Source of the DNA: Deltaproteobacteria bacterium
GTDB lineage: Bacteria; Desulfobacterota; BSN033; UBA1163
Length of the DNA: 54,340 bases
Reading direction: 5' to 3'
Assembly: GCA_018333535.1 (NCBI GenBank)
Contig: JAGXTA010000123.1
Location: 1-54,340, forward strand
Shown one piece after another: positions 1-54,340 of the stretch. Below the pieces are notes generated by a model, which was not told the DNA's origin, did no database searches, and worked only from the letters and a program-made list of their open reading frames with translations. A program made the translations under genes and the position numbers. Each line of letters starts with the position of its first letter. Within the stretch, counting starts at the first letter, position 1.

Positions 1-371
1 ACAAAATAACTGTAAAGATAGAATAATGGCTGCAGAAGAAGGGGAACATTATAAACTTCATACCTGTATAAAAACGACTTTTTCATCATTCTGTGATTCA
101 ACGCAACTCAGGTTTCCAAGAGAGATGGATGAAATCATCCTGAAAATTTCATAATCTTCTGAAAGTTCTCCACCCTGATGAACTTAATATCAATACATCC
201 CGTATTTGTCAATCAGGGAAGCCCCTTGATTGCGGATTGAAAGCATCGATATGGTGAAAAATTGTTTAGGTGAGAACTTCAGGAAGAAATTTGCAAGCAT
301 GGGGATTAGTGGCTACGACTGGGTAACCCCACTGGTCCCATTGGCCTCTTCGGAACAACCATTAGACCCTT
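1..371. other. intergenic, no gene seen
   Basis: I see no supportable gene, RNA or clear regulatory element in these 371 bases. The - strand holds an open stretch of about 40 codons with only an internal ATG, which is not enough to call a gene fragment. The lipoprotein gene on the - strand ends at the right edge of this stretch. Confidence 0.5.
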
Positions 372-965
372 TCACTTTTTCGGTCTTGAAAAAGTGAATC
401 CCTGGTCCTGTTTGGGCTCGACAAAACTATCGACCCCTTTCTTTAAAATCAATGACACCAGCTCATCCGCTCCGGAGGTCACTATGGTTTTCCATCGGGT
501 GATGTTGCCTTTGAGTTCACCTTTGCGAATCATATCGTTAATTCTGTCAACATCAAATATCCTAAACGAGAAGCGGCCGTCGTCTGAAATTTTGTAGGGG
601 ACGATGTAATAGCCCGATTCCTCACCCTCTCCCTTTTTGACAACCATCTCCCTTTCTTTGAGGCAAAGAAATTTTTCCTGTTGAATCTGAGTGTTATACC
701 CCTCATAGATATCAAGCTTGATTTTATTCTTTGAATCTATCTCGACACTAATGATATCTATCCACCCCGATCTTCGTGGATAAATATAGAGTCTCATCTT
801 TTCATCCTTCTCGGTCATCTCCCATTCGCCCAATAACGCCTGATCCGGCTCCGATGACTTGGGCGGGGGAATCGGGTTGACAAACTCAGCCACACAGGAA
901 GTGAGCAAAGGGATTAACCCAAACCACAGGGTCAATAGACGAAAGAAGTGACATTTTCCTGGCAT
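372..965 (-). CDS. putative lipoprotein of unknown function
   Basis: The 197-residue product starts with a basic N-terminus and a hydrophobic stretch ending in a lipobox (LLTSC, Cys about residue 24), so it is probably a lipid-anchored envelope protein. A good AGGAGG ribosome site lies just upstream of the ATG. The mature part is polar and Lys/Glu-rich with alternating beta-like segments, and opens with a Pro-rich linker (IPPPKSSEP) typical after a lipidated Cys. I do not recognise the family. It stands alone, ahead of an unrelated oxidoreductase. The lipoprotein call is from sequence; the function is unknown. Confidence 0.7.
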   Translation of the reverse strand: MPGKCHFFRLLTLWFGLIPLLTSCVAEFVNPIPPPKSSEPDQALLGEWEMTEKDEKMRLYIYPRRSGWIDIISVEIDSKNKIKLDIYEGYNTQIQQEKFLCLKEREMVVKKGEGEESGYYIVPYKISDDGRFSFRIFDVDRINDMIRKGELKGNITRWKTIVTSGADELVSLILKKGVDSFVEPKQDQGFTFSRPKK

Positions 966-1182
966 GGATCCCCTCCTTCTTTAAGCCGTTATCATTAAAC
1001 CTGTTGAAAACACAAAGATTTTTACCGTCCTGCTTGAAATCGCCTGCAATGAGCCGTATTCCCGTAAAAAGATTAAAAACTTTTAATCTTTTTTTAATCT
1101 TCCTCTAATGTGAGTTGTGTATACTTGTTCTCAACAAGAGATAAAAATCTCTTTCCTCCTCCTTAAAAACCTTAACCCAATT

Positions 1183-1213
1183 AAATCCACCAAGCCAAAG
1201 GCTCGGTGGATTT
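1183..1213. terminator. intrinsic terminator after the oxidoreductase
   Basis: A 13-pair stem with one mismatch (arms 1183-1196 and 1200-1213, loop AAA) sits directly beyond the stop of the - strand oxidoreductase. The better T-run follows on the + strand, but the only gene ending here is on the - strand, where the stem is followed by TTTAATT. It may act in both directions. Confidence 0.6.
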
Positions 1214-1214
1214 T

Positions 1215-2420
1215 TTATTTTATTTGATTGAAATCGAACCCTTCTTTCAAGATGGAATTCTTCAGCTCCTTGATGTCCGCCTCCTTTTCGATGGCATTGA
1301 GTAGTTCTGCCCTTCCCCTGGTCTCTCCGAGCAGGATACAACCGACGATTTTATCCTCCTTGAATGTAACCTTACAGTAACTGCATTTCTCGCGGTCGCT
1401 TCTCACCACGCACTCGAACCTCCCCTCCGCATCGATCTCTCCGGTGGAGGTGAGATCGATCCCGACCACTTTAAGAGTATTGGAAACAACCGTGCCTTCA
1501 TAGGACTCATTGCCTCCCGTCATATTGACTCCTGCAGTCTCACCCTGCTTCTGGGCAGCCGGCCATAACCCATAAACACGACCCCGATGTTCTGCCACAT
1601 CCCCGGCTGCAAAGATGTCCTTTGTTTTTGTTTCCAACCGGTCATTGACCAGAATTCCATTCTTCATTTCCAGCCCCGCCTTTTTGGCCAGTTCGATATT
1701 CGGCCTCACCCCTGCGGAGATGATCGCCATCTGGCCTTCAACGATCCTGCCATCCTTAAGTCGGACCCCCTCCACGCTTTCGCCTCCCAGAATCTCCTCG
1801 GACTGTCCATTGAGAAAGAAGGAGAAACCCATGGTTTCCATCTTCGCCTGAAGGATCTGCGCTCCTTCCGTGTCCATCTGTCTTGGAAGAATCCTCGGAT
1901 TTTGCTCAATCACTGCCACCTTAATGGCCCGTCTCAATAAGGCCCCGCCTGTCTCCAATCCGACGAGTCCTCCTCCGATCAGGATCGCCTGGCTGATCTT
2001 CTCTGAGTATGCCTTCATCTCAATGGCATCTCTCATGGTGCGAAGGGTAAACACACCCTTCTTCTCATTTCCCTGAATGGGCGGCACAAAAGCATTGCCG
2101 CCGGTTGCCATCAGAAGAAGATCGTAGGAATAGGTTTTCTCTTGTCGGCTGATAGCTTCTCTCTTCTCCGGACGGACCTCAACGATCGCCTCTTCGAGAT
2201 GGAGGGATATATTTTTCCCCTGATAAAACTCTTTGGTGTGGATGGTGATCTCCTTGATCGTCACCTCTCCTGCAATCATCTCCGGGAATCGAACCCGGTA
2301 GTAAAAGGGATAGGCTTCCCCTGTAAAGATGTGAATTTCACCCTTTGGGTCTCTTTCTCTGATCCTTACCGCCGCCCTCGCTCCTGCCACTCCGTTACCG
2401 ATGATGAGATACCGTTTCAT
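1215..2420 (-). CDS. FAD/NAD(P)-dependent oxidoreductase (rubredoxin/nitrite reductase-type)
   Basis: This 401-residue flavoprotein has the two-dinucleotide-fold layout of the pyridine nucleotide-disulfide oxidoreductases. An N-terminal FAD-binding GNGVAG is at residues 8-13, a second NAD(P)-binding IGGGLVGLETGG lies near residue 150 and the FAD-contacting FAAGDVAEH near 270. The opening with IHIFTGEAYPFYYR resembles NADH:rubredoxin reductase and the NirB N-terminal region. The redox-active CxxC of true disulfide reductases is not evident. It probably passes electrons from NAD(P)H to a small acceptor; the partner cannot be read from context. It is divergent from the selenorhodanese operon. 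Confidence 0.85.
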   Translation of the reverse strand: MKRYLIIGNGVAGARAAVRIRERDPKGEIHIFTGEAYPFYYRVRFPEMIAGEVTIKEITIHTKEFYQGKNISLHLEEAIVEVRPEKREAISRQEKTYSYDLLLMATGGNAFVPPIQGNEKKGVFTLRTMRDAIEMKAYSEKISQAILIGGGLVGLETGGALLRRAIKVAVIEQNPRILPRQMDTEGAQILQAKMETMGFSFFLNGQSEEILGGESVEGVRLKDGRIVEGQMAIISAGVRPNIELAKKAGLEMKNGILVNDRLETKTKDIFAAGDVAEHRGRVYGLWPAAQKQGETAGVNMTGGNESYEGTVVSNTLKVVGIDLTSTGEIDAEGRFECVVRSDREKCSYCKVTFKEDKIVGCILLGETRGRAELLNAIEKEADIKELKNSILKEGFDFNQIK

Positions 2421-2559
2421 TCACAGCCTCCCTGAGTTGAAAAGTCGATGGTGGAACGTGGAAGGTAGTTTTTAAAAAAATCGGGTTTCGCTTTCCACGC
2501 TCTGATGTTATAGATACCAAACTTTTCTCGCCTAAACAAGCAGTTTTTAATAAAATCCA

Positions 2560-2589
2560 TTGGTAAAATGAAGGGAAAAGGGTTATAAT
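2560..2589 (+). promoter_or_regulatory. sigma70-like promoter of the rhodanese operon
   Basis: TTGGTA (2560-2565), an 18-base spacer and a perfect TATAAT (2584-2589) lie 41 bases before the rhodanese start codon. A second TTGACA at 2592-2597 has no matching -10 box. This is the only good promoter between the divergent oxidoreductase and the operon. Confidence 0.5.
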
Positions 2590-2629
2590 TTTTGACATAA
2601 GCGAGGGGGAGATCAATCGTGGAGGTGGA

Positions 2630-3028
2630 ATGATGAAATTATTAACCATCATCATATCTTTTTCGATGGCCATCGGATGGTTAACTCCTGCCTTTTCTAC
2701 TGAGGCGCCAAGGATGAGCAAGGAGGAGTTGAAGGCTTTGCTCAGTAATCCGGACCTGGTCATCATCGATGTCCGTTACGGCAGAGATTGGACCAATAGT
2801 GATGCAAAGATCAAAGGCGCTGTAAGAGAAGACTCGGATAATTTAAAATCCTGGGCAAACAAATACTCGCCGGACAAGACCATTGTTCTTTACTGAGCCT
2901 GACCCCGGGAAGGGACCAGTGCCAGTGTGGCACAGGAATTGATCGAAATGGGATTTAAGAAGGTCTTCGCCCTGAAGGGCGGATGGAAGGAATGGTCTAA
3001 GGCGGGTTACCCGATAGAGAAGAAGTGA
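2630..3028 (+). CDS. exported rhodanese-like selenoprotein with two in-frame UGA codons
   Basis: The frame has a signal peptide (residues 1-24) and a single rhodanese domain (ELKALLSNPDLVIIDVRYG, then DKTIVLY). It meets TGA at codon 89 (2894-2896) and again at codon 91 (2900-2902). Beyond them it continues as an intact rhodanese C-terminus (TSASVAQELIEMGFKKVFAL, then KGGWKEWSKAGYP). In rhodaneses the active-site Cys follows VLY, so the site here reads Sec-Ala-Sec. The extended product is 132 residues. It ends in a TGA that overlaps the GTG start of the next gene by four bases, which supports read-through. A hairpin fitting the bacterial SECIS pattern follows. The start has a GGAGG site. The alternative is a nonsense-broken gene, but two TGA codons, both at Cys positions, argue against decay. 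Confidence 0.82.
2916..2936 (+). promoter_or_regulatory. bacterial SECIS-like hairpin in the rhodanese mRNA
   Basis: Arms 2916-2924 and 2928-2936 form eight pairs with one A-A mismatch and a GUG apical loop at 2925-2927. The loop begins 22 bases after the second UGA and 28 bases after the first. Both distances lie in the 16-37 base range reported for bacterial SECIS elements, and the loop starts with the G such elements need. One hairpin could therefore serve both codons. Confidence 0.7.
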
Positions 3029-3843
3029 TATTCTCACCCATCATCCTCAATGCCGAATCGTTACCAAAAACCCTGGCGGATGAGCCCATCGACATTGCCC
3101 TGACTCTTTCATTGGCTGCTCTGAAAGCCCAGTTCATCGATCCAGAAAGGGGCGTTGTCCGGTATGATGCGATCCACACCTCTGAGAAGTTCGAAGAGTA
3201 CAAGGCCCTCACAAAAGGATTGCAATCCTTCGATCTTGAATCCTTAAGAGACCGCGGAAAGGGACTTGCCTTCTGGATCAATATCTACAATGCCGCCGTC
3301 ATTCATGGGGTTATCGAGCTCCGGCTGAAGCATTCGGTCAAAGACTTTTTTAGATTCTTTGATCGAGTCGCCTACGAAATTGGAGGGTATCGTTTTTCTT
3401 TAAACGATATGGAGCATGGCATCCTCCGAGGCAACCGGAGGCCACCCTACCGGCTTTTGAGGCCTTTCGGAAAAAAAGACCCGCGGGGAAAATTTACCAT
3501 CCTGCCAATAGACCCGAGAATCCATTTCGCACTGGTTTGCGGAGCAAGGTCCTGTCCGCCTATTGGATTTTATGAGCAAGATCAAATCGATTATCAGCTT
3601 CAACTCGCGGCAATGAGCTTCATCAACAGTCCCCAGGTCAGAATCCTTCCGGAAAAAAACACGCTCTTGATTTCAATGATTTTCAAATGGTATAAGACGG
3701 ACTTTGGGGGAGATGATCGGGCAATGGTCGATACGATTCTCAACTTCCTCGATGAAGGAGAGAAAAAGAATTTTTTAGGCAAGAACAGAAATCGAGTCCG
3801 GGTTAAATATCAACCCTATGACTGGAATCTGAATCAGGAGTAG
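3025..3843 (+). CDS. DUF547 domain protein
   Basis: The 272-residue product carries the DUF547 signature: AFWINIYNAAVIHGV near residue 95, SLNDMEHGILRG near 130 and DPRIHFALVCGARSCPP near 170. The conserved Cys/His residues suggest a cysteine-protease-like fold, but no biochemical role is established for the family. The GTG start at 3025 overlaps the rhodanese stop, so the two genes are probably translationally coupled. The association with a selenium-containing sulfurtransferase hints at a shared sulfur or redox role, which is inference. Confidence 0.85.
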   Translation: MIFSPIILNAESLPKTLADEPIDIALTLSLAALKAQFIDPERGVVRYDAIHTSEKFEEYKALTKGLQSFDLESLRDRGKGLAFWINIYNAAVIHGVIELRLKHSVKDFFRFFDRVAYEIGGYRFSLNDMEHGILRGNRRPPYRLLRPFGKKDPRGKFTILPIDPRIHFALVCGARSCPPIGFYEQDQIDYQLQLAAMSFINSPQVRILPEKNTLLISMIFKWYKTDFGGDDRAMVDTILNFLDEGEKKNFLGKNRNRVRVKYQPYDWNLNQE

Positions 3844-3851
3844 GAAAAGCG

Positions 3852-4190
3852 ATGCCAACTCAGGATGAATGGGGCCATGACCCCACTGTTCAGATGATGC
3901 GCCGGATATTCTCTCTTATGGAGAATTCTCAGAAAGATTTGCTGAGGGATCTGAACATCTCATTATTTGACCCAAGGCTCCGTCGTGCCCGCTCCCGCGC
4001 CCGGGATCTCTTTGAACAAACATGGCCGCTTGCCATGCAAAAAGAGATCGTTTCCAATGAGAGGGGGGCCACCCTCCTCTATATGCATTGTTTGGCCCAC
4101 ACGTTAAGCCTGAACGGGATCGAGGTTCCGGAGCAGGTATCGTCAAAAGATGAAAGAATCGCCATGTTTCTCCGGAAGGAGTTAAGATGA
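3852..4190 (+). CDS. hypothetical protein, 112 aa
   Basis: I do not recognise this protein. It is a small, mostly helical, charged product with an Arg-rich middle (RLRRARSRARDLFE) and no signal peptide, membrane segment or Cys motif. It starts eight bases after the DUF547 stop and its own stop overlaps the next start (ATGA), so it belongs to the selenorhodanese operon. The C-terminal half (LYMHCLAHTLSLNGIEVPE) looks like a folded helical unit. Confidence 0.6.
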   Translation: MPTQDEWGHDPTVQMMRRIFSLMENSQKDLLRDLNISLFDPRLRRARSRARDLFEQTWPLAMQKEIVSNERGATLLYMHCLAHTLSLNGIEVPEQVSSKDERIAMFLRKELR

Positions 4191-4522
4191 TCCGCCTCCG
4201 TCTCTTTGGCCGTTGCCGTATCTATCATGATCCGGTCACCCCTGTCCTGAGGGCTCCCGCCCGGGTTGGATGGGAGGCCTGGTTTCGAAAAATCGACCTG
4301 ATCACACCCCAGATGCTCAAGGGCGAGGAACTCCTCTCTCGGACACGGGGCTGGTGGACCATAGGGCCCGTTGAAGTAGCGGAGGTGGTTAAGAAACATG
4401 GCCGATTGGTTGTAGGAGACGAAGGAGAGCTGATGGTGGAGTTTCCCGACGAGAAAGCGACCGAAAGCCTTGCCGTTGCCCTCGCCGAGCGCTTCGGGGA
4501 TCAAGTCTTAATCGCTCCCTGA
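4187..4522 (+). CDS. hypothetical protein, 111 aa
   Basis: This is an unrecognised small cytoplasmic protein. The ATG overlaps the stop of the preceding gene in an ATGA junction, a sign of translational coupling. It has a basic N-terminus (MIRLRLFGRCRIYHD) and a C-terminal alternating strand/helix part rich in Val and Glu. No catalytic motif is visible. It and its upstream partner probably work together, since they are coupled and neither resembles the other. Confidence 0.6.
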   Translation: MIRLRLFGRCRIYHDPVTPVLRAPARVGWEAWFRKIDLITPQMLKGEELLSRTRGWWTIGPVEVAEVVKKHGRLVVGDEGELMVEFPDEKATESLAVALAERFGDQVLIAP

Positions 4523-4557
4523 CGGATGCTTTCGTATAGGTTCAGGAGGTCATTCCG

Positions 4558-4860
4558 ATGAGAAGAACGTCTTATCGAATCCACCGAAGCCGACAGACGA
4601 AAAAGGCCGACTCCAATAAGTCTGTTGCGGAGATCGTCAGGGAATTACAGCATACCCCTCCTAAAAAAGGCGATTACAGGGAACGATCGCTCAACATCCA
4701 CGGTTTCATCTGCGCCCGATGCGGAAAAGAGTTTGACCACAAGACCAGTCGTCTTCTCACTGTCCACCACAAAGACGGAAATCACCTGAACAACCCGCCC
4801 GATGGCTCAAACTGGGAAAACCTCTGCGTTTACTGCCACGATGAAGAGCATAGTTGGTAA
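4558..4860 (+). CDS. HNH nuclease, YajD-like
   Basis: The 100-residue protein contains a compact HNH/zinc nuclease domain: ICARCGKEFDHKTSRLLTVH, then HKDGNHLNNP, WENLCVYCHDEEH. Two CxxC pairs form the structural zinc site and the central HHKDGNHLNN with the final CHDEEH supplies the metal-binding HNH core. This matches the YajD-type stand-alone HNH proteins, whose physiological role is unclear. It is last in the operon, 35 bases after the previous gene. Confidence 0.85.
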   Translation: MRRTSYRIHRSRQTKKADSNKSVAEIVRELQHTPPKKGDYRERSLNIHGFICARCGKEFDHKTSRLLTVHHKDGNHLNNPPDGSNWENLCVYCHDEEHSW

Positions 4861-4877
4861 ATTACGTTTGCCGTTGT

Positions 4878-4976
4878 CGAAACTCGTATCGATGCTCGAC
4901 TGACGAAGCTGGAGGCTCGAATCAATTTTTACCGAAATTCGAGCATCGAGCTTCCTGCTTCGATACCAGCATCGTC
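4878..4976. repeat. imperfect inverted repeat between convergent genes
   Basis: Two arms of roughly 40 bases (about 4879-4922 and 4937-4974) are imperfect inverted copies sharing TCGATGCTCGA/TCGAGCATCGA and GAAGCT blocks. The element fills the gap between the converging HNH and LpxL genes, so it may end transcription from both sides, although no T-run follows it. Confidence 0.55.
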
Positions 4977-5007
4977 ACCGTTAAACGATATTCTCTTTAA
5001 CTTGTTG

Positions 5008-5901
5008 TTATCTCCGGCGGGACTTTCTTTCAAATCTCCGATGGATCCAGAGCCATTGTTCGGGATACTGACGAATGATTGATTCAAGAACCTGGTTAAA
5101 GAGCTGGGTATTGGCTTCGATATCCTTTTTGAAATCACCGGTATGGATCAATTTGAGGGGCTCCTTGACAATAAGACGATGTTTTTGAAATCCCATTCTT
5201 ATCATGAAAACCGGCAAAACAGGAGCTCCGCTTCTTAACGCCATGACGGCTAGGCCAGGAGTGGTCGGCACTTTCCTCCCGAAAAAGTCTGCCCATATTC
5301 CCTTGCTTCGCTTTCCTCTTTGATCAAACAGAATTCCAACCACTTTGTTTTTAGAAAGCGCCTCGATCACCTTTGGGGTGGCATTCTTAGGTGGAATAAT
5401 CTCAAGACCTATTTTCTCTCTGCTCTCTATGATCCATCGGTCCAACCATCGATTATTTTTGATGGGTTTGGCAATCGCCAAGATCGGTTTTTGAATGATT
5501 CTCGACATCGGAACCATCAACTCCCAGTTCCCAAAATGTCCGAGCAGAAGAAGTGCCCCCCTGTTCTGCTCAAGAACTTTCAATGCCTCATCGACCCCTT
5601 CTGTCTCCACTTTTCTCTGGTAGGCTTCCATATCCATCTTCGGAATCTGGAAAAACTCAATGGCCATCATTCCCAGATTCTGGAAATTTTTTCTCGCAAT
5701 CGAACGCCTCTCCGCCCCTGTCTTCTCCTGCCCGAAAGCAATTTCGAGGTTATCAATAGCAATCCTACGGTGCTCAAAATCAAAAGCATACATCAAATTT
5801 CCAAACTGCCTCCCGATCCAGAGGGCAAACCCCTCCGGCAGAAGATTGATGAAGAAGCCGAACATTCTTAGGAGTATGTAGATGGGATAAGCGAGTATCA
5901 T
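5008..5901 (-). CDS. lipid A acyltransferase (LpxL/HtrB family)
   Basis: The 297-residue protein has an N-terminal membrane-anchoring segment and the acyltransferase motif GHFGNWE (His122, Glu127), the HX4(D/E) catalytic dyad of the lysophospholipid acyltransferase superfamily. Further family blocks are LFDQRGKRSKG and VPTTPGLAVMALRSGAPVLP. Enzymes of this type add a secondary acyl chain to Kdo-lipid A at the inner face of the inner membrane. Its place after lpxH, gmhB and the nucleotide-sugar genes fits LPS maturation. LpxL versus LpxM/P specificity cannot be told from sequence. Confidence 0.88.
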   Translation of the reverse strand: MILAYPIYILLRMFGFFINLLPEGFALWIGRQFGNLMYAFDFEHRRIAIDNLEIAFGQEKTGAERRSIARKNFQNLGMMAIEFFQIPKMDMEAYQRKVETEGVDEALKVLEQNRGALLLLGHFGNWELMVPMSRIIQKPILAIAKPIKNNRWLDRWIIESREKIGLEIIPPKNATPKVIEALSKNKVVGILFDQRGKRSKGIWADFFGRKVPTTPGLAVMALRSGAPVLPVFMIRMGFQKHRLIVKEPLKLIHTGDFKKDIEANTQLFNQVLESIIRQYPEQWLWIHRRFERKSRRR

Positions 5902-5929
5902 CCAATATCCGATGTGAATTTAATTGAAC

Positions 5930-6056
5930 GCATTAAATCCCAATAACCAAACTCCAATAACCAAATTTTGAATGATGGTAATTGGAATTTATTTGATTAT
6001 TGGCTTGCCTGCGCGAAGTCCTGCCCCGCAGGCCGAAGGCAGGTGTTTGGAATTCG
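5930..6056. repeat. palindromic intergenic repeat (CCAATAACCAAA type)
   Basis: CCAATAACCAAA-type units on the left face TTTGGAATTCGGTTATTT on the right, enclosing a GC-rich inner hairpin around 6005-6045 (GCCTGC and GCAGGC arms). It is one of many nested palindromes in this window and fills the space between lpxL and the Trm112-like gene. Confidence 0.5.
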
Positions 6057-6065
6057 GTTATTTTT

Positions 6066-6245
6066 CTATTCTTCCCCTTGATAAGGCAGGGCCTCATCGA
6101 TGAGCATGATTGGGATATCGTCTTTGATCTGATAGAGCAATCGACAAGACTTACAGATCAACCCATCCCCTGCATGGTTAAGGAAAATATCTCCCTTGCA
6201 CTTCGGACAGGCCAAGATGTCGAGAAGTTCCTTGCTAAGTGCCAT
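6066..6245 (-). CDS. Trm112-like / UPF0434 zinc-ribbon protein
   Basis: A 59-residue protein starts MALSKELLDILACPKCKGDI and carries two CxxC pairs (Cys13/16 and Cys31/34), the zinc-ribbon of the Trm112/YcaR family. The end (KDDIPIMLIDEA) is the family's usual C-terminal block. An AAAGGAGG site precedes the ATG. In proteobacteria this gene often sits with lipid A genes, as here between gmhB and lpxL. Trm112 activates methyltransferases in eukaryotes; the bacterial role is uncertain. Confidence 0.88.
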   Translation of the reverse strand: MALSKELLDILACPKCKGDIFLNHAGDGLICKSCRLLYQIKDDIPIMLIDEALPYQGEE

Positions 6246-6257
6246 CTTTGTCCTCCT

Positions 6258-6872
6258 TTAATCCCCTTTTTTCCTGGTTTCCTTATTTAAAACGGCCTCT
6301 TTCTTAAGCAGAATCCACTGGACAGCCTCAAAAAGGTCCTGAGCTACATAATCCGGCTTTGATTTCCACTGGTCTCCGAAATATTCCCACTCCCCTTTGC
6401 CATATCCTGTGAGGACCAGAATGGTCTTTGCCCCGATCCGGTGGCCAAACTCGATATCCGCCCCGCGGTCACCGATCATATAACTTTTGGAACAGTCGAT
6501 CCCCAGATCCCTTGCGGCCTCTTCGATCAGGCCCGTTTCAGGTTTTCGACATCGGCATTTCTGACGGTAGGGGGGCTCTCCTGCATCAGGATGATGGGGA
6601 CAATAATAGATTCCATCGAGGTGCGCCCCCTTTTCCCTCAAATGGTCTTCCATCTTACGGTGGACCAGGTGGATTAAGGACTCGGGGAAATATCCTCTTG
6701 CCACACCTGCCTGATTGGTGACGACGACAACCTTTAGTCCGTTCTGGTTTAATAACCGGATCGCCTCGCCTGCTCTTGGAAAGAGCCTGAATCGTTCGAG
6801 GTGGTTCACATACCCCACCTCTTCATTGATCGTCCCATCCCGGTCCAGAAAAACCGCCCTGTTTCCCCCCAT
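6258..6872 (-). CDS. gmhB: D-glycero-D-manno-heptose 1,7-bisphosphate 7-phosphatase
   Basis: This 204-residue HAD-family phosphatase has the nucleophile motif FLDRDGTIN (Asp10, Asp12), VVVVTNQAG as motif II, and the GmhB-specific zinc loop CPHHPDAG to CRCRKP. The GDRGADIEFG segment gives the Mg-binding acidic pair. It removes the 7-phosphate during ADP-heptose synthesis for the LPS inner core. It is preceded by lpxH with only a few bases between them and followed by the Trm112-like gene, all on one strand. Confidence 0.92.
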   Translation of the reverse strand: MGGNRAVFLDRDGTINEEVGYVNHLERFRLFPRAGEAIRLLNQNGLKVVVVTNQAGVARGYFPESLIHLVHRKMEDHLREKGAHLDGIYYCPHHPDAGEPPYRQKCRCRKPETGLIEEAARDLGIDCSKSYMIGDRGADIEFGHRIGAKTILVLTGYGKGEWEYFGDQWKSKPDYVAQDLFEAVQWILLKKEAVLNKETRKKGD

Positions 6873-6876
6873 CTCC

Positions 6877-7668
6877 CTATCTCCCTATCTCCCCAACTCC
6901 CCATCTCCCCAACTCAAACTTATCCGGAGGCGTAAACCGCAAAAAAGACCGGTGGATCATCCAGTCTCCCACATTGAAATAGAGATATTTCTTTTCGTCT
7001 ATCCGTTCCTCCACCTCCTCCGGGAAATGGGAGTGGCCAAGGATCACCATATCAAAACCCTCTAAAAATTTTTGATGGGCAAATTGTTTGAATTCCGGAG
7101 GAGGGCCGGAGGAAAGGATTCCATGATTTTTTTGATAACTCCTTTGACTGAGCCATTTCGCAACACGACGGGAGAATCCGGGACCAACCCTTTCGATGAG
7201 ACCGTATGTCCATTGATTCTTGATCATTCTTCGCCATGTCCGGTATCTCCATAGTTTCGGATTGGACAGGTCTCCATGAGAGATAAAAACCCTTCTTCCT
7301 CCTATCCTCTCCTCATTCCCCTCAGGGAAAACCTCCACCTCCATCCCGAATCTTTCCGAAAAGAAGGAGTGGAGGAAGAAATCGTGATTTCCCTCAAAAT
7401 ATTTGATTCGAATGCCCTGACGATATAACCTTTGTAGACCTTCCAAAATGGGAAGGTATTCTACGAAAGGAAAGGTCTGCCCGCTAGTTGGTCTCTCTTT
7501 AAACCCAAAAAGAAATTCGAACAGGTCACCCAGGATGACCAGATGACTCATCCGCTCTTTCTCCGAATTTAAGAACCTTAAAAAGACCTCCATCACCCCG
7601 GGCTCCCTCCCGTTAAAATGGGCATCCGAGACAAAGATCCAGTCCTTTTCGGTTTGAGTCAATATCAA
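6877..7668 (-). CDS. lpxH: UDP-2,3-diacylglucosamine diphosphatase (LpxH-type metallophosphoesterase)
   Basis: The 263-residue protein shows the calcineurin-like metal motifs in order: VSDAHFN (Asp15, His17), LGDLFEF, EGNHDFF, SHGDL and GHSHF. The size and the HDFFLHSFF-type spacing suit LpxH, which cuts UDP-diacylglucosamine to lipid X at the membrane surface in lipid A synthesis. The start is a TTG with a GGAAGG site upstream. Its last codons run into a low-complexity GGGAGAT-rich stretch shared with the gmhB leader, so the C-terminal tail is probably not conserved. Confidence 0.85.
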   Translation of the reverse strand: MILTQTEKDWIFVSDAHFNGREPGVMEVFLRFLNSEKERMSHLVILGDLFEFLFGFKERPTSGQTFPFVEYLPILEGLQRLYRQGIRIKYFEGNHDFFLHSFFSERFGMEVEVFPEGNEERIGGRRVFISHGDLSNPKLWRYRTWRRMIKNQWTYGLIERVGPGFSRRVAKWLSQRSYQKNHGILSSGPPPEFKQFAHQKFLEGFDMVILGHSHFPEEVEERIDEKKYLYFNVGDWMIHRSFLRFTPPDKFELGRWGVGEIGR

Positions 7669-7707
7669 TCCTTTACCTTCCGTAATAGCTCACTCTTCCT
7701 TCGATTT

Positions 7708-7896
7708 TCTCCGAGATCCGGTGGGGATTCTGGAGAAAATCTTATAGCGGATACCTCGACTTGTTGGCCAACTAAAAGGATGATCCCGTATATCAAGGAT
7801 GATTCTACAAATGGACAATGTTACCCTTACCCTTAAAAATATGAACCATCCGCTTGATAAGATTTTCGGAGGAATTCCTGCCGGATCTCGGAGCTC
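7708..7896. repeat. long inverted repeat flanking about 100 bp
   Basis: A roughly 45-base segment (7709-7753) recurs in inverted form at 7850-7895: CTCCGAGATCCGG, GGAATTC-like centre, GAAAATCTTAT, AGCGGAT. About 80 percent of positions match. The central 100 bases hold no gene. It occupies the whole gap between ugd and lpxH. Confidence 0.65.
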
Positions 7897-7919
7897 CCCA
7901 ACGCTTCAGTGAGGCATTA

Positions 7920-9218
7920 CTACCTTCCTACGCCGCAGTAACGAAAGCCCAACCGCTTCATATGGGCTGGATCGTAAACATTCCTCAGGTCGATGAAAAT
8001 TGGCTCTTTCAATAATCCTTTAATACGAAGGAGGTCTAGCCGCCGGAATTGGTTCCATTCGGTCACCAGCACAAGGGCATCGGCTCCGCTGGCCACATCG
8101 TAGGCATCTTTCCCTAATTCCAGTTTTGGAAGGATCGCCTTCGCTTCCTCCATGGCTGCCGGGTCGAAGGCTCTCACCTTTGCCTCCATTTCAAGAAGCC
8201 CCCGGATGATGGCAATCGCGGAGGACTCCCGAATGTCATTCGTATTCGGTTTGAAGGATAGCCCGAGGATCCCGATCTTCTTTCCCCCGAGATCTCCCAC
8301 CATCTCCTTGATCTTCGCCACCATCCTCTTCTTCTGATCCTCGTTCGCCTGGATGACCGAATCGATCACCCTAAATGTGTATCCCTTTTCATGGGCGATC
8401 TTCGAAAGGGCACGGGTATCCTTCGGAAAACACGAGCCTCCATAACCCGGGCCCGGATGAAGAAATTTTTTCCCGATCCTTCCGTCCAATCCCATGGCCT
8501 TTGCCACATGGTGAACATCCGCTCCCACCTTCTCGCAGAGATTGGCAATCTCATTGATGAAGGTCACCTTCGTGGCCAAAAAACCGTTTGTCGCATATTT
8601 GATCATCTCTGCTGATTCGAGAGAGGTGAGGATAAATGGCGTCTCGATCAAGTATAAGGCGCTGTAAATATCCTTCATGATCGCCATTGCCTGTTCGCTC
8701 TCCGCGCCGATGACAACCCGGTCCGGCCGCATGAAGTCCTCTATGGCAGAGCCTTCCCTTAAAAATTCCGGATTGGAAACGATGTCGAAGGGAGTTGGCT
8801 GCGGTTGATGTTTTTGAATCAATTCCTTCAGCCAGCGGGCTGTACCCACCGGGACGGTCGATTTCATCACGACGACTTTGTAACCATCCATCCAGGGGGC
8901 GATCTCCTTGCCCACTTCTTCAATGAACCGGAGGTCTGCGGATCCATCCTCATTGGGAGGCGTTCCCACAGCGATGAAGATCACCAGGCTCGATCTAACT
9001 CCCTCTTCGATGTTTGAGGAAAAACGGAGTCTGCCTTCCTTTGTCCCCTTTGCCACAAGGTTTTCCAGCCCGGGTTCATAAATCGTGATCTTCCCCCGCT
9101 TGAGAAGATCGATCTTCTGGATATCACTATCCACACAGATCAGATTCATTCCGAACTCTCCCAGGCAGGCTCCGCTCACCAGCCCTACATAACCTGTTCC
9201 GATCACGCAGATATTCAT
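7920..9218 (-). CDS. ugd: UDP-glucose 6-dehydrogenase
   Basis: The 432-residue enzyme begins with the NAD-binding MNICVIGTGYVGLVSGACL. It has the STVPVGT block and the catalytic GGSCFPKDTRAL, whose Cys forms the thioester during the double oxidation of UDP-glucose to UDP-glucuronate. The C-terminal segment ILGLSFKPNTNDIRESSA is also diagnostic. Length is standard. It lies 15 bases after rmlD and has an AAGGAG site. UDP-glucuronate here would feed O-antigen or capsule sugars together with dTDP-rhamnose. Confidence 0.94.
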   Translation of the reverse strand: MNICVIGTGYVGLVSGACLGEFGMNLICVDSDIQKIDLLKRGKITIYEPGLENLVAKGTKEGRLRFSSNIEEGVRSSLVIFIAVGTPPNEDGSADLRFIEEVGKEIAPWMDGYKVVVMKSTVPVGTARWLKELIQKHQPQPTPFDIVSNPEFLREGSAIEDFMRPDRVVIGAESEQAMAIMKDIYSALYLIETPFILTSLESAEMIKYATNGFLATKVTFINEIANLCEKVGADVHHVAKAMGLDGRIGKKFLHPGPGYGGSCFPKDTRALSKIAHEKGYTFRVIDSVIQANEDQKKRMVAKIKEMVGDLGGKKIGILGLSFKPNTNDIRESSAIAIIRGLLEMEAKVRAFDPAAMEEAKAILPKLELGKDAYDVASGADALVLVTEWNQFRRLDLLRIKGLLKEPIFIDLRNVYDPAHMKRLGFRYCGVGR

Positions 9219-9233
9219 GGCTGACTCCTTCTT

Positions 9234-10103
9234 TTATGACTGCTCAAGTCCCTTAAACTCAGATAAAAAATCTTTCAGGGCTTCGGTCCAGGGGCGCAGT
9301 TCGATTCCGGTTTCCCGGCTAAATTTCTTCGTGCTGAGAACTGAATAGGAGGGTCGGGCCGCTTTCCGGTTCAGCTCCCTTGAGGAAATAGGAAGGACTT
9401 CCACTTCTTTCGCTCCTGATAATCTAAGAATGGTCTGGCCAAATTCATACCAGGAACAAAAATCATTGTTGGTCACATGAAAGATTCCGCTTGCTCTATT
9501 TTGGATCAGCAGAAAGATAGCCCTGGAAAGATCGACCGTATAAGTGGGAGCACCGATCTGGTCATTCACAACTGAGAGGACCTTTTTCTCATTTGCCTGG
9601 CGGAGAATGGCTGTGACGAAATTCTTTCCATGTCTGCCATAGAGCCACTGGGTCCGGATCACCAATCCATCCCCAGCCAATTCCATGGCATATTGTTCCC
9701 CTTTCCATTTCGATCGGCCGTAGATGTTGAGGGGATTGGGCATATCCTCTTCGACATAAGGGGCGCCCTTCTTTCCGTCGAAGACATAGTCGGTGCTCAG
9801 ATAGATCGCTTTCGCCCCGCATTGCCTGACACCCATGGCGATATGTCTCATTCCATCCGCATTGACGGCAAACGCCTCCTGCTCATTCAACTCACAGCCA
9901 TCCACATCCGTGTGGCCAGCCAAATTGATCACAATCGCCGGTCGGGTTCTCTTGATCTTGGCAACGGTCTCGTGCTCTTTCCGGATATCGATCTCATCGA
10001 TGTCCCATCCCAGGACTTCGTCACCTGGAAAAGAAGACAGAAGTTCAGGGACAAGATCCCTTCCTAACATTCCCTTGGCGCCAATGACCAATAAGCGGTT
10101 CAT
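9234..10103 (-). CDS. rfbD: dTDP-4-dehydrorhamnose reductase
   Basis: The 289-residue short-chain reductase has an N-terminal GAKGMLGRDL nucleotide-binding loop and the STDYVFDG, YGRSKWKGE active-site blocks with the Tyr-x3-Lys pair. It catalyses the last step to dTDP-L-rhamnose with NADPH. It follows rmlB downstream of a palindromic repeat, and the set rmlA-C-B-D is complete in this window. The gene order A-C-B-D is unusual but all four are on one strand. Confidence 0.92.
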   Translation of the reverse strand: MNRLLVIGAKGMLGRDLVPELLSSFPGDEVLGWDIDEIDIRKEHETVAKIKRTRPAIVINLAGHTDVDGCELNEQEAFAVNADGMRHIAMGVRQCGAKAIYLSTDYVFDGKKGAPYVEEDMPNPLNIYGRSKWKGEQYAMELAGDGLVIRTQWLYGRHGKNFVTAILRQANEKKVLSVVNDQIGAPTYTVDLSRAIFLLIQNRASGIFHVTNNDFCSWYEFGQTILRLSGAKEVEVLPISSRELNRKAARPSYSVLSTKKFSRETGIELRPWTEALKDFLSEFKGLEQS

Positions 10104-10167
10104 CCTTTAAAAGAATCTCCAACGCTCTCGTGTTGATTTTCGAATGAATCGTTATCCTAAAAGGCTT

Positions 10168-10291
10168 AAATTCGAAGCACGAAATCCGAATTTCGAAACA
10201 AACTCGAATGTTCAAAATTCTAAACGGTTTTTTTTAAACATTTGAATTTTGAGATTGTTTCAGATTTCGATATTCGAATTTCGAATTTTTT
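10168..10291. repeat. A/T-rich palindromic repeat (TTCGAATTTCGAA type)
   Basis: Outer arms rich in AAATTCGAA and TTCGAATTT flank inner arms CAAAATTC and GAATTTTG, with a T8 centre. Related sequence recurs at 11356-11533 and, in part, at 50836-50880. It separates rmlB from rmlD. Confidence 0.6.
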
Positions 10292-10296
10292 TGACG

Positions 10297-11313
10297 TTAA
10301 CGATCCTGATACATCCGTTTGTAATAATCCAGATACTCCCCTGTCTTGATCTTTTTCCACCATTCCCGGTGGGTTTGATACCATTCAATCGTCTGATTGA
10401 TTCCTTCTTCAAAAGAGACCGCAGGCGTCCACTCTAATGCCCTCTTGATCTTGGAGAAATCAATGGCATACCGCCGGTCGTGACCGGGACGATCCGCAAC
10501 AAACCGGATCAGGGAATGGGGCTTTCCCAACCGGTCCAGGATCGTCTTTGCCACATGGAGGTTGGTCCTCTCGCTCTGTCCGCCTATGTTGTAAACCTCA
10601 CCCGGTTTGCCCTCCCGAAGAACTTTGTCCAGGGCCCGGCAATGATCCTCCACATAGATCCAATCCCTGACGTTTAACCCATCGCCGTACATGGGAAGTT
10701 CCTTATCTTCCATCGCATTGGAAACCATCAGCGGAATCAATTTTTCAGGAAACTGGTAGGGACCATAATTATTTGAAGATCGCGTGATGACGGTGGGAAG
10801 CCCATAGGTATGGTAATAGGCCCGGACCATCATATCCGCCGCCGTCTTGCTCGCCGAATAGGGGCTGTTGGGAGCCAGCGGAGTCTCTTCGGTAAAGGCG
10901 CCTGTCTCCCCCAGGGAACCATAGACCTCATCGGTCGAGATGTGAAGAAAACGGATCTTCTGACCATGGCTAACTTTTCTCACCGCCTCCAGCAGAGCAA
11001 ATGTCCCGAAGATGTTCGTCCTCATAAAGGCGCCCGGGTCTTCGATGGAGCGGTCTACATGTGATTCAGCCGCAAAGTTTACGATGGCATCCACCCCTTT
11101 ACGGATCAGTTCCTCCATGCGGGTCGCATCAGCAATGTCCCCCCGGATGAAATGGTAACGGGAAGAATGGGAAAGGTCCGAAAGGTTTTCGATGTTTCCG
11201 GCATAGGTCAGTTTATCAACATTGATAATCGAGACCTCCGGATAGTTCTTCAAATAATACCGAATGAAATTACTTCCAATAAATCCACACCCGCCTGTCA
11301 CCAGTAGTCTCAT
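10297..11313 (-). CDS. rfbB: dTDP-glucose 4,6-dehydratase
   Basis: The 338-residue SDR enzyme opens with LVTGGCGFIGSNFIRYYL, carries HISTDEVYGSLG (Thr-Asp-Glu of the active site) and YSASKTAADMMVRAYY (Tyr-x3-Lys), then the family marker RSSNNYGPYQFPEKLIP. It converts dTDP-glucose to the 4-keto-6-deoxy sugar using bound NAD. An AAGAGGTCAGAG site precedes the ATG. It is part of the complete dTDP-rhamnose set. Confidence 0.95.
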   Translation of the reverse strand: MRLLVTGGCGFIGSNFIRYYLKNYPEVSIINVDKLTYAGNIENLSDLSHSSRYHFIRGDIADATRMEELIRKGVDAIVNFAAESHVDRSIEDPGAFMRTNIFGTFALLEAVRKVSHGQKIRFLHISTDEVYGSLGETGAFTEETPLAPNSPYSASKTAADMMVRAYYHTYGLPTVITRSSNNYGPYQFPEKLIPLMVSNAMEDKELPMYGDGLNVRDWIYVEDHCRALDKVLREGKPGEVYNIGGQSERTNLHVAKTILDRLGKPHSLIRFVADRPGHDRRYAIDFSKIKRALEWTPAVSFEEGINQTIEWYQTHREWWKKIKTGEYLDYYKRMYQDR

Positions 11314-11355
11314 TATTCTCTGACCTCTTGTAATTCTCGAACGAGTTGCACCCCT

Positions 11356-11533
11356 TAAATCCGAAATCCGAATATCGGGCGAACCTTCCCGAAGGGATCA
11401 ATCTGAAACAAATTCAAATTCCCAAAATTCAAATGTCTTAAACTTTTATTTGTTTCGAATCCCGCCTTGGCGGGAAAATTTTGTGATTCGAGATTATTTC
11501 GGATTTCGGATTTCGTGCTTCGAATTTCCGATT
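11356..11533. repeat. nested palindromic repeat, same family as 10168-10291
   Basis: Arms AAATCCGAAATCCGAAT and ATTTCGGATTTCG face each other, with inner units GGGCGAACCTTCCCGAAGGG and CCCGCCTTGGCGGG. The block TCGGGCGAA(G/C)CTTC(T/C)CGAAGGGATCAA is repeated at 50855-50880. Confidence 0.6.
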
Positions 11534-11536
11534 TTC

Positions 11537-11995
11537 TTACCCATCTTTCCTCGCCCAATCATAAGGGATATCCTTACCGTGGGGCGGGAGACGGTATTCA
11601 TCCGGTTTGCTGTAATCATAGACCCCCGTCGGGATATTGACGATGATCGCCTCCTCCTCGCTGACGCACTTCCATCCATGATAGATCATATTGGGTACCT
11701 GGACCAGCATCGGGTTATGGATCCCGATGTAAAATTCATTGATCTCACCCCTGGTGGGTGACTTCTCCCTTGGATCGTAAAGGACCAGTTTGATCATCCC
11801 CTGGACCGAGACAATGTTGTCGGTCTGGATTTTATGATAGTGCCAGGCCTTGACGACCTGTGGGTAGGTTGTCGTCACGTAGACCTGGCCGAATTTTAAG
11901 AAGAGATCGTCATCTGCCCGGAGGATCTCCATCACCCTCCCCCGCTCATCCGGAATCACCCTCAATGACTTCGTCCTCACGCCGTGGATCATCAT
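11537..11995 (-). CDS. rfbC: dTDP-4-dehydrorhamnose 3,5-epimerase, short form
   Basis: This 152-residue cupin resembles the short RmlC branch. It has VKAWHYHKIQTDNIVSVQG with the catalytic-type His, KLVLYDPREKSPTRGE and MIYHGWKCVSEEEAIIVNIP. Classic RmlC is about 180 residues and reads LRGLHYQ at the His, so this is a divergent form. Its place between rmlA and rmlB makes the epimerase role very likely. An exact alternative would be another nucleotide-sugar 3-epimerase. Confidence 0.82.
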   Translation of the reverse strand: MMIHGVRTKSLRVIPDERGRVMEILRADDDLFLKFGQVYVTTTYPQVVKAWHYHKIQTDNIVSVQGMIKLVLYDPREKSPTRGEINEFYIGIHNPMLVQVPNMIYHGWKCVSEEEAIIVNIPTGVYDYSKPDEYRLPPHGKDIPYDWARKDG

Positions 11996-12073
11996 TTCTT
12001 CCTCCCGTTCTCAGGCTTTATCGGGAAATCTACTCTAAATATTTGAATATGGAATTCTTAAGGTGTAATTTAA

Positions 12074-12139
12074 GTCATTCCTGCGGAGGCAGGAATCCAG
12101 CATGAAACCTTACTGGATTCCCGTTTTCACGGGAATGAC
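12074..12139. repeat. dispersed palindromic repeat, GTCATTCC family
   Basis: The unit GTCATTCC-GCGGA-GGAATCCAG is followed by TGGATTCCCGT-TTCACGGGAATGAC. Copies of the same GTCATTCC...GGAATCCAG half occur at 28086, 42482 and 53852, so this is a four-copy family in the window. It lies between rmlA and rmlC. Confidence 0.8.
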
Positions 12140-12174
12140 AAAAACGTAAAAAAAGGTTCACTAAATTTTCTTGA

Positions 12175-12903
12175 TTACAGGTTATTCGCTCCTGTCTGGG
12201 CCACCAGCTGATTGGCACGGAGCAGGGATTCAAAGGTTCCCGCATCGGTCCACCACCCATCCAAAATATCATAGGTCATCGTCCCTTTTCCAATATATCG
12301 ATTATTCACATCGGTGATTTCCAACTCCCCCCGTTCCGAAGGCTTCAGGGTCTTAATAAAATCAAAGACGGTAGAATCATAAAAATAGATTCCGATCACC
12401 GCATATTTTGATCTTGGCTGTTTGGGCTTTTCCTCGATCCCGACAATCCTGTCTCCTTTCAACTCCGCAACGCCGAACCGATGCGGGTCAGGGACCTCCT
12501 TCAGGAGGATCTTCGCCCCCTGCTTCTGCTTTCGGAAAGCCTCCGCCGCACTTCGAATATTCCTCTCGATGATATTATCTCCCAATACAACGCAGACTCC
12601 ATCTCCGGCGGCAAAAAATTCTGCAAGGCCGAGGGCTTCGGCAATTCCTCCCTCTCCCTGTTGATAGGTGTAGTTAATATGTTTAAGCCCGAACTCCTTT
12701 CCGTTTCCGAGCAGCCTCAGAAAATCACCGGCATTATTTCCGCCGGTGACGATCAGGATGTCATCAATACCCGCATTGATCAGGGTCTGGATCGGGTAAT
12801 AGATCATCGGTTTATCATAGACCGGAAGCAGATGCTTATTCGTTACCTTTGTCAATGGATAGAGCCGCGTTCCCAACCCCCCTGCCAAAATCACTCCCTT
12901 CAT
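12175..12903 (-). CDS. rfbA: glucose-1-phosphate thymidylyltransferase, short form
   Basis: The 242-residue nucleotidyltransferase starts MKGVILAGGLGTRLYPLTKV with the nucleotide-binding GGxGTRL loop, then KPMIYYPIQTL and VVLGDNIIE (metal-binding Asp). It lacks the C-terminal extension of the 290-residue RmlA, as in many archaeal and anaerobe versions. It makes dTDP-glucose from dTTP and glucose-1-phosphate, the entry to the rhamnose set. A GGAGGAAAG site precedes the ATG. Confidence 0.9.
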   Translation of the reverse strand: MKGVILAGGLGTRLYPLTKVTNKHLLPVYDKPMIYYPIQTLINAGIDDILIVTGGNNAGDFLRLLGNGKEFGLKHINYTYQQGEGGIAEALGLAEFFAAGDGVCVVLGDNIIERNIRSAAEAFRKQKQGAKILLKEVPDPHRFGVAELKGDRIVGIEEKPKQPRSKYAVIGIYFYDSTVFDFIKTLKPSERGELEITDVNNRYIGKGTMTYDILDGWWTDAGTFESLLRANQLVAQTGANNL

Positions 12904-12931
12904 TCTTTCCTCCTTTTGATCCGCCCGTTCT

Positions 12932-15085
12932 TTACAAACTCATATAAAAAGGCTTCTTCCCCAACGAACCCAGGCCGAGCAGATTGAGATAGACCTGAAA
13001 CTTCAACTCCTTATTCTGGACCCCATCAGGAGATCGACCCTTATCCTCGACCGTCAGTCCTAATGTCCAGCACTGCGCCTGATACTCCGCCCCATAGATA
13101 TTCTCTACCTTCCAGTGATCTTTTAAATTATAGCGCGTCGAGCCATAGAGATAGAGAGGAGGGATCGTCTTGACCCGGACGCCCGCATTGATCTCTTTAA
13201 TGTTGCGCTGGGCATATCGGTATTGAACCTGAAGCGCATCATCTCGCTTATCCTTGATGTTGATGGAGGCATTCCCAACTTCCAGATTTCCATGATAGGG
13301 GCTGAACTCTCCGTCCATTTTTGCAGAAAGATAGGGGCTGAAATTCCACCAGAGTTCTCCCTGAATATTGGAAAAGTATCTCCCCTTGCCCTTTGAATCC
13401 CGTGTGAAGGGGTCTCCGAGACTATAGGATTGGAAGATTTTCAGCTTTGCATATTCCGAAGGTCCGGAACTCACCCCTTCCTTCTCAGGTTTTCCCACAA
13501 GCCGCTGGGTGAGGCCATAGGTGATCTGATTCGAATATGGGATTCGATCCAGATCGTCGAAGACGGGAATATCTTTCTGGTTGACCGGGGGACTGTAATG
13601 ATAGCCGATCATGGGCTCGATGGTGTGCATCCATTTCCCCACCTTATAAAGTTTTGAAATTCCTGGAACTGCTCCCGCATCGTAGACCCGGTAAAATTCG
13701 GTGGAGACCTCCGTGTTTGCCACAACCGTCTCCCGTGACTCCCATCCTTTAAATTGCCGCGTCGGATCATTAAAAGACTTATACAGGGTCTCCCTTGGCC
13801 CCACGCTCGATTCCACCTTCATGACATTAAAGAGTCTCAACGGAACGAAGAGCCTTGGAAAGACATCACCCCGGTGCGCCTCCACACCCTGGTCCCGCGA
13901 GAAACGGGTGTAGGAGACCCCGCCCTCGAAGAAGAGCGGCGTATTGAAAAGCGACTGCGGGTGTCCCTGAAAACTGACCTGCGGGAGTTTCTGAACGGTC
14001 TCGTCATCGCTTTTTTTCGTCAGGTCCTGAAAAACGGAGGCCTCTGTCAGGAAACTGAACCGGTCCCAGTTTTTGCCTCCAAAGATGGTGGACCTTAACT
14101 GTCCCCTGCTCCTTGAGTCGATCTTCGCCTCTCCCGGAAGGTCTTCGTCAAAATCGCGGTGGTAGTGGATGTCGCTCACGCGATTGATATTGGCCTTTAA
14201 ATAAAAATCGTGTGGAAATTTTTGTTGATGCTGGACGAAGAAGGCATAACGATTTTTATTAAAAACCTGATCATCGATGAAATGGAAGCTGGCCTGTCCC
14301 CTTGTCTCCGGAGTAAAGGCATAGCGGTATTCCAAGCCTTCTTTAAAACCCCTCTTCCCCAAATAATCGAGATAAAGCGTGGCATCCATGTCTTTGGTAA
14401 TAGCCCAGAAGAAGGCGTTCTTAATCTCGGGGCCATACTTTTTCGAATACCCCACCCGGGGGAGGAGAAAACCCGTCTGTCTCTCTCTTTTTACAGGAAA
14501 GAGCCCCCAGGGAAGATAGAAGGATGGAATGCCTCCGAGATAAAAGGTCGGACCCTTGGCAATCCCGTATCCTTCGACCGTGACCTCCAATTCTTTGACC
14601 GTAAATTTCCACGGAGGTCGCGCCGCATCGCAGGTGGTGAAAGAACCCTCCCGGATTCGATACCGGTTCTCTCCTAATTTCTCGCCCTCCTTGCTTGTGA
14701 TATGAAAATTCTGATCCTTGAGAAAGAGCCTGGCCTGGTAGATCTTCCCCAGCCGGGTATCGATGTTGATTTCCAATCGTTCGCACTCGAGAACATCCTC
14801 TCCTTCCCTGAGCACAATATTTCCCCAGGCCACGAGATCCTTCGTCGCCATATTCAGTTGAGCATGATCTCCCTTAAGAAAGAGATCTCCTCTTTTTACT
14901 TCCACTCTTCCGTGGGCCTCATAGACCTGACTGTCCCGTTCATAGGAGAGCTCATCCGCCTCAATCTCCACAGGCCCTTCCCCCTTCTCCACTTTCACAT
15001 CGGTGATCTTTCCATCAGAGAGAGGGGGATGAAAGAGGGTCAGAAGGATGGAGAAAGAGCTCAGGACGAACCAGCGATATCTCAT
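12932..15085 (-). CDS. lptD: LPS assembly outer-membrane protein LptD
   Basis: The 717-residue protein has a signal peptide (about residues 1-25), an OstA/LptA-like beta-jellyroll near residues 35-150 (VEIEADELSYERDSQVYEAH, GNIVLREGEDVLECERLEIN) and then a long beta-barrel of alternating strands. Barrel markers include FYLGGIPSFYLPWGLFPVK and RQTGFLLPRVGYSKKYG. It inserts LPS into the outer leaflet with LptE. Its ATG overlaps the folC stop (ATGA), giving an accD-folC-lptD order. This gene is strong evidence for an LPS outer membrane. Confidence 0.92.
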   Translation of the reverse strand: MRYRWFVLSSFSILLTLFHPPLSDGKITDVKVEKGEGPVEIEADELSYERDSQVYEAHGRVEVKRGDLFLKGDHAQLNMATKDLVAWGNIVLREGEDVLECERLEINIDTRLGKIYQARLFLKDQNFHITSKEGEKLGENRYRIREGSFTTCDAARPPWKFTVKELEVTVEGYGIAKGPTFYLGGIPSFYLPWGLFPVKRERQTGFLLPRVGYSKKYGPEIKNAFFWAITKDMDATLYLDYLGKRGFKEGLEYRYAFTPETRGQASFHFIDDQVFNKNRYAFFVQHQQKFPHDFYLKANINRVSDIHYHRDFDEDLPGEAKIDSRSRGQLRSTIFGGKNWDRFSFLTEASVFQDLTKKSDDETVQKLPQVSFQGHPQSLFNTPLFFEGGVSYTRFSRDQGVEAHRGDVFPRLFVPLRLFNVMKVESSVGPRETLYKSFNDPTRQFKGWESRETVVANTEVSTEFYRVYDAGAVPGISKLYKVGKWMHTIEPMIGYHYSPPVNQKDIPVFDDLDRIPYSNQITYGLTQRLVGKPEKEGVSSGPSEYAKLKIFQSYSLGDPFTRDSKGKGRYFSNIQGELWWNFSPYLSAKMDGEFSPYHGNLEVGNASINIKDKRDDALQVQYRYAQRNIKEINAGVRVKTIPPLYLYGSTRYNLKDHWKVENIYGAEYQAQCWTLGLTVEDKGRSPDGVQNKELKFQVYLNLLGLGSLGKKPFYMSL

Positions 15086-16374
15086 AATCCTCCCCTGGGA
15101 AGAAAGTAGGATCTGGCTTCTCCAACCGTATAGAGCGACCCGGTAATACAGAAGATATCTTCTTCGCCTGTGAGAGAGAGACCCCTGTCAATCGCCTTCC
15201 TAAAATCTTCGATAACCTCTGCCTTTTTCCCATTCCGTCCCAGGGCCTTCCTGAGCGAATCAGGAGAGGCGGCGCGGTCTGTGCCAGGCCGCGTAAGAAC
15301 GATGTGATCTGCAAGCGGAGACAGGCAGTGAAGGATCGAATGGACATCCTTGTCTTTCATGATTCCAATCAGAAGGACGAGATGGCGATATTGAAAATCC
15401 TCCTTTAGAGACTCTCTCAAAGAGAGAGCTCCTTCGGGATTATGGGCGCCATCGAGAATAACTCGAGGGGAGGAGCTTACCATTTCCAATCTTCCGGGCC
15501 ATTCAACCGCCTTCAACCCTTCGACGATGGCGTCGTTCGAAACGCGATATCCCAGATCATCCAGAATTTCCATCGCTCCAACGGCGGTCGTGGCATTCAC
15601 CATTTGATAGGAACCCCGGAGGTTGAGAGAAAGGTCCCACAGTTTTCGATGGAGGCCTTCGTAATGGAAACTCCTCTCCCCTCCTGGAACATAACGGAAA
15701 TCCTTCCCAACCCTAAAAAAGAGCGCCTTCTTCTCGCGGCATATTTTTGAAAAGAGGCGGAGCACCGTCGGCTGGGTGGCGGCTGTGATGAGTGGGCGGC
15801 TCTCTTTGATGATCCCTGCCTTTTCCCTCGCAATCCTCATGATGCCCTTGCCAAGAACATCTTCATGATCTTTGCCAATATTCGTGATGATGGAGACAAG
15901 GGGATCGACCACATTGGTCGAATCGAGCCTTCCTCCCAGACCCACCTCCAGGATGGCCAGATCGACCATCTTCTGTTTGAAGTAAAGGAAAACCATTGCA
16001 GTGGTAAAATCGAAGAAGGTGAAGGGAGGGGCGACACCAGCCTTCTCAATCTTCTCCCGCATCCACTCCGTCAGTTCTGCCACTTCCTCTTTCTCGATCT
16101 CCTTTTCATTCACCATCATTCGTTCCGTGAACCGGATGAGATGGGGAGACGTATAGAGGCCAACCCCGTAACCCTCTTTTCGCAAGATCGAAGCAACCAT
16201 GGCCGCGGTGCTACCTTTTCCGTTCGTCCCTCCTATATGGATGGCCTGAATGTCCCGATGCGGATTTCCAACAGCCTCGAGAATCTCCTCGATCTTCGTC
16301 AACCCGAAAATCATCCCGAACTTTTCAAGACCATAGAGATAGTCAAGCGATCGTTGATAGCCATTCTTATTCAT
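15082..16374 (-). CDS. folC: bifunctional folylpolyglutamate / dihydrofolate synthase
   Basis: The 430-residue Mur-ligase-type enzyme has the ATP-binding loop IHIGGTNGKGSTAAM, the YTSPHLIRFTERM block, ITNIGKDHEDVLG and the C-terminal domain start VILDGAHNPEGA. It adds glutamates to (dihydro)folate in the cytoplasm. It follows accD after a 120-base spacer that holds a 14-bp perfect inverted repeat. accD-folC adjacency is common in proteobacteria. Confidence 0.93.
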   Translation of the reverse strand: MNKNGYQRSLDYLYGLEKFGMIFGLTKIEEILEAVGNPHRDIQAIHIGGTNGKGSTAAMVASILRKEGYGVGLYTSPHLIRFTERMMVNEKEIEKEEVAELTEWMREKIEKAGVAPPFTFFDFTTAMVFLYFKQKMVDLAILEVGLGGRLDSTNVVDPLVSIITNIGKDHEDVLGKGIMRIAREKAGIIKESRPLITAATQPTVLRLFSKICREKKALFFRVGKDFRYVPGGERSFHYEGLHRKLWDLSLNLRGSYQMVNATTAVGAMEILDDLGYRVSNDAIVEGLKAVEWPGRLEMVSSSPRVILDGAHNPEGALSLRESLKEDFQYRHLVLLIGIMKDKDVHSILHCLSPLADHIVLTRPGTDRAASPDSLRKALGRNGKKAEVIEDFRKAIDRGLSLTGEEDIFCITGSLYTVGEARSYFLPRGGL

Positions 16375-16391
16375 TTCTAATCTATTCCTTT

Positions 16392-16496
16392 ACCCCGTTA
16401 GAAAGCCCCGCATCCCATGGCCGAGTCTAATCGGCGCTGCGTTGAAAACTCTGCGTGAGCTATTTCGTTAGAAAGGCCAAATCTTTCTAACGGGGT
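16392..16496. repeat. 14-bp perfect inverted repeat between accD and folC
   Basis: ACCCCGTTAGAAAG (16392-16405) and CTTTCTAACGGGGT (16483-16496) are exact inverted copies; a third partial copy TTCGTTAGAAAGG lies at 16464-16476. In the accD-folC transcript this would bring the accD stop into a stem. No T-run follows, so it is not a standard terminator. Confidence 0.6.
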
Positions 16497-17348
16497 TTAC
16501 TGACCAGCCTTGAGCATTTTGAGGAGGGAGGCAAGGGTGTGCCGGAGATCTTTTCGTTCAACGATGAGATCGATCATCCCATGCTGAATAAGGTATTCCG
16601 CCCGTTGGAATCCCTCCGGAAGTTCCGCTCGAATCGTATCTTTGATCACCCTTGGCCCTGCAAATCCGATCATCGCTTTTGGCTCGGCGATGATGACATC
16701 GCCCAACATGGCAATGCTGGCCGACACCCCCCCTGTGGTCGGATCGGTCAGGACCGAGATGTAGGGAAGCCTTGCTTCCTGGAGTCTGCCAAGGGCTGCG
16801 CTGGTCTTGGCCATCTGCATCAGAGAGAGGATCCCTTCCTGCATCCTGGCTCCTCCGGAGGCGCAAAAGATGATCACGCCGACTTTTTTCTCGATCGCCC
16901 TCTCAATCAGACGGGTGATCTTTTCCCCCACCACCGAACCCATGCTTCCGCCCATAAAGTTAAATTCAAAAATGCCGACCATCACCCGTTCGCCCTCGAA
17001 CTGTGCCTCTCCGCAGATGACAGCATCCTTCTGACCGGTCGTTTCTTGAGATTCTTTGACCCGGTGCGGGTACTTCTTCGAATCTTTGAATTCCAGGGGA
17101 TCAAGGGAAGTAAGGTCTGAGTCGTTCTCAAGGAAGGTTCCCGGATCAATTAGACACTCCATTCGTTTCCGGGCAGGTATCTGAAAGTGATAATTGCACT
17201 TCGGACAGACCGAAAGATTCCGTTCGACGACCTTACGGTAGATCATCTCATTGCACGACTTACACTTCAACCAGAGCTCATCGAAGAGCCTCGGGTTCTC
17301 ACGCTTCTCTTTCTTCTCTTCCTCTTCTCCCTTCTTAAACCAGGCCAT
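16497..17348 (-). CDS. accD: acetyl-CoA carboxylase carboxyltransferase subunit beta
   Basis: The 283-residue subunit has the N-terminal zinc ribbon (KCKSCNEMIYRK, VCPKCNYHF; two CxxC pairs) and the crotonase-fold carboxyltransferase core (EFNFMGGSMGSVVGEKI, FCASGGARMQEGILSLMQMA, DPTTGGVSASIAMLGDVIIA). With AccA it moves CO2 from biotin to acetyl-CoA to make malonyl-CoA. An extra charged linker (residues 5-20) precedes the ribbon, which is a common variation. Confidence 0.94.
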   Translation of the reverse strand: MAWFKKGEEEEKKEKRENPRLFDELWLKCKSCNEMIYRKVVERNLSVCPKCNYHFQIPARKRMECLIDPGTFLENDSDLTSLDPLEFKDSKKYPHRVKESQETTGQKDAVICGEAQFEGERVMVGIFEFNFMGGSMGSVVGEKITRLIERAIEKKVGVIIFCASGGARMQEGILSLMQMAKTSAALGRLQEARLPYISVLTDPTTGGVSASIAMLGDVIIAEPKAMIGFAGPRVIKDTIRAELPEGFQRAEYLIQHGMIDLIVERKDLRHTLASLLKMLKAGQ

Positions 17349-17468
17349 CGAATCGATCGATCCTCTCTTTTTGGATGTTTAAAGCTAACAAAATAAGGGT
17401 GAGATGTCAATGAAATGAGAACTTCCGGGAGGATTGAATCTCATTCTTGGCTGTGGTATTTTAAAGCG

Positions 17469-18737
17469 ATGAACGGGAAGGTGAAAATCGAGTCCATGGC
17501 CTTTAAAGGAAATGGAGTGGGACATATCGATGGCAAAGTCATCTTCGTCCCTTACACCGTGACTGGAGATGAGGTATCGGTAGAGATCGCGGAAGATAAA
17601 AAAAGTTACTCCGTAGGCGGGCTGAAGGAAATTCTAATTCCATCTCCTTGGAGGATCAATCCTCCCTGTCCCTATTTTGGTGACTGCGGGGGCTGTCAAT
17701 GGCAGCACATCGACCCGTCTGTCCATGAAGCGTTGAAGAAAGAGATCCTAAAAGAGTCGTTTCAAAAAATAGCAGGGCTGAAAGAGATTCCTGATCTCTC
17801 CGCCGTTTCCTCCCCCCAATCCTATGGATATCGGACCAGAATTCAACTGAAGGCTGAGGGAAATAAGATCGGTTTCTTTGGGGAAAAATCTCATCGGATC
17901 GTTGAGATTGACCTATGCCCCATCGCCCATCCCATAATCAATATAATCCTCCAATGCATTAAAAAAGAGCGATTCCCTCTTTCCGGAGTGGAAGGATTCG
18001 AGATCAATGTCTCTCCCGAAGAGGAAAAAGGGATATTGATCTTCCATTTGAATCTGTCCGGACAAAGGAGAAAAATGCCTTTAAAAGAACTCCTCCAATC
18101 CATCCCTCTTTTAAAGGGCATCGCCGTGGTGAGGAAAAAGAGATGGATCCGTCTCGGCGATCCAACCCTGAACATTAAGACGAAATTGAAACAATCAGGC
18201 GGCGAAAGAATCTTCCACCTGCGTGTCTCTCCGGGGAGTTTCTTTCAGGTGAACCTCGGACAGAATCTGGAACTCATCCAGACGGTTCTGGATTTCGGTG
18301 AATTGAAAGGCAACGAAAGGGTTTTTGATCTTTACGCGGGTATTGGAAATCTCACACTTCCCTTAGCCACGGAAGCAAAATGGGTCGTCGGGATTGAGGA
18401 GAGTAAGATGGCCGTCACAGACGCCCGTTTCAATGCGGAGGCCAACGGCATCAAAAACTGTCTATTTGTCTCCGGAAAAGTAGAGGAGATGTTAGAGGTT
18501 GAAAAAGGGTTAGACCTCATTGTTCTTGATCCCCCAAGGGCAGGTTGCAAGAAGGTGGTCGATCAAATGGTGAGATTGGAACCTGAAAAAATCGTCTACG
18601 TCTCCTGCGAACCAACCACCCTCTCCCGTGACCTTCGCCTCTTCTGTGAAAGAGGATACTCCCTCAGGAAACTCTGCCTCATCGACATGTTCCCCCAGAC
18701 CTACCATATGGAAGTCGTGGCCTTGCTCACGCATTAA
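17469..18737 (+). CDS. rlmD: 23S rRNA m5U methyltransferase, RlmD/RumA type
   Basis: The enzyme has an N-terminal TRAM domain (KVIFVPYTVTGDEVSVEI), a [4Fe-4S] cluster motif (CPYFGDCGGC plus a later LCPIAH Cys) and the SAM-binding VFDLYAGIGNLTLPLA. The catalytic region is LDPPRAGCKK and VYVSCEPTTLSRD. It methylates a uridine of 23S rRNA. An upstream in-frame ATG at 17415 exists, but the family begins close to MNGKVKIESMAF, so I place the start at 17469 (422 residues). The ribosome site is weak for both. RlmC or a tRNA m5U54 role cannot be excluded. Confidence 0.85.
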   Translation: MNGKVKIESMAFKGNGVGHIDGKVIFVPYTVTGDEVSVEIAEDKKSYSVGGLKEILIPSPWRINPPCPYFGDCGGCQWQHIDPSVHEALKKEILKESFQKIAGLKEIPDLSAVSSPQSYGYRTRIQLKAEGNKIGFFGEKSHRIVEIDLCPIAHPIINIILQCIKKERFPLSGVEGFEINVSPEEEKGILIFHLNLSGQRRKMPLKELLQSIPLLKGIAVVRKKRWIRLGDPTLNIKTKLKQSGGERIFHLRVSPGSFFQVNLGQNLELIQTVLDFGELKGNERVFDLYAGIGNLTLPLATEAKWVVGIEESKMAVTDARFNAEANGIKNCLFVSGKVEEMLEVEKGLDLIVLDPPRAGCKKVVDQMVRLEPEKIVYVSCEPTTLSRDLRLFCERGYSLRKLCLIDMFPQTYHMEVVALLTH

Positions 18738-18847
18738 AACCGCAAGAGGATGGAGGAGCGGTCCTTCGGACCTTGAGGATAGAGGCCAAATCTCTTGCCT
18801 CAAACAAAGTGCTCCTCAAGCGAAGCAATCCTCAAGCATCGAAAACC

Positions 18848-19720
18848 TTAGATGACTTTATTAAGCGGATATTCGATGATCCCCACTGCTCCCCGTTTCA
18901 ACAATTTCGGGATGAGTTCCCTCACAACCTTCTCAGAAACCATCACCTCTATGGCAAACCAGTCGCTCTGAAAGAGGTTCGAAATCGTGGGTCCCGTGAT
19001 GCTTGGAAGGATTTCCATCAAACCCTTCAGGTCATTAGCGGAAACGTTCATCTTCAGCCCCACCATCCCTTCGGCCCGGAGTGCCCCCTGGAGAAGAAGG
19101 GAGATCTGTTCGATCTTCTCCTTTTTCCACGGATCCTCATAGGACCGGCGATTGGCGATAAATTGGGTATTGGTCTGAAGAAGTTCCGCGACAATGCGAA
19201 GTTTATTGGCCCGTAGCGTGCTTCCTGTCTCTGTCACTTCCACAATGGCATCGCACAGCCCTTCGATCACCTTGCCTTCGGTCGCTCCCCACGAGAACTC
19301 CACATCCACCTTGATTTTTTGCTCGGCGAAGTATCGCCGGGTAAAATTGACCAGTTCGGTAAAGATCTTCCTCCCCTCCAGATCTTTCAGGGTGCGGATC
19401 GGCGAGTCTTCGGCAACCACCAGCACCCATCGGGCAGGAACCTGGCTTGTTTTTGAGTAAACCAGGTCTTGAACAACCACCACATCTGAGTTGTTTTCGA
19501 GGATCCAGTCCTTACCGGTCAACCCTACATCCAGAGTGCCCATCTCCACAAATCTCGACATCTCCTGGGCCCGGACCAGAGTACAGCGGATCTCCTCATC
19601 ATCCACCATAGGGAGGTAGCTGCGCGAACTGACCATGATCTTCCAGCCGGATTTCCTGAAGAGTTCAATCGTGGCGTTCTCAAGGCTCCCCTTTGGAATT
19701 CCTAATTTCAGCATCTTCAC
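18848..19720 (-). CDS. hisG: ATP phosphoribosyltransferase, long form
   Basis: The 290-residue enzyme opens [18 protein letters not shown], contains the PRPP-site-like segment [16 protein letters not shown] and has the extra C-terminal regulatory domain ([18 protein letters not shown] onward) of the long HisG, which is inhibited by histidine. It catalyses the first step of histidine synthesis. Its GTG start overlaps the hisI stop (GTGA), with an in-frame ATG two codons later. Confidence 0.93.
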
Positions 19721-20094
19721 TTTCCGTATACCTCCTTCGGATCAAAAATTCTCTTCCCTGAAACTTTCCATTCACCCTCTTCATGCCGGTGATGAAAACA
19801 ACTTTGAAAACCCGTATGGCAGGCCGCCCCTCCCATCTGTTCGACTTTTAGAAGAAGGGTGTCTCCATCGCAGTCGAGATAGATCTCTTTCACCACCTGA
19901 ACATGGCCGGAGGTCTCCCCTTTCAACCAGAGTTTCTTGCGGGACCTTGACCAGAACGTAACCTTCCCTGTCTTCAGAGTCTCCTCCCATGACTCCCGGT
20001 TCATATAACCCAGCATCAGGACCTGATTGGTCGAAGCGTCCTGAATGACGACCGGAATGAGCCCATCCCCTTTGTTGAAGTCAATCTGGATCAC
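19717..20094 (-). CDS. hisI: phosphoribosyl-AMP cyclohydrolase
   Basis: The 125-residue enzyme has [38 protein letters not shown] and the zinc/metal block [13 protein letters not shown] with GAACHTG and SCFHH. It opens the adenine ring of phosphoribosyl-AMP in histidine synthesis. I choose a GTG start at 20094 because AAAGGAGG lies five bases upstream. The in-frame ATG at 20139 lies inside a dispersed intergenic repeat and would add a non-conserved tail. No hisE domain is attached. Confidence 0.9.
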
Positions 20095-20113
20095 AGAACC
20101 TCCTTTCCCTTTA

Positions 20114-20194
20114 AAGGGTTCAAGGATTCGAGGGTTCATGGGTTCAAGTTTTTTCTTAACTCGGACCCTTGACCACTTGACCTCTTGAATCCTA
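20114..20194. repeat. GGTTCAA/TTGACC palindromic repeat, copy 1
   Basis: AAGGATTCGAGGGTTCA-type units on the left face CTTGACC-ACTTGACC-CTTGAATCC on the right. A closely matching element lies at 27292-27380, between lexA and dinB. Both are in the leader of a - strand gene. Confidence 0.7.
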
Positions 20195-20989
20195 TCAATT
20201 CATAAGCAGTCTGGCCATCTGAGTCGCATTCTTAGCCGCAGAACCGGCATGACAGTTATTAAAAAAAACAAACGTCTTTGCCGTTTTCTTTGAAATGTCC
20301 TTGATGTCCGGGACGAACTCCTTCAACTCCCCCTCGCTGTAGAGGTAATCATATCTCACAGAAGCAGGGACATTGAACCAGTTCGGATTTCTGCCATGGA
20401 GCCTAAAATATCCGATTTTGGAAGTGGCCCTGGGGAGATAAGGCATCAGCTTGGGCAGTTTGGGTTCATCCACAATACAATAACCAGTCCCGATCTTCTC
20501 TAAAAACTCGAACATCCCTTCCTTCATCCAGGCCTGGTTCCGGAATTCAAAGACAAGAGGAACATCGCCCATCTCCTCCTTGAACCTTTCGATGTAGCCG
20601 GAATTCTCCTTGCTGGGGAAAAACCCGTAGGGAAACTGAGCCAGGACACCCGCAAGCTTGCCATCCCCGATCAGAGGATCAAGGCTGTATTTAAACTTCT
20701 TAAAGGTCTCCTGATTGTCTATCATCTCTCCCGTCTCTTTGTTCCGAATCTCATGGGTCATCCCCTTGAAGGATTTGACGACGAATTCAAAATCGCCGGA
20801 GGTCTTTCGAGACATCGCCGAAAAACTCTTCTGAGAAGGAAGGGTATAGTAGGTGAAGTTCACCTCCAGGGCATTAAACCCAAGCTCTTTTTCATAAAAA
20901 GATAACATCTCCTTTTCCGGCAGCCCAGGGGGATAGACCGTGCCCTTCCAGTCCGCAAAAGAAAACCCGCTCGTCCCGATCTTGATCAT
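20195..20989 (-). CDS. DUF72 family protein, YecE-like
   Basis: The 264-residue protein begins [20 protein letters not shown] and has the TIM-barrel-like blocks [33 protein letters not shown] and YFRLHGRN typical of DUF72. The biochemical role of the family is unknown. A conserved end [16 protein letters not shown] is present. It is the first gene upstream of hisI on the - strand, but a repeat separates them and I infer no functional link. Confidence 0.85.
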
Positions 20990-21092
20990 TTCAATTCAAC
21001 GAATTAGCACCCCTGGCCTTATATTACGGTAGCCCATCTAAAAAGGCATTAAAAGTGTTTTTCTGATATTTTATAAGCTCCATACAATCTTA

Positions 21093-21353
21093 TCATTTCA
21101 AGGGCTCTATTTTATCTAATTTTTGATGATCTTCTGCTTGTTTCCATACTTTTTTCAGTTCTTCCTGATGAATGCTTGCCCATTCAATTACTAGTCCCAA
21201 TGCTCGTGGAGGCAGAAAACCTGCGAATAGTGAAAGGTCATCAATGGTAATCAAAACGCTGTAATTACCATATACGGCATGAAAATGAGGCGGGGGATGG
21301 TCATGGTAATAGATGTAAATGATAATGCCGAAAAATCTGGTTATCTCCGCCAT
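21093..21353 (-). CDS. DUF4160 protein
   Basis: The 86-residue protein has the DUF4160 signature IYYHDHPPPHFHAVYG, a His/Pro-rich motif, followed by a short strand-helix part. DUF4160 genes are commonly paired with DUF2442 genes, as here with eight bases between them. Such pairs look like toxin-antitoxin or small accessory modules, but the activity is not established. Confidence 0.8.
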   Translation of the reverse strand: MAEITRFFGIIIYIYYHDHPPPHFHAVYGNYSVLITIDDLSLFAGFLPPRALGLVIEWASIHQEELKKVWKQAEDHQKLDKIEPLK

Positions 21354-21361
21354 CTATCTTC

Positions 21362-21643
21362 TCAGTAATTCACAACCAACTCTTTTTTCAGTAGGGAAAG
21401 CGGGTCAACACCGAGGACCTTTGCATATAAATTATCAGGGCATAAATCAATACCACCTTCCCAGGCGATCGTATGACTTTCAGGGTCGATATATACGGAA
21501 TTAAAAAATTCGGTATCCTCCCATGCCTTGAACACACCCTTTCCCAATAACTCAGAAAGGCCAACCGTTCCTTCAACTCCATCTGAAAATTTAATCCAGA
21601 CCCTATAATTAGACAGCGGTTTAACCTCTATAATTTCATGCAT
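21362..21643 (-). CDS. DUF2442 protein
   Basis: The product reads EIIEVKPLSNYRVWIKFSDG, a DUF2442 opening with the V-W-I-x-F-x-D-G strand, and ends with LCPDNLYAKVLG. I place the start at 21643, because AAAGGAG lies nine bases upstream of that ATG while it abuts the ATG at 21652. Together with the DUF4160 gene it makes a two-gene unit. DUF2442 proteins are thought to bind DNA or partner proteins; this is family knowledge of low certainty. Confidence 0.8.
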   Translation of the reverse strand: MHEIIEVKPLSNYRVWIKFSDGVEGTVGLSELLGKGVFKAWEDTEFFNSVYIDPESHTIAWEGGIDLCPDNLYAKVLGVDPLSLLKKELVVNY

Positions 21644-21841
21644 TGTATCCATCTCCTTTTATGCCTTTATCTCAAAAGGCAATCGTCAGTTTCCCTTTAA
21701 AATTGAGCGTTGCCATTTATCTCACCCTTTACCTAGTATAAACAAAGATAGTAGAACAGGAGGGTATTGTCAACCCCGATATCACAGTGCGATCAATAAT
21801 TTTTCTTGAGTCCTTCCGCAGATTGGCCTATATTAATAGCC

Positions 21842-24800
21842 ATGAAGAACGCTACGGTAATGGAATTTCATATCTCCCGTAAGGTCCGGGACCTCTACGG
21901 GTTTGACGAGTCTTTTTTTACTGTGAGCGGAAATGGCATCTTCCCCAATTTCCGTGCTGTAAGGCTATTCGTCCAAAGGATGAATGAGAAAAGGGACCTC
22001 ATCAACTTTCCGGAGCAGGCCATTAAACCCGGCCAGATGAATGCGATGGGGCTGATTGATGAGATTCTCCACTACATCACCGGCCTATATGGGGATGAGA
22101 AAAATCCTCTGGTGATGAGACAGGCGCTCGACTGGATCTATGAAAAATTCGGCAGATTTAGAGTGGACGAGACATTACAACATTTTTTAGCAGAATTTCC
22201 CGCGGTCGCCGTCTATCGGGGAGAAATATTGCCTGAAATTTATTTGGAGGGTGAAACAGAGGGGGTGCCCAACCGCCAGATCGTCCTGGAAGAGATGCTC
22301 ATGCTCTGGATGGCCAATAAGAACCCCGCTTTTTCTCCTTTCGTCGAACTCTTTGACGACTCCGCTCTTCAAAAAGAGACCCTTTACCTCCGGATCATGG
22401 AACAACTTCCCGTCTTCTTCAATTCACAGCCTCCTTTTGGCCCTGACCATCAAAATCTGATCGATATGCTTCGAAGTCCTGCGATTGCTGTTCCGCATTC
22501 TCTCTCGGGACAACTCGAATACATACGGGAAAGATGGGGATTTTTATTGGGCAGGCACTTCTCCCTCCTCCTCAGCAGCCTGGATCTCATGAAGGAGGAA
22601 GAGATTGCGGAGATGCGAAGGATGACCTTCTGGAGCCGCGCCCCTGCTCCTGTGTATGAATTCACCGGAATGGAGGGAGAGCCGGAGGGATTCAGTCCCG
22701 ACCTGGAGTGGATGCCGAGATTGGTGTTGCTGGCAAAAAATATCTATGTGTGGCTTCATCAACTCTCAAGAAAGTATCAGCGCTCCATCTACCGGCTTGA
22801 CCAGATCCCTGACGAAGAGTTGGATCGATTAGCCTATTGGGGCTTTACCGGACTCTGGCTCATTGGCCTGTGGGAGCGGAGTCTCGCATCAAAAAGAATT
22901 AAAGAACTTTTAGGCAGTCCTGACGCAGTGGCTTCCGCTTACTCCCTTTTCGACTATCAGATCGCAGGCGACCTCGGCGGTGAAGAGGCCTTCCAGAATC
23001 TGAAAGACCGTTCGTGGAAACGTGGAATTCGCCTGGCAAGCGATATGGTTCCCAACCATATGGGCATTGATTCGAGATGGGTGATTGAACATCCGGACTG
23101 GTTCATCTCATCCGAAGAAAGCCCCTTCCCTGCCTATCGCTTCAGCGGACCGGACCTCTCCTGGCACGGAGAGGTGGGAATCCATCTTGAGGATCACTAT
23201 TTCGATCAGAGCGATGCTGCAGTCGTCTTCAAGCGGGTGGATCATAGAACAGGCGGGGAACAGTATATTTATCACGGAAATGATGGCACCCGGATGCCCT
23301 GGAACGATACCGCCCAGCTCAATTTCCTGAAGGAAGAAGTCAGGGAAGCCGTCATCCAGAACATTCTCCATGTCGCCCGTAATTTTACCATCATCCGTTT
23401 CGATGCAGCCATGACTCTGACCAAAAAGCATTATCAGCGACTCTGGTTTCCGGAGCCGGGAACAGGCGGCGCGATCCCGTCACGGGCCGAGCACGGGATG
23501 ACCAGAGAGGGGTTTCATCGCCATATGCCTGAAGAATTCTGGCGTCAGGTTGTGGATCGCATTGCCCGGGAGGCGCCCGGGACCTTGCTCCTCGCTGAGG
23601 CATTCTGGTTGCTCGAAGGATACTTCGTCCGGACACTTGGAATGCACCGTGTTTATAACAGCGCCTTCATGAATATGTTGAAGGACGAAGAAAACGCCAA
23701 TTACCGTTCTGTGATGAAAAATACACTGGAGTTCAACCCGGAGGTTCTCAAGCGATTCGTCAATTTTATGAGCAATCCCGACGAGGAAACCGCTGTGCAC
23801 CAATATGGCAAGGAGGATAAGTATTTTGGCATCTGTACGATGATGATCACTCTGCCCGGGCTCCCGATGTTCGGACATGGCCAGATTGAAGGATTTACTG
23901 AAAAATATGGAATGGAATACCGGTATGCCAAATGGGATGAAAAGCCGGACCGGGATTTAATGGAACGACATGAGAGAGAGGTCTTCCCGCTGATGAAGCG
24001 CCGCCACCTCTTTGCAGACGTCAAACATTTTCTGCTTTACGATTTCTTCATTCCGGAAGGATATGTCAACGAGGATGTCTTTGCCTACTCGAATCGCGTC
24101 GGAGATGAAAGAGCGCTTGTTATCTATCACAACCGATATGCTTCTGCTCGCGGATGGGTTCGAACCTCGGTCGCCTATTCCGCAGGCGAAGGAGATGAGC
24201 GAAGATTGATCCGGAGGGAATTGGGAGAAGGTCTTCAGTTGCATGATGATCCGGATTACTTCTGCATCTTTAAGGATGAGGTGACCGGCCTTGAGTACAT
24301 CCGAAACAGTAAGGAACTGTGCGAAAAAGGTCTCTATGTGGAATTGGGGGCTTATCAATATCATGTATTCTTAGATTTCCGGGAGATTCAGGACAACCAG
24401 TGGCATCACTATGGCCAGTTAAATCATTTACTAAATGGCCGGGGGGTGCCTGATCTTGGAGAGATATTCAAAGAAATTCTATTGCCCCCGGTCCACCATG
24501 CCTTTAGGGAACTGGTCAATGGCAGTATGTTTCTCAAATTGATGGAAGCCCGAATTTCAAAATCAGGCGAACCGCTTGATAATAGTCTGATTGATGAAGT
24601 TGAGCAGAAAACCATCCATTTTTTTCAAACGGCGAAAGATCTCTCGGGCGGGAGAGAAGACGAACGAGTGGTTGCCCGGGAGGTCAAGCATAAATTAGAA
24701 GCTATCCTTTACTTGCCGGTCATCACCGGCCGGCCTCAGGTGCTTCAACCCAGAGGGGTGAAGGCAGTGGCCGAATATCTTCACCAGAAACTCGTGGATG

Positions 24801-25330
24801 GCGCCTCCATCTGGGGAACAATCTTTGGCTGGTTGTTCGTTCATCCTGCCGGCAAAGTCTTAAGTCCGAAGGGTTTCCAGGGACAGAGCCACAAATGGAT
24901 TGGAGAGTGGAGGCTTGATCAAATCATCGCAGAAACATTGTCGGGTTTGGGGGTGGAGGAGAAGGTTTCCCGAGGATCGGTGACACTCATTAAAATTCTC
25001 ACCCGCCATCAAAGATGGTTCAAGGAGGAAACCGTTGATCGGGTCATAGAGAATCTATTAAAAGACGGTGAGGTCCAGCAGTTCTTAGAGGTGAATCAAT
25101 ACGATGATATTCTCTGGTTTAACAAAGAAGCCTTCGAGGAGATGCTCTGGTGGCTGATGCTGACGGCCGCGCTGGAGGTGAGCTTTGATCCACTCCGTCC
25201 TGCCAAAGAGGTCGTCAGGGGATTGGAGAAATGCTGGTCAACGATCCAAAAACTTCACGAAGCCGAAAAGAAGTCCGGCTACCAGGTCGAAAAATTGTTG
25301 GAAGCTCTAAGGAAGCAAGAAAAAAGATAA
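21842..25330 (+). CDS. large GH13-type (alpha-amylase superfamily) protein with unusual region IV
   Basis: This product of about 1160 residues has a helical N-terminal part (about 1-300) with no match I recognise, a central GH13 barrel and a long C-terminal helical part. Conserved barrel regions are DMVPNHMG (I), IRFDAAMTLTKKH (II, nucleophile Asp) and LLAEAFW (III, acid Glu). Region IV reads MSNPDEE, with Pro in place of the usual His of NHD. This may change specificity toward a maltosyl- or glycosyl-transferase role in glycogen or trehalose metabolism. The start is uncertain: TTG at 21806 or ATG at 21842, neither with a good ribosome site. It stands alone on the + strand. Confidence 0.75.
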   Translation: MKNATVMEFHISRKVRDLYGFDESFFTVSGNGIFPNFRAVRLFVQRMNEKRDLINFPEQAIKPGQMNAMGLIDEILHYITGLYGDEKNPLVMRQALDWIYEKFGRFRVDETLQHFLAEFPAVAVYRGEILPEIYLEGETEGVPNRQIVLEEMLMLWMANKNPAFSPFVELFDDSALQKETLYLRIMEQLPVFFNSQPPFGPDHQNLIDMLRSPAIAVPHSLSGQLEYIRERWGFLLGRHFSLLLSSLDLMKEEEIAEMRRMTFWSRAPAPVYEFTGMEGEPEGFSPDLEWMPRLVLLAKNIYVWLHQLSRKYQRSIYRLDQIPDEELDRLAYWGFTGLWLIGLWERSLASKRIKELLGSPDAVASAYSLFDYQIAGDLGGEEAFQNLKDRSWKRGIRLASDMVPNHMGIDSRWVIEHPDWFISSEESPFPAYRFSGPDLSWHGEVGIHLEDHYFDQSDAAVVFKRVDHRTGGEQYIYHGNDGTRMPWNDTAQLNFLKEEVREAVIQNILHVARNFTIIRFDAAMTLTKKHYQRLWFPEPGTGGAIPSRAEHGMTREGFHRHMPEEFWRQVVDRIAREAPGTLLLAEAFWLLEGYFVRTLGMHRVYNSAFMNMLKDEENANYRSVMKNTLEFNPEVLKRFVNFMSNPDEETAVHQYGKEDKYFGICTMMITLPGLPMFGHGQIEGFTEKYGMEYRYAKWDEKPDRDLMERHEREVFPLMKRRHLFADVKHFLLYDFFIPEGYVNEDVFAYSNRVGDERALVIYHNRYASARGWVRTSVAYSAGEGDERRLIRRELGEGLQLHDDPDYFCIFKDEVTGLEYIRNSKELCEKGLYVELGAYQYHVFLDFREIQDNQWHHYGQLNHLLNGRGVPDLGEIFKEILLPPVHHAFRELVNGSMFLKLMEARISKSGEPLDNSLIDEVEQKTIHFFQTAKDLSGGREDERVVAREVKHKLEAILYLPVITGRPQVLQPRGVKAVAEYLHQKLVDGASIWGTIFGWLFVHPAGKVLSPKGFQGQSHKWIGEWRLDQIIAETLSGLGVEEKVSRGSVTLIKILTRHQRWFKEETVDRVIENLLKDGEVQQFLEVNQYDDILWFNKEAFEEMLWWLMLTAALEVSFDPLRPAKEVVRGLEKCWSTIQKLHEAEKKSGYQVEKLLEALRKQEKR

Positions 25331-25340
25331 TGTCCCCGAT

Positions 25341-26067
25341 TTATCTTAATTGATAACTCTCGCCTATCTGCAGAACTACGATTCTAATATTTGATTTTGC
25401 CTCAACTTTCTCTTTGAATCGTTGCGGGTCTGATCTTAAATAATGTATGGGAATGACAATCTCAGGTTGAATGGCCAATACCTTTTTGACTGCTTCCCTT
25501 ATATCCATTGTAAATGTCCCACCAATGGGAACCAGTGCCACATCGATCTTCCCGAGTTCTTTCATTTCCGGTACAAAATCCGTATCACCCATATGATAAA
25601 TTGTTCTTCCCTTCATTCTTAACAGATAGCCCACACCACGACCTTTACGGTGGACCTTTCTCGTCGAAGATCCCTTCGGTGTATTGTAAGCTTCAACGGC
25701 TTCTATCTTCATATCCCCGAACGTAATGACTTTGCCGGGCCGGATCAGGTTCATCTCCCTGCCCAAATCCTTCATGCACGTTTCAGGGCCTATGACCAGA
25801 GTGTTTGAACGCCTGAGTCGATTGACGGTCACACGTTTGCAGTGGTCCTTGTGAGAGTGTGTAACCAGTATGACATCCGCCTTCTCAAGCTCCTCGGGCA
25901 GTCCGTCAATCGGGCCCGGCCATCTCGAAAATTCAATTTTTTTCGGGTACCGGGCATAATAAGTTCTTAAATAGGCAGGGTCAATGTAAAGGACTTTACC
26001 GTCTGCTTTGATCTGAATCCACGAAGGCGGAAACCATTTTAGATAGAGAGATATCCCGATTTCTCAT
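25341..26067 (-). pseudogene. metallo-beta-lactamase-fold hydrolase with a 5' frameshift
   Basis: The main frame encodes WFPPSWIQIKADGKVLYIDP, the metal motif THSHKDH and a C-terminal half ending GESYQLR, a UPF0173-like metal-dependent hydrolase of about 240 residues. The frame has no ATG, GTG or TTG upstream of the THSHKDH motif. An ATG at 26067 opens MRNRDISL in another frame, and the two frames join perfectly as DISLYLKWFPP if two bases are added in the short CT run at about 26047-26053. A caller that starts at the GTG at 25832 would lose the metal motif. It is either a real 2-base deletion, a slippery CT tract or an assembly error. Confidence 0.7.
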
Positions 26068-26070
26068 TCC

Positions 26071-26113
26071 CTGCCTGCTGACTTCGGTTCTGACCGGGGG
26101 TGAAGTAGGCAGG
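26071..26113. repeat. hairpin between dinB and the hydrolase gene
   Basis: CCTGCCTGCTGACTTC and GAAGTAGGCAGG form an imperfect stem over about 12 pairs with a 3-base bulge, located after the dinB stop. It may end the lexA-dinB transcript or process it; no T-run is seen. Confidence 0.45.
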
Positions 26114-26125
26114 CACATTCCGTAT

Positions 26126-27280
26126 TCAATGGAGTTCTGCCCAGGTTAAGGTCCAATCTCCGAAGCGTTCGTTTACACGATCCATCGCCTTAAGAAGGTT
26201 ATCTTTTTTCTCTCTTTTTTCAAAAAGATCCTGTTGACACCATTCCTTTTTCAATAGGGACACCCCTACTCCCAGGAGACGAATCGGTTTGGGATGGGGA
26301 ATGGATTTAAAAATTTCAAGGGAGTGGCCAAATATCTCATTCCCGCTGTTCATCCATCGGGAGAGGGTTCTCTGCTTTGAGAAGGTATAGAAATCGGAAT
26401 AACGAACCGTAAGGACCACCCTGCTTCCATAAAAACCCTCCTTCCTCATCCTTCGGGAGACTTTTTCCGAAAGCTGAAGGAGGACCTTTCTTAATAGATC
26501 CTTGTCGGAGGTGTCTTCTTCGAGGGTGACGCTATGGCTAATCGATTTGGCATCTTCTTCCTCGTCAAAAGGGATGACCGGACTTCCATCCAATCCCAGC
26601 CCCATCTCATGAAGCCTCTCGCCGATCACGCCAAATCTTTTAATTAAAAAGGAGGCCGGAAATCTTCCCAATTGACCGCAGGTGAAGATGTTAATGGACC
26701 TCAGCGTCTCCGAAAGTTTCGGACCAATTCCGTGCAGTTTAGCTACAGGAAGCTCCTCAAGTATCTCTTGGATCTTCTCTTTCTCAATGACCATCAGGCC
26801 ATCCGGTTTTTTTAAACGGCTCCCTAATTTGGCAAGCAACTTATTCGGAGCAATCCCGATGGAACAGGTCAGACCTTCCTGTTTCCGTATCCGGTTCTTG
26901 ATCAATTGGGCTATATGGAGGGGCGATTGATAGAGGAGCAGCGAACCGGTAATATCGAGATAGGCTTCGTCAATGGAAGCCACCTCCACAAGAGGAGTAA
27001 AAACTTTGAGAATGGAAAAAATCCTGGATGCGGTCTCGGTATATTTGGAATGATTCCCTTCGACGAGAATTAATCCGGGGCATTTCCTCTTGGCTTCCTG
27101 AATGGACATCCCGGCATGAATCCCAAAAGGCCTGGCCTCGTAAGTGGCGGAGGTGACCACACTGCGGGACAGGGAGCCACACACTGCGGCAGGCTTGCCC
27201 CGCAATGCAGGGTCATCCCTCTGCTCAACAGAGATAAAGAAGGCATCCATGTCGATATGGAGAATGATACGATCAACCAT
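26126..27280 (-). CDS. dinB: DNA polymerase IV (Y-family)
   Basis: The 384-residue polymerase opens ILHIDMDAFFISVEQRDDP (catalytic Asp) and has VASIDEAYLDITG (Asp-Glu) and LTCSIGIAPNKLLAKLGS, then an HhH region (LHGIGPKLSETLRSINI) and a little-finger domain. It bypasses lesions with low fidelity. I place the start at ATG 27280; the upstream TTG at 27295 lies in a repeat. lexA lies directly upstream on the same strand, making an SOS pair. The C-terminal clamp-binding peptide QQDLFE near residue 355 is visible. Confidence 0.92.
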   Translation of the reverse strand: MVDRIILHIDMDAFFISVEQRDDPALRGKPAAVCGSLSRSVVTSATYEARPFGIHAGMSIQEAKRKCPGLILVEGNHSKYTETASRIFSILKVFTPLVEVASIDEAYLDITGSLLLYQSPLHIAQLIKNRIRKQEGLTCSIGIAPNKLLAKLGSRLKKPDGLMVIEKEKIQEILEELPVAKLHGIGPKLSETLRSINIFTCGQLGRFPASFLIKRFGVIGERLHEMGLGLDGSPVIPFDEEEDAKSISHSVTLEEDTSDKDLLRKVLLQLSEKVSRRMRKEGFYGSRVVLTVRYSDFYTFSKQRTLSRWMNSGNEIFGHSLEIFKSIPHPKPIRLLGVGVSLLKKEWCQQDLFEKREKKDNLLKAMDRVNERFGDWTLTWAELH

Positions 27281-27291
27281 AACAATAGGGT

Positions 27292-27380
27292 CCAAGGATT
27301 CGAGGGTTCAAGGGTTCAAGGGTTCAATATTTTTGGATGTCTTCACTCGACCCCTTGGCCACTTGACCCCTTGAATCCTA
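27292..27380. repeat. GGTTCAA/TTGACC palindromic repeat, copy 2
   Basis: This is a copy of the element at 20114-20194: GGATTCGAGGGTTCAAGGG on the left and CCACTTGACCCCTTGAATCC on the right. It lies between lexA and dinB and contributes the leader of dinB. Confidence 0.75.
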
Positions 27381-27386
27381 TCTTTT

Positions 27387-27998
27387 TTACAGTTTCCTAA
27401 ATATCCCTATTACCTTTCCGACAAGGGAGACTTTTTTCTCCCCCTTTTTGATGACGATGGGTTCCATATGGGGATTGGCAGGCTCCAGACGGATCAAATC
27501 CCTTTCTGTAAAGATCCTCTTTATCGTCGCCTCATCTTCAATCAGGGCCACCACGATTTCTCCGTTCTCTGCACTTGACTGAGGCTTCACCAGGGCAAAG
27601 TCCCCATCCTGGATGTGTGCATCAATCATACTGTCTCCCTGGACTCGAAGGAGAAACACGTCTTTTGAAGAGGCAAAACTCCGGTCAAGGTTAAAGTATC
27701 CTTCGATATTCCCGATGGCAAGGATGGGCTCCCCCGCCCTCACCCGGCCCAAAATGGGAATCGACATAATGTTATTGGAAGAAAACCCAAGAATCTCAAT
27801 CGCCCTCGATTCGCCCGGGATTTTTCGGATATAACCTTTTCTCTCAAGGATATTCAGGGTCTTTTGAGGGCCCCTGGGCCCTTTAAGTCCAAAATGGGAG
27901 GCCATCTCCCGGAGGGTGGGCGGAAAACCCTTTTCCAGAAAAAATTCCTTTAAAAAATCAAATAGTTCCTTTTGTCTTGCGGTAAGTTCATTTCCCAT
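27387..27998 (-). CDS. lexA: LexA repressor
   Basis: The 203-residue protein has an N-terminal winged HTH (LTARQKELFDFLKEFFLEKG, PPTLREMASHFG) and a C-terminal S24 peptidase domain. The self-cleavage bond is Ala88-Gly89 (RVRAGEP), with Ser123 (GDSMID) and Lys160 (EATIKRI) as catalytic pair. RecA-stimulated self-cleavage would induce the SOS regulon. It precedes dinB on the same strand. The promoter is probably displaced upstream by the palindromic element at 28057-28184. Confidence 0.95.
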   Translation of the reverse strand: MGNELTARQKELFDFLKEFFLEKGFPPTLREMASHFGLKGPRGPQKTLNILERKGYIRKIPGESRAIEILGFSSNNIMSIPILGRVRAGEPILAIGNIEGYFNLDRSFASSKDVFLLRVQGDSMIDAHIQDGDFALVKPQSSAENGEIVVALIEDEATIKRIFTERDLIRLEPANPHMEPIVIKKGEKKVSLVGKVIGIFRKL

Positions 27999-28056
27999 TT
28001 CCCACTTCCCATTTCCAATTCCCTATTCCCATTTATTTTTTCCCACCTCTGATGGT

Positions 28057-28184
28057 CTCGTAAAAAGTCCCTTTAGTTCTGGTTTTGTCATTCCGGCGAA
28101 AGCCGGAATCCAGTGTTTTCAATGGGTTAAGAACTTCCTGGACCCCGTTTCCTGCCGCAGGCCGGAGTGACGACTTTTTACGAG
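28057..28184. repeat. palindromic element with 13-bp terminal inverted repeats
   Basis: CTCGTAAAAAGTC (28057-28069) and GACTTTTTACGAG (28172-28184) are perfect inverted copies. They enclose a GTCATTCC-family unit, GTCATTCCGGCGAAAG and its partner arm. The element stands upstream of lexA, probably inside its leader. Confidence 0.75.
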
Positions 28185-28210
28185 TTTATCAATTCTCATT
28201 TCCCATTTAT

Positions 28211-28222
28211 TAGGTATACCTA
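28211..28222. promoter_or_regulatory. 12-bp palindrome upstream of lexA, possible operator
   Basis: TAGGTATACCTA is a perfect palindrome about 210 bases upstream of lexA, beyond the inserted repeat. It could be the original lexA operator. No second copy was found before other genes, so the call is weak. Confidence 0.25.
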
Positions 28223-28251
28223 TGTAGACCTTTTATAACATAAAAAAATAT

Positions 28252-29262
28252 GGAGCTATCCGCTTGACTCAAGTAGACCCAACATACACTGAATCACGAG
28301 GTAACCCTTCCACCCCGAATATCCCGTCCTGTCACGGGAGCCACAGATACAGCCTGCTGGACCAGACGGAAGAAGAGTTTCCCTCTGGACTTCGACGTCC
28401 TTCGATTGAATCGGAAAGTATATTCATCCAGATAGTAGTCCAGATGGGACGCACGCACCGCTCCTTGATGAGTGCCTTGCAACCACCTCTTCAACAACGC
28501 CGCTACTCTGTTCACCAAAGGCAACAGGTTTTCACCTACATCCGCAGATTGACGGACAACGATGTGTTGATAATCGGTCGAGGGCAATTGCCCATAGCTA
28601 GACCAACCGTCGGTGCGTATCACACTGCCAGGCTCCACACTTTCCTCTATGGCGGGTATCAGACTTGCTGCCGAAGCATTGGCCACCCGGCGAAGTCGAA
28701 TTCGCCCTATGTGGTCGCCGTTATCTTCAACCGCTATAAGAACCAACGATTTACCTGCAGCACCTCTTCCTCTTTTCCCCGATCGTTCGCCACCGATATA
28801 AATTTCGTCAACCTCGACCGTGCCAGACAAGCGATCTCGGCCAGGTCGCACCATGGCAGTGCGAAGCTTATGAAGCCATATCCATATAGTTTCATATCTT
28901 GGGAATCCCAAAACTCGTTGGAGTCCCATGGCACTGACTCCATTTTTTTGGCTGACTATATGCCAAATCGCCCGAAACCAAAGCTGAAGCGGTTTTCGAG
29001 TATCTTGAAAGATGGTCCCTGCCGTTACAGAGGTTTCGTACTCACATTGCGCACAATGGTGCAGCTTGCGACTGGTAACCCACGACTTTTCAGTTCCACA
29101 GCGGGGACACCGAAAACCATCAGGCCATCGAAGGCTGATTATATATTCTATGCACGCTTGCTCGGAGTGAAACCTTCTTTCAAATTCCATTAGCGTTCGT
29201 GGATAGTCTTCCATACCCGATCATCTTAAATGAGCGGGGAACTTGAGTCAAGCGGATAGCTC
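28252..29262. mobile_element. IS1595-family insertion sequence with perfect ends
   Basis: The element is bounded by 22-bp perfect terminal inverted repeats (28253-28274 and 29241-29262, starting GAGCTATCCGCTTGACTC). An 11-base direct repeat, TAAAAAAATAT, flanks it at 28241-28251 and 29263-29273. IS1595 elements normally duplicate 8 bp, so part of the 11 may be chance. It carries one intact transposase and looks recent. It inserted 37 bases beyond the hgcB stop. Confidence 0.92.
28294..29214 (-). CDS. IS1595-family transposase
   Basis: The 306-residue transposase has the N-terminal zinc ribbon (FRCPRCGTEKSW, HHCAQCEYETSV) and the DDE-type core with VEVDEIYIGGERSGKRGRG, IRTDGWSSYGQL and the C-terminal YLDEYTFRFNRR, all standard in IS1595. 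The frame is complete, so the element may be active. A long open frame on the opposite strand over the same span is a shadow. Confidence 0.93.
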   Translation of the reverse strand: MEDYPRTLMEFERRFHSEQACIEYIISLRWPDGFRCPRCGTEKSWVTSRKLHHCAQCEYETSVTAGTIFQDTRKPLQLWFRAIWHIVSQKNGVSAMGLQRVLGFPRYETIWIWLHKLRTAMVRPGRDRLSGTVEVDEIYIGGERSGKRGRGAAGKSLVLIAVEDNGDHIGRIRLRRVANASAASLIPAIEESVEPGSVIRTDGWSSYGQLPSTDYQHIVVRQSADVGENLLPLVNRVAALLKRWLQGTHQGAVRASHLDYYLDEYTFRFNRRTSKSRGKLFFRLVQQAVSVAPVTGRDIRGGRVTS

Positions 29263-29299
29263 TAAAAAAATATTTGTCAAGTGGGAAAATATCTTCAAT

Positions 29300-29638
29300 T
29301 CAACAACACCCTGTTCGCTTAGCATCAGGAGAGCATCTCGATGGATTGCTTGCGGAATCTATTGTACCGCAGCAGGGAGAATTTGTTCGCCCCAGCATGA
29401 CGTTGATCACTGCGGCGGCGCACCCCACGCCCGACTGAACGCTTAATGCCTCAGCAGGACAATTTCTGGAACAGGCCCCGCATTCCATACAGGCGTCCCG
29501 GTTGACGATCTCAGCAGCGCCATTTGTCAAACTTAAGACGGCGTGGGGACAAACCAATAGACACATGCCACATCCCACACACTTTTTCTCGTCAAGCTTC
29601 AAGGTGACCACATCTTTCAGATAAATCAGTTGATTCAT
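29300..29638 (-). CDS. hgcB: mercury methylation ferredoxin HgcB
   Basis: The 112-residue protein has two [4Fe-4S] motifs, CVGCGMCLLVCP (Cys20-30) and CMECGACSRNCP (Cys50-60), then SGVGCAAAVI with the HgcB-type Cys73, a CC pair (89-90) and a terminal CC (111-112). CMECGAC and the Cys-rich tail are HgcB hallmarks. HgcB reduces the corrinoid of HgcA so that a methyl group can go to Hg(II). The tail is longer than in many HgcB proteins. It has an AAGGAG site. The hgcA gene lies 168 bases upstream, with a palindromic repeat in between. The TGA stop follows Cys-Cys, but no SECIS-like hairpin follows it. Confidence 0.92.
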   Translation of the reverse strand: MNQLIYLKDVVTLKLDEKKCVGCGMCLLVCPHAVLSLTNGAAEIVNRDACMECGACSRNCPAEALSVQSGVGCAAAVINVMLGRTNSPCCGTIDSASNPSRCSPDAKRTGCC

Positions 29639-29700
29639 GATTCGAACTCCTTATATTAATCAGTCCACAATTGCATAATTGTATAGAGACTGAAAACATG

Positions 29701-29772
29701 CCGTTCGTGCTGAGCCTGTCGAAGCATGAACGGCAGAATAACGCACCCTTCGAGAGCCTCAGTGTGAACGGT
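29701..29772. repeat. CCGTTCGTGCTGAGCC palindromic repeat inside hgcAB
   Basis: CCGTTCGTGCTGAGC-CTGTCGAAGCATGAACGG (29701-29733) is a near-perfect palindrome, followed by a second half unit ending GTGAACGGT. A larger copy lies at 48067-48206 and a part at 50905-50940. Here it occupies the spacer between hgcA and hgcB. Confidence 0.8.
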
Positions 29773-29806
29773 GGAAAATATCTCTTTTCAAAGATGGACT
29801 CCTAAG

Positions 29807-30955
29807 TTAGATAAATTGCGATCCAAGCCAGAGAATGAAGCCAATGATCCCTGCCCCAATCTGAAACGGCACGGCCCATCTCATCTCTTTTTTCACTCCT
29901 GAGAGAGAGGTATAGGTCGAGGCTCCTGTAAAATTCATCGCCATAAAAGCAGAAAACGCAGGTATGAGCAGGAGCCATGCCAGCATCTCAAAACGTCCTG
30001 CCAATGTGATCCCCTGATTCAATCGAAAAACGACAAAGAGAACAGCAGTGAATAACCCCACTGAAACACCTTTAATTGAAAAAGCCCGGCCCGGCAGCCA
30101 GGGCAGTAAGGCGGGTGTTAACACTGCCCCGGATAGAATGGCAATCAGAATGGCCAGTGCGGAGAAGAGACCCTGATGCAAGGCATTCGCCCAGCCCTCC
30201 CCTGACCTTCCTAAAAAAGTGATCAGAAACAGAATGGCCATGAGAATAAGCCCTGCCTTTAGGGCGGCGACAAGTTCAATGGGGATGAGTGCTATCCTCT
30301 CCCCGATTGGAAAAGTCTTGATTCTCATCTGCGGTGTCGCCTTCAATCCTGCATCGAGAAAAGCCGGAAGGTCTGTTGCCCGAATGGGCCCGTAAATAAC
30401 TTTAAATCCCGATAATTTTTTAACCTCATGAGCCGTCACCCCGGGGCCAGCCAACTGGGGCAGAATCAATTCCCGGTGTGAGACAATCTGTGTCAGGCCA
30501 CTCGATTCGATTCGGCTCACGAGTTCCATTGTTCCAAAAGTCCCCTTCCCTGCCGCACACCAGACATTGATCCCTTTTGTATCGAGGACCAGTATCCACA
30601 TGTTCCGACCGGGTAAGGCTTCTCGGAGTCTGTCAAAGCTCATTTTGTAACTGGCCGTAACCATGACCGGAGATTTCTCATCTGGCGTTCCCAGCGCATA
30701 AAGACCGGGCTCAACAACATAATGCATGCGGCCGATTCCCCATCGTGCCTTGAAGCTCCCAAGATGATCGCTCGGGGTGAGAGAAGATAAAACCTGTGGA
30801 ACCAAACCCACCGGCGTTTGAAGGGCTCCGCTCACAAAAGGCTGTTTTAGATCGGGAAGGCTCACCTGAGCCTTTACTACCGGGGGTCAACAGCTTGTGT
30901 TTTGAGAACAACCGCTCTGTTGAGCCGAGGTGTAACATTTTGATTCACCCATCAT
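29807..30955 (-). CDS. hgcA: mercury methylation corrinoid protein HgcA, predicted selenoprotein
   Basis: The core has the HgcA signature NVWCAAGKGTFGT, whose Cys (133 here) is the predicted cobalt ligand, and five C-terminal membrane segments. It methylates Hg(II) from a corrinoid methyl group. The open frame begins at a GTG (30865), but I place the start at ATG 30955. AAGGAGG lies 11 bases before this ATG, inside the end of hgcC, and the frame runs into the core through one TGA at codon 23 (30887-30889). The added tail holds Cys7, Cys16, Cys22 and Sec23, reading SQNTSC-Sec-PPVVKAQ. A 7-bp perfect hairpin with an AGGU loop follows 20 bases after the UGA. That GTG sits in this hairpin and has no good ribosome site. 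If the UGA is a stop, the first 22 codons are a leader peptide. Confidence 0.85.
30857..30874 (-). promoter_or_regulatory. bacterial SECIS-like hairpin in the hgcA mRNA
   Basis: Read on the - strand, AAGGCTC and GAGCCTT pair perfectly (7 bp) around an AGGU loop, with the stem starting 12 bases and the loop 19 bases after the UGA. G is among the first two loop bases, as the bacterial SECIS pattern requires. CGG and CCG can add a lower stem across a small internal loop. Confidence 0.7.
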
Positions 30956-30961
30956 AATCTT

Positions 30962-31234
30962 CTATACCTCCTTCATCATGGGGCCGAGAAAATCCTTCAC
31001 ACGGTCTGCAAGGTGTTCCGTCTTGATTAAATAGAGGCAACAAATCTCCCCCTCTTTATCCCAACTGATGAGAGCCAATTTGTCACCCGCACGAATCTTT
31101 GCTTTTTCCCTCAAATCTTTTGGGAGCACCATCTGCCCCCGCTCATCGACGCTGATGATCGACTCGACCTTGCAACAAGACATTCCCTTATCCACGGGTC
31201 CGCAAAATGAAACCCTTTGACTCTTCTTTGGCAT
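30962..31234 (-). CDS. hgcC: AbrB/SpoVT-like DNA-binding protein (HgcC-like)
   Basis: The 90-residue protein has a swapped-hairpin AbrB domain (KVESIISVDERGQMVLPKDL, REKAKIRAGDKLALI) after a short Cys-containing head (Cys11, CC at 20-21). It lies six bases upstream of the hgcA ATG and carries the hgcA ribosome site in its last codons, so the two are co-expressed. A gene of this type is known next to hgcAB in several genomes and named HgcC in some annotations; I apply the name on context. It may repress its own promoter, which overlaps a 9-bp palindrome, and sense metal through its Cys residues (inference). Confidence 0.78.
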   Translation of the reverse strand: MPKKSQRVSFCGPVDKGMSCCKVESIISVDERGQMVLPKDLREKAKIRAGDKLALISWDKEGEICCLYLIKTEHLADRVKDFLGPMMKEV

Positions 31235-31280
31235 GGCGTCGCCTCCCGTTACAGCTTCTCTGACAAAACAGATTAATCAG

Positions 31281-31327
31281 TAATATCAGCTTTTCCTGAT
31301 ATTAAGCCATTCCAAACCATCTGTCAA
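31281..31327 (-). promoter_or_regulatory. promoter and operator of hgcC-hgcA-hgcB
   Basis: Read on the - strand, TTGACA (31327-31322), a 17-base spacer and TAATAT (31304-31299) form a near-consensus sigma70 promoter about 65 bases before hgcC. TAATATCAG-N6-CTGATATTA (31281-31304), a perfect 9-bp palindrome, overlaps the -10 box and the start point, as a repressor site would. Confidence 0.72.
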
Positions 31328-31570
31328 GTTTCCCAGCTAAAAATTCAAGCAGGGGGTTTCCCGTGACAACACGACAAATTGTCAATTCTGGGCAAAAATT
31401 TGGCACTACATCGACTATTTTAAAACCCTAAATTTTAACAATACCTTTAAGTTTCAATATGTTACGATTTAAGCGGGTTGGCACGGCAATTGCTAACCTA
31501 TCTATTGGTGAAGAATCCATCTTGGGTTTGCATCTATTTAAAATTTTAAAACTCTTCTTCAGAATAGGTT
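31328..31570. other. rest of the gap between hgcC and the RodZ-like gene
   Basis: Beyond the hgc promoter this divergent spacer is A/T-rich and holds no gene I can support. A GTG-to-TTG open stretch at 31459-31653 on the + strand overlaps the start of the RodZ-like gene in another frame and has no family features. The RodZ promoter must lie here but no clear -35/-10 pair was found. Confidence 0.4.
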
Positions 31571-32428
31571 ATGGCAGAGGCTCCTGGAAGAATTTTGAAA
31601 AAAGAAAGAGAGATGCGGAACATCTCACTGGAGAAAATCTGTTCAATCACTAAAATAAAAGAGCACCATCTCGAGGCCATTGAAGAGGACAGATACGATC
31701 ATCTTCCTCCCCCTCTTTATGTCAAAGGATACCTGAAAGTCTACGCTAAATACCTTGCCCTCGATGAGAAAGATATTCTTTACCTATATGAAAATTATCT
31801 AAAAAGTCTTCTTCCACCGGAACCTCCCGTGCCGCTGCCGGAGGCCTCACCCCCGAAAAAGAATAACAGATCATTACTCTTATCTTCTCTCATCATCGCA
31901 GCGTTTCTCCTCTCATCGCTCTTTATTGCCTACCTTATGCACGACCCCAAAGAAGAGAAACCCACATCTTCGATACTCTTTCCTGTATCGCCCGCTACAG
32001 CCACTCAGCGAGAGGAAGGAAAGCAGACCCATGAGGTAGCACAACCAAAAGAGATACAAGAGTTAGAAAGCAAGGAAGTGGAAACACAGCTGACTTCCGC
32101 CTTTGAAATTCTTGAGGCGGGCATGGGAACAAGCATTGAGAAAGAGAATGACCAGCAGTTCCTCACGGGAAATGCTTCGGAATTTACCTCCAACCATCAA
32201 AGGGGCTACTTCTTCACAAGAATCAAGGCTTCCAGAACAGGGAAAATCGCCCATGTCTGGTTATTGGAAGGAAAAGAGTTCCATCGAATCGAAATGGATG
32301 TCAAGCCTCCTGCCTGGTCCGTTTATAGTTACCTGACCTTCCGGCCGCAACACACCGGAAACTGGAAGGCTGAAGCCAGAGAGGGTGATCAGATACTGAC
32401 AAGCCTCAACTTCAAGGTCCTTCAATAA
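31571..32428 (+). CDS. RodZ-like HTH membrane protein with DUF2914 domain
   Basis: The 285-residue protein has a cytoplasmic RodZ-type helix-turn-helix (LKKEREMRNISLEKICSITK, YLKVYAKYLALDEKDIL), a Pro-rich linker, one membrane segment at about residues 99-120 (LLLSSLIIAAFLLSSLFIAY) and an outer DUF2914 domain at the C-terminus (VWLLEGKEFHRIEMDVKPPA). RodZ helps MreB-based cell shape. The DUF2914 end replaces the usual RodZ beta domain, a combination seen in Desulfobacterota. It is convergent with the E2 gene. Confidence 0.8.
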   Translation: MAEAPGRILKKEREMRNISLEKICSITKIKEHHLEAIEEDRYDHLPPPLYVKGYLKVYAKYLALDEKDILYLYENYLKSLLPPEPPVPLPEASPPKKNNRSLLLSSLIIAAFLLSSLFIAYLMHDPKEEKPTSSILFPVSPATATQREEGKQTHEVAQPKEIQELESKEVETQLTSAFEILEAGMGTSIEKENDQQFLTGNASEFTSNHQRGYFFTRIKASRTGKIAHVWLLEGKEFHRIEMDVKPPAWSVYSYLTFRPQHTGNWKAEAREGDQILTSLNFKVLQ

Positions 32429-32439
32429 ATCGGCCCACT

Positions 32440-32475
32440 AATTGACGGGTAACAAATCCTGACATTTCGTCAATT
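32440..32475. terminator. small inverted repeat between convergent genes
   Basis: AATTGACG (32440-32447) and CGTCAATT (32468-32475) form an 8-bp stem with a 20-base loop between the RodZ-like gene and the E2 gene. The loop is large and no long T-run follows, so the terminator role is tentative. Confidence 0.3.
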
Positions 32476-32483
32476 GACATATC

Positions 32484-33740
32484 TCAGGTCTCCAGCAGAA
32501 TCAGGTCCGGGTCTTCGAGCCGGGTGATCACCGTGTTGAGGAATCGTGCCCCCTCCGCCCCATCGACCACCCGGTGATCAAAGGAGAGGGCCAGGCTGAG
32601 AATTTTTCGAACCACTAACTTCCCATTTCTCACAACAGGCATCTCTCTGATTTTTCCGACACCCAGGATCGCCACTTCGGGGTAGTTGATGATCGGTGTC
32701 GCAAAAATTCCCCCCAATGCCCCATAGTTTGAAATGGTAAAAGTTCCCCCCTTCAAATCGGCGAGATCAATCGTTCGGTTTCTTGCCTTCTCAACCAACT
32801 GGGTTAATTCTTGCGCTATCTGGAGGATGGATTTATCCTTTGCATTCTTCACCACAGGGACCATTAGGCCTTCAGGTGTGTCAGTAGCAACTCCAATGTT
32901 AAAATACTTTTTCAGAATGATCTCCTCATTTTCATCATCCAGGGTTGCATTGAGATAGGGATGCTCACTCAAGCCTGCGATCACAGCTTTGATGATGAAA
33001 GGCAGGATAGTCAATTTAACCCCCTTCTTCTCAGCCGGCTTCTTCTCTTTCTCTCTGATCTTCCACAATTCTGTGACATCCGCTTCATCCATCGTAGTTA
33101 CATGGGGTGCCGTATATTTTGATTTGACCATGGCCCTGGCAATGGAGCGCCGAACCCCTCTTAACGGAATTCGATCCACATAGCCGTAAAGGTCATATTT
33201 CTTTACTTTTATCACTTTCTTTTCCGGCTCCGGAGGCTTCTCCTTAGTCCCGGCGAACTGACGGACATCCTTTTCCAGGACCCTTCCTTCAGGGCCGGAT
33301 CCTTTCACCTTATTAATATCAACCCCCAGCTCCTTTGCCAGGGCTCGAACAGCAGGAGTGGCAAGCGCATGTTCGCTGGCCAGGACTGTTTTAACCGGTT
33401 CTGCTGCAAATGTTACGGACGGGGCTTCTTCAGGGGCCTCCTCCAGTTCACCCACAACCCCCACTGATCTGGGTCTCGGAGGTGGAGCGGCCAATGCTTC
33501 TCCTTTCTCTCCGATAACAACGATCACCTGCCCCACCTTCACGATCTCCTTCTCTTTGGCAAGTATTTTGAGTACCGCTCCGGTCGCAGGAGAAGGTATC
33601 TCAGCAAGGGCCTTGTCGGTCTCCACCTCAACAAGAGGCTGCCCCTCTTTAACCTCATCCCCTTCTTTAACCAGCCAGCGAACAATCTCTCCTTCTGTTA
33701 ATCCCTCTCCGATATCAGGAAACTTGAATTCGAATGCCAT
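32484..33740 (-). CDS. 2-oxoacid dehydrogenase E2 (dihydrolipoamide acyltransferase)
   Basis: The 418-residue E2 has one lipoyl domain (EVETDKALAEI, lipoylated Lys43), a Pro/Ala linker, a peripheral subunit-binding domain near residue 140 (TPAVRALAKELGVDINKVKG) and the catalytic acyltransferase core ending SLALSFDHRVVDGAEGARFL with the catalytic His/Asp. It passes the acyl group to CoA in the pyruvate or branched-chain oxoacid complex. E1 beta and E1 alpha are just upstream. No E3 is encoded in the window, so it must come from elsewhere. Confidence 0.93.
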   Translation of the reverse strand: MAFEFKFPDIGEGLTEGEIVRWLVKEGDEVKEGQPLVEVETDKALAEIPSPATGAVLKILAKEKEIVKVGQVIVVIGEKGEALAAPPPRPRSVGVVGELEEAPEEAPSVTFAAEPVKTVLASEHALATPAVRALAKELGVDINKVKGSGPEGRVLEKDVRQFAGTKEKPPEPEKKVIKVKKYDLYGYVDRIPLRGVRRSIARAMVKSKYTAPHVTTMDEADVTELWKIREKEKKPAEKKGVKLTILPFIIKAVIAGLSEHPYLNATLDDENEEIILKKYFNIGVATDTPEGLMVPVVKNAKDKSILQIAQELTQLVEKARNRTIDLADLKGGTFTISNYGALGGIFATPIINYPEVAILGVGKIREMPVVRNGKLVVRKILSLALSFDHRVVDGAEGARFLNTVITRLEDPDLILLET

Positions 33741-33754
33741 CTCAGACCTCCTAA

Positions 33755-33830
33755 GGTTAAGGTCGAGGTTAAGGTTCAGTCTAAGAAAAAATCTATTTTT
33801 TGCTCAACCTCAACCTTAGCCTCAACCTGG
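33755..33830. repeat. GGTTAAGGT palindromic repeat between E1 beta and E2
   Basis: AGGTTAAGGTCGAGGTTAAG on the left faces CTCAACCTCAACCTTAGCC on the right, with an A/T centre. Related units occur at 36178-36240, upstream of E1 alpha. Confidence 0.6.
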
Positions 33831-33835
33831 ATTTG

Positions 33836-34813
33836 TTAAAAACTCATCACCTTTTTCACCGCCATCACAATTCTCTTGGGATTGGGAAGATAGTAATGTT
33901 CCGACTTCAACAAGGGCATAGGAATATCGAATCCTGTCACCCTTTCGATGGGTGCCTGAAGCGAGAGAAAAGCCTTTTCGTTGATAACAGCAATGATCTC
34001 CGCACCCAGGCCGCAGGTCTTTGGCGCCTCATGGACAACGACCGCTCTTCCTGTCTTTCGAACAGAGGCGATGATCGCATCCACATCCATGGGCGAGATC
34101 GTTCTAAGATCGATGATCTCCATATCGACCTTATCCCCTTTCAATTCTCCAGCCGCATTCAAAACCTCTCTCACCATTGCGCCCCATGCGATGACTGTTA
34201 CATCCCTGCCTTCCTGAACCAATCGGGCTTTGCCCAATGGAATGGTATAGTCTCCTTCCTCAACCTCCTCGCGAATGGCCCGGTAGATGCGTTTGGGTTC
34301 AAGAAAGATGACCGGGTCGGGGTCACGGATCGACGAAAGGAGCAACCCTTTCGCCTCAGAGGGAGTGGATGGGATGACCACTTTGATCCCTGGCGTATGT
34401 GCCAGGATGGCCTCAGGGCTTTCGGAATGATGTTCAGGGGCATGGATGCCACCTCCATAAGGAACCCTTATGACCAAGGGGCAGGTGAACCTTCCCCTCG
34501 ATCGATTCCGAATCCGGCCGATGTGGTTGGTAATCTGATCGAGGCAGGGATAGAGAAAACCATCAAACTGAATCTCCGCAATCGGCCGCAGTCCATACAG
34601 GGCCATGCCCATGGCCGTGCCCACGATTCCTGTCTCCGCGAGAGGGGTGTCAACCACCCGTTGGTCGCCGAACTTCGCCTGGAGTCCATCGGTCACACGA
34701 AAGACCCCGCCCTCGCGGCCCACATCCTCACCCAGGACAACGATTCGATCATCCCTTTCCATCTCCTCCCGAAGAGTGAGGTTGATTGCTTCTACCATAT
34801 TGAGTCTGGGCAT
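33836..34813 (-). CDS. 2-oxoacid dehydrogenase E1 beta subunit
   Basis: The 325-residue subunit shows VVLGEDVGREGGVFRVTDGL, FGDQRVVDTPLAETGIVG and MPIAEIQFDGF-like blocks (LRPIAEIQFDGF) of the transketolase-like E1 beta fold, ending with the C-terminal VTGFDIPMPLLKSEHYYLP. It supplies part of the ThDP site. I choose ATG 34813 (MPRLNMVEAINLTL) because AGGAG lies upstream at the right spacing, rather than the ATG at 34834. The gap to the E2 gene holds a GGTTAAGG-type repeat. Confidence 0.92.
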   Translation of the reverse strand: MPRLNMVEAINLTLREEMERDDRIVVLGEDVGREGGVFRVTDGLQAKFGDQRVVDTPLAETGIVGTAMGMALYGLRPIAEIQFDGFLYPCLDQITNHIGRIRNRSRGRFTCPLVIRVPYGGGIHAPEHHSESPEAILAHTPGIKVVIPSTPSEAKGLLLSSIRDPDPVIFLEPKRIYRAIREEVEEGDYTIPLGKARLVQEGRDVTVIAWGAMVREVLNAAGELKGDKVDMEIIDLRTISPMDVDAIIASVRKTGRAVVVHEAPKTCGLGAEIIAVINEKAFLSLQAPIERVTGFDIPMPLLKSEHYYLPNPKRIVMAVKKVMSF

Positions 34814-34898
34814 AACTTTATTTTCTCCTGTCATTCAACTTTGGATACTTACAAGTTCAATATGAGAATATTCTTCTACCATTAAAGAAACGGCAGTC

Positions 34899-34968
34899 GT
34901 CATGCTGAATTTAGTTCAGCATCTCGATTTATCCAAAGTGTCAGATCCTGAAACAAGTTCAGGATGAC
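34899..34968. repeat. GTCATGCTGAA palindromic repeat between E1 alpha and E1 beta
   Basis: GTCATGCTGAA-TTTAG-TTCAGCATCT is followed by AGATCCTGAAACAAGTTCAGGATGAC. The same half units are inside the element at 38640-38795. It lies in the roughly 200-base spacer between the E1 genes, which holds no gene. Confidence 0.75.
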
Positions 34969-35040
34969 ACATACCTGAAATTCCAAATATTTTTTTAAAT
35001 ATATTTTTACCCTATACCCTATGCCCTTCGCTCTATGCGA

Positions 35041-36111
35041 TTAAAGCGTTGACTTCAAATACTCCATCTGTTCTTTCAACTGCGGCGTCATCTCCGCATA
35101 GACATATTTAAAAATATCTTCTACCTCAGGCACTGGAACCGCTTCAGCCTCCTTCACTACCTGGTCAATTTCTTTCTGCGCCTCTTCAGTCATTTGCTTT
35201 TCTACTTCATCGCTCCAGAGTCCCTTCCCTTTGAGATAAAGCCTCAATCTCACCAATGGATCTAAAGGTTTCCATCGCTCTATCTCTTCATCCGTCCTGT
35301 ATTTGGTTGGATCATCGGCTGTGGTATGAGGACCAAACCTGTAGGTCACTCCCTCGATAAGGGTAGCCCCTCCTCCGGAACGTGCTTTATCGACTGCTTC
35401 CTTTGTTGCGGTATGAACAGCAAAGAGATCGTTTCCATCCACCTGAATTCCATCCATTCCATAGGCCATCGCCTTCTGGGCAATCGTCTCCGAAGCAGTC
35501 TGGATCTTTCTTGGAACGGAGATGGCAAACTGGTTATTCTGACAGAAGAAGATGCTCGGAGTTTTAAAGACTCCTGCAAGGTTCATCGCTTCATGAAAAT
35601 CGCCTTTGGAGGTTGCACCATCTCCAAAATAGGCGATGGTCACAATTTTATCCCCCCGGATTTTTGCCGCCCAGGCCACTCCAACCGCATGAAGGGGATG
35701 TGTTCCAACAGGGATCGATACAGGCATGACATTCATCCCTTCTGGCGCGCGGCTTCCCTCCTCATTGCCCATCCAGTAGAGATAGATTGTTTTGAGGGGA
35801 ATCCCCATCATCAGGCTTACGGCCAATTCCCTGAAGGCTGGAAAAACCCAATCCCCTTTTTGAAGAAGATAGGCACTTCCAACCTGACAGGCCTCCTGGC
35901 CCCAGACAGGCGCATAGGTTCCCATTCTTCCCTGTCGCTGGAGCATCAAGGCCTTTTGATCAGCCAGCCGGATGAAGACCATCCTCTGATAAAGCTGGAG
36001 CGTCTCCTGATCGTTGAGCGGCGCCTCCATCTCCGAATAAAGCGTCCCATCAGGCTTAAGCATCTGGAACATCTTCCCTTTCAGGGGATGATAATCATCA
36101 AACAAACCCAT
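35041..36111 (-). CDS. 2-oxoacid dehydrogenase E1 alpha subunit
   Basis: The 356-residue subunit has the ThDP motif running from YFGDGATSKGDFHEAMN to CQNNQFAISVP (GDG-x-N type), the TYRFGPHTTADDPTKYR phosphorylation-loop region and the opening LYQRMVFIRLADQKALMLQR. It decarboxylates the 2-oxoacid and transfers the acyl to E2. It resembles the Gram-positive PDH and BCKDH alpha chains; pyruvate or branched-chain substrate cannot be decided. It is first of the E1a-E1b-E2 set. Confidence 0.93.
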   Translation of the reverse strand: MGLFDDYHPLKGKMFQMLKPDGTLYSEMEAPLNDQETLQLYQRMVFIRLADQKALMLQRQGRMGTYAPVWGQEACQVGSAYLLQKGDWVFPAFRELAVSLMMGIPLKTIYLYWMGNEEGSRAPEGMNVMPVSIPVGTHPLHAVGVAWAAKIRGDKIVTIAYFGDGATSKGDFHEAMNLAGVFKTPSIFFCQNNQFAISVPRKIQTASETIAQKAMAYGMDGIQVDGNDLFAVHTATKEAVDKARSGGGATLIEGVTYRFGPHTTADDPTKYRTDEEIERWKPLDPLVRLRLYLKGKGLWSDEVEKQMTEEAQKEIDQVVKEAEAVPVPEVEDIFKYVYAEMTPQLKEQMEYLKSTL

Positions 36112-36127
36112 AGGAACCTCCTCCGAA

Positions 36128-36297
36128 ATGGAATGATGGAATATTGGGATGTTGGAATAATGGGTTGAACGCTTTGAGGCTGAGGTTAAGGTTTAGGTCG
36201 AGCTTTTCTTAACCTTAACCTTAGCCTTAGCCTTAACCTTCTATTTTTCGATTAACCCACTATTCCATGCTTCCATTACTCCATTATTCCAATCATG
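36128..36297. repeat. nested inverted repeats upstream of E1 alpha
   Basis: GGAATGATGGAATATTGGGA and GGAATAATGGGTT on the left face AACCCACTATTCCATGC and CCATTATTCC on the right. Between them is a GGTTAAGGTTTAGGT / AACCTTAACCTTAGCC palindrome. The whole gap is built of such arms. Confidence 0.65.
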
Positions 36298-36570
36298 TTA
36301 TTCCAACGCCCACTTCTTCAATCGTTCGTAATCTGCCGAGCCACAGATCCACTTTCCCGTTTTCTTGTTGAAGAAGAACGGGACTCCTCCGCAAAAGCCC
36401 TTGTCGTATTCTCTCATCAGTTTAGCATTGGCCTCATTATGCCAGACCTCAAGCTTCGCCACCTTGACCCCCTCCTCATCCTCCAACCTCTCCACGAGAG
36501 GTTCCACCTGATGGCAGTGGGGTCATTCGGCGCCGGTGAACCCTAAAAGATAAAACTCCTCTTTCGTCAT
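36298..36570 (-). CDS. thioredoxin-like selenoprotein with a UxxC active site
   Basis: From ATG 36570 (site GGAAGGAGG upstream) the frame reads MTKEEFYLLGFTGAE, then TGA at codon 16 (36523-36525), then PHCHQVEPLVERLEDEEG and on to a thioredoxin-like end (GVPFFFNKKTGKWICGSADY). The active site is therefore Sec16-Pro-His-Cys19, replacing CPHC. The cis-Pro-like GVPFFF fits the fold. The full product is 90 residues. The ATG overlaps the stop of the menA-like gene (ATGA), so the pair is coupled. A perfect 8-bp hairpin with a GUG loop follows. A call starting at GTG 36507 would miss the active site. A nonsense mutation is the alternative but is unlikely at exactly the first active-site residue. Confidence 0.87.
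36485..36503 (-). promoter_or_regulatory. bacterial SECIS-like hairpin in the thioredoxin-like mRNA
   Basis: Read on the - strand, AACCTCTC and GAGAGGTT pair perfectly (8 bp) around a GUG loop. The stem starts 19 bases and the loop 27 bases after the UGA. The loop is identical to the one in the rhodanese mRNA (2925-2927). Confidence 0.75.
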
Positions 36571-37598
36571 ATAGCTTCCTCCTTCCTTTTGGTCAATAAG
36601 GCTTTCGAGATCAGTTTTGCAATGGGTAGATAAAGAATTATTAATGTGAACAAAGGAAGAAACGATGATAATAGGTTAACTTTCTTAAAGCCGACAATGG
36701 TGTAAGCGATGATAAGCAGAATTGCAGTAAAATTATGGGTGCAGATCATTCCCAGATTGGCGGGCGCCATTTTAGCGGGATCCTGATAGTGAGCCTTTAA
36801 AATGGAAACGGTCTTGAAGGCAATGGGAAGGGTCAGCATGGAGATCAATCCAATAATAGGAATCTTCCCTAAAAAGATGCCCGTCAGGATGGCGCCATAA
36901 GCCGAAAGGAGGCTCAGAATAAAGAGTCTCACTCCTGTCTCCTTTCCAAAGCGGGCGACCAGGTTCAGTTTTCCAGCCCTCCTGTCTTCAAGATAATCCG
37001 GGATTTCATTGATCGTGATCATCGAAAAGAGCATCATCCCAAAAGGAAGCGTTCCCCAGAAGGCTTCCCATGAGAGCTTCTGCGTCTGGACATAGTAAGC
37101 TCCGAGACCGATGCCCGGACCGAAGCAGAGGAGCTGGGCGATTTCCCCGAGCCCCCTGTAGCCGAATCGAATGGGAGGAGCCGTATAAAAGAAGGCGCAG
37201 AAAAAGCCAAACGCTAAAAGGAAAAGAACAAAAGATCCTCTCAAAATTCCTAAAAATATTCCAGTCCCGATTGCGATGATATAGAAGCTCGCAAAGACAT
37301 GGCGCATCTGATCAGGACGGATCAAACCCTTTGAAAGAGTGCCGCTCCCGCCGGAATAAGGATTCCCATGCGAATCGAAAGCATCGACCAGATGGCGGAA
37401 GTCATAATAGTCATCCGTCATATTGAGGGCCAGATGATTGAGGATCAAACCCAGCATCACCAGGAGGAAGTATCCGGGATGGAACTGCACATCGTATGTC
37501 CAGGCGATCATCCCTCCTAATATTCCCGGCATAAAACTGGCGGAGGCATAGTGAAACCGGAAGGCCTTCCACCAGACCTCAAAAGATTTGAAATTCAT
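36567..37598 (-). CDS. UbiA-family prenyltransferase, MenA-like
   Basis: The membrane protein of 343 residues has eight to nine hydrophobic segments, the first prenyl-diphosphate motif NMTDDYYDFRHLVDA and the second NEIPDYLEDRRAGKLNLVARFG. This suits 1,4-dihydroxy-2-naphthoate prenyltransferase (menaquinone synthesis), with an insertion of GGSGTLSKGLI typical of MenA relatives. I start at ATG 37598, which follows the doxX stop by two bases; upstream in-frame codons overlap doxX. The exact aromatic substrate is uncertain. Confidence 0.8.
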   Translation of the reverse strand: MNFKSFEVWWKAFRFHYASASFMPGILGGMIAWTYDVQFHPGYFLLVMLGLILNHLALNMTDDYYDFRHLVDAFDSHGNPYSGGSGTLSKGLIRPDQMRHVFASFYIIAIGTGIFLGILRGSFVLFLLAFGFFCAFFYTAPPIRFGYRGLGEIAQLLCFGPGIGLGAYYVQTQKLSWEAFWGTLPFGMMLFSMITINEIPDYLEDRRAGKLNLVARFGKETGVRLFILSLLSAYGAILTGIFLGKIPIIGLISMLTLPIAFKTVSILKAHYQDPAKMAPANLGMICTHNFTAILLIIAYTIVGFKKVNLLSSFLPLFTLIILYLPIAKLISKALLTKRKEEAI

Positions 37599-37600
37599 TG

Positions 37601-38002
37601 TCAGGTTTTCTTTCTCCTTAAAAAGTAATCGAGACTCAGTCGCCCCGGTCCTGCGGAGAAAAGCAGGAGACATCCTCCAAGCATGCTCACGTTCTTCATG
37701 AACATGATCATCTGGATGCGATCGGCAAAATGGGTGTGAAAGATGAGTGTGGTTGGAATCAAAAAGATGAGGATGAGAAGCGATCCAAACCGGGTGAAAT
37801 ATCCCAGGATGACGCTGAGGCTTCCCGCCAGTTCAAAAACGATGGCGCCAAAGAGGAAGAAAGAGGTAAAAGGCATCCCGAACTTTGCCATATACTGGGC
37901 TGTCCCTTCAAAGTTTCCGATCTTCCCGATTCCCGAATTGAGGAAGATGAGAACGAGAAGAACCCTTCCGATCAAACTGCCGAAAGCTTTCACCCATTCC
38001 AT
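37601..38002 (-). CDS. DoxX-family membrane protein
   Basis: The 133-residue protein has four membrane segments and the DoxX opening LIGRVLLVLIFLNSGIGKI, with GTAQYMAKFGMP and VFELAGSLSVILGYFTRFG. DoxX-type proteins are linked to thiosulfate:quinone oxidoreductase or to redox stress, with no proven activity here. The start at 38002 has AAAGGAGGAG; upstream codons are in a GGGGAGG-rich spacer. Its neighbours are menA-like and a selenothioredoxin, a quinone/thiol redox context. Confidence 0.82.
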   Translation of the reverse strand: MEWVKAFGSLIGRVLLVLIFLNSGIGKIGNFEGTAQYMAKFGMPFTSFFLFGAIVFELAGSLSVILGYFTRFGSLLILIFLIPTTLIFHTHFADRIQMIMFMKNVSMLGGCLLLFSAGPGRLSLDYFLRRKKT

Positions 38003-38113
38003 AATCTCCTCCTTTGCCCCTAACCCCACCTCGCCTCCCAATCTAACGCCCCCATCCATCTTCCCCCTCTTAAGATAAGAGGGGGGAAGGGGGAGTTATA
38101 AGGGGGGGAGGGG

Positions 38114-38611
38114 TTAAAGGTTTAATCTTATATCTCCGTACTTCTTCACATGCTCGACCAGTCCGCCATCGCTGAGGATTTGCTTCATCACAGGTGGAAT
38201 TGGGATGAAGGAGACGGTTTCATTCCGACTGTAGTTAATAATCCTCCCTTCATCCAGGAAAAGCTCTAAAACATCTCCTTCACCAAATTTATCAGTATCA
38301 CAGATCACGGCAGGCAGTCCACTATTAAAACAGTTTCGGTAAAAGATTCTGGCGAAACTCTTTGCCAGAACAGCCTGGATGCCATTCATCTTGACCACGA
38401 TGGCGGCATGCTCCCGGCTCGAACCCTGACCAAAGTTATGGCCTGCTACGATGAAATCGCCTCGGGACACCTTTTCTGAAAAATTTGGCTTTTCGTATTC
38501 AAAGATATGTTTCGCGAGTTCAGGAAGGTTTGACCGCAAATAAAAATACCGGCCCGGGATGATATGATCGGTGCTGATGGCATCGCCGAATTTCCAAGCT
38601 CTTCCTTTCAT
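38114..38611 (-). CDS. LeuD-type hydratase small subunit
   Basis: The 165-residue swivel-domain subunit starts GRAWKFGDAISTDHIIPGRY and carries the substrate-contact motif AGHNFGQGSSREHA and LAKSFARIFYRNCFNSGLP. Together with the large subunit it forms a 3-isopropylmalate/homoaconitate/citramalate-type dehydratase. In this context, with citrate synthase nearby, an aconitase-like role is possible. The members of this group (archaeal-type LeuCD) cannot be split by eye. Confidence 0.85.
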   Translation of the reverse strand: MKGRAWKFGDAISTDHIIPGRYFYLRSNLPELAKHIFEYEKPNFSEKVSRGDFIVAGHNFGQGSSREHAAIVVKMNGIQAVLAKSFARIFYRNCFNSGLPAVICDTDKFGEGDVLELFLDEGRIINYSRNETVSFIPIPPVMKQILSDGGLVEHVKKYGDIRLNL

Positions 38612-38639
38612 GTCCCTCCTTAGATCTCCCTCACCCCTG

Positions 38640-38795
38640 CCCTCTCCCGTCAGAGACTGTGTCGTAATTACTGTTTTGTCACCCTGAATTTATTTCAGGG
38701 TCTCTAAGCCGTTGATTTTATTAGATGCTGAAACAAGTTCAGCATGACATTTTTTACTATTTCCCCATTACGACACAGTCTCTCAGGGGAGAGGG
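38640..38795. repeat. nested palindromic element with 17-bp perfect ends
   Basis: AGAGACTGTGTCGTAAT (38652-38668) and ATTACGACACAGTCTCT (38767-38783) are exact inverted copies, extended outward by CCTCTCCC/GGGGAGAGG. Inside are GTCACCCTGAATTTATTTC and GATGCTGAAACAAGTTCAGC units. It separates the large and small hydratase genes. Confidence 0.82.
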
Positions 38796-38806
38796 ATAAG
38801 GTGAAT

Positions 38807-40072
38807 TCAAAGATACTTTCTCGGATCAGCAATCTTTCCTTCGATGGCTGTAGCTGCCGCGACAGCCGGAGAACCCAGATAGATGAACGAATTCGGACTT
38901 CCCATCCTTCCTTGAAAATTTCTGGGCTGTGTTGCCAGGCAAACTTCGCCGTCTCCTAAAACGCCTTCATGAAGCCCAACGCAGGCCCCGCACCCAGGAG
39001 GCATGGCCAGAGCGCCTGCCTCGATGAGGATCTCCATTGTCCCGTCCTTAAGGGCTTCTAAATAGACCAAACGGGAGCCAGGGGTAACGATCATCCGGAT
39101 CTTGGGATGGATCTTCTTTCCTTTTAATATGTCGGCTGCGATCCGGAGGTCTTCCAGTCTTCCATTGCAGGAGGTCCCGAGATAGACCTGGTTCACACTG
39201 ACTTCACCGATCTCGTCAATGGTCCTGGTATTGTCTACCTGATGAGGACAGGCAATAGTGGGTTTGAGGGGCTTTGCATCGATCTCAATCGTTTTCTCAT
39301 AGATAGCATCCAAGTCGGAGGCTAATTCTCTAAAATCCTCGGGCCTCTCCATCCGATTCAACCAGTCTCGGGTGATCTCATCGGAGGAAAAGATCCCCAC
39401 TTTTGCTCCCGCCTCCACAGCCATATTGGCAATGGTCATCCTTCCTGCCATCTCAAGATGCTCAATCGCATCTCCAGCGAACTCCAGAGCTTTATAGGTT
39501 GCTCCAGCAGCGCCGATCTTCCCGATCAGATGAAGGATGATATCCTTTCCATAAACACCGGCAGGGAGTTTCCCGTTCATGACAACCCGGATCGTCTCTG
39601 GCACTCTGAACCAGATTTTGCCGAGGGCCATGGCAACAGCCGCATCCGTAGACCCCACTCCAGTGGCGAAGGCCGAAAGAGCCCCTCCAGTGCAGGTGTG
39701 GGAATCGGCTCCGATGACCACATCCCCGGGTTTCACTTCCTCTTCAGCCACGACCTGATGGGAGATGCCGTATCCCACATCAGATATCCGGCATCCTGTC
39801 CTCTCCGAAAATCCCCTTAAAAAAGTATGATCGTTGCTCAATTCAAATTTCGGGCTGGGAGCGGCGTGATCCAAAAAGAAGATGGTCTTTCGTGGGTTGA
39901 AAACCTTTTCAAATCCCATCTCCTGAATCTTTCTGACAGCCAAGGGACCCGTTCCATCCTGCGCATAGGCGAGATCGGTTTGGACAATAACGATTTCCCC
40001 GGCCTGAACTTTTTTTCCGGCATGCTCGCTCAATATCTTCTCGGCCAAAGTCATTCCCATAGGTTTTCTCAT
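38807..40072 (-). CDS. LeuC-type hydratase large subunit
   Basis: The aconitase-superfamily large subunit of about 421 residues has FFLDHAAPSPKFE, VIGADSHTCTGGALSAFATG (catalytic His/Ser region and first cluster Cys), LGTSCNGRLEDL and MPPGCGACVGLHEGVLGDGE, giving the three [4Fe-4S] cysteines. It dehydrates and rehydrates a C6-C7 hydroxyacid. I take ATG 40072 as start; ATG 40060 is also possible given GGAGGG just upstream. The small subunit follows 195 bases away across a palindromic element. Confidence 0.88.
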   Translation of the reverse strand: MRKPMGMTLAEKILSEHAGKKVQAGEIVIVQTDLAYAQDGTGPLAVRKIQEMGFEKVFNPRKTIFFLDHAAPSPKFELSNDHTFLRGFSERTGCRISDVGYGISHQVVAEEEVKPGDVVIGADSHTCTGGALSAFATGVGSTDAAVAMALGKIWFRVPETIRVVMNGKLPAGVYGKDIILHLIGKIGAAGATYKALEFAGDAIEHLEMAGRMTIANMAVEAGAKVGIFSSDEITRDWLNRMERPEDFRELASDLDAIYEKTIEIDAKPLKPTIACPHQVDNTRTIDEIGEVSVNQVYLGTSCNGRLEDLRIAADILKGKKIHPKIRMIVTPGSRLVYLEALKDGTMEILIEAGALAMPPGCGACVGLHEGVLGDGEVCLATQPRNFQGRMGSPNSFIYLGSPAVAAATAIEGKIADPRKYL

Positions 40073-40143
40073 CCCTCCAACCAAGGGTTTTATCTTAAAC
40101 AGGGGCTTTATTATTTTATACCATAATTTCGACCTCTATTCAC

Positions 40144-40172
40144 CTTGAATTTTCAAAAACCGATTCTTATCT
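40144..40172 (+). promoter_or_regulatory. sigma32-like promoter of the first mini Hsp20 gene
   Basis: CTTGAAT (40144-40150), 14 bases and TCTTATCT (40165-40172) match the sigma32 pattern CTTGAAA-N14-CCCCATNT in the first box and spacing. It lies 26 bases before the ATG. Four other genes of the group carry the same arrangement. Confidence 0.55.
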
Positions 40173-40197
40173 TTAAATTGAGATAGGGGGTGTTCTT

Positions 40198-40497
40198 ATG
40201 AACAAGAAAATACTATTAGCCCCCTGTGTCTGTATCACTCATGACGACAAAAATGGACGTCTGAATATTGAGATGGAACTCCCAGGGGTTGAAAAAAAGG
40301 ATATTAAACTGGACATGAAAAAGGACGGTTTCTGCATCTCGGCTCCAAGGGGCGAAGATGCCGAATATTCGGGTTGCTTCTGGTTGGCCCACGAGGTCGT
40401 GCCGGAAAAGGTAGAGGCCGAATACGAGAGTGGCCTTCTCAGGATCTTTGCGCCAATGAAGAACTGGGGACAAAATGTACTTGTTCCAGTTCAATAG
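40198..40497 (+). CDS. mini Hsp20/alpha-crystallin-like protein, copy 1
   Basis: The 99-residue protein is an isolated alpha-crystallin domain: LNIEMELPGVEKKDIKLDMK is the Hsp20 core strand pair, ending in GLLRIFAPMKNWGQNV. Real Hsp20 proteins are about 150 residues with an N-terminal arm; this one has none. It has extra Cys (PCVCI at 9-12, FCISAPRGED, SGCFW) conserved in the copy at 42159-42458. It may be a redox-sensitive or metal-binding holdase (inference). A cysteine-rich micropeptide gene follows. Confidence 0.82.
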   Translation: MNKKILLAPCVCITHDDKNGRLNIEMELPGVEKKDIKLDMKKDGFCISAPRGEDAEYSGCFWLAHEVVPEKVEAEYESGLLRIFAPMKNWGQNVLVPVQ

Positions 40498-40521
40498 TTC
40501 GTGTTTCAAATCGAACCGTAA

Positions 40522-40552
40522 AGCCCTTCTGAAGTTTTAAGAAGGGTTCTTT
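40522..40552 (+). terminator. terminator after mini Hsp20 copy 1
   Basis: CCCTTCT (40524-40530) and AGAAGGG (40540-40546) pair around a 9-base loop, extended by A-T and G-T pairs, and are followed by TTCTTTTAC. It sits 25 bases beyond the stop codon. Confidence 0.72.
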
Positions 40553-40625
40553 TACTTCAGCAGCCCTTCCTTTCATCCCATGGCCGGTTCCCTCTCAAGA
40601 AAAGAGCAGATCGCCTTTGACTTTC

Positions 40626-40654
40626 CTTGATCTATTAACAAGGAGTGATTAAAT
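40626..40654 (+). promoter_or_regulatory. sigma32-like promoter of Cys-rich peptide 1
   Basis: CTTGATC (40626-40632), 14 bases and GATTAAAT (40647-40654) lie 22 bases before the first ATG of the peptide. The downstream stretch AATTGAAAG and GGTGTTGAT is shared with the promoter at 42686-42714. Confidence 0.5.
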
Positions 40655-40676
40655 TTAAATTGAAAGTGAGGTGTTG

Positions 40677-40805
40677 ATGATGAAAAAAAATGATAAAAAA
40701 AGCAGGACGGAAAAAGCAAAAAAGGCAACTCCTTCTAAGTATGATTGCTGCTGGTATGAAGCCTCCTACTATGATCCCTGCTGTGGCGGGGTGTGCTGCT
40801 GTTAA
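40677..40805 (+). CDS. cysteine-rich micropeptide, copy 1
   Basis: A 42-residue frame has a Lys-rich head (MMKKNDKKSRTEKAKKATPS) and a Cys-rich tail: KYDCCWYEASYYDPCCGGVC then CC. Seven of the last 19 residues are Cys, in CC, CC and CCC groups. The second copy at 42740-42868 has the same core with diverged head, so selection acts on the tail. A GTGAGG ribosome site and a promoter of the shared type precede it. It is too short for standard gene calls. I recognise no family; metal binding is a guess from composition. Confidence 0.8.
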   Translation: MMKKNDKKSRTEKAKKATPSKYDCCWYEASYYDPCCGGVCCC

Positions 40806-40834
40806 TAAGAGGTCAGCTGTGACCTTTCTGGAGG

Positions 40835-42019
40835 TTATTTAGTTCGCTCTTCAATGCGGACATACTCGCAGGCCTGGGGGCCGCAGTATGTCCCGATATA
40901 ATCGGCATCCGGGCGGTAGAGTTCGGCTTTGGGTTGAGCCTCGGCAAACTTCTCTTCGATGATGTGTGCGGCCCATCCTGAGATCCGTGAAATGGCAAAA
41001 ACCGGCGTGAAGAGATCCGCTGGGATGTTCATCATATGATAGACCGAGGCGCTGAAGAAATCGACATTGGGGTAAATTTCCTTTCCTTTGAGCTTCCGGA
41101 ATTCTTCTTTGGTGGCTGACTCGATGGTCCGGGTGATGTCGTACCACTTCCGGCCTCCAGTGCGCTCCGCCAGTTTTTCACTGGTCTTGCGAAGGATCGT
41201 GGCCCTCGGGTCTTCGGTATGGTAAACCGCGTGTCCCATTCCCATCACTTTTCCACCCTTCTGGAGTTTCTCCCTCACCCAGGATTTGACGCGATCTACC
41301 TCTTCAATCTCCAGTAACATCCTCATCACTTCGCTATTGGCCCCTCCGTGAAGTTCTCCGGAAAGGGCTCCAAGGGCAGCCGTAATGGAGGCATAAAGAT
41401 GGGCATGTGTCGAGGCGACTTCCCTTCCTGCAAAGGTGGAGGCATTAAAAGAATGCTCCGCGTGAAGGACGAGACAAATATCGAAGTCTCTGGCGGTATC
41501 GGGATTGGGAAGAGAACCGGATAACATAAATAAAAAATTCCCGGCATGAGTCAGATCAGAGCGGGGAAGGATAGGTTCTTTTCCCTTCCGGATGTGATCC
41601 CATGCTGCGACAATGCCGGGCAATTTTGCCATTAACCGGAAGGTTTTTTTCAAATTCGCCTCCCTGGTCTCCTCGTTTAATTGAAGATCATAGGTTCCCA
41701 AAATCGGAACAATGGATTGCAACACATCCATTGGATTGGCGGATTTCGGCAACCTCTTCATAATCTCGAAAATAGTTTCGGGGATCTTTCTTTCGGGGAC
41801 AAGTTCTGATTGAAATCTCTTCAATTCCTCCTGGGTCGGGAGGCGGTCGTTCAAGAGAAGAAAGGAAACCTCCTCAAAGGTAGAAGATTTGGCCAGATCA
41901 ATAATATTGTATCCCCGATAAATAAGAACCCCTTTCTCTCCATCGACGTCGGAGATGCGGGTATCCGCCACCTTTACCCCACGGAGTCCAATGTTTTTTA
42001 CATCTATCCCTTCTTCCAT
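40835..42019 (-). CDS. citrate synthase family protein
   Basis: The 394-residue enzyme has GVLIYRGYNIIDLAKSSTFEEV (the type II start, usual RGY motif), LHAEHSFNASTFAGREVAST with the active His, GALSGELHGGANSEVM and GMGHAVYHTEDPRATIL, plus the Asp block VDFFSASVYHMM. It condenses acetyl-CoA with oxaloacetate (or propionyl-CoA, as 2-methylcitrate synthase; not separable here). It stands between the two Hsp20-peptide modules, on the opposite strand. Confidence 0.92.
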   Translation of the reverse strand: MEEGIDVKNIGLRGVKVADTRISDVDGEKGVLIYRGYNIIDLAKSSTFEEVSFLLLNDRLPTQEELKRFQSELVPERKIPETIFEIMKRLPKSANPMDVLQSIVPILGTYDLQLNEETREANLKKTFRLMAKLPGIVAAWDHIRKGKEPILPRSDLTHAGNFLFMLSGSLPNPDTARDFDICLVLHAEHSFNASTFAGREVASTHAHLYASITAALGALSGELHGGANSEVMRMLLEIEEVDRVKSWVREKLQKGGKVMGMGHAVYHTEDPRATILRKTSEKLAERTGGRKWYDITRTIESATKEEFRKLKGKEIYPNVDFFSASVYHMMNIPADLFTPVFAISRISGWAAHIIEEKFAEAQPKAELYRPDADYIGTYCGPQACEYVRIEERTK

Positions 42020-42106
42020 ACTTCATCCCCCTTCAAGCTAAAACAACGAAGCATTGAGAACACAACTGAACTAATTATTTATACCATACAAAATCGGCGA
42101 ATTCAC

Positions 42107-42135
42107 CTTGAAATGCCAATTCCTCGTCCCTATCT
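42107..42135 (+). promoter_or_regulatory. sigma32-like promoter of mini Hsp20 copy 2
   Basis: CTTGAAA (42107-42113), 14 bases and CCCTATCT (42128-42135) fit the heat-shock sigma32 consensus well in both boxes. It lies 24 bases before the ATG. It is the best match of the five related promoters. Confidence 0.68.
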
Positions 42136-42158
42136 TTTTATCGAAAGGAGGTGTTTTT

Positions 42159-42458
42159 ATGGACACCAAAGTAAAAGTTACCCCATGTGTCTGCATCTCC
42201 CATGACAGGGACCAAGGACACCTCACGGTGGAAATGGAGATGCCGGGTGTTGACAAGAAGGACATCAAACTTGACATGAGGAAAGACAGCTTTTGTGTCT
42301 CAGCCCCAAGGGGTGAGGATACCGAATACGCGGGTTGCTTTATGTTAGCCCATGATGTTTTGACTGACAAGACAGCGGCCAGGTATGAAAACGGCCTCCT
42401 CAGGATCAACGCACCCATCCGGGGCTGGGAGCAAAAGGTGAACGTTCCAATCCAGTAA
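42159..42458 (+). CDS. mini Hsp20/alpha-crystallin-like protein, copy 2
   Basis: This 99-residue paralogue has LTVEMEMPGVDKKDIKLDMR, FCVSAPRGEDTEYAGCF and LLRINAPIRGWEQKVNVPIQ, matching copy 1 residue for residue in length. Shared Cys are in PCVCI, FCVSAP and GCF. I choose ATG 42159, which has AAAGGAGG; upstream TTG codons overlap the promoter. A terminator and a palindromic repeat follow before the second Cys-rich peptide gene. Confidence 0.83.
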   Translation: MDTKVKVTPCVCISHDRDQGHLTVEMEMPGVDKKDIKLDMRKDSFCVSAPRGEDTEYAGCFMLAHDVLTDKTAARYENGLLRINAPIRGWEQKVNVPIQ

Positions 42459-42469
42459 CACTTCAGGCT

Positions 42470-42571
42470 ACCTCTAAAAATGTCATTCCGGCGAAAGCCG
42501 GAATCCAGAAGGTATTGAAAATACTGGACTCCCGCCTTCGCGGGAGTGACGAATTCGGAATTATTAGAGGT
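42470..42571. repeat. GTCATTCC palindromic element inside the Hsp20-2 3' region
   Basis: ACCTCTAA (42470-42477) and TTAGAGGT (42564-42571) are outer inverted arms. Inside, GTCATTCCGGCGAAAG, GGAATCCAG and CCCGCCTTCGCGGGAGTGAC form the GTCATTCC-family palindrome. It lies between the stop codon and the terminator. Confidence 0.78.
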
Positions 42572-42586
42572 TCCCTTCAGACTTGG

Positions 42587-42614
42587 AGCCCTTCCGATGA
42601 GGAAGGGCTTTTTA
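42587..42614 (+). terminator. strong intrinsic terminator after mini Hsp20 copy 2
   Basis: AGCCCTTCC (42587-42595) pairs perfectly with GGAAGGGCT (42601-42609) around a GATGA loop, followed by a T-run. The repeat at 42470-42571 lies between this terminator and its gene. Confidence 0.88.
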
Positions 42615-42685
42615 CATTTAACTCCCCATCTTTTCATCTTAAATCACCCCGCTTCTATGAAATGTACAATAAGCCTTTGAACCTC

Positions 42686-42714
42686 CTTGATCTCTTCAAG
42701 AGGAGTGATTATTT
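42686..42714 (+). promoter_or_regulatory. sigma32-like promoter of Cys-rich peptide 2
   Basis: CTTGATC (42686-42692), 14 bases and GATTATTT (42707-42714) reproduce the arrangement before the first peptide, including AAGGAGTGATT-like context (here AGAGGAGTGATT). The start codon is 25 bases downstream. Confidence 0.5.
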
Positions 42715-42739
42715 TTAGATTGAAAGGAAGGTGTTGATA

Positions 42740-42868
42740 ATGAAAAAAAACGATAAAAAAACGACGAAAGAAAAATCCAAAGATCCAACGTCCTCTATGT
42801 ATGATTGCTGTTGGTACGAAGCATCCTCCTATGATCCATGCTGTGGCGGGGTTTGTTGCTGCTGTTAA
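42740..42868 (+). CDS. cysteine-rich micropeptide, copy 2
   Basis: The 42-residue product has a Lys-rich head (MKKNDKKTTKEKSKDPTSSM) and the tail YDCCWYEASSYDPCCGGVCC then CC. Eight Cys are in the tail. The core YDCCWYEAS-YDPCCGGVCC is identical to copy 1 except one residue, while heads differ. AAAGGAAGG precedes the ATG. The terminator at 42587 ends upstream transcription, so this gene has its own promoter. Function unknown; a metal or redox role fits the Cys groups. Confidence 0.8.
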   Translation: MKKNDKKTTKEKSKDPTSSMYDCCWYEASSYDPCCGGVCCCC

Positions 42869-42935
42869 GCGGTGGGGTAAACCACTGTTTGCACTTCAGT
42901 TTAGGAATGCTGAATGGCTTGAATGGTAAAGCGTT

Positions 42936-42969
42936 CCCAAGCCTCGCGTCCTGGAAGGGAGGGCTTGGG
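42936..42969. repeat. hairpin in the leader of the cupin gene
   Basis: CCCAAGCC (42936-42943) and GGCTTGGG (42962-42969) pair perfectly around an 18-base loop. No T-run follows. It stands about 100 bases before the cupin start and could be a leader structure or a remnant palindrome. Confidence 0.4.
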
Positions 42970-43065
42970 TAGCGTAGAGCGAGCCCCGGGATTGGACTTC
43001 TGGAATTTTCTGAGAGAATATTTCGGGTCCGTAGCCTCTCACCTTATAAAGAAAGGAGATAAAAG

Positions 43066-43431
43066 ATGAAAACAGCCGAAAAAAAGAGCCTGAACAACCC
43101 GGAAGAGGTGCGGACATTCGATAAAGGGAAATTGGAACTCATAAACATTGGGGGAGCCGCTATTGGACGAGCAACCTTCCAGCCTGGATGGAAGTGGTCT
43201 GAATCTGTTAAACCACTGTCAAAGACGGGCAGTTGTGAAGCTCCCCATTTCCAGTATCATGTGTCCGGGACGCTAAGAATTAAGATGGATGATGGTAAAG
43301 AAATAGAATGCAAGGCTGGGGATGTATCCTTGCTGCCAACAGGGCATGATGCCTGGGTGGTTGGAAATGATCCTGTGGTGGTGGTTGATTTCCAGGGGAT
43401 GGTTGATTACGCGAAAGAATTAACGAAATAA
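43066..43431 (+). CDS. small cupin-domain protein
   Basis: The 121-residue protein is a single cupin: GRATFQPGWKWSESVKPLS, then HFQYHVSGTLRIKMDDGKE and AGDVSLLPTGHDAWVVGN, the two cupin motifs with metal-type His. Residue conservation suggests metal binding with no recognisable substrate. An AAAGGAG site precedes the ATG. It precedes MetF-MetV by about 50 bases and may be co-transcribed. Confidence 0.8.
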   Translation: MKTAEKKSLNNPEEVRTFDKGKLELINIGGAAIGRATFQPGWKWSESVKPLSKTGSCEAPHFQYHVSGTLRIKMDDGKEIECKAGDVSLLPTGHDAWVVGNDPVVVVDFQGMVDYAKELTK

Positions 43432-43481
43432 TTTCCATTGAGCGCGCTGGGGGGGAGCGTAAAACACTGCATCAAACATCC

Positions 43482-45011
43482 ATGGGGAAAAACCGATTCA
43501 AAGAAGCCCTCCTCGGGAGAAAAGAGTTTGTCTACACCCTTGAGCTCGTGCCCGGAAGGGGATCCCGGGGAAAAACCCAGGATGATCTTTTACGAATTGT
43601 TGAGAAAGCGGCCGGGGCAAGGCTTGTCCACGCCGTCTCCATTACCGATAACCCCGGAGGTCATCCAGCCCTCTCTCCTAACGTGATCGGTCTCGAAGTC
43701 TCCCGCCTGGGCTTTGATCCGATTATTCACTTCACCTGCAAAGATAAGAATCGAAATCAGATTGAATCCACTCTCTATTCCCTGGATCGAATCGGGATTT
43801 CAAACCTCCTTTTGATGACCGGTGACTTTCCCCTCTATGGATTTGAGGGAAAGGCAAAACCTGTCTTCGACCTCGACTCTATTCAGCTCATCCATCTTAT
43901 CAATAAGATGAACCAGGGACTTGAAATTGATGGAAAGGCCCCCGGGGGAGGAGTGCGACTTCCTCCCACCCATTTTTTCAAAGGTTGCACCCTCTCCCCA
44001 TTTAAAAAATATGAATCGGAGGTGATGGCACAGTACTATAAACTTTACAAAAAAGTGAAGTCGGGGGCGGACTTTTTGATTACCCAGGTCGGCTTCGATG
44101 CCCGGAAATTTGACGAACTCCTCCGGTTTATGCGCCGAAATGCCTTTCAAATCCCCATTATTGGAAATGTCTACATCCTCAATCAACCTGTAGCGAAAGT
44201 GATGAACCGAGGGGGTGTCCCGGGATGTGTTGTCACGGATGAACTCTACCGGGTCTACGAAGAGGAAGCTAAAAGACCTGACAAGGGGAAATCTGCCCGC
44301 CTCACAAGGGCCGCAAAATTGATCGCCATCTTGAAGGGGATCGGCTATGACGGGGTCCATATTGGAGGACCGAACCTGGTCCATGAAGATGTGGAATGGG
44401 TAATCGAGAAGGGAAAGGAGTTTTTTCTGAACTGGGAGGAATGGGTTCACGAATTCTCCTTTCCTCAGAAAAATGGTTTTTATATCTTTGAGAAGGATCG
44501 GAATACAGGCCTGAACACAGAGGTTCCCGTTAATAGATTAACAAAACCGCGGAAGAGTCCGGGGCATGCCATCATGCGTTTCTTTCACCACCTGATGTTT
44601 ACTCCCGATGCCCCCCTTTTCAGGCCGGCAAAATGGTTTTTCAAAAAGATCGAGGGGACCCGACTGGAAGGCCCTGTAACGGAATGGGAATACTGGATTA
44701 AGTTTGTCAGTTCACGCTGCCGTCGATGCGGCGATTGCACCCTGTTGGAGGTCGCCTTTATCTGTCCCCATTCACAATGCCCTAAATATCTCTTCAACGG
44801 CCAATGTGGAGGTTCTCTGGAGGGATGGTGTGAAGTCTATCCCCAAAAGAAGAAGTGTATCTATGTGCGTGCTTACAACAGGCTCAAACCTTATGGAGAA
44901 GAAGAATCTCTAAAGGAGGGATATACTCCCCCCCGCAATTGGGCCCTGGATCAGACCTCTTCCTGGGTCAACTATTTCTTGGGCCGAGATCACCACAGCC
45001 AAAAAGAATGA
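43482..45011 (+). CDS. methylenetetrahydrofolate reductase fused to a MetV-type C-terminal domain
   Basis: The 509-residue protein begins with the MetF TIM-barrel (FVYTLELVPGRGSRGKTQDD, AVSITDNPGG, MTGDF, FLITQVGFDARKF, IPIIGNVYILNQP). It ends with a Cys-rich MTHFR C-terminal domain (SSRCRRCGDCTLLEV, FICPHSQCPK, NGQCGGSLEGWCEV), which in acetogens and Desulfobacterota is the separate MetV. Here the two are one chain. It reduces methylene-THF to methyl-THF, the Wood-Ljungdahl methyl branch, and methyl-THF is also the methyl donor to HgcA. ATG 43482 follows the cupin gene. Confidence 0.88.
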   Translation: MGKNRFKEALLGRKEFVYTLELVPGRGSRGKTQDDLLRIVEKAAGARLVHAVSITDNPGGHPALSPNVIGLEVSRLGFDPIIHFTCKDKNRNQIESTLYSLDRIGISNLLLMTGDFPLYGFEGKAKPVFDLDSIQLIHLINKMNQGLEIDGKAPGGGVRLPPTHFFKGCTLSPFKKYESEVMAQYYKLYKKVKSGADFLITQVGFDARKFDELLRFMRRNAFQIPIIGNVYILNQPVAKVMNRGGVPGCVVTDELYRVYEEEAKRPDKGKSARLTRAAKLIAILKGIGYDGVHIGGPNLVHEDVEWVIEKGKEFFLNWEEWVHEFSFPQKNGFYIFEKDRNTGLNTEVPVNRLTKPRKSPGHAIMRFFHHLMFTPDAPLFRPAKWFFKKIEGTRLEGPVTEWEYWIKFVSSRCRRCGDCTLLEVAFICPHSQCPKYLFNGQCGGSLEGWCEVYPQKKKCIYVRAYNRLKPYGEEESLKEGYTPPRNWALDQTSSWVNYFLGRDHHSQKE

Positions 45012-45146
45012 AGGCATCAGGCTGGATTTTACTCCCAAAAGCCGGTGGTTGCCCCGGGTCTGACATACAAATTTTCGCATTCGTGACAGAGCGCCCCTCC
45101 TTCTTAAAACACTGCCTCCGCGGTCCTTTTTGGCAAATGGGCTTCC

Positions 45147-45175
45147 CTTGATTTTCCGAAAATGGGTGATTAATT
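45147..45175 (+). promoter_or_regulatory. sigma32-like promoter of the shortened Hsp20 gene
   Basis: CTTGATT (45147-45153), 14 bases and GATTAATT (45168-45175), then TTAGATTGAAAAG, copy the peptide promoters at 40626 and 42686. The start codon is 24 bases downstream. Confidence 0.5.
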
Positions 45176-45199
45176 TTAGATTGAAAAGAGGTGAGAGTG

Positions 45200-45364
45200 A
45201 TGTATGTCATTAAAGGAATAAAACGATGTTCATGCTATGAGCTGGATGATAAGGAAAGGCGAATGTTGGTTGAAGTGGAACTTCCTGGAGGGAAGAGAGA
45301 GGAATTAACCTTGGAAAGGGAGAAGGTTAATTTCTTTATTCCTTCGAGGGCTATTTGCGGCTGA
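45200..45364 (+). CDS. shortened Hsp20-like protein, copy 3
   Basis: A 54-residue frame reads MYVIKGIKRCSCYELDDKER and then MLVEVELPGGKREELTLERE, the front half of an alpha-crystallin domain as in the two 99-residue copies (Cys-x-Cys, then VEVELPG). It ends at a TGA before the second half. The promoter is intact, so it is either a working short form or a 3'-truncated relic. No SECIS-like hairpin follows the TGA, and the next frame is soon stopped again. It was too short for standard calls. Confidence 0.65.
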   Translation: MYVIKGIKRCSCYELDDKERRMLVEVELPGGKREELTLEREKVNFFIPSRAICG

Positions 45365-45384
45365 AACATTCGCCTGGTTTGGGT

Positions 45385-46542
45385 CTAAAAGGTTCTTTCA
45401 ACTTCCTGGAGCATCTGTCGGGCGATGATCAACCTCATGATCTGGGCAGTCCCTTCATAGATCTGAATGGCCTTGGCATCTCTCATCAATTTCTCAACAG
45501 GGTGCCACTTCGTATATCCCAATCCCCCGTAGATTTGAACCGCATCCGTTGTCACTCGCATGGCGATATCCGAGGCAAGGGCCTTGGCCATGGCCGCCTC
45601 TTTCGAATTCTTCACTCCCTGGTCTGCAAGCCAGGCCGCTTTATAGACCAGAAGCCTGGCGGCCTCGATATCCTTTGACATGTCCGCCAATAAGAACTGA
45701 ATGGCCTGATGCTGGGCGATCGGAACTCCGAATTGAATTCGTTTCTTCGCATACTGTGTGGCCAACTCCATGGCCGACCGGGCAATCCCCACTGCTCCTA
45801 TAGCGATCATCGGGCGGGTGATGTCAAGGGCGGCCATCGCCTTCTTGAATCCGTCGCCCTCTCCTCCCAATAAATTTTCTCTGGGAATTCTGACATGATT
45901 AAATGTCACCGCAGTCGTATTCGACGCCCTCTGGCCCATCTTGTCAATGGGCTCTCCATGGCTCACTCCCTCTAAATTGGAGGGGACAATAAGACAGATG
46001 ATCCCTTTATGTCTCTTCCCGGGATCGGTCGTTGCAAACACCACGTAGAAATCGGCATATCCCCCATTGGTGATCCACATCTTCGTTCCATTGAGGACAT
46101 AATGGTCGCCATCGAGGACGGCAGTCGTTCGCATCGAAGCCGGGTCAGATCCACCTGTCACCTCACTCAGGCAGTAAGAGGCAATGCTGAACCGAGAGCA
46201 GAAGGGACTGAGGAATCGTTCCTTCTGCTCTTCCGTCCCGAATTTAATAATGGGAAAGAGGGCTAAAGTGCTTACGAAGATGGAGACATAGATTCCCATG
46301 CAGCCCGCCGCCAGTTCTTCAGAGAAGATGCAGGTATCTAAAACCCCTAAGCCCTGCCCGCCATATTCCTTAGGGACCAGAGGGGTGAAAAAACCCTCCT
46401 GATGGGCCTTCTCCATAAGGTCTAAAGGGAAAGTCCCATCCCCATCATGCTGGGCTGCCACGGGGAGGATCACCTCTTTTGCAAATCGTCTGGCCTTCTC
46501 CTGAAGGGACTTCTGCTCTGGTGTTAAGTCGAACCCGATCAT
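45385..46542 (-). CDS. acyl-CoA dehydrogenase
   Basis: The 385-residue flavoprotein has CLSEVTGGSDPASMRTTAV and KMWITNGGYADFYVVFATTD (FAD- and substrate-binding), EKLMRDAKAIQIYEGTAQI with the catalytic Glu363, and the usual N-terminal helical part. It oxidises acyl-CoA to enoyl-CoA and passes electrons to ETF. It overlaps the start of the next gene upstream, Hbd, in an ATGA junction. Short- to medium-chain specificity is likely. Confidence 0.93.
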   Translation of the reverse strand: MIGFDLTPEQKSLQEKARRFAKEVILPVAAQHDGDGTFPLDLMEKAHQEGFFTPLVPKEYGGQGLGVLDTCIFSEELAAGCMGIYVSIFVSTLALFPIIKFGTEEQKERFLSPFCSRFSIASYCLSEVTGGSDPASMRTTAVLDGDHYVLNGTKMWITNGGYADFYVVFATTDPGKRHKGIICLIVPSNLEGVSHGEPIDKMGQRASNTTAVTFNHVRIPRENLLGGEGDGFKKAMAALDITRPMIAIGAVGIARSAMELATQYAKKRIQFGVPIAQHQAIQFLLADMSKDIEAARLLVYKAAWLADQGVKNSKEAAMAKALASDIAMRVTTDAVQIYGGLGYTKWHPVEKLMRDAKAIQIYEGTAQIMRLIIARQMLQEVERTF

Positions 46543-47396
46543 CTCTTGCCTCCATAATGGTAAAAACCTCTGCCTGTTTTGACTCCTAAATATCCGGCAT
46601 CCACATATTTCAGGAGAAGAGGACAGGGCCGGTATTTATCTCCAAAACCCTCCTGAAGAACGCTCATCACAGAGAGAACCGTGTCCAGTCCCACAAAATC
46701 GGCTAATTCCAGAGGGCCCATGGGATGATTGGCTCCCATCTTCATGATTGCATCAATATCCTCCGCTTTTCCCAGACCTTCGTAAAGGGCATAGACGGCC
46801 TCGTTCATATAGCTAAAGATCAACCGGCTCGATACAAACCCTGGAAAATCGCTTGCTTCCAGAGGGGTTTTCCCGAGTTTTAAACTTAATTCTTTTGTAA
46901 TCTGAAAGGTCTCATCCGACGTCACCAACCCCCGGATGATCTCGATCAACTTCATCACAGGCGCCGGATTGAAGAAATGCATGCCGATCACACGATCCGG
47001 CTTTCGGGTGACAGAGGCGATCCGTGTGATCGAGATCGATGAGGTGTTGCTGGCAAGGATTGTTTCCGGTCCGGCCACCTCCTCCAGTTTTTTAAAAATC
47101 TCCCACTTCAAAGGGATGTTCTCCACAGCGGCTTCGATGATGAAATCGCAATCTCTGAAATCCTCCATCTTCACCGTTATAGAAAGTCTTTGAATGGTCT
47201 CCTCTTTCTCCGTAGATGTCATCTTTCCTTTTTGAACTCGCCTATCCAAATCGGTGATGATCCTCATTCTCCCCTTTTCAACCGCATCCTGATTTACATC
47301 CCTCATCAAAACATTAAATTCGGAGGTGACGGCCGCCTCTGCAATCCCACTACCCATCTGCCCCGCTCCAATCACTCCTATCTTTTTAATCTCCAT
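46539..47396 (-). CDS. 3-hydroxybutyryl-CoA dehydrogenase
   Basis: The 285-residue NAD-dependent enzyme begins IKKIGVIGAGQMGSGIAEAA (Rossmann loop), has SNTSSISITRIAS and the catalytic GMHFFNPAPVMKLIEI with the His-x-Phe-Asn-Pro motif, then the helical 3-hydroxyacyl-CoA domain (NHPMGPLELADFVGLD). It makes acetoacetyl-CoA or runs in reverse. With the acyl-CoA dehydrogenase it forms a two-gene beta-oxidation or butyrate unit. Confidence 0.94.
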   Translation of the reverse strand: MEIKKIGVIGAGQMGSGIAEAAVTSEFNVLMRDVNQDAVEKGRMRIITDLDRRVQKGKMTSTEKEETIQRLSITVKMEDFRDCDFIIEAAVENIPLKWEIFKKLEEVAGPETILASNTSSISITRIASVTRKPDRVIGMHFFNPAPVMKLIEIIRGLVTSDETFQITKELSLKLGKTPLEASDFPGFVSSRLIFSYMNEAVYALYEGLGKAEDIDAIMKMGANHPMGPLELADFVGLDTVLSVMSVLQEGFGDKYRPCPLLLKYVDAGYLGVKTGRGFYHYGGKR

Positions 47397-47553
47397 ATGC
47401 TACCTCCCCTGTTTATTTTAAAAATTATAACGTGATTTAACTCTTTTGAACACCCCTTTTTCCAAAGGGGATTCTCAGAAATAAATTTGCTTAATCAAGA
47501 TGGATGATTTAAAATTTTTATATCTGTTTTTATTTCCCTATGAAAGGAGAAAA

Positions 47554-48045
47554 ATGATGAAAAAAGTCCTCTTTATTTCTCTATTGTCTGTTGCTCTTCT
47601 CTCCGGAAGCCTTTCTCTTGCCCAAGAGAAAGCGAAGGTGGCCTATCCTGTGGGATACAGAGATTGGCCCCATGTGAAGTCCATGCTCATCCATGATCCG
47701 AAACACCCCCTTTACAATCCCTTCAGCGGCCTTCATCATATTTATGTAAACAAAAAGGGTCTGGAGGCTTACAGGAAGGGGGGAGATTTCCCGGATGGAA
47801 CGGTCATCGTCTTTGACCTTTTAGAGGCAACTGTAGATCAGGGAGCTTATGTGGAGGGAGCGAGAAAATTTGTCGGGGTGATGCAAAAAGACTCCAAAAA
47901 GTTCAAGGAGACAGGGGGTTGGGGGTTTGACGCTTTTGAAAAGGATACGAAAAATTCCTTTGTCAAAGACGGAGGAAAGGGCTGCTATAATTGCCATTTG
48001 GGTCAGAAAGATAAAGATTATGTCTTTTCAAAATATCGCCCTTAA
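47554..48045 (+). CDS. cytochrome P460-type periplasmic heme protein
   Basis: The 163-residue protein has a signal peptide (MMKKVLFISLLSVALLSGSL) and the P460-family body YPVGYRDWPHVKSMLI, HHIYVNKKGLEAYR and GCYNCHLGQKDKDYVF with the CxxCH heme site at Cys144/Cys147/His148. Cytochrome P460 proteins oxidise hydroxylamine or nitric oxide in some bacteria; in others the role is unknown. An AAAGGAG site precedes ATG 47554. Upstream in-frame codons give no signal peptide. It precedes the aa3 cluster by 390 bases. Confidence 0.85.
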   Translation: MMKKVLFISLLSVALLSGSLSLAQEKAKVAYPVGYRDWPHVKSMLIHDPKHPLYNPFSGLHHIYVNKKGLEAYRKGGDFPDGTVIVFDLLEATVDQGAYVEGARKFVGVMQKDSKKFKETGGWGFDAFEKDTKNSFVKDGGKGCYNCHLGQKDKDYVFSKYRP

Positions 48046-48434
48046 ACCCAATGCTGTTCATTTAAGTCGTTCGTGCTGAGCCCTTCGACTCACCGTTCGC
48101 CCTGAGGCTCTCGAAGGGACGAACGGTTCGCTCAGGACAGGCTTTGTCGAAGCATGAACGGCTTAGGGACGCACCCTTCGACAAGCTCAGGGTGAACGGT
48201 GACAGCCTAACTGAAAAGTATTACCCTTAAACCCATGTGCGCTCTGCCTCGATTTCTATCCAAATTTCATGTCTAACCAAATATTTATGAATTTCGCCTC
48301 GTCTCCCCTCTCCCTTCGCAGGGGAGAGGGGACGGCCAAAAAGTGAGAATAGAAGAGAATTCTCAGGTTTCGATGTGTAAGAATTGAGCAATTAGGATTG
48401 ATTTTATGGCAGGTTTACGATAAATTAATTCAAT
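48046..48434. repeat. 390-base gap filled by palindromic repeats
   Basis: 48067-48206 is a compound of CGTTCGTGCTGAGCCC, GTTCGCCCTGAGGC, CCTTCGACAAGCTC and GTGAACGGT units, the same family as 29701-29772. A second palindrome TCCCCTCTCCC / GGGAGAGGGGA lies at 48304-48332. No gene is supported. The Sco1 promoter is presumably between 48335 and 48434, but no convincing boxes were found. Confidence 0.75.
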
Positions 48435-49241
48435 ATGTCAGGCTATCCTGTTCATTCTCTCCTCATAAGAGTGTTGATATTGGTTCTGATCCTTTTTTGT
48501 GATGGCAGCCTTTTTGCCCATGTCGAACAGCATCGTGAAACCAAAGGGATTGGAATTGATGAAAGGCTGGGCCATTTTGTCCCATTGGATTTGACCTTCC
48601 GCGATGAAAATGGAAAGCCAATTGTCCTCAGAGAGTTGATCGACAGACCTACGATCTTCGCTCCGGTCTTTTTATCCTGTCCGGATGTCTGTAGTTTCTT
48701 ACTGTCCAATCTCTCAGCGACCCTGAATCGATTACCCGGAGATCCCGGAAAAGAATTTCTGATCCTCGCTGTGAGTTTTGATGAAACAGAGGGTTCTCTT
48801 CTCGCCTTGGAAAAGAAGAACCTCTATCTCAAGATGATCGAAAAACCATTTCCGGAAGAAGCCTGGAGATTTTTGACAGGCGACCGGGAAAGTATTCTTA
48901 AACTCATGGACGCCGTGGGTTTTTATTTTAAGAGAGAGGGCAAAAGTTTCTTACACCCTGTCGCCCTGATCATTCTCGCTCCCGATGGGAAGATCACCCG
49001 ATACCTCTATGGCACGGAGATTCTGCCTTTTGATTTAAGGATGGCGCTCCTTGAAGCCTCTGAAGGAAGGATCGGACCCACGGTCAGTAAAGTCTTGCGG
49101 TTCTGCTTCAGTTATGATCCGAAAGGTCGAAAATATGTCTTTAATACATTGAAAATTACCGGAATCGTCACATTGACCTTCGCCTTCTCGTTCATCCTAT
49201 TTCTCGTTTGGAGAGGGAGGAGGAGGTCGAAAAAAGGTTGA
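48435..49241 (+). CDS. Sco1/SenC-type copper chaperone
   Basis: The 268-residue protein has an N-terminal signal/anchor, a thioredoxin-like Sco domain with VFLSCPDVCSFLL (Cys82, Cys86) and the copper-ligand His174 (SFLHPVALI), and a C-terminal membrane segment (TLTFAFSFILFLVWRG). Sco delivers copper to the CuA centre of oxidase subunit II. It is the first gene of the aa3 cluster, six bases before subunit I. The additional C-terminal membrane helix is common in Sco proteins placed in oxidase operons. Confidence 0.9.
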   Translation: MSGYPVHSLLIRVLILVLILFCDGSLFAHVEQHRETKGIGIDERLGHFVPLDLTFRDENGKPIVLRELIDRPTIFAPVFLSCPDVCSFLLSNLSATLNRLPGDPGKEFLILAVSFDETEGSLLALEKKNLYLKMIEKPFPEEAWRFLTGDRESILKLMDAVGFYFKREGKSFLHPVALIILAPDGKITRYLYGTEILPFDLRMALLEASEGRIGPTVSKVLRFCFSYDPKGRKYVFNTLKITGIVTLTFAFSFILFLVWRGRRRSKKG

Positions 49242-49247
49242 ACAAAG

Positions 49248-50831
49248 ATGGCCGGCTTCTACGAAGATGAAGGGCGATTAAGGGGGATTCTGGGTTGGAT
49301 CTTTTCCACCGACCATAAGAGGATCGGTCTTCTCTATCTTTTTGCGATTCTCTTTTTCTATGCCATCGGGGTTCTCCTCGGTTTTCTGATGCGTCTCGAA
49401 TTGATGGCGCCGGGTCCCACGATCATGAGACCACAGACTTATAATGCCATCTTCACCCTGCACGGGGTGATCATGATCTTCTTATTCGTCATCCCCGGCA
49501 TTCCCTCCATCTTCGGAAATTTCTTCCTTCCGATCCAGATCGGCGCAACAGATGTCGCCTTCCCAAGGCTCAATCTCCTCTCCTGGTGGATTTATATGAT
49601 CGGTGCTGTTTTAGCCGTTCTCTCCCTATTCACCGGAGGCGGACCTGTGGATACGGGTTGGACCTTCTACGTGCCTTACAGCCTCCGGACTTCGGTCAAT
49701 GTCCCTCTCGCTGTCTTTGCGGTCTTCATCCTGGGATTTTCATCGATTCTCACAGGAATCAATTTTGTGACAACCACTCACCAGCTCCGGGCCCCCGGGA
49801 TGACCTGGTTTCGCCTTCCCCTCTTCGTATGGGCCGTCTATGCCACAGCATGGATCCAGGTTCTGGTCACTCCCGTGATAGGGATTACCCTTCTTCTCAC
49901 CCTGATGGAAAGACTGGTGGGTGTTGGGATATTCGACCCGGCAAAAGGAGGGGATCCGCTCCTCTATCAACATCTCTTCTGGATCTATTCCCATCCGGCT
50001 GTCTATATCATGATCCTTCCTGCCATGGGAGTGATTTCAGAGATCATCCCCGTCTTTGCGCGAAGGACGATCTTCGGGTATAAGGCGATGGCTTTTTCAA
50101 TTCTTGCCATTGCCGTGGTGGGCTCTTTTGTCTGGGGACACCATATGTTCGTCAGCGGACAGAGCGACCTCGCCTCAATCATCTTTTCTCTCCTCACCTT
50201 TCTGGTAGCCGTCCCCAGCGGCGTGAAGGTCTTTAACTGGGTCTCGACCCTATATAAGGGTTCCATAGAGGTCACCCCTCCCCTTCTTTTTGCCTTGACC
50301 TTCATCTTCCTATTTTCAATCGGCGGGCTTACGGGCCTCTTCCAGGGAGCCCTTGCCACGGATGTCCATCTCCATGATACCTACTGGGTGGTGGGCCATT
50401 TTCATTATGTCATCTTCGGGGGAACGGGATTTGCCCTTTTCGGAGCCCTTCATTACTGGTTTCCGAAGATGTTTGGCCGTATGTATCATAAGAAGATCCC
50501 TTATTTCGCATGGGCCCTGCTCTTTGTCGGGTTCAACACGCTTTACTTTCCAATGCTCATCTTGGGCTGGCAAGGGATGCCGAGAAGGTACTTCGACTAC
50601 CTCCCCCAATTTCACTCCCTCCAATTCGTCTCCACAATTGGATCCTGGATTCTGATTGGAGGCTTGATCCTGATGTTCGGCAACCTCATCCATTCTCTTT
50701 TCAGAGGTGAAAAGGCAGAGGGAAATCCATGGGGAGGAGCCACGCTCGAATGGCAGATCCCGTCCCCACCTCCTAAGGAGAATTTTGTAGAGACTCCTCA
50801 GGTTGAACGGGGACCCTATGAATTCAGATGA
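49248..50831 (+). CDS. ctaD: aa3-type cytochrome c oxidase subunit I, A2 subtype
   Basis: The 527-residue, about 12-helix subunit has TDHKRIGLLYLF, the heme a ligand His in FTLHGVIMIF, the CuB/Tyr region WIYSHPAVYIMILPAMG, GHHMFVSG and HDTYWVVGHFHYVIFG. At the end of the D channel the sequence reads YSHPAVY, without the Glu of the A1 type (GHPEVY), so it belongs to the A2 (YS) branch. It reduces O2 to water with proton pumping. The gene order is sco1-ctaD-ctaE-ctaF-ctaC-ctaB. Confidence 0.95.
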   Translation: MAGFYEDEGRLRGILGWIFSTDHKRIGLLYLFAILFFYAIGVLLGFLMRLELMAPGPTIMRPQTYNAIFTLHGVIMIFLFVIPGIPSIFGNFFLPIQIGATDVAFPRLNLLSWWIYMIGAVLAVLSLFTGGGPVDTGWTFYVPYSLRTSVNVPLAVFAVFILGFSSILTGINFVTTTHQLRAPGMTWFRLPLFVWAVYATAWIQVLVTPVIGITLLLTLMERLVGVGIFDPAKGGDPLLYQHLFWIYSHPAVYIMILPAMGVISEIIPVFARRTIFGYKAMAFSILAIAVVGSFVWGHHMFVSGQSDLASIIFSLLTFLVAVPSGVKVFNWVSTLYKGSIEVTPPLLFALTFIFLFSIGGLTGLFQGALATDVHLHDTYWVVGHFHYVIFGGTGFALFGALHYWFPKMFGRMYHKKIPYFAWALLFVGFNTLYFPMLILGWQGMPRRYFDYLPQFHSLQFVSTIGSWILIGGLILMFGNLIHSLFRGEKAEGNPWGGATLEWQIPSPPPKENFVETPQVERGPYEFR

Positions 50832-50835
50832 TAAA

Positions 50836-50940
50836 AATTCGAAATTCGAATATCGGGCGAAGCTTCTCGAAGGGATCAACCCGAAATAAAGCGGGTTTTT
50901 AATTCTCCGTTCGCCCTGAGGCTCTCGAAGGGATGAACGA
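50836..50940. repeat. mixed palindromic repeats between ctaD and ctaE
   Basis: AAATTCGAAATTCGAATATC, GGGCGAAGCTTCTCGAAGGG and a second unit GTTCGCCCTGAGGCTCTCG (as at 48095) fill the 120-base spacer. They combine members of two repeat families seen elsewhere in the window. Confidence 0.7.
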
Positions 50941-50953
50941 TTGTGGATAAAGG

Positions 50954-51553
50954 ATGATGAAGAACCATAAGGACAATACCGTTTCAACATTGGGGATGTG
51001 GTTATTCCTCCTTTCAGAAATTCTTCTGTTCGGAGGACTGTTCATTATCTGTTCCGTATACCGTTATAACCACTCCCGGATATTCCATCTGGCCGCTGAG
51101 TCGTTGAACCGACCGCTCGGGGCTTTGAACACGTTAATCCTTCTGACCAGCAGTTTAACCATGGCCCTCTCCATCTTCTTCTTGAAAAACAGAAGGTCCG
51201 AAAGATCCTTATTCTTTCTCTTTTTAACCATCTTCTTAGGGCTCTTCTTCCTTTCCAATAAATATTTTGAATGGGCCTCGAAGGTCCATCATGGGGTCTA
51301 TCCCAACGCCCCCGTTCTTCTTGAAAGGGAGAGAGGGGAGGTCCTCTTTTATGGCCTCTACTATTCAATGACCGGCCTCCATGGACTCCATGTCCTCGTT
51401 GGTATAGGCCTCCTCTCCGTGATGTTTGTCTCTGTCCTGAGAGGTAAAATCGATCACGAACGTATCCTTCCGTTAAAAAATACCGGGCTTTACTGGCATC
51501 TGGTTGATATCATCTGGATTTTTCTCTTTCCTCTTTTTTATTTGATCACTTGA
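50954..51553 (+). CDS. ctaE: cytochrome c oxidase subunit III
   Basis: The 199-residue subunit has five to six membrane helices (TLGMWLFLLSEILLFGGLFI) and the conserved FYGLYYSMTGLHGLHVLVGI and GLYWHLVDIIWIFLFPLFYL. It stabilises subunit I and may take part in oxygen entry. Subunit III of about 200 residues is typical of prokaryotic aa3 enzymes. It starts at ATG 50954. Confidence 0.92.
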   Translation: MMKNHKDNTVSTLGMWLFLLSEILLFGGLFIICSVYRYNHSRIFHLAAESLNRPLGALNTLILLTSSLTMALSIFFLKNRRSERSLFFLFLTIFLGLFFLSNKYFEWASKVHHGVYPNAPVLLERERGEVLFYGLYYSMTGLHGLHVLVGIGLLSVMFVSVLRGKIDHERILPLKNTGLYWHLVDIIWIFLFPLFYLIT

Positions 51554-51570
51554 TTTCGGGAGAGGGTGGA

Positions 51571-51831
51571 GTGAAAACTTATATTTTTGTATGGCTGAGC
51601 CTGGTGATTCTGACAGGCCTTGCCGTCTCTGCGGCGGGGATGGACTGGGGAGGGTGGAGCCTGGGAGTGGCCCTGGGAATCGCCTTTTTGAAGTCTGGTT
51701 TAATCCTCAACTATTTCATGCATCTTAAAGATGAGAGGGGATTAAGGCTTTTCCGGTGGATGATTCCGGGGATCCTGGCCATCCTGATCCTCTTCATCGG
51801 TCTGACCTTTCTCGATGTCGCCTTTCGATAG
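51571..51831 (+). CDS. ctaF: cytochrome c oxidase subunit IV (prokaryotic type)
   Basis: The 86-residue protein has three membrane helices: VWLSLVILTGLAVSAAGM, GVALGIAFLKSGLILNYFM and WMIPGILAILILFIGLTF, with LKSGLILNYFMHLKDERG, the subunit IV marker. I choose the GTG at 51571, which has GGAGAGGGTGG upstream, instead of a TTG at 51550 that overlaps ctaE. It has no catalytic residues. Confidence 0.88.
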   Translation: MKTYIFVWLSLVILTGLAVSAAGMDWGGWSLGVALGIAFLKSGLILNYFMHLKDERGLRLFRWMIPGILAILILFIGLTFLDVAFR

Positions 51832-51843
51832 GGTGGATGGAGT

Positions 51844-52773
51844 ATGATTCGCGGCGCAACAGGCCTTTCAAACGAAATCGTTGAGAATGTTTTTTTCTAC
51901 ATTGCGGCAATCTCCGTCTCGATATTGGTCCTCATCACCTTCCTGATGATCTATTTTACCATTCGCTACCGCCGGAAGAGAAACCCGCAACCCGAAGACA
52001 TCAGGGGAAACCTCTGGCTCGAGATCCTCTGGACTGTGATCCCCACCCTTCTGGTTCTCTCCATGTTCTATTATGGGTGGACAGGATTCCGTTCTTTGAA
52101 AAAGATTCCCGAGGGGGCTTTCAAAGTAAAGGTGGCGGCGCGCCAGTGGTCCTGGCTTTTCGAATATGAGAATGGGGTGAAGACCGAAGAGTTGATGGTT
52201 CCGGTGGGAAAACCAGTCCATCTCTTGCTCACCTCGCAGGATGTGATCCATAGTTTTTATATTCCTGCCTTCAGGGTCAAACAGGATGCTGTCCCGGGAA
52301 TGGTCACTCCCTTATGGTTTAAAGCTAAAGAAGTGGGGACCTATGATGTTTTGTGCGCCGAATACTGCGGCCGGCAACATGCCTATATGCTCACCAGGGT
52401 AAAAGTCCTTTCAGAGGAGGAGTTCAACCGGTGGTACGAGGGAAAAGGAAAAGAGCTGCAGATGGAGAAATCCAGAGGCCTCCCCCGTGGACCGCAGTTG
52501 CTTCAGGAGAAAGGGTGCCTGGCCTGCCACAGTCTCGATGGCGCCCCAAGAATCGGACCCACTCTCAAAGGTCTCTCCGGAAACACGGTGATCGTTTTAA
52601 CAGATGGGAAAGAGCGAAAGGTCCGGGCGGATGATGCTTATCTAAAGAAGTCTCTGGTCGAACCGAATGCAGACATCGTCAAAGGTTTTCCTCCCATCAT
52701 GCCTTCTCAAAAGGGACTTTCAACCGAAGAGGAGATCAACGAACTTGTCCGACATATGAAAGAATTGAAATGA
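51844..52773 (+). CDS. ctaC: cytochrome c oxidase subunit II with fused cytochrome c domain
   Basis: The 309-residue protein has two N-terminal membrane helices (about 15-40 and 60-78), the CuA domain with His136 (HSFYIPAFRVKQ) and CAEYCGRQHAYM (Cys171, Glu173, Cys175, His179, Met182), then a C-terminal cytochrome c (CLACH, Cys225/Cys228/His229). The fused cytochrome suits caa3-type oxidases, which take electrons through it. Sub II stands downstream of I, III and IV. The next gene, ctaB, overlaps by four bases. Confidence 0.95.
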   Translation: MIRGATGLSNEIVENVFFYIAAISVSILVLITFLMIYFTIRYRRKRNPQPEDIRGNLWLEILWTVIPTLLVLSMFYYGWTGFRSLKKIPEGAFKVKVAARQWSWLFEYENGVKTEELMVPVGKPVHLLLTSQDVIHSFYIPAFRVKQDAVPGMVTPLWFKAKEVGTYDVLCAEYCGRQHAYMLTRVKVLSEEEFNRWYEGKGKELQMEKSRGLPRGPQLLQEKGCLACHSLDGAPRIGPTLKGLSGNTVIVLTDGKERKVRADDAYLKKSLVEPNADIVKGFPPIMPSQKGLSTEEEINELVRHMKELK

Positions 52774-53639
52774 GAGATCTAAGGGACTGGCTATCACTTC
52801 TGATGGATCTGATCAGGTTCAGGCTGTCGATCTTTGTGGCCCTCTCGGCGGCGACAGGTTTCATACTGGCTCATCAAGGGATTTCACTGAAGATGTTTCT
52901 GATGCTTGCGGGCGTCTTCCTTCTTGCATCAGGAGCCTCCGCCCTCAATCAATATCAGGAAGGAAGAGAAGACCGGAAGATGGAAAGGACAAAGGGCCGC
53001 CCTATTCCCTCGGGAAGGCTTTCTCCATCATCAGCCTTGAAAATATCCCTCCTTCTGATTATGCCTGGGCTTTTTATCCTCTATGCGGGAACAAATGGGA
53101 AAGCCCTGTTCTTAGGTCTGTTCGCTGTGCTCTGGTATAATGGAATCTACACGCCCCTTAAGAAAAAGACCGTTTTTGCTGCAATACCAGGGGCCCTGGT
53201 GGGCGCGATCCCTCCTGCGATAGGCTGGTTTTCAGGAGGAGGGTTTCCGGACGCTCAAATATGGGCCGTCTCGTTCTTCTTTTTTATATGGCAAATTCCG
53301 CACTTCTGGCTTCTTCTGCTCGATTATAGAAAAGATTATGAGAATGCGGGACTCCCCTGCCTGACCCAGGTCTGGGGATTGAACCAGGTCGAGAGAATAT
53401 CATTCGTATGGATTTTTGCGACTGCGGTTGCCGGCCTTCTGATCCCTTTGTTTGGAATCGGAAACTCACGGGCCATTTTGGGAGGTTTGATGATTCTGGG
53501 AACCTGGTTGATATGGAAAGCTTCAAAAATCCTCTTCCGCCGGTCTCAAGAATCTCCTTTTCGCTCGACTTTCAGGACAGTGAATATTTATATTTTGGCT
53601 GTGATGGTTCTTTTCGGCCTGGATCATCTGTTGTATTAA
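52770..53639 (+). CDS. ctaB: heme O synthase (protoheme IX farnesyltransferase)
   Basis: The 289-residue UbiA-family enzyme has the first polyprenyl motif ALNQYQEGREDRKMERTKGR and eight or nine membrane segments, with LWYNGIYTPLKKKTVFAAIP and FFIWQIPHFWLLLLDYRKDY. It farnesylates heme b to heme O on the way to heme A. Its ATG overlaps the ctaC stop (ATGA). Heme A synthase (ctaA) is not in the window. Confidence 0.93.
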   Translation: MRDLRDWLSLLMDLIRFRLSIFVALSAATGFILAHQGISLKMFLMLAGVFLLASGASALNQYQEGREDRKMERTKGRPIPSGRLSPSSALKISLLLIMPGLFILYAGTNGKALFLGLFAVLWYNGIYTPLKKKTVFAAIPGALVGAIPPAIGWFSGGGFPDAQIWAVSFFFFIWQIPHFWLLLLDYRKDYENAGLPCLTQVWGLNQVERISFVWIFATAVAGLLIPLFGIGNSRAILGGLMILGTWLIWKASKILFRRSQESPFRSTFRTVNIYILAVMVLFGLDHLLY

Positions 53640-53640
53640 A

Positions 53641-53737
53641 CTAATGGCAAAAATTAATTTTGTAGGGCAAGCCTTCAGGCTTGCTTCATTATGCAGGGCT
53701 GAAGCCCTGCCCTACGCAAGTAATTTATTACCATTAG
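53641..53737. repeat. nested palindromic element, CTAATGG ends
   Basis: CTAATGG (53641-53647) and CCATTAG (53731-53737) are outer arms with A/T flanks; inside, GTAGGGCAAGCCTTCAGGC and GCAGGGCTGAAGCCCTGC form the core. It starts directly beyond the ctaB stop and may act as a transcript end. Confidence 0.72.
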
Positions 53738-54140
53738 GTGCATTCAGAGATTTCAGGACTTTTTCAGAAATCTCATCGTTTTCCTTGACAGGGTGATATT
53801 CCATCGAATATAGATAGAGTCTGTTTATAAACTAACAGTTTCCAAAAAGGTTGTCATTCCGGCGAAAGCCGGAATCCAGGGTTCCTGGTGAAAACCGGGA
53901 CCCAGTCTTTGAGATTGTTCCCGACTTTCGTCGGGACGACGTCTGGATGCTCCCGTATCCAGTACGGGGCAGGCTCCTCAAGTCCGGCATGACGGGTAAG
54001 GGGCATTTATAAACAGACTCTAGACCCTAAACAAGTATAATTATTTTGGGAGAAAGTGAAAAAGTACTCGAAATGCCCTTCAGATAAGGCTATTATAGTT
54101 TTATCAAAAAACAAAAGCCAATCAGAAAGGAGCATTTCGA
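53738..54140. repeat. gap with a 208-bp palindromic element bounded by 17-bp perfect ends
   Basis: TAGAGTCTGTTTATAAA (53815-53831) and TTTATAAACAGACTCTA (54006-54022) are exact inverted copies. Between them lie GTCATTCCGGCGAAAGCC, GGAATCCAG and two further arms (CCGACTTTCGTCGGGACG and CCAGTACGGGGC). No gene is supported in 53738-54140. The rest is A/T-rich leader of the partial transposase gene. Confidence 0.8.
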
Positions 54141-54141
54141 G
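54067..54141 (+). promoter_or_regulatory. inverted repeat covering the transposase start
   Basis: CTCGAAATGC (54067-54076) and GCATTTCGAG (54132-54141) are perfect inverted copies. The right arm abuts the AAAGGAG ribosome site (54126-54132) and takes in the G of the GTG start. Folding would hide the start when transcription enters from outside. Confidence 0.45.
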
Positions 54142-54340
54142 TGAAGAAATTAAACCACAAAATACTATCAAAGCGCAAGAGGAAAATTGAGAAGAGGTTA
54201 GAGCGGAGGAACTGGGAGGACCAAGAGAGGCCGATGTTTAAGGGCTCCAACATTCACTATGAACTGGATGGACGAGACAAAGGGATTGCCTGTGGGGGGA
54301 TTGGGGTCATCCATACCCTGGCAAAGCGAATCGGGTTGGT
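54141..54340 (+). CDS. transposase N-terminus (IS1380-like), cut by the window end
   Basis: The partial frame starts at GTG 54141 with a basic head (KKLNHKILSKRKRKIEKRLE) and continues FKGSNIHYELDGRDKGIACG and GGIGVIHTLAKRIGL. The IHYE-x-CGGIGVIH-LAKRIGL pattern is that of IS1380-type transposases. The gene runs off the right edge, so integrity is unknown. An AAAGGAG site lies eight bases upstream. Confidence 0.7.
   Translation, partial: MKKLNHKILSKRKRKIEKRLERRNWEDQERPMFKGSNIHYELDGRDKGIACGGIGVIHTLAKRIGL

Follow-up and report, generated by a model that had tools for sequence, protein, structure and literature searches.

A predicted selenocysteine in the flexible N-terminal tail of HgcA at an hgc locus of a deltaproteobacterium

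HgcA is the protein responsible for methylmercury formation, and mercury and selenium have a very high affinity for one another. At the hgc locus on a contig of a Deltaproteobacteria bacterium (54,340 nucleotides, JAGXTA010000123.1, analysed over its whole length and referred to here as the window), the frame leading into the HgcA core is interrupted by one TGA, which raises the question of whether this triplet is a stop or a selenocysteine (Sec) codon, and of what a selenocysteine would do there. The original prediction, that HgcA is a selenoprotein bearing a Cys-Sec tail at its N-terminus, is supported by relatives carrying CU or CC, by a covarying hairpin and by the presence of Sec genes, and we consider it very probable that hgcA at this locus encodes a selenoprotein in which UGA 30887-30889 specifies Sec within a flexible Cys-Sec tail, most likely acting as a mobile soft-metal ligand.

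The hgc locus and the tail of HgcA

The three genes are arranged on the minus strand in the order hgcC, hgcA and hgcB (Table 1), such that hgcA has an adjoining hgcB, a feature of HgcA membership, while an IS1595-family transposase gene (28294-29214, minus strand; NF033547, 202.6 bits) lies directly 3′ of hgcB. HgcA carries the cap-helix motif NVWCAAGKG, of which residues N-V-W-C-A are invariant in the alignment and whose cysteine is, by motif, the counterpart of Cys93 in P. mercurii ND132 (PMC7305189), and its C-terminal transmembrane domain is represented in the AlphaFold model by long helices at residues 223-247, 253-282, 291-308, 317-339 and 350-380. Among structures in the PDB, relatives of the corrinoid domain are found in CFeSP only.

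Table 1. Positions of features at the hgc locus of the window
Feature	Position	Strand	Remarks
hgcC, AbrB/MazE-type HgcAB-associated protein	30962..31234	-	NF040962, 129.4 bits (cut-off 70); PF04014
Ribosome-binding site AAGGAGGT	30966..30973	-	Within 3′ end of hgcC, 10 bases 5′ of ATG 30955
hgcC stop codon TAG	30962-30964	-	
hgcA	29807..30955	-	NCBIfam NF040863, 464.4 bits (cut-off 275)
ATG, first candidate start of hgcA	30955-30953	-	Six bases past hgcC stop TAG
N-terminal tail preceding Sec	30890..30955	-	22 codons with Cys7, Cys16 and Cys22; predicted disordered
In-frame UGA, predicted Sec codon	30887..30889	-	Right behind Cys22, motif S-C-U-P-P; codon 23 from ATG 30955, codon 22 from ATG 30952
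Bacterial SECIS-like hairpin	30857..30874	-	AAGGCUC-AGGU-GAGCCUU; perfect 7-bp stem, apical G at loop position 2
GTG, start expected from an ordinary gene caller	30863..30865	-	Inside the hairpin
Cap-helix Cys of corrinoid domain (NVWCAAG)	30557..30559	-	Expected Co ligand; invariant in 40 aligned HgcA
hgcA stop codon	29807-29809	-	
hgcB, dicluster ferredoxin	29300..29638	-	GVGC and C-terminal Cys-Cys; NF040864, 118.7 bits (cut-off 99)

The elements on which the original prediction built its reading frame, namely a ribosome site at the end of hgcC, an ATG six bases 3′ of that gene and a lone TGA at codon 23 leading into the HgcA core, are all present in the sequence, and the frame is otherwise open down to the stop at 29807, giving a product of 382 amino acids from ATG 30955, or of 381 from ATG 30952, when the TGA is read as Sec. 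Because relatives align with the second ATG, the true start of hgcA may be at 30952. The codons for the four tail residues that had been singled out (Cys7, Cys16, Cys22 and the predicted Sec23) are likewise present, albeit only the Cys22-Sec23 pair is conserved among aligned relatives, Cys7 and Cys16 being variable. Residues 1-26 of the AlphaFold model, the pair included, have pLDDT values below 50, and the corrinoid domain and membrane helices are modelled with confidence.

The Cys-Sec pair and its putative role

In the mechanism that we propose, ribosomes would start hgcA at ATG 30955 or 30952, and SelB, carrying Sec-tRNA(Sec) and docked on the downstream hairpin, would insert Sec at the UGA, so as to yield a flexible tail ending in ...Ser-Cys-Sec-Pro-Pro... 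ahead of the corrinoid domain; the pair would then take up Hg(II) or CH3Hg+ and exchange the metal with the corrinoid, with its cap-helix cysteine or with the cysteines of HgcB. According to the published HgcAB model, HgcB ends in a disordered tail whose Cys pair would deliver Hg(II) to the corrinoid and hand on CH3Hg+ (PMC7305189). By analogy, the HgcA tail could represent a second arm of this kind, made stronger or faster by selenium, as both combine adjacent thiols, a disordered tail and a proposed function as carrier of Hg(II)/CH3Hg+, whereas the HgcB pair belongs to the partner protein, is found at the opposite end and consists of cysteines only at this locus. A role of the tail in Hg capture or electron transfer is plausible, and the metal-handling role of the pair, taken alone, appears somewhat favoured.

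Cys-Sec pairs commonly perform thiol redox chemistry, and HgcB is the reductant. The main rival concerning the role is one in which Sec is inserted as proposed but the pair serves as a redox (selenenylsulfide) switch, or as an electron relay from HgcB to Co, rather than as a metal ligand. We regard such a redox function as unlikely, though as deserving serious consideration, given that adjacent CC or CU residues on disordered tails resemble metal-trafficking pairs such as those at the C-termini of MerA and HgcB (PMC7305189), and that the pair is replaced across relatives by a single Cys, by CGC or by UC, or is missing altogether. HgcA proteins of Desulfobulbaceae and Dehalococcoidia share the core domains, but some have a tail with neither Cys nor Sec, or no tail, and because some HgcA are without any tail Cys the Cys/Sec pair is not required for all HgcA function. 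As a putative metal ligand, the tail would thus be an aid and not a requirement.

The UGA codon, its counterparts in relatives and the downstream hairpin

Alignment of the N-termini of related HgcA proteins, a check suggested with the original prediction, places CU or CC at the same position. In a first survey, covering relatives from named genomes together with kin of the window, UGA occupies the matching position in 27 distinct loci, a count that includes the window and leaves out one false case, while about 40 loci have a Cys at or beside this position within an uninterrupted frame, mostly as CC or CGC, as exemplified by ...GACCPPEGEAQDSLPS of locus L031 aligned with ...TSCUPPVVKAQVSLPD. 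The Cys forms, which occur in Syntrophaceae, Smithella and others, are like the HgcA studied here in their corrinoid and membrane domains, tail length and tail pair, but have Cys in place of Sec, and their SECIS-like hairpin is either gone or present as a broken remnant only. Two further loci, L088 and L098, were rejected as UGA cases, having no SECIS-like hairpin and an ATG downstream of the UGA. Locus L054 presents a variant motif (T-U-A-T-S-C), in which a UGA 5′ of the HgcA core is followed by a perfect SECIS-like hairpin and has no neighbouring Cys. Among the carriers is a culturable organism, Desulfacinum infernum DSM 9756 (L096), in which the motif is G-U-C.

The 7-bp hairpin with its AGGU loop 20 bases past the UGA, and with the GTG enclosed, is found in the window just as it had been described, the stem being separated from the UGA by 12 bases and the loop comprising bases 20-23 after it. 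Counting both strands, the window contains 2178 TGA triplets, of which two, the hgcA one among them, are followed by a perfect hairpin with a 7-bp stem and a 4-nt loop at exactly this spacing; when the 46 bases are shuffled, a hairpin of equal quality arises in about 0.7% of cases. The main evidence beyond chance comes from conservation in relatives, nearly all of which have the apical loop beginning 19 (or 18) nt past the UGA; among the 43 apparently Sec-coded genes of the phylum sample described below the loop starts at 17-22 nt in 43/43 and at 18-19 nt in 33/43, with hairpin strength having been among the criteria so that these hairpins are partly selected. Across 26 aligned sequences, pairing is observed in 86.8% of cells as compared to no more than 58.2% after sliding of one arm, compensatory double changes affect six of the seven stem pairs (0-1 of 500 shuffles reaching the observed values), and the G at loop position 2 is invariant. 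RNAalifold independently proposed the inner five pairs, and an Rfam search of the hairpin region returned no match, a result that is neutral for either reading. The hairpin score at the matching place has a median of 16 in Sec forms versus 8 in Cys forms, for which the Mann-Whitney p of 1.8e-9 is only indicative, the sequences being related and not independent.

These comparisons bear directly on the possibility that the UGA is the true stop of a 22-codon leader, which would couple translation of hgcC and hgcA, with HgcA starting at GTG 30865 and lacking a tail. This GTG has a weak AAGG five bases upstream and is what an ordinary gene caller would report; in relatives, however, the triplet is GCG, TTG or GGG, the tail is in many cases encoded without interruption and has Cys in place of the UGA, and the hairpin shows covariation and persists only alongside the UGA, making a leader very improbable. 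The pattern that had been named as counting against the prediction, all relatives starting near the GTG with no conserved upstream tail, does not hold. An origin of the UGA by sequencing error, or by recent mutation of a decaying gene, has next to no probability, for although the window belongs to a draft assembly of 192 contigs and one relative, L061, does look decayed, this notion is already refuted by the same UGA in independent assemblies (L023, at 84% identity, among many), and the remainder of hgcA is intact with every invariant residue kept.

Returning to the UGA as a Sec codon, the host genome encodes tRNA-Sec with a UCA anticodon (selC) as well as selA, selB and selD, as the original prediction would lead one to expect. 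The host selD (L018, G000:C69:3542-4468) is itself interrupted by an in-frame TGA, close to the N-terminus of its product (KKAGUASKVGP), and SelD is thus itself likely to be a selenoprotein. Of 22 genomes carrying Sec-HgcA, 21 have selA, the exception being a 2.6 Mb MAG that is possibly incomplete; since 25 of 28 genomes whose HgcA is of the Cys form or tail-less likewise have selA, the machinery, though necessary, does not by itself discriminate between them. Comparison of sequences in this way establishes the reading frame, the Cys/Sec exchange, the SECIS-like element and the Sec machinery, from which we infer that Sec is actually inserted in the cell.

Sec-HgcA in the phylum and in earlier reports

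In an even draw of 395 genomes across the phylum, 116 had HgcA matches, and 111 HgcA genes were read: 43 contain a UGA and a SECIS-like hairpin in the tail, 40 have CC, 8 a CxxC-like pair, 7 a single Cys and 11 none, while 2 were too short. CUP and CUG prevail among the Sec motifs, and UC, GUS and LU occur in some cases. A tree built by a quick method from 78 HgcA cores, many of its forks being weak, implies about 11 state changes for Sec, of which well-supported branches force only 2. Damaged SECIS elements are retained in the CC forms L031 (GAGGCUCAGGAUAGCCUU) and L037 (GAGGCUCAGGUAAGUCC) and in L061 (AAGGCUCAGCUAAGCUU), where Arg instead of Sec follows the Cys. Such remnants are suggestive of Sec-to-Cys and Sec-to-Arg changes by which Sec was lost from Sec-coded ancestors, but this evidence is weakened because the remnants are few and the AQVSLP encoded by the hairpin may be conserved as protein. 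The L061 gene (L061:3914-5071), which reads AGA where the Sec codon would be and encodes a protein with an aberrant C-terminus, is part of an hgc locus that looks decayed. It is possible, though less likely than not, that Sec, predicted for about 39% of the sampled genes, is no exception in this phylum but a usual and perhaps ancestral condition of the HgcA tail, that Cys tails arose via repeated loss leaving broken SECIS remnants, and that many environmental methylators would thus depend on the supply of selenium for methylmercury formation.

Selenoproteins in methylmercury biosynthesis were reportedly described by Haft & Gwadz 2023 (J Bacteriol 205:e00259-22). The original prediction was wrong in taking Sec-HgcA to be unreported, as two later publications point to this 2023 report: a 2026 review lists HgcA (NF040863) as a selenoprotein with motif CU and example WP_250697417.1, citing its refs 61 and 63, the latter being Haft & Gwadz 2023 (PMC13188914), and a PNAS 2024 paper cites the same report for hgcA/hgcB selenoproteins (PMC11588087). 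The 2008 GOS paper, which as the numbering suggests is ref 61 of the review (PMC13188914), does not name the HgcA family in its main text. The HgcA described here is like the published example in its family, CU motif and a UGA-coded Sec missed by gene callers, and comes from another genome, so that the present locus is a well-supported further example of a known selenoprotein and, as such, a sound prediction; what may be additional to earlier work is the 39% share among sampled genes of the phylum, together with the SECIS remnants. If a large proportion of environmental HgcA carry Sec, selenium supply could directly affect methylation. Gene callers remove the HgcA tail, which would escape any study of an hgcA annotated from the GTG; the survey of SECIS elements and Cys/Sec exchange makes the role of this tail testable.

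The same review describes HgcB as a selenoprotein with motif GVGU (PMC13188914); every HgcB with a readable GVG motif in our set has Cys at this place (GVGC) and not Sec. The TGA that ends hgcB after its Cys-Cys was taken as an ordinary stop, relatives having TAA there. HgcC also carries a Cys-Cys pair, N-terminal to its AbrB domain (SCCKVESI), as do several of its relatives, while others have one Cys instead (e.g. NYCKVESI), and this pair could possibly serve in metal sensing.
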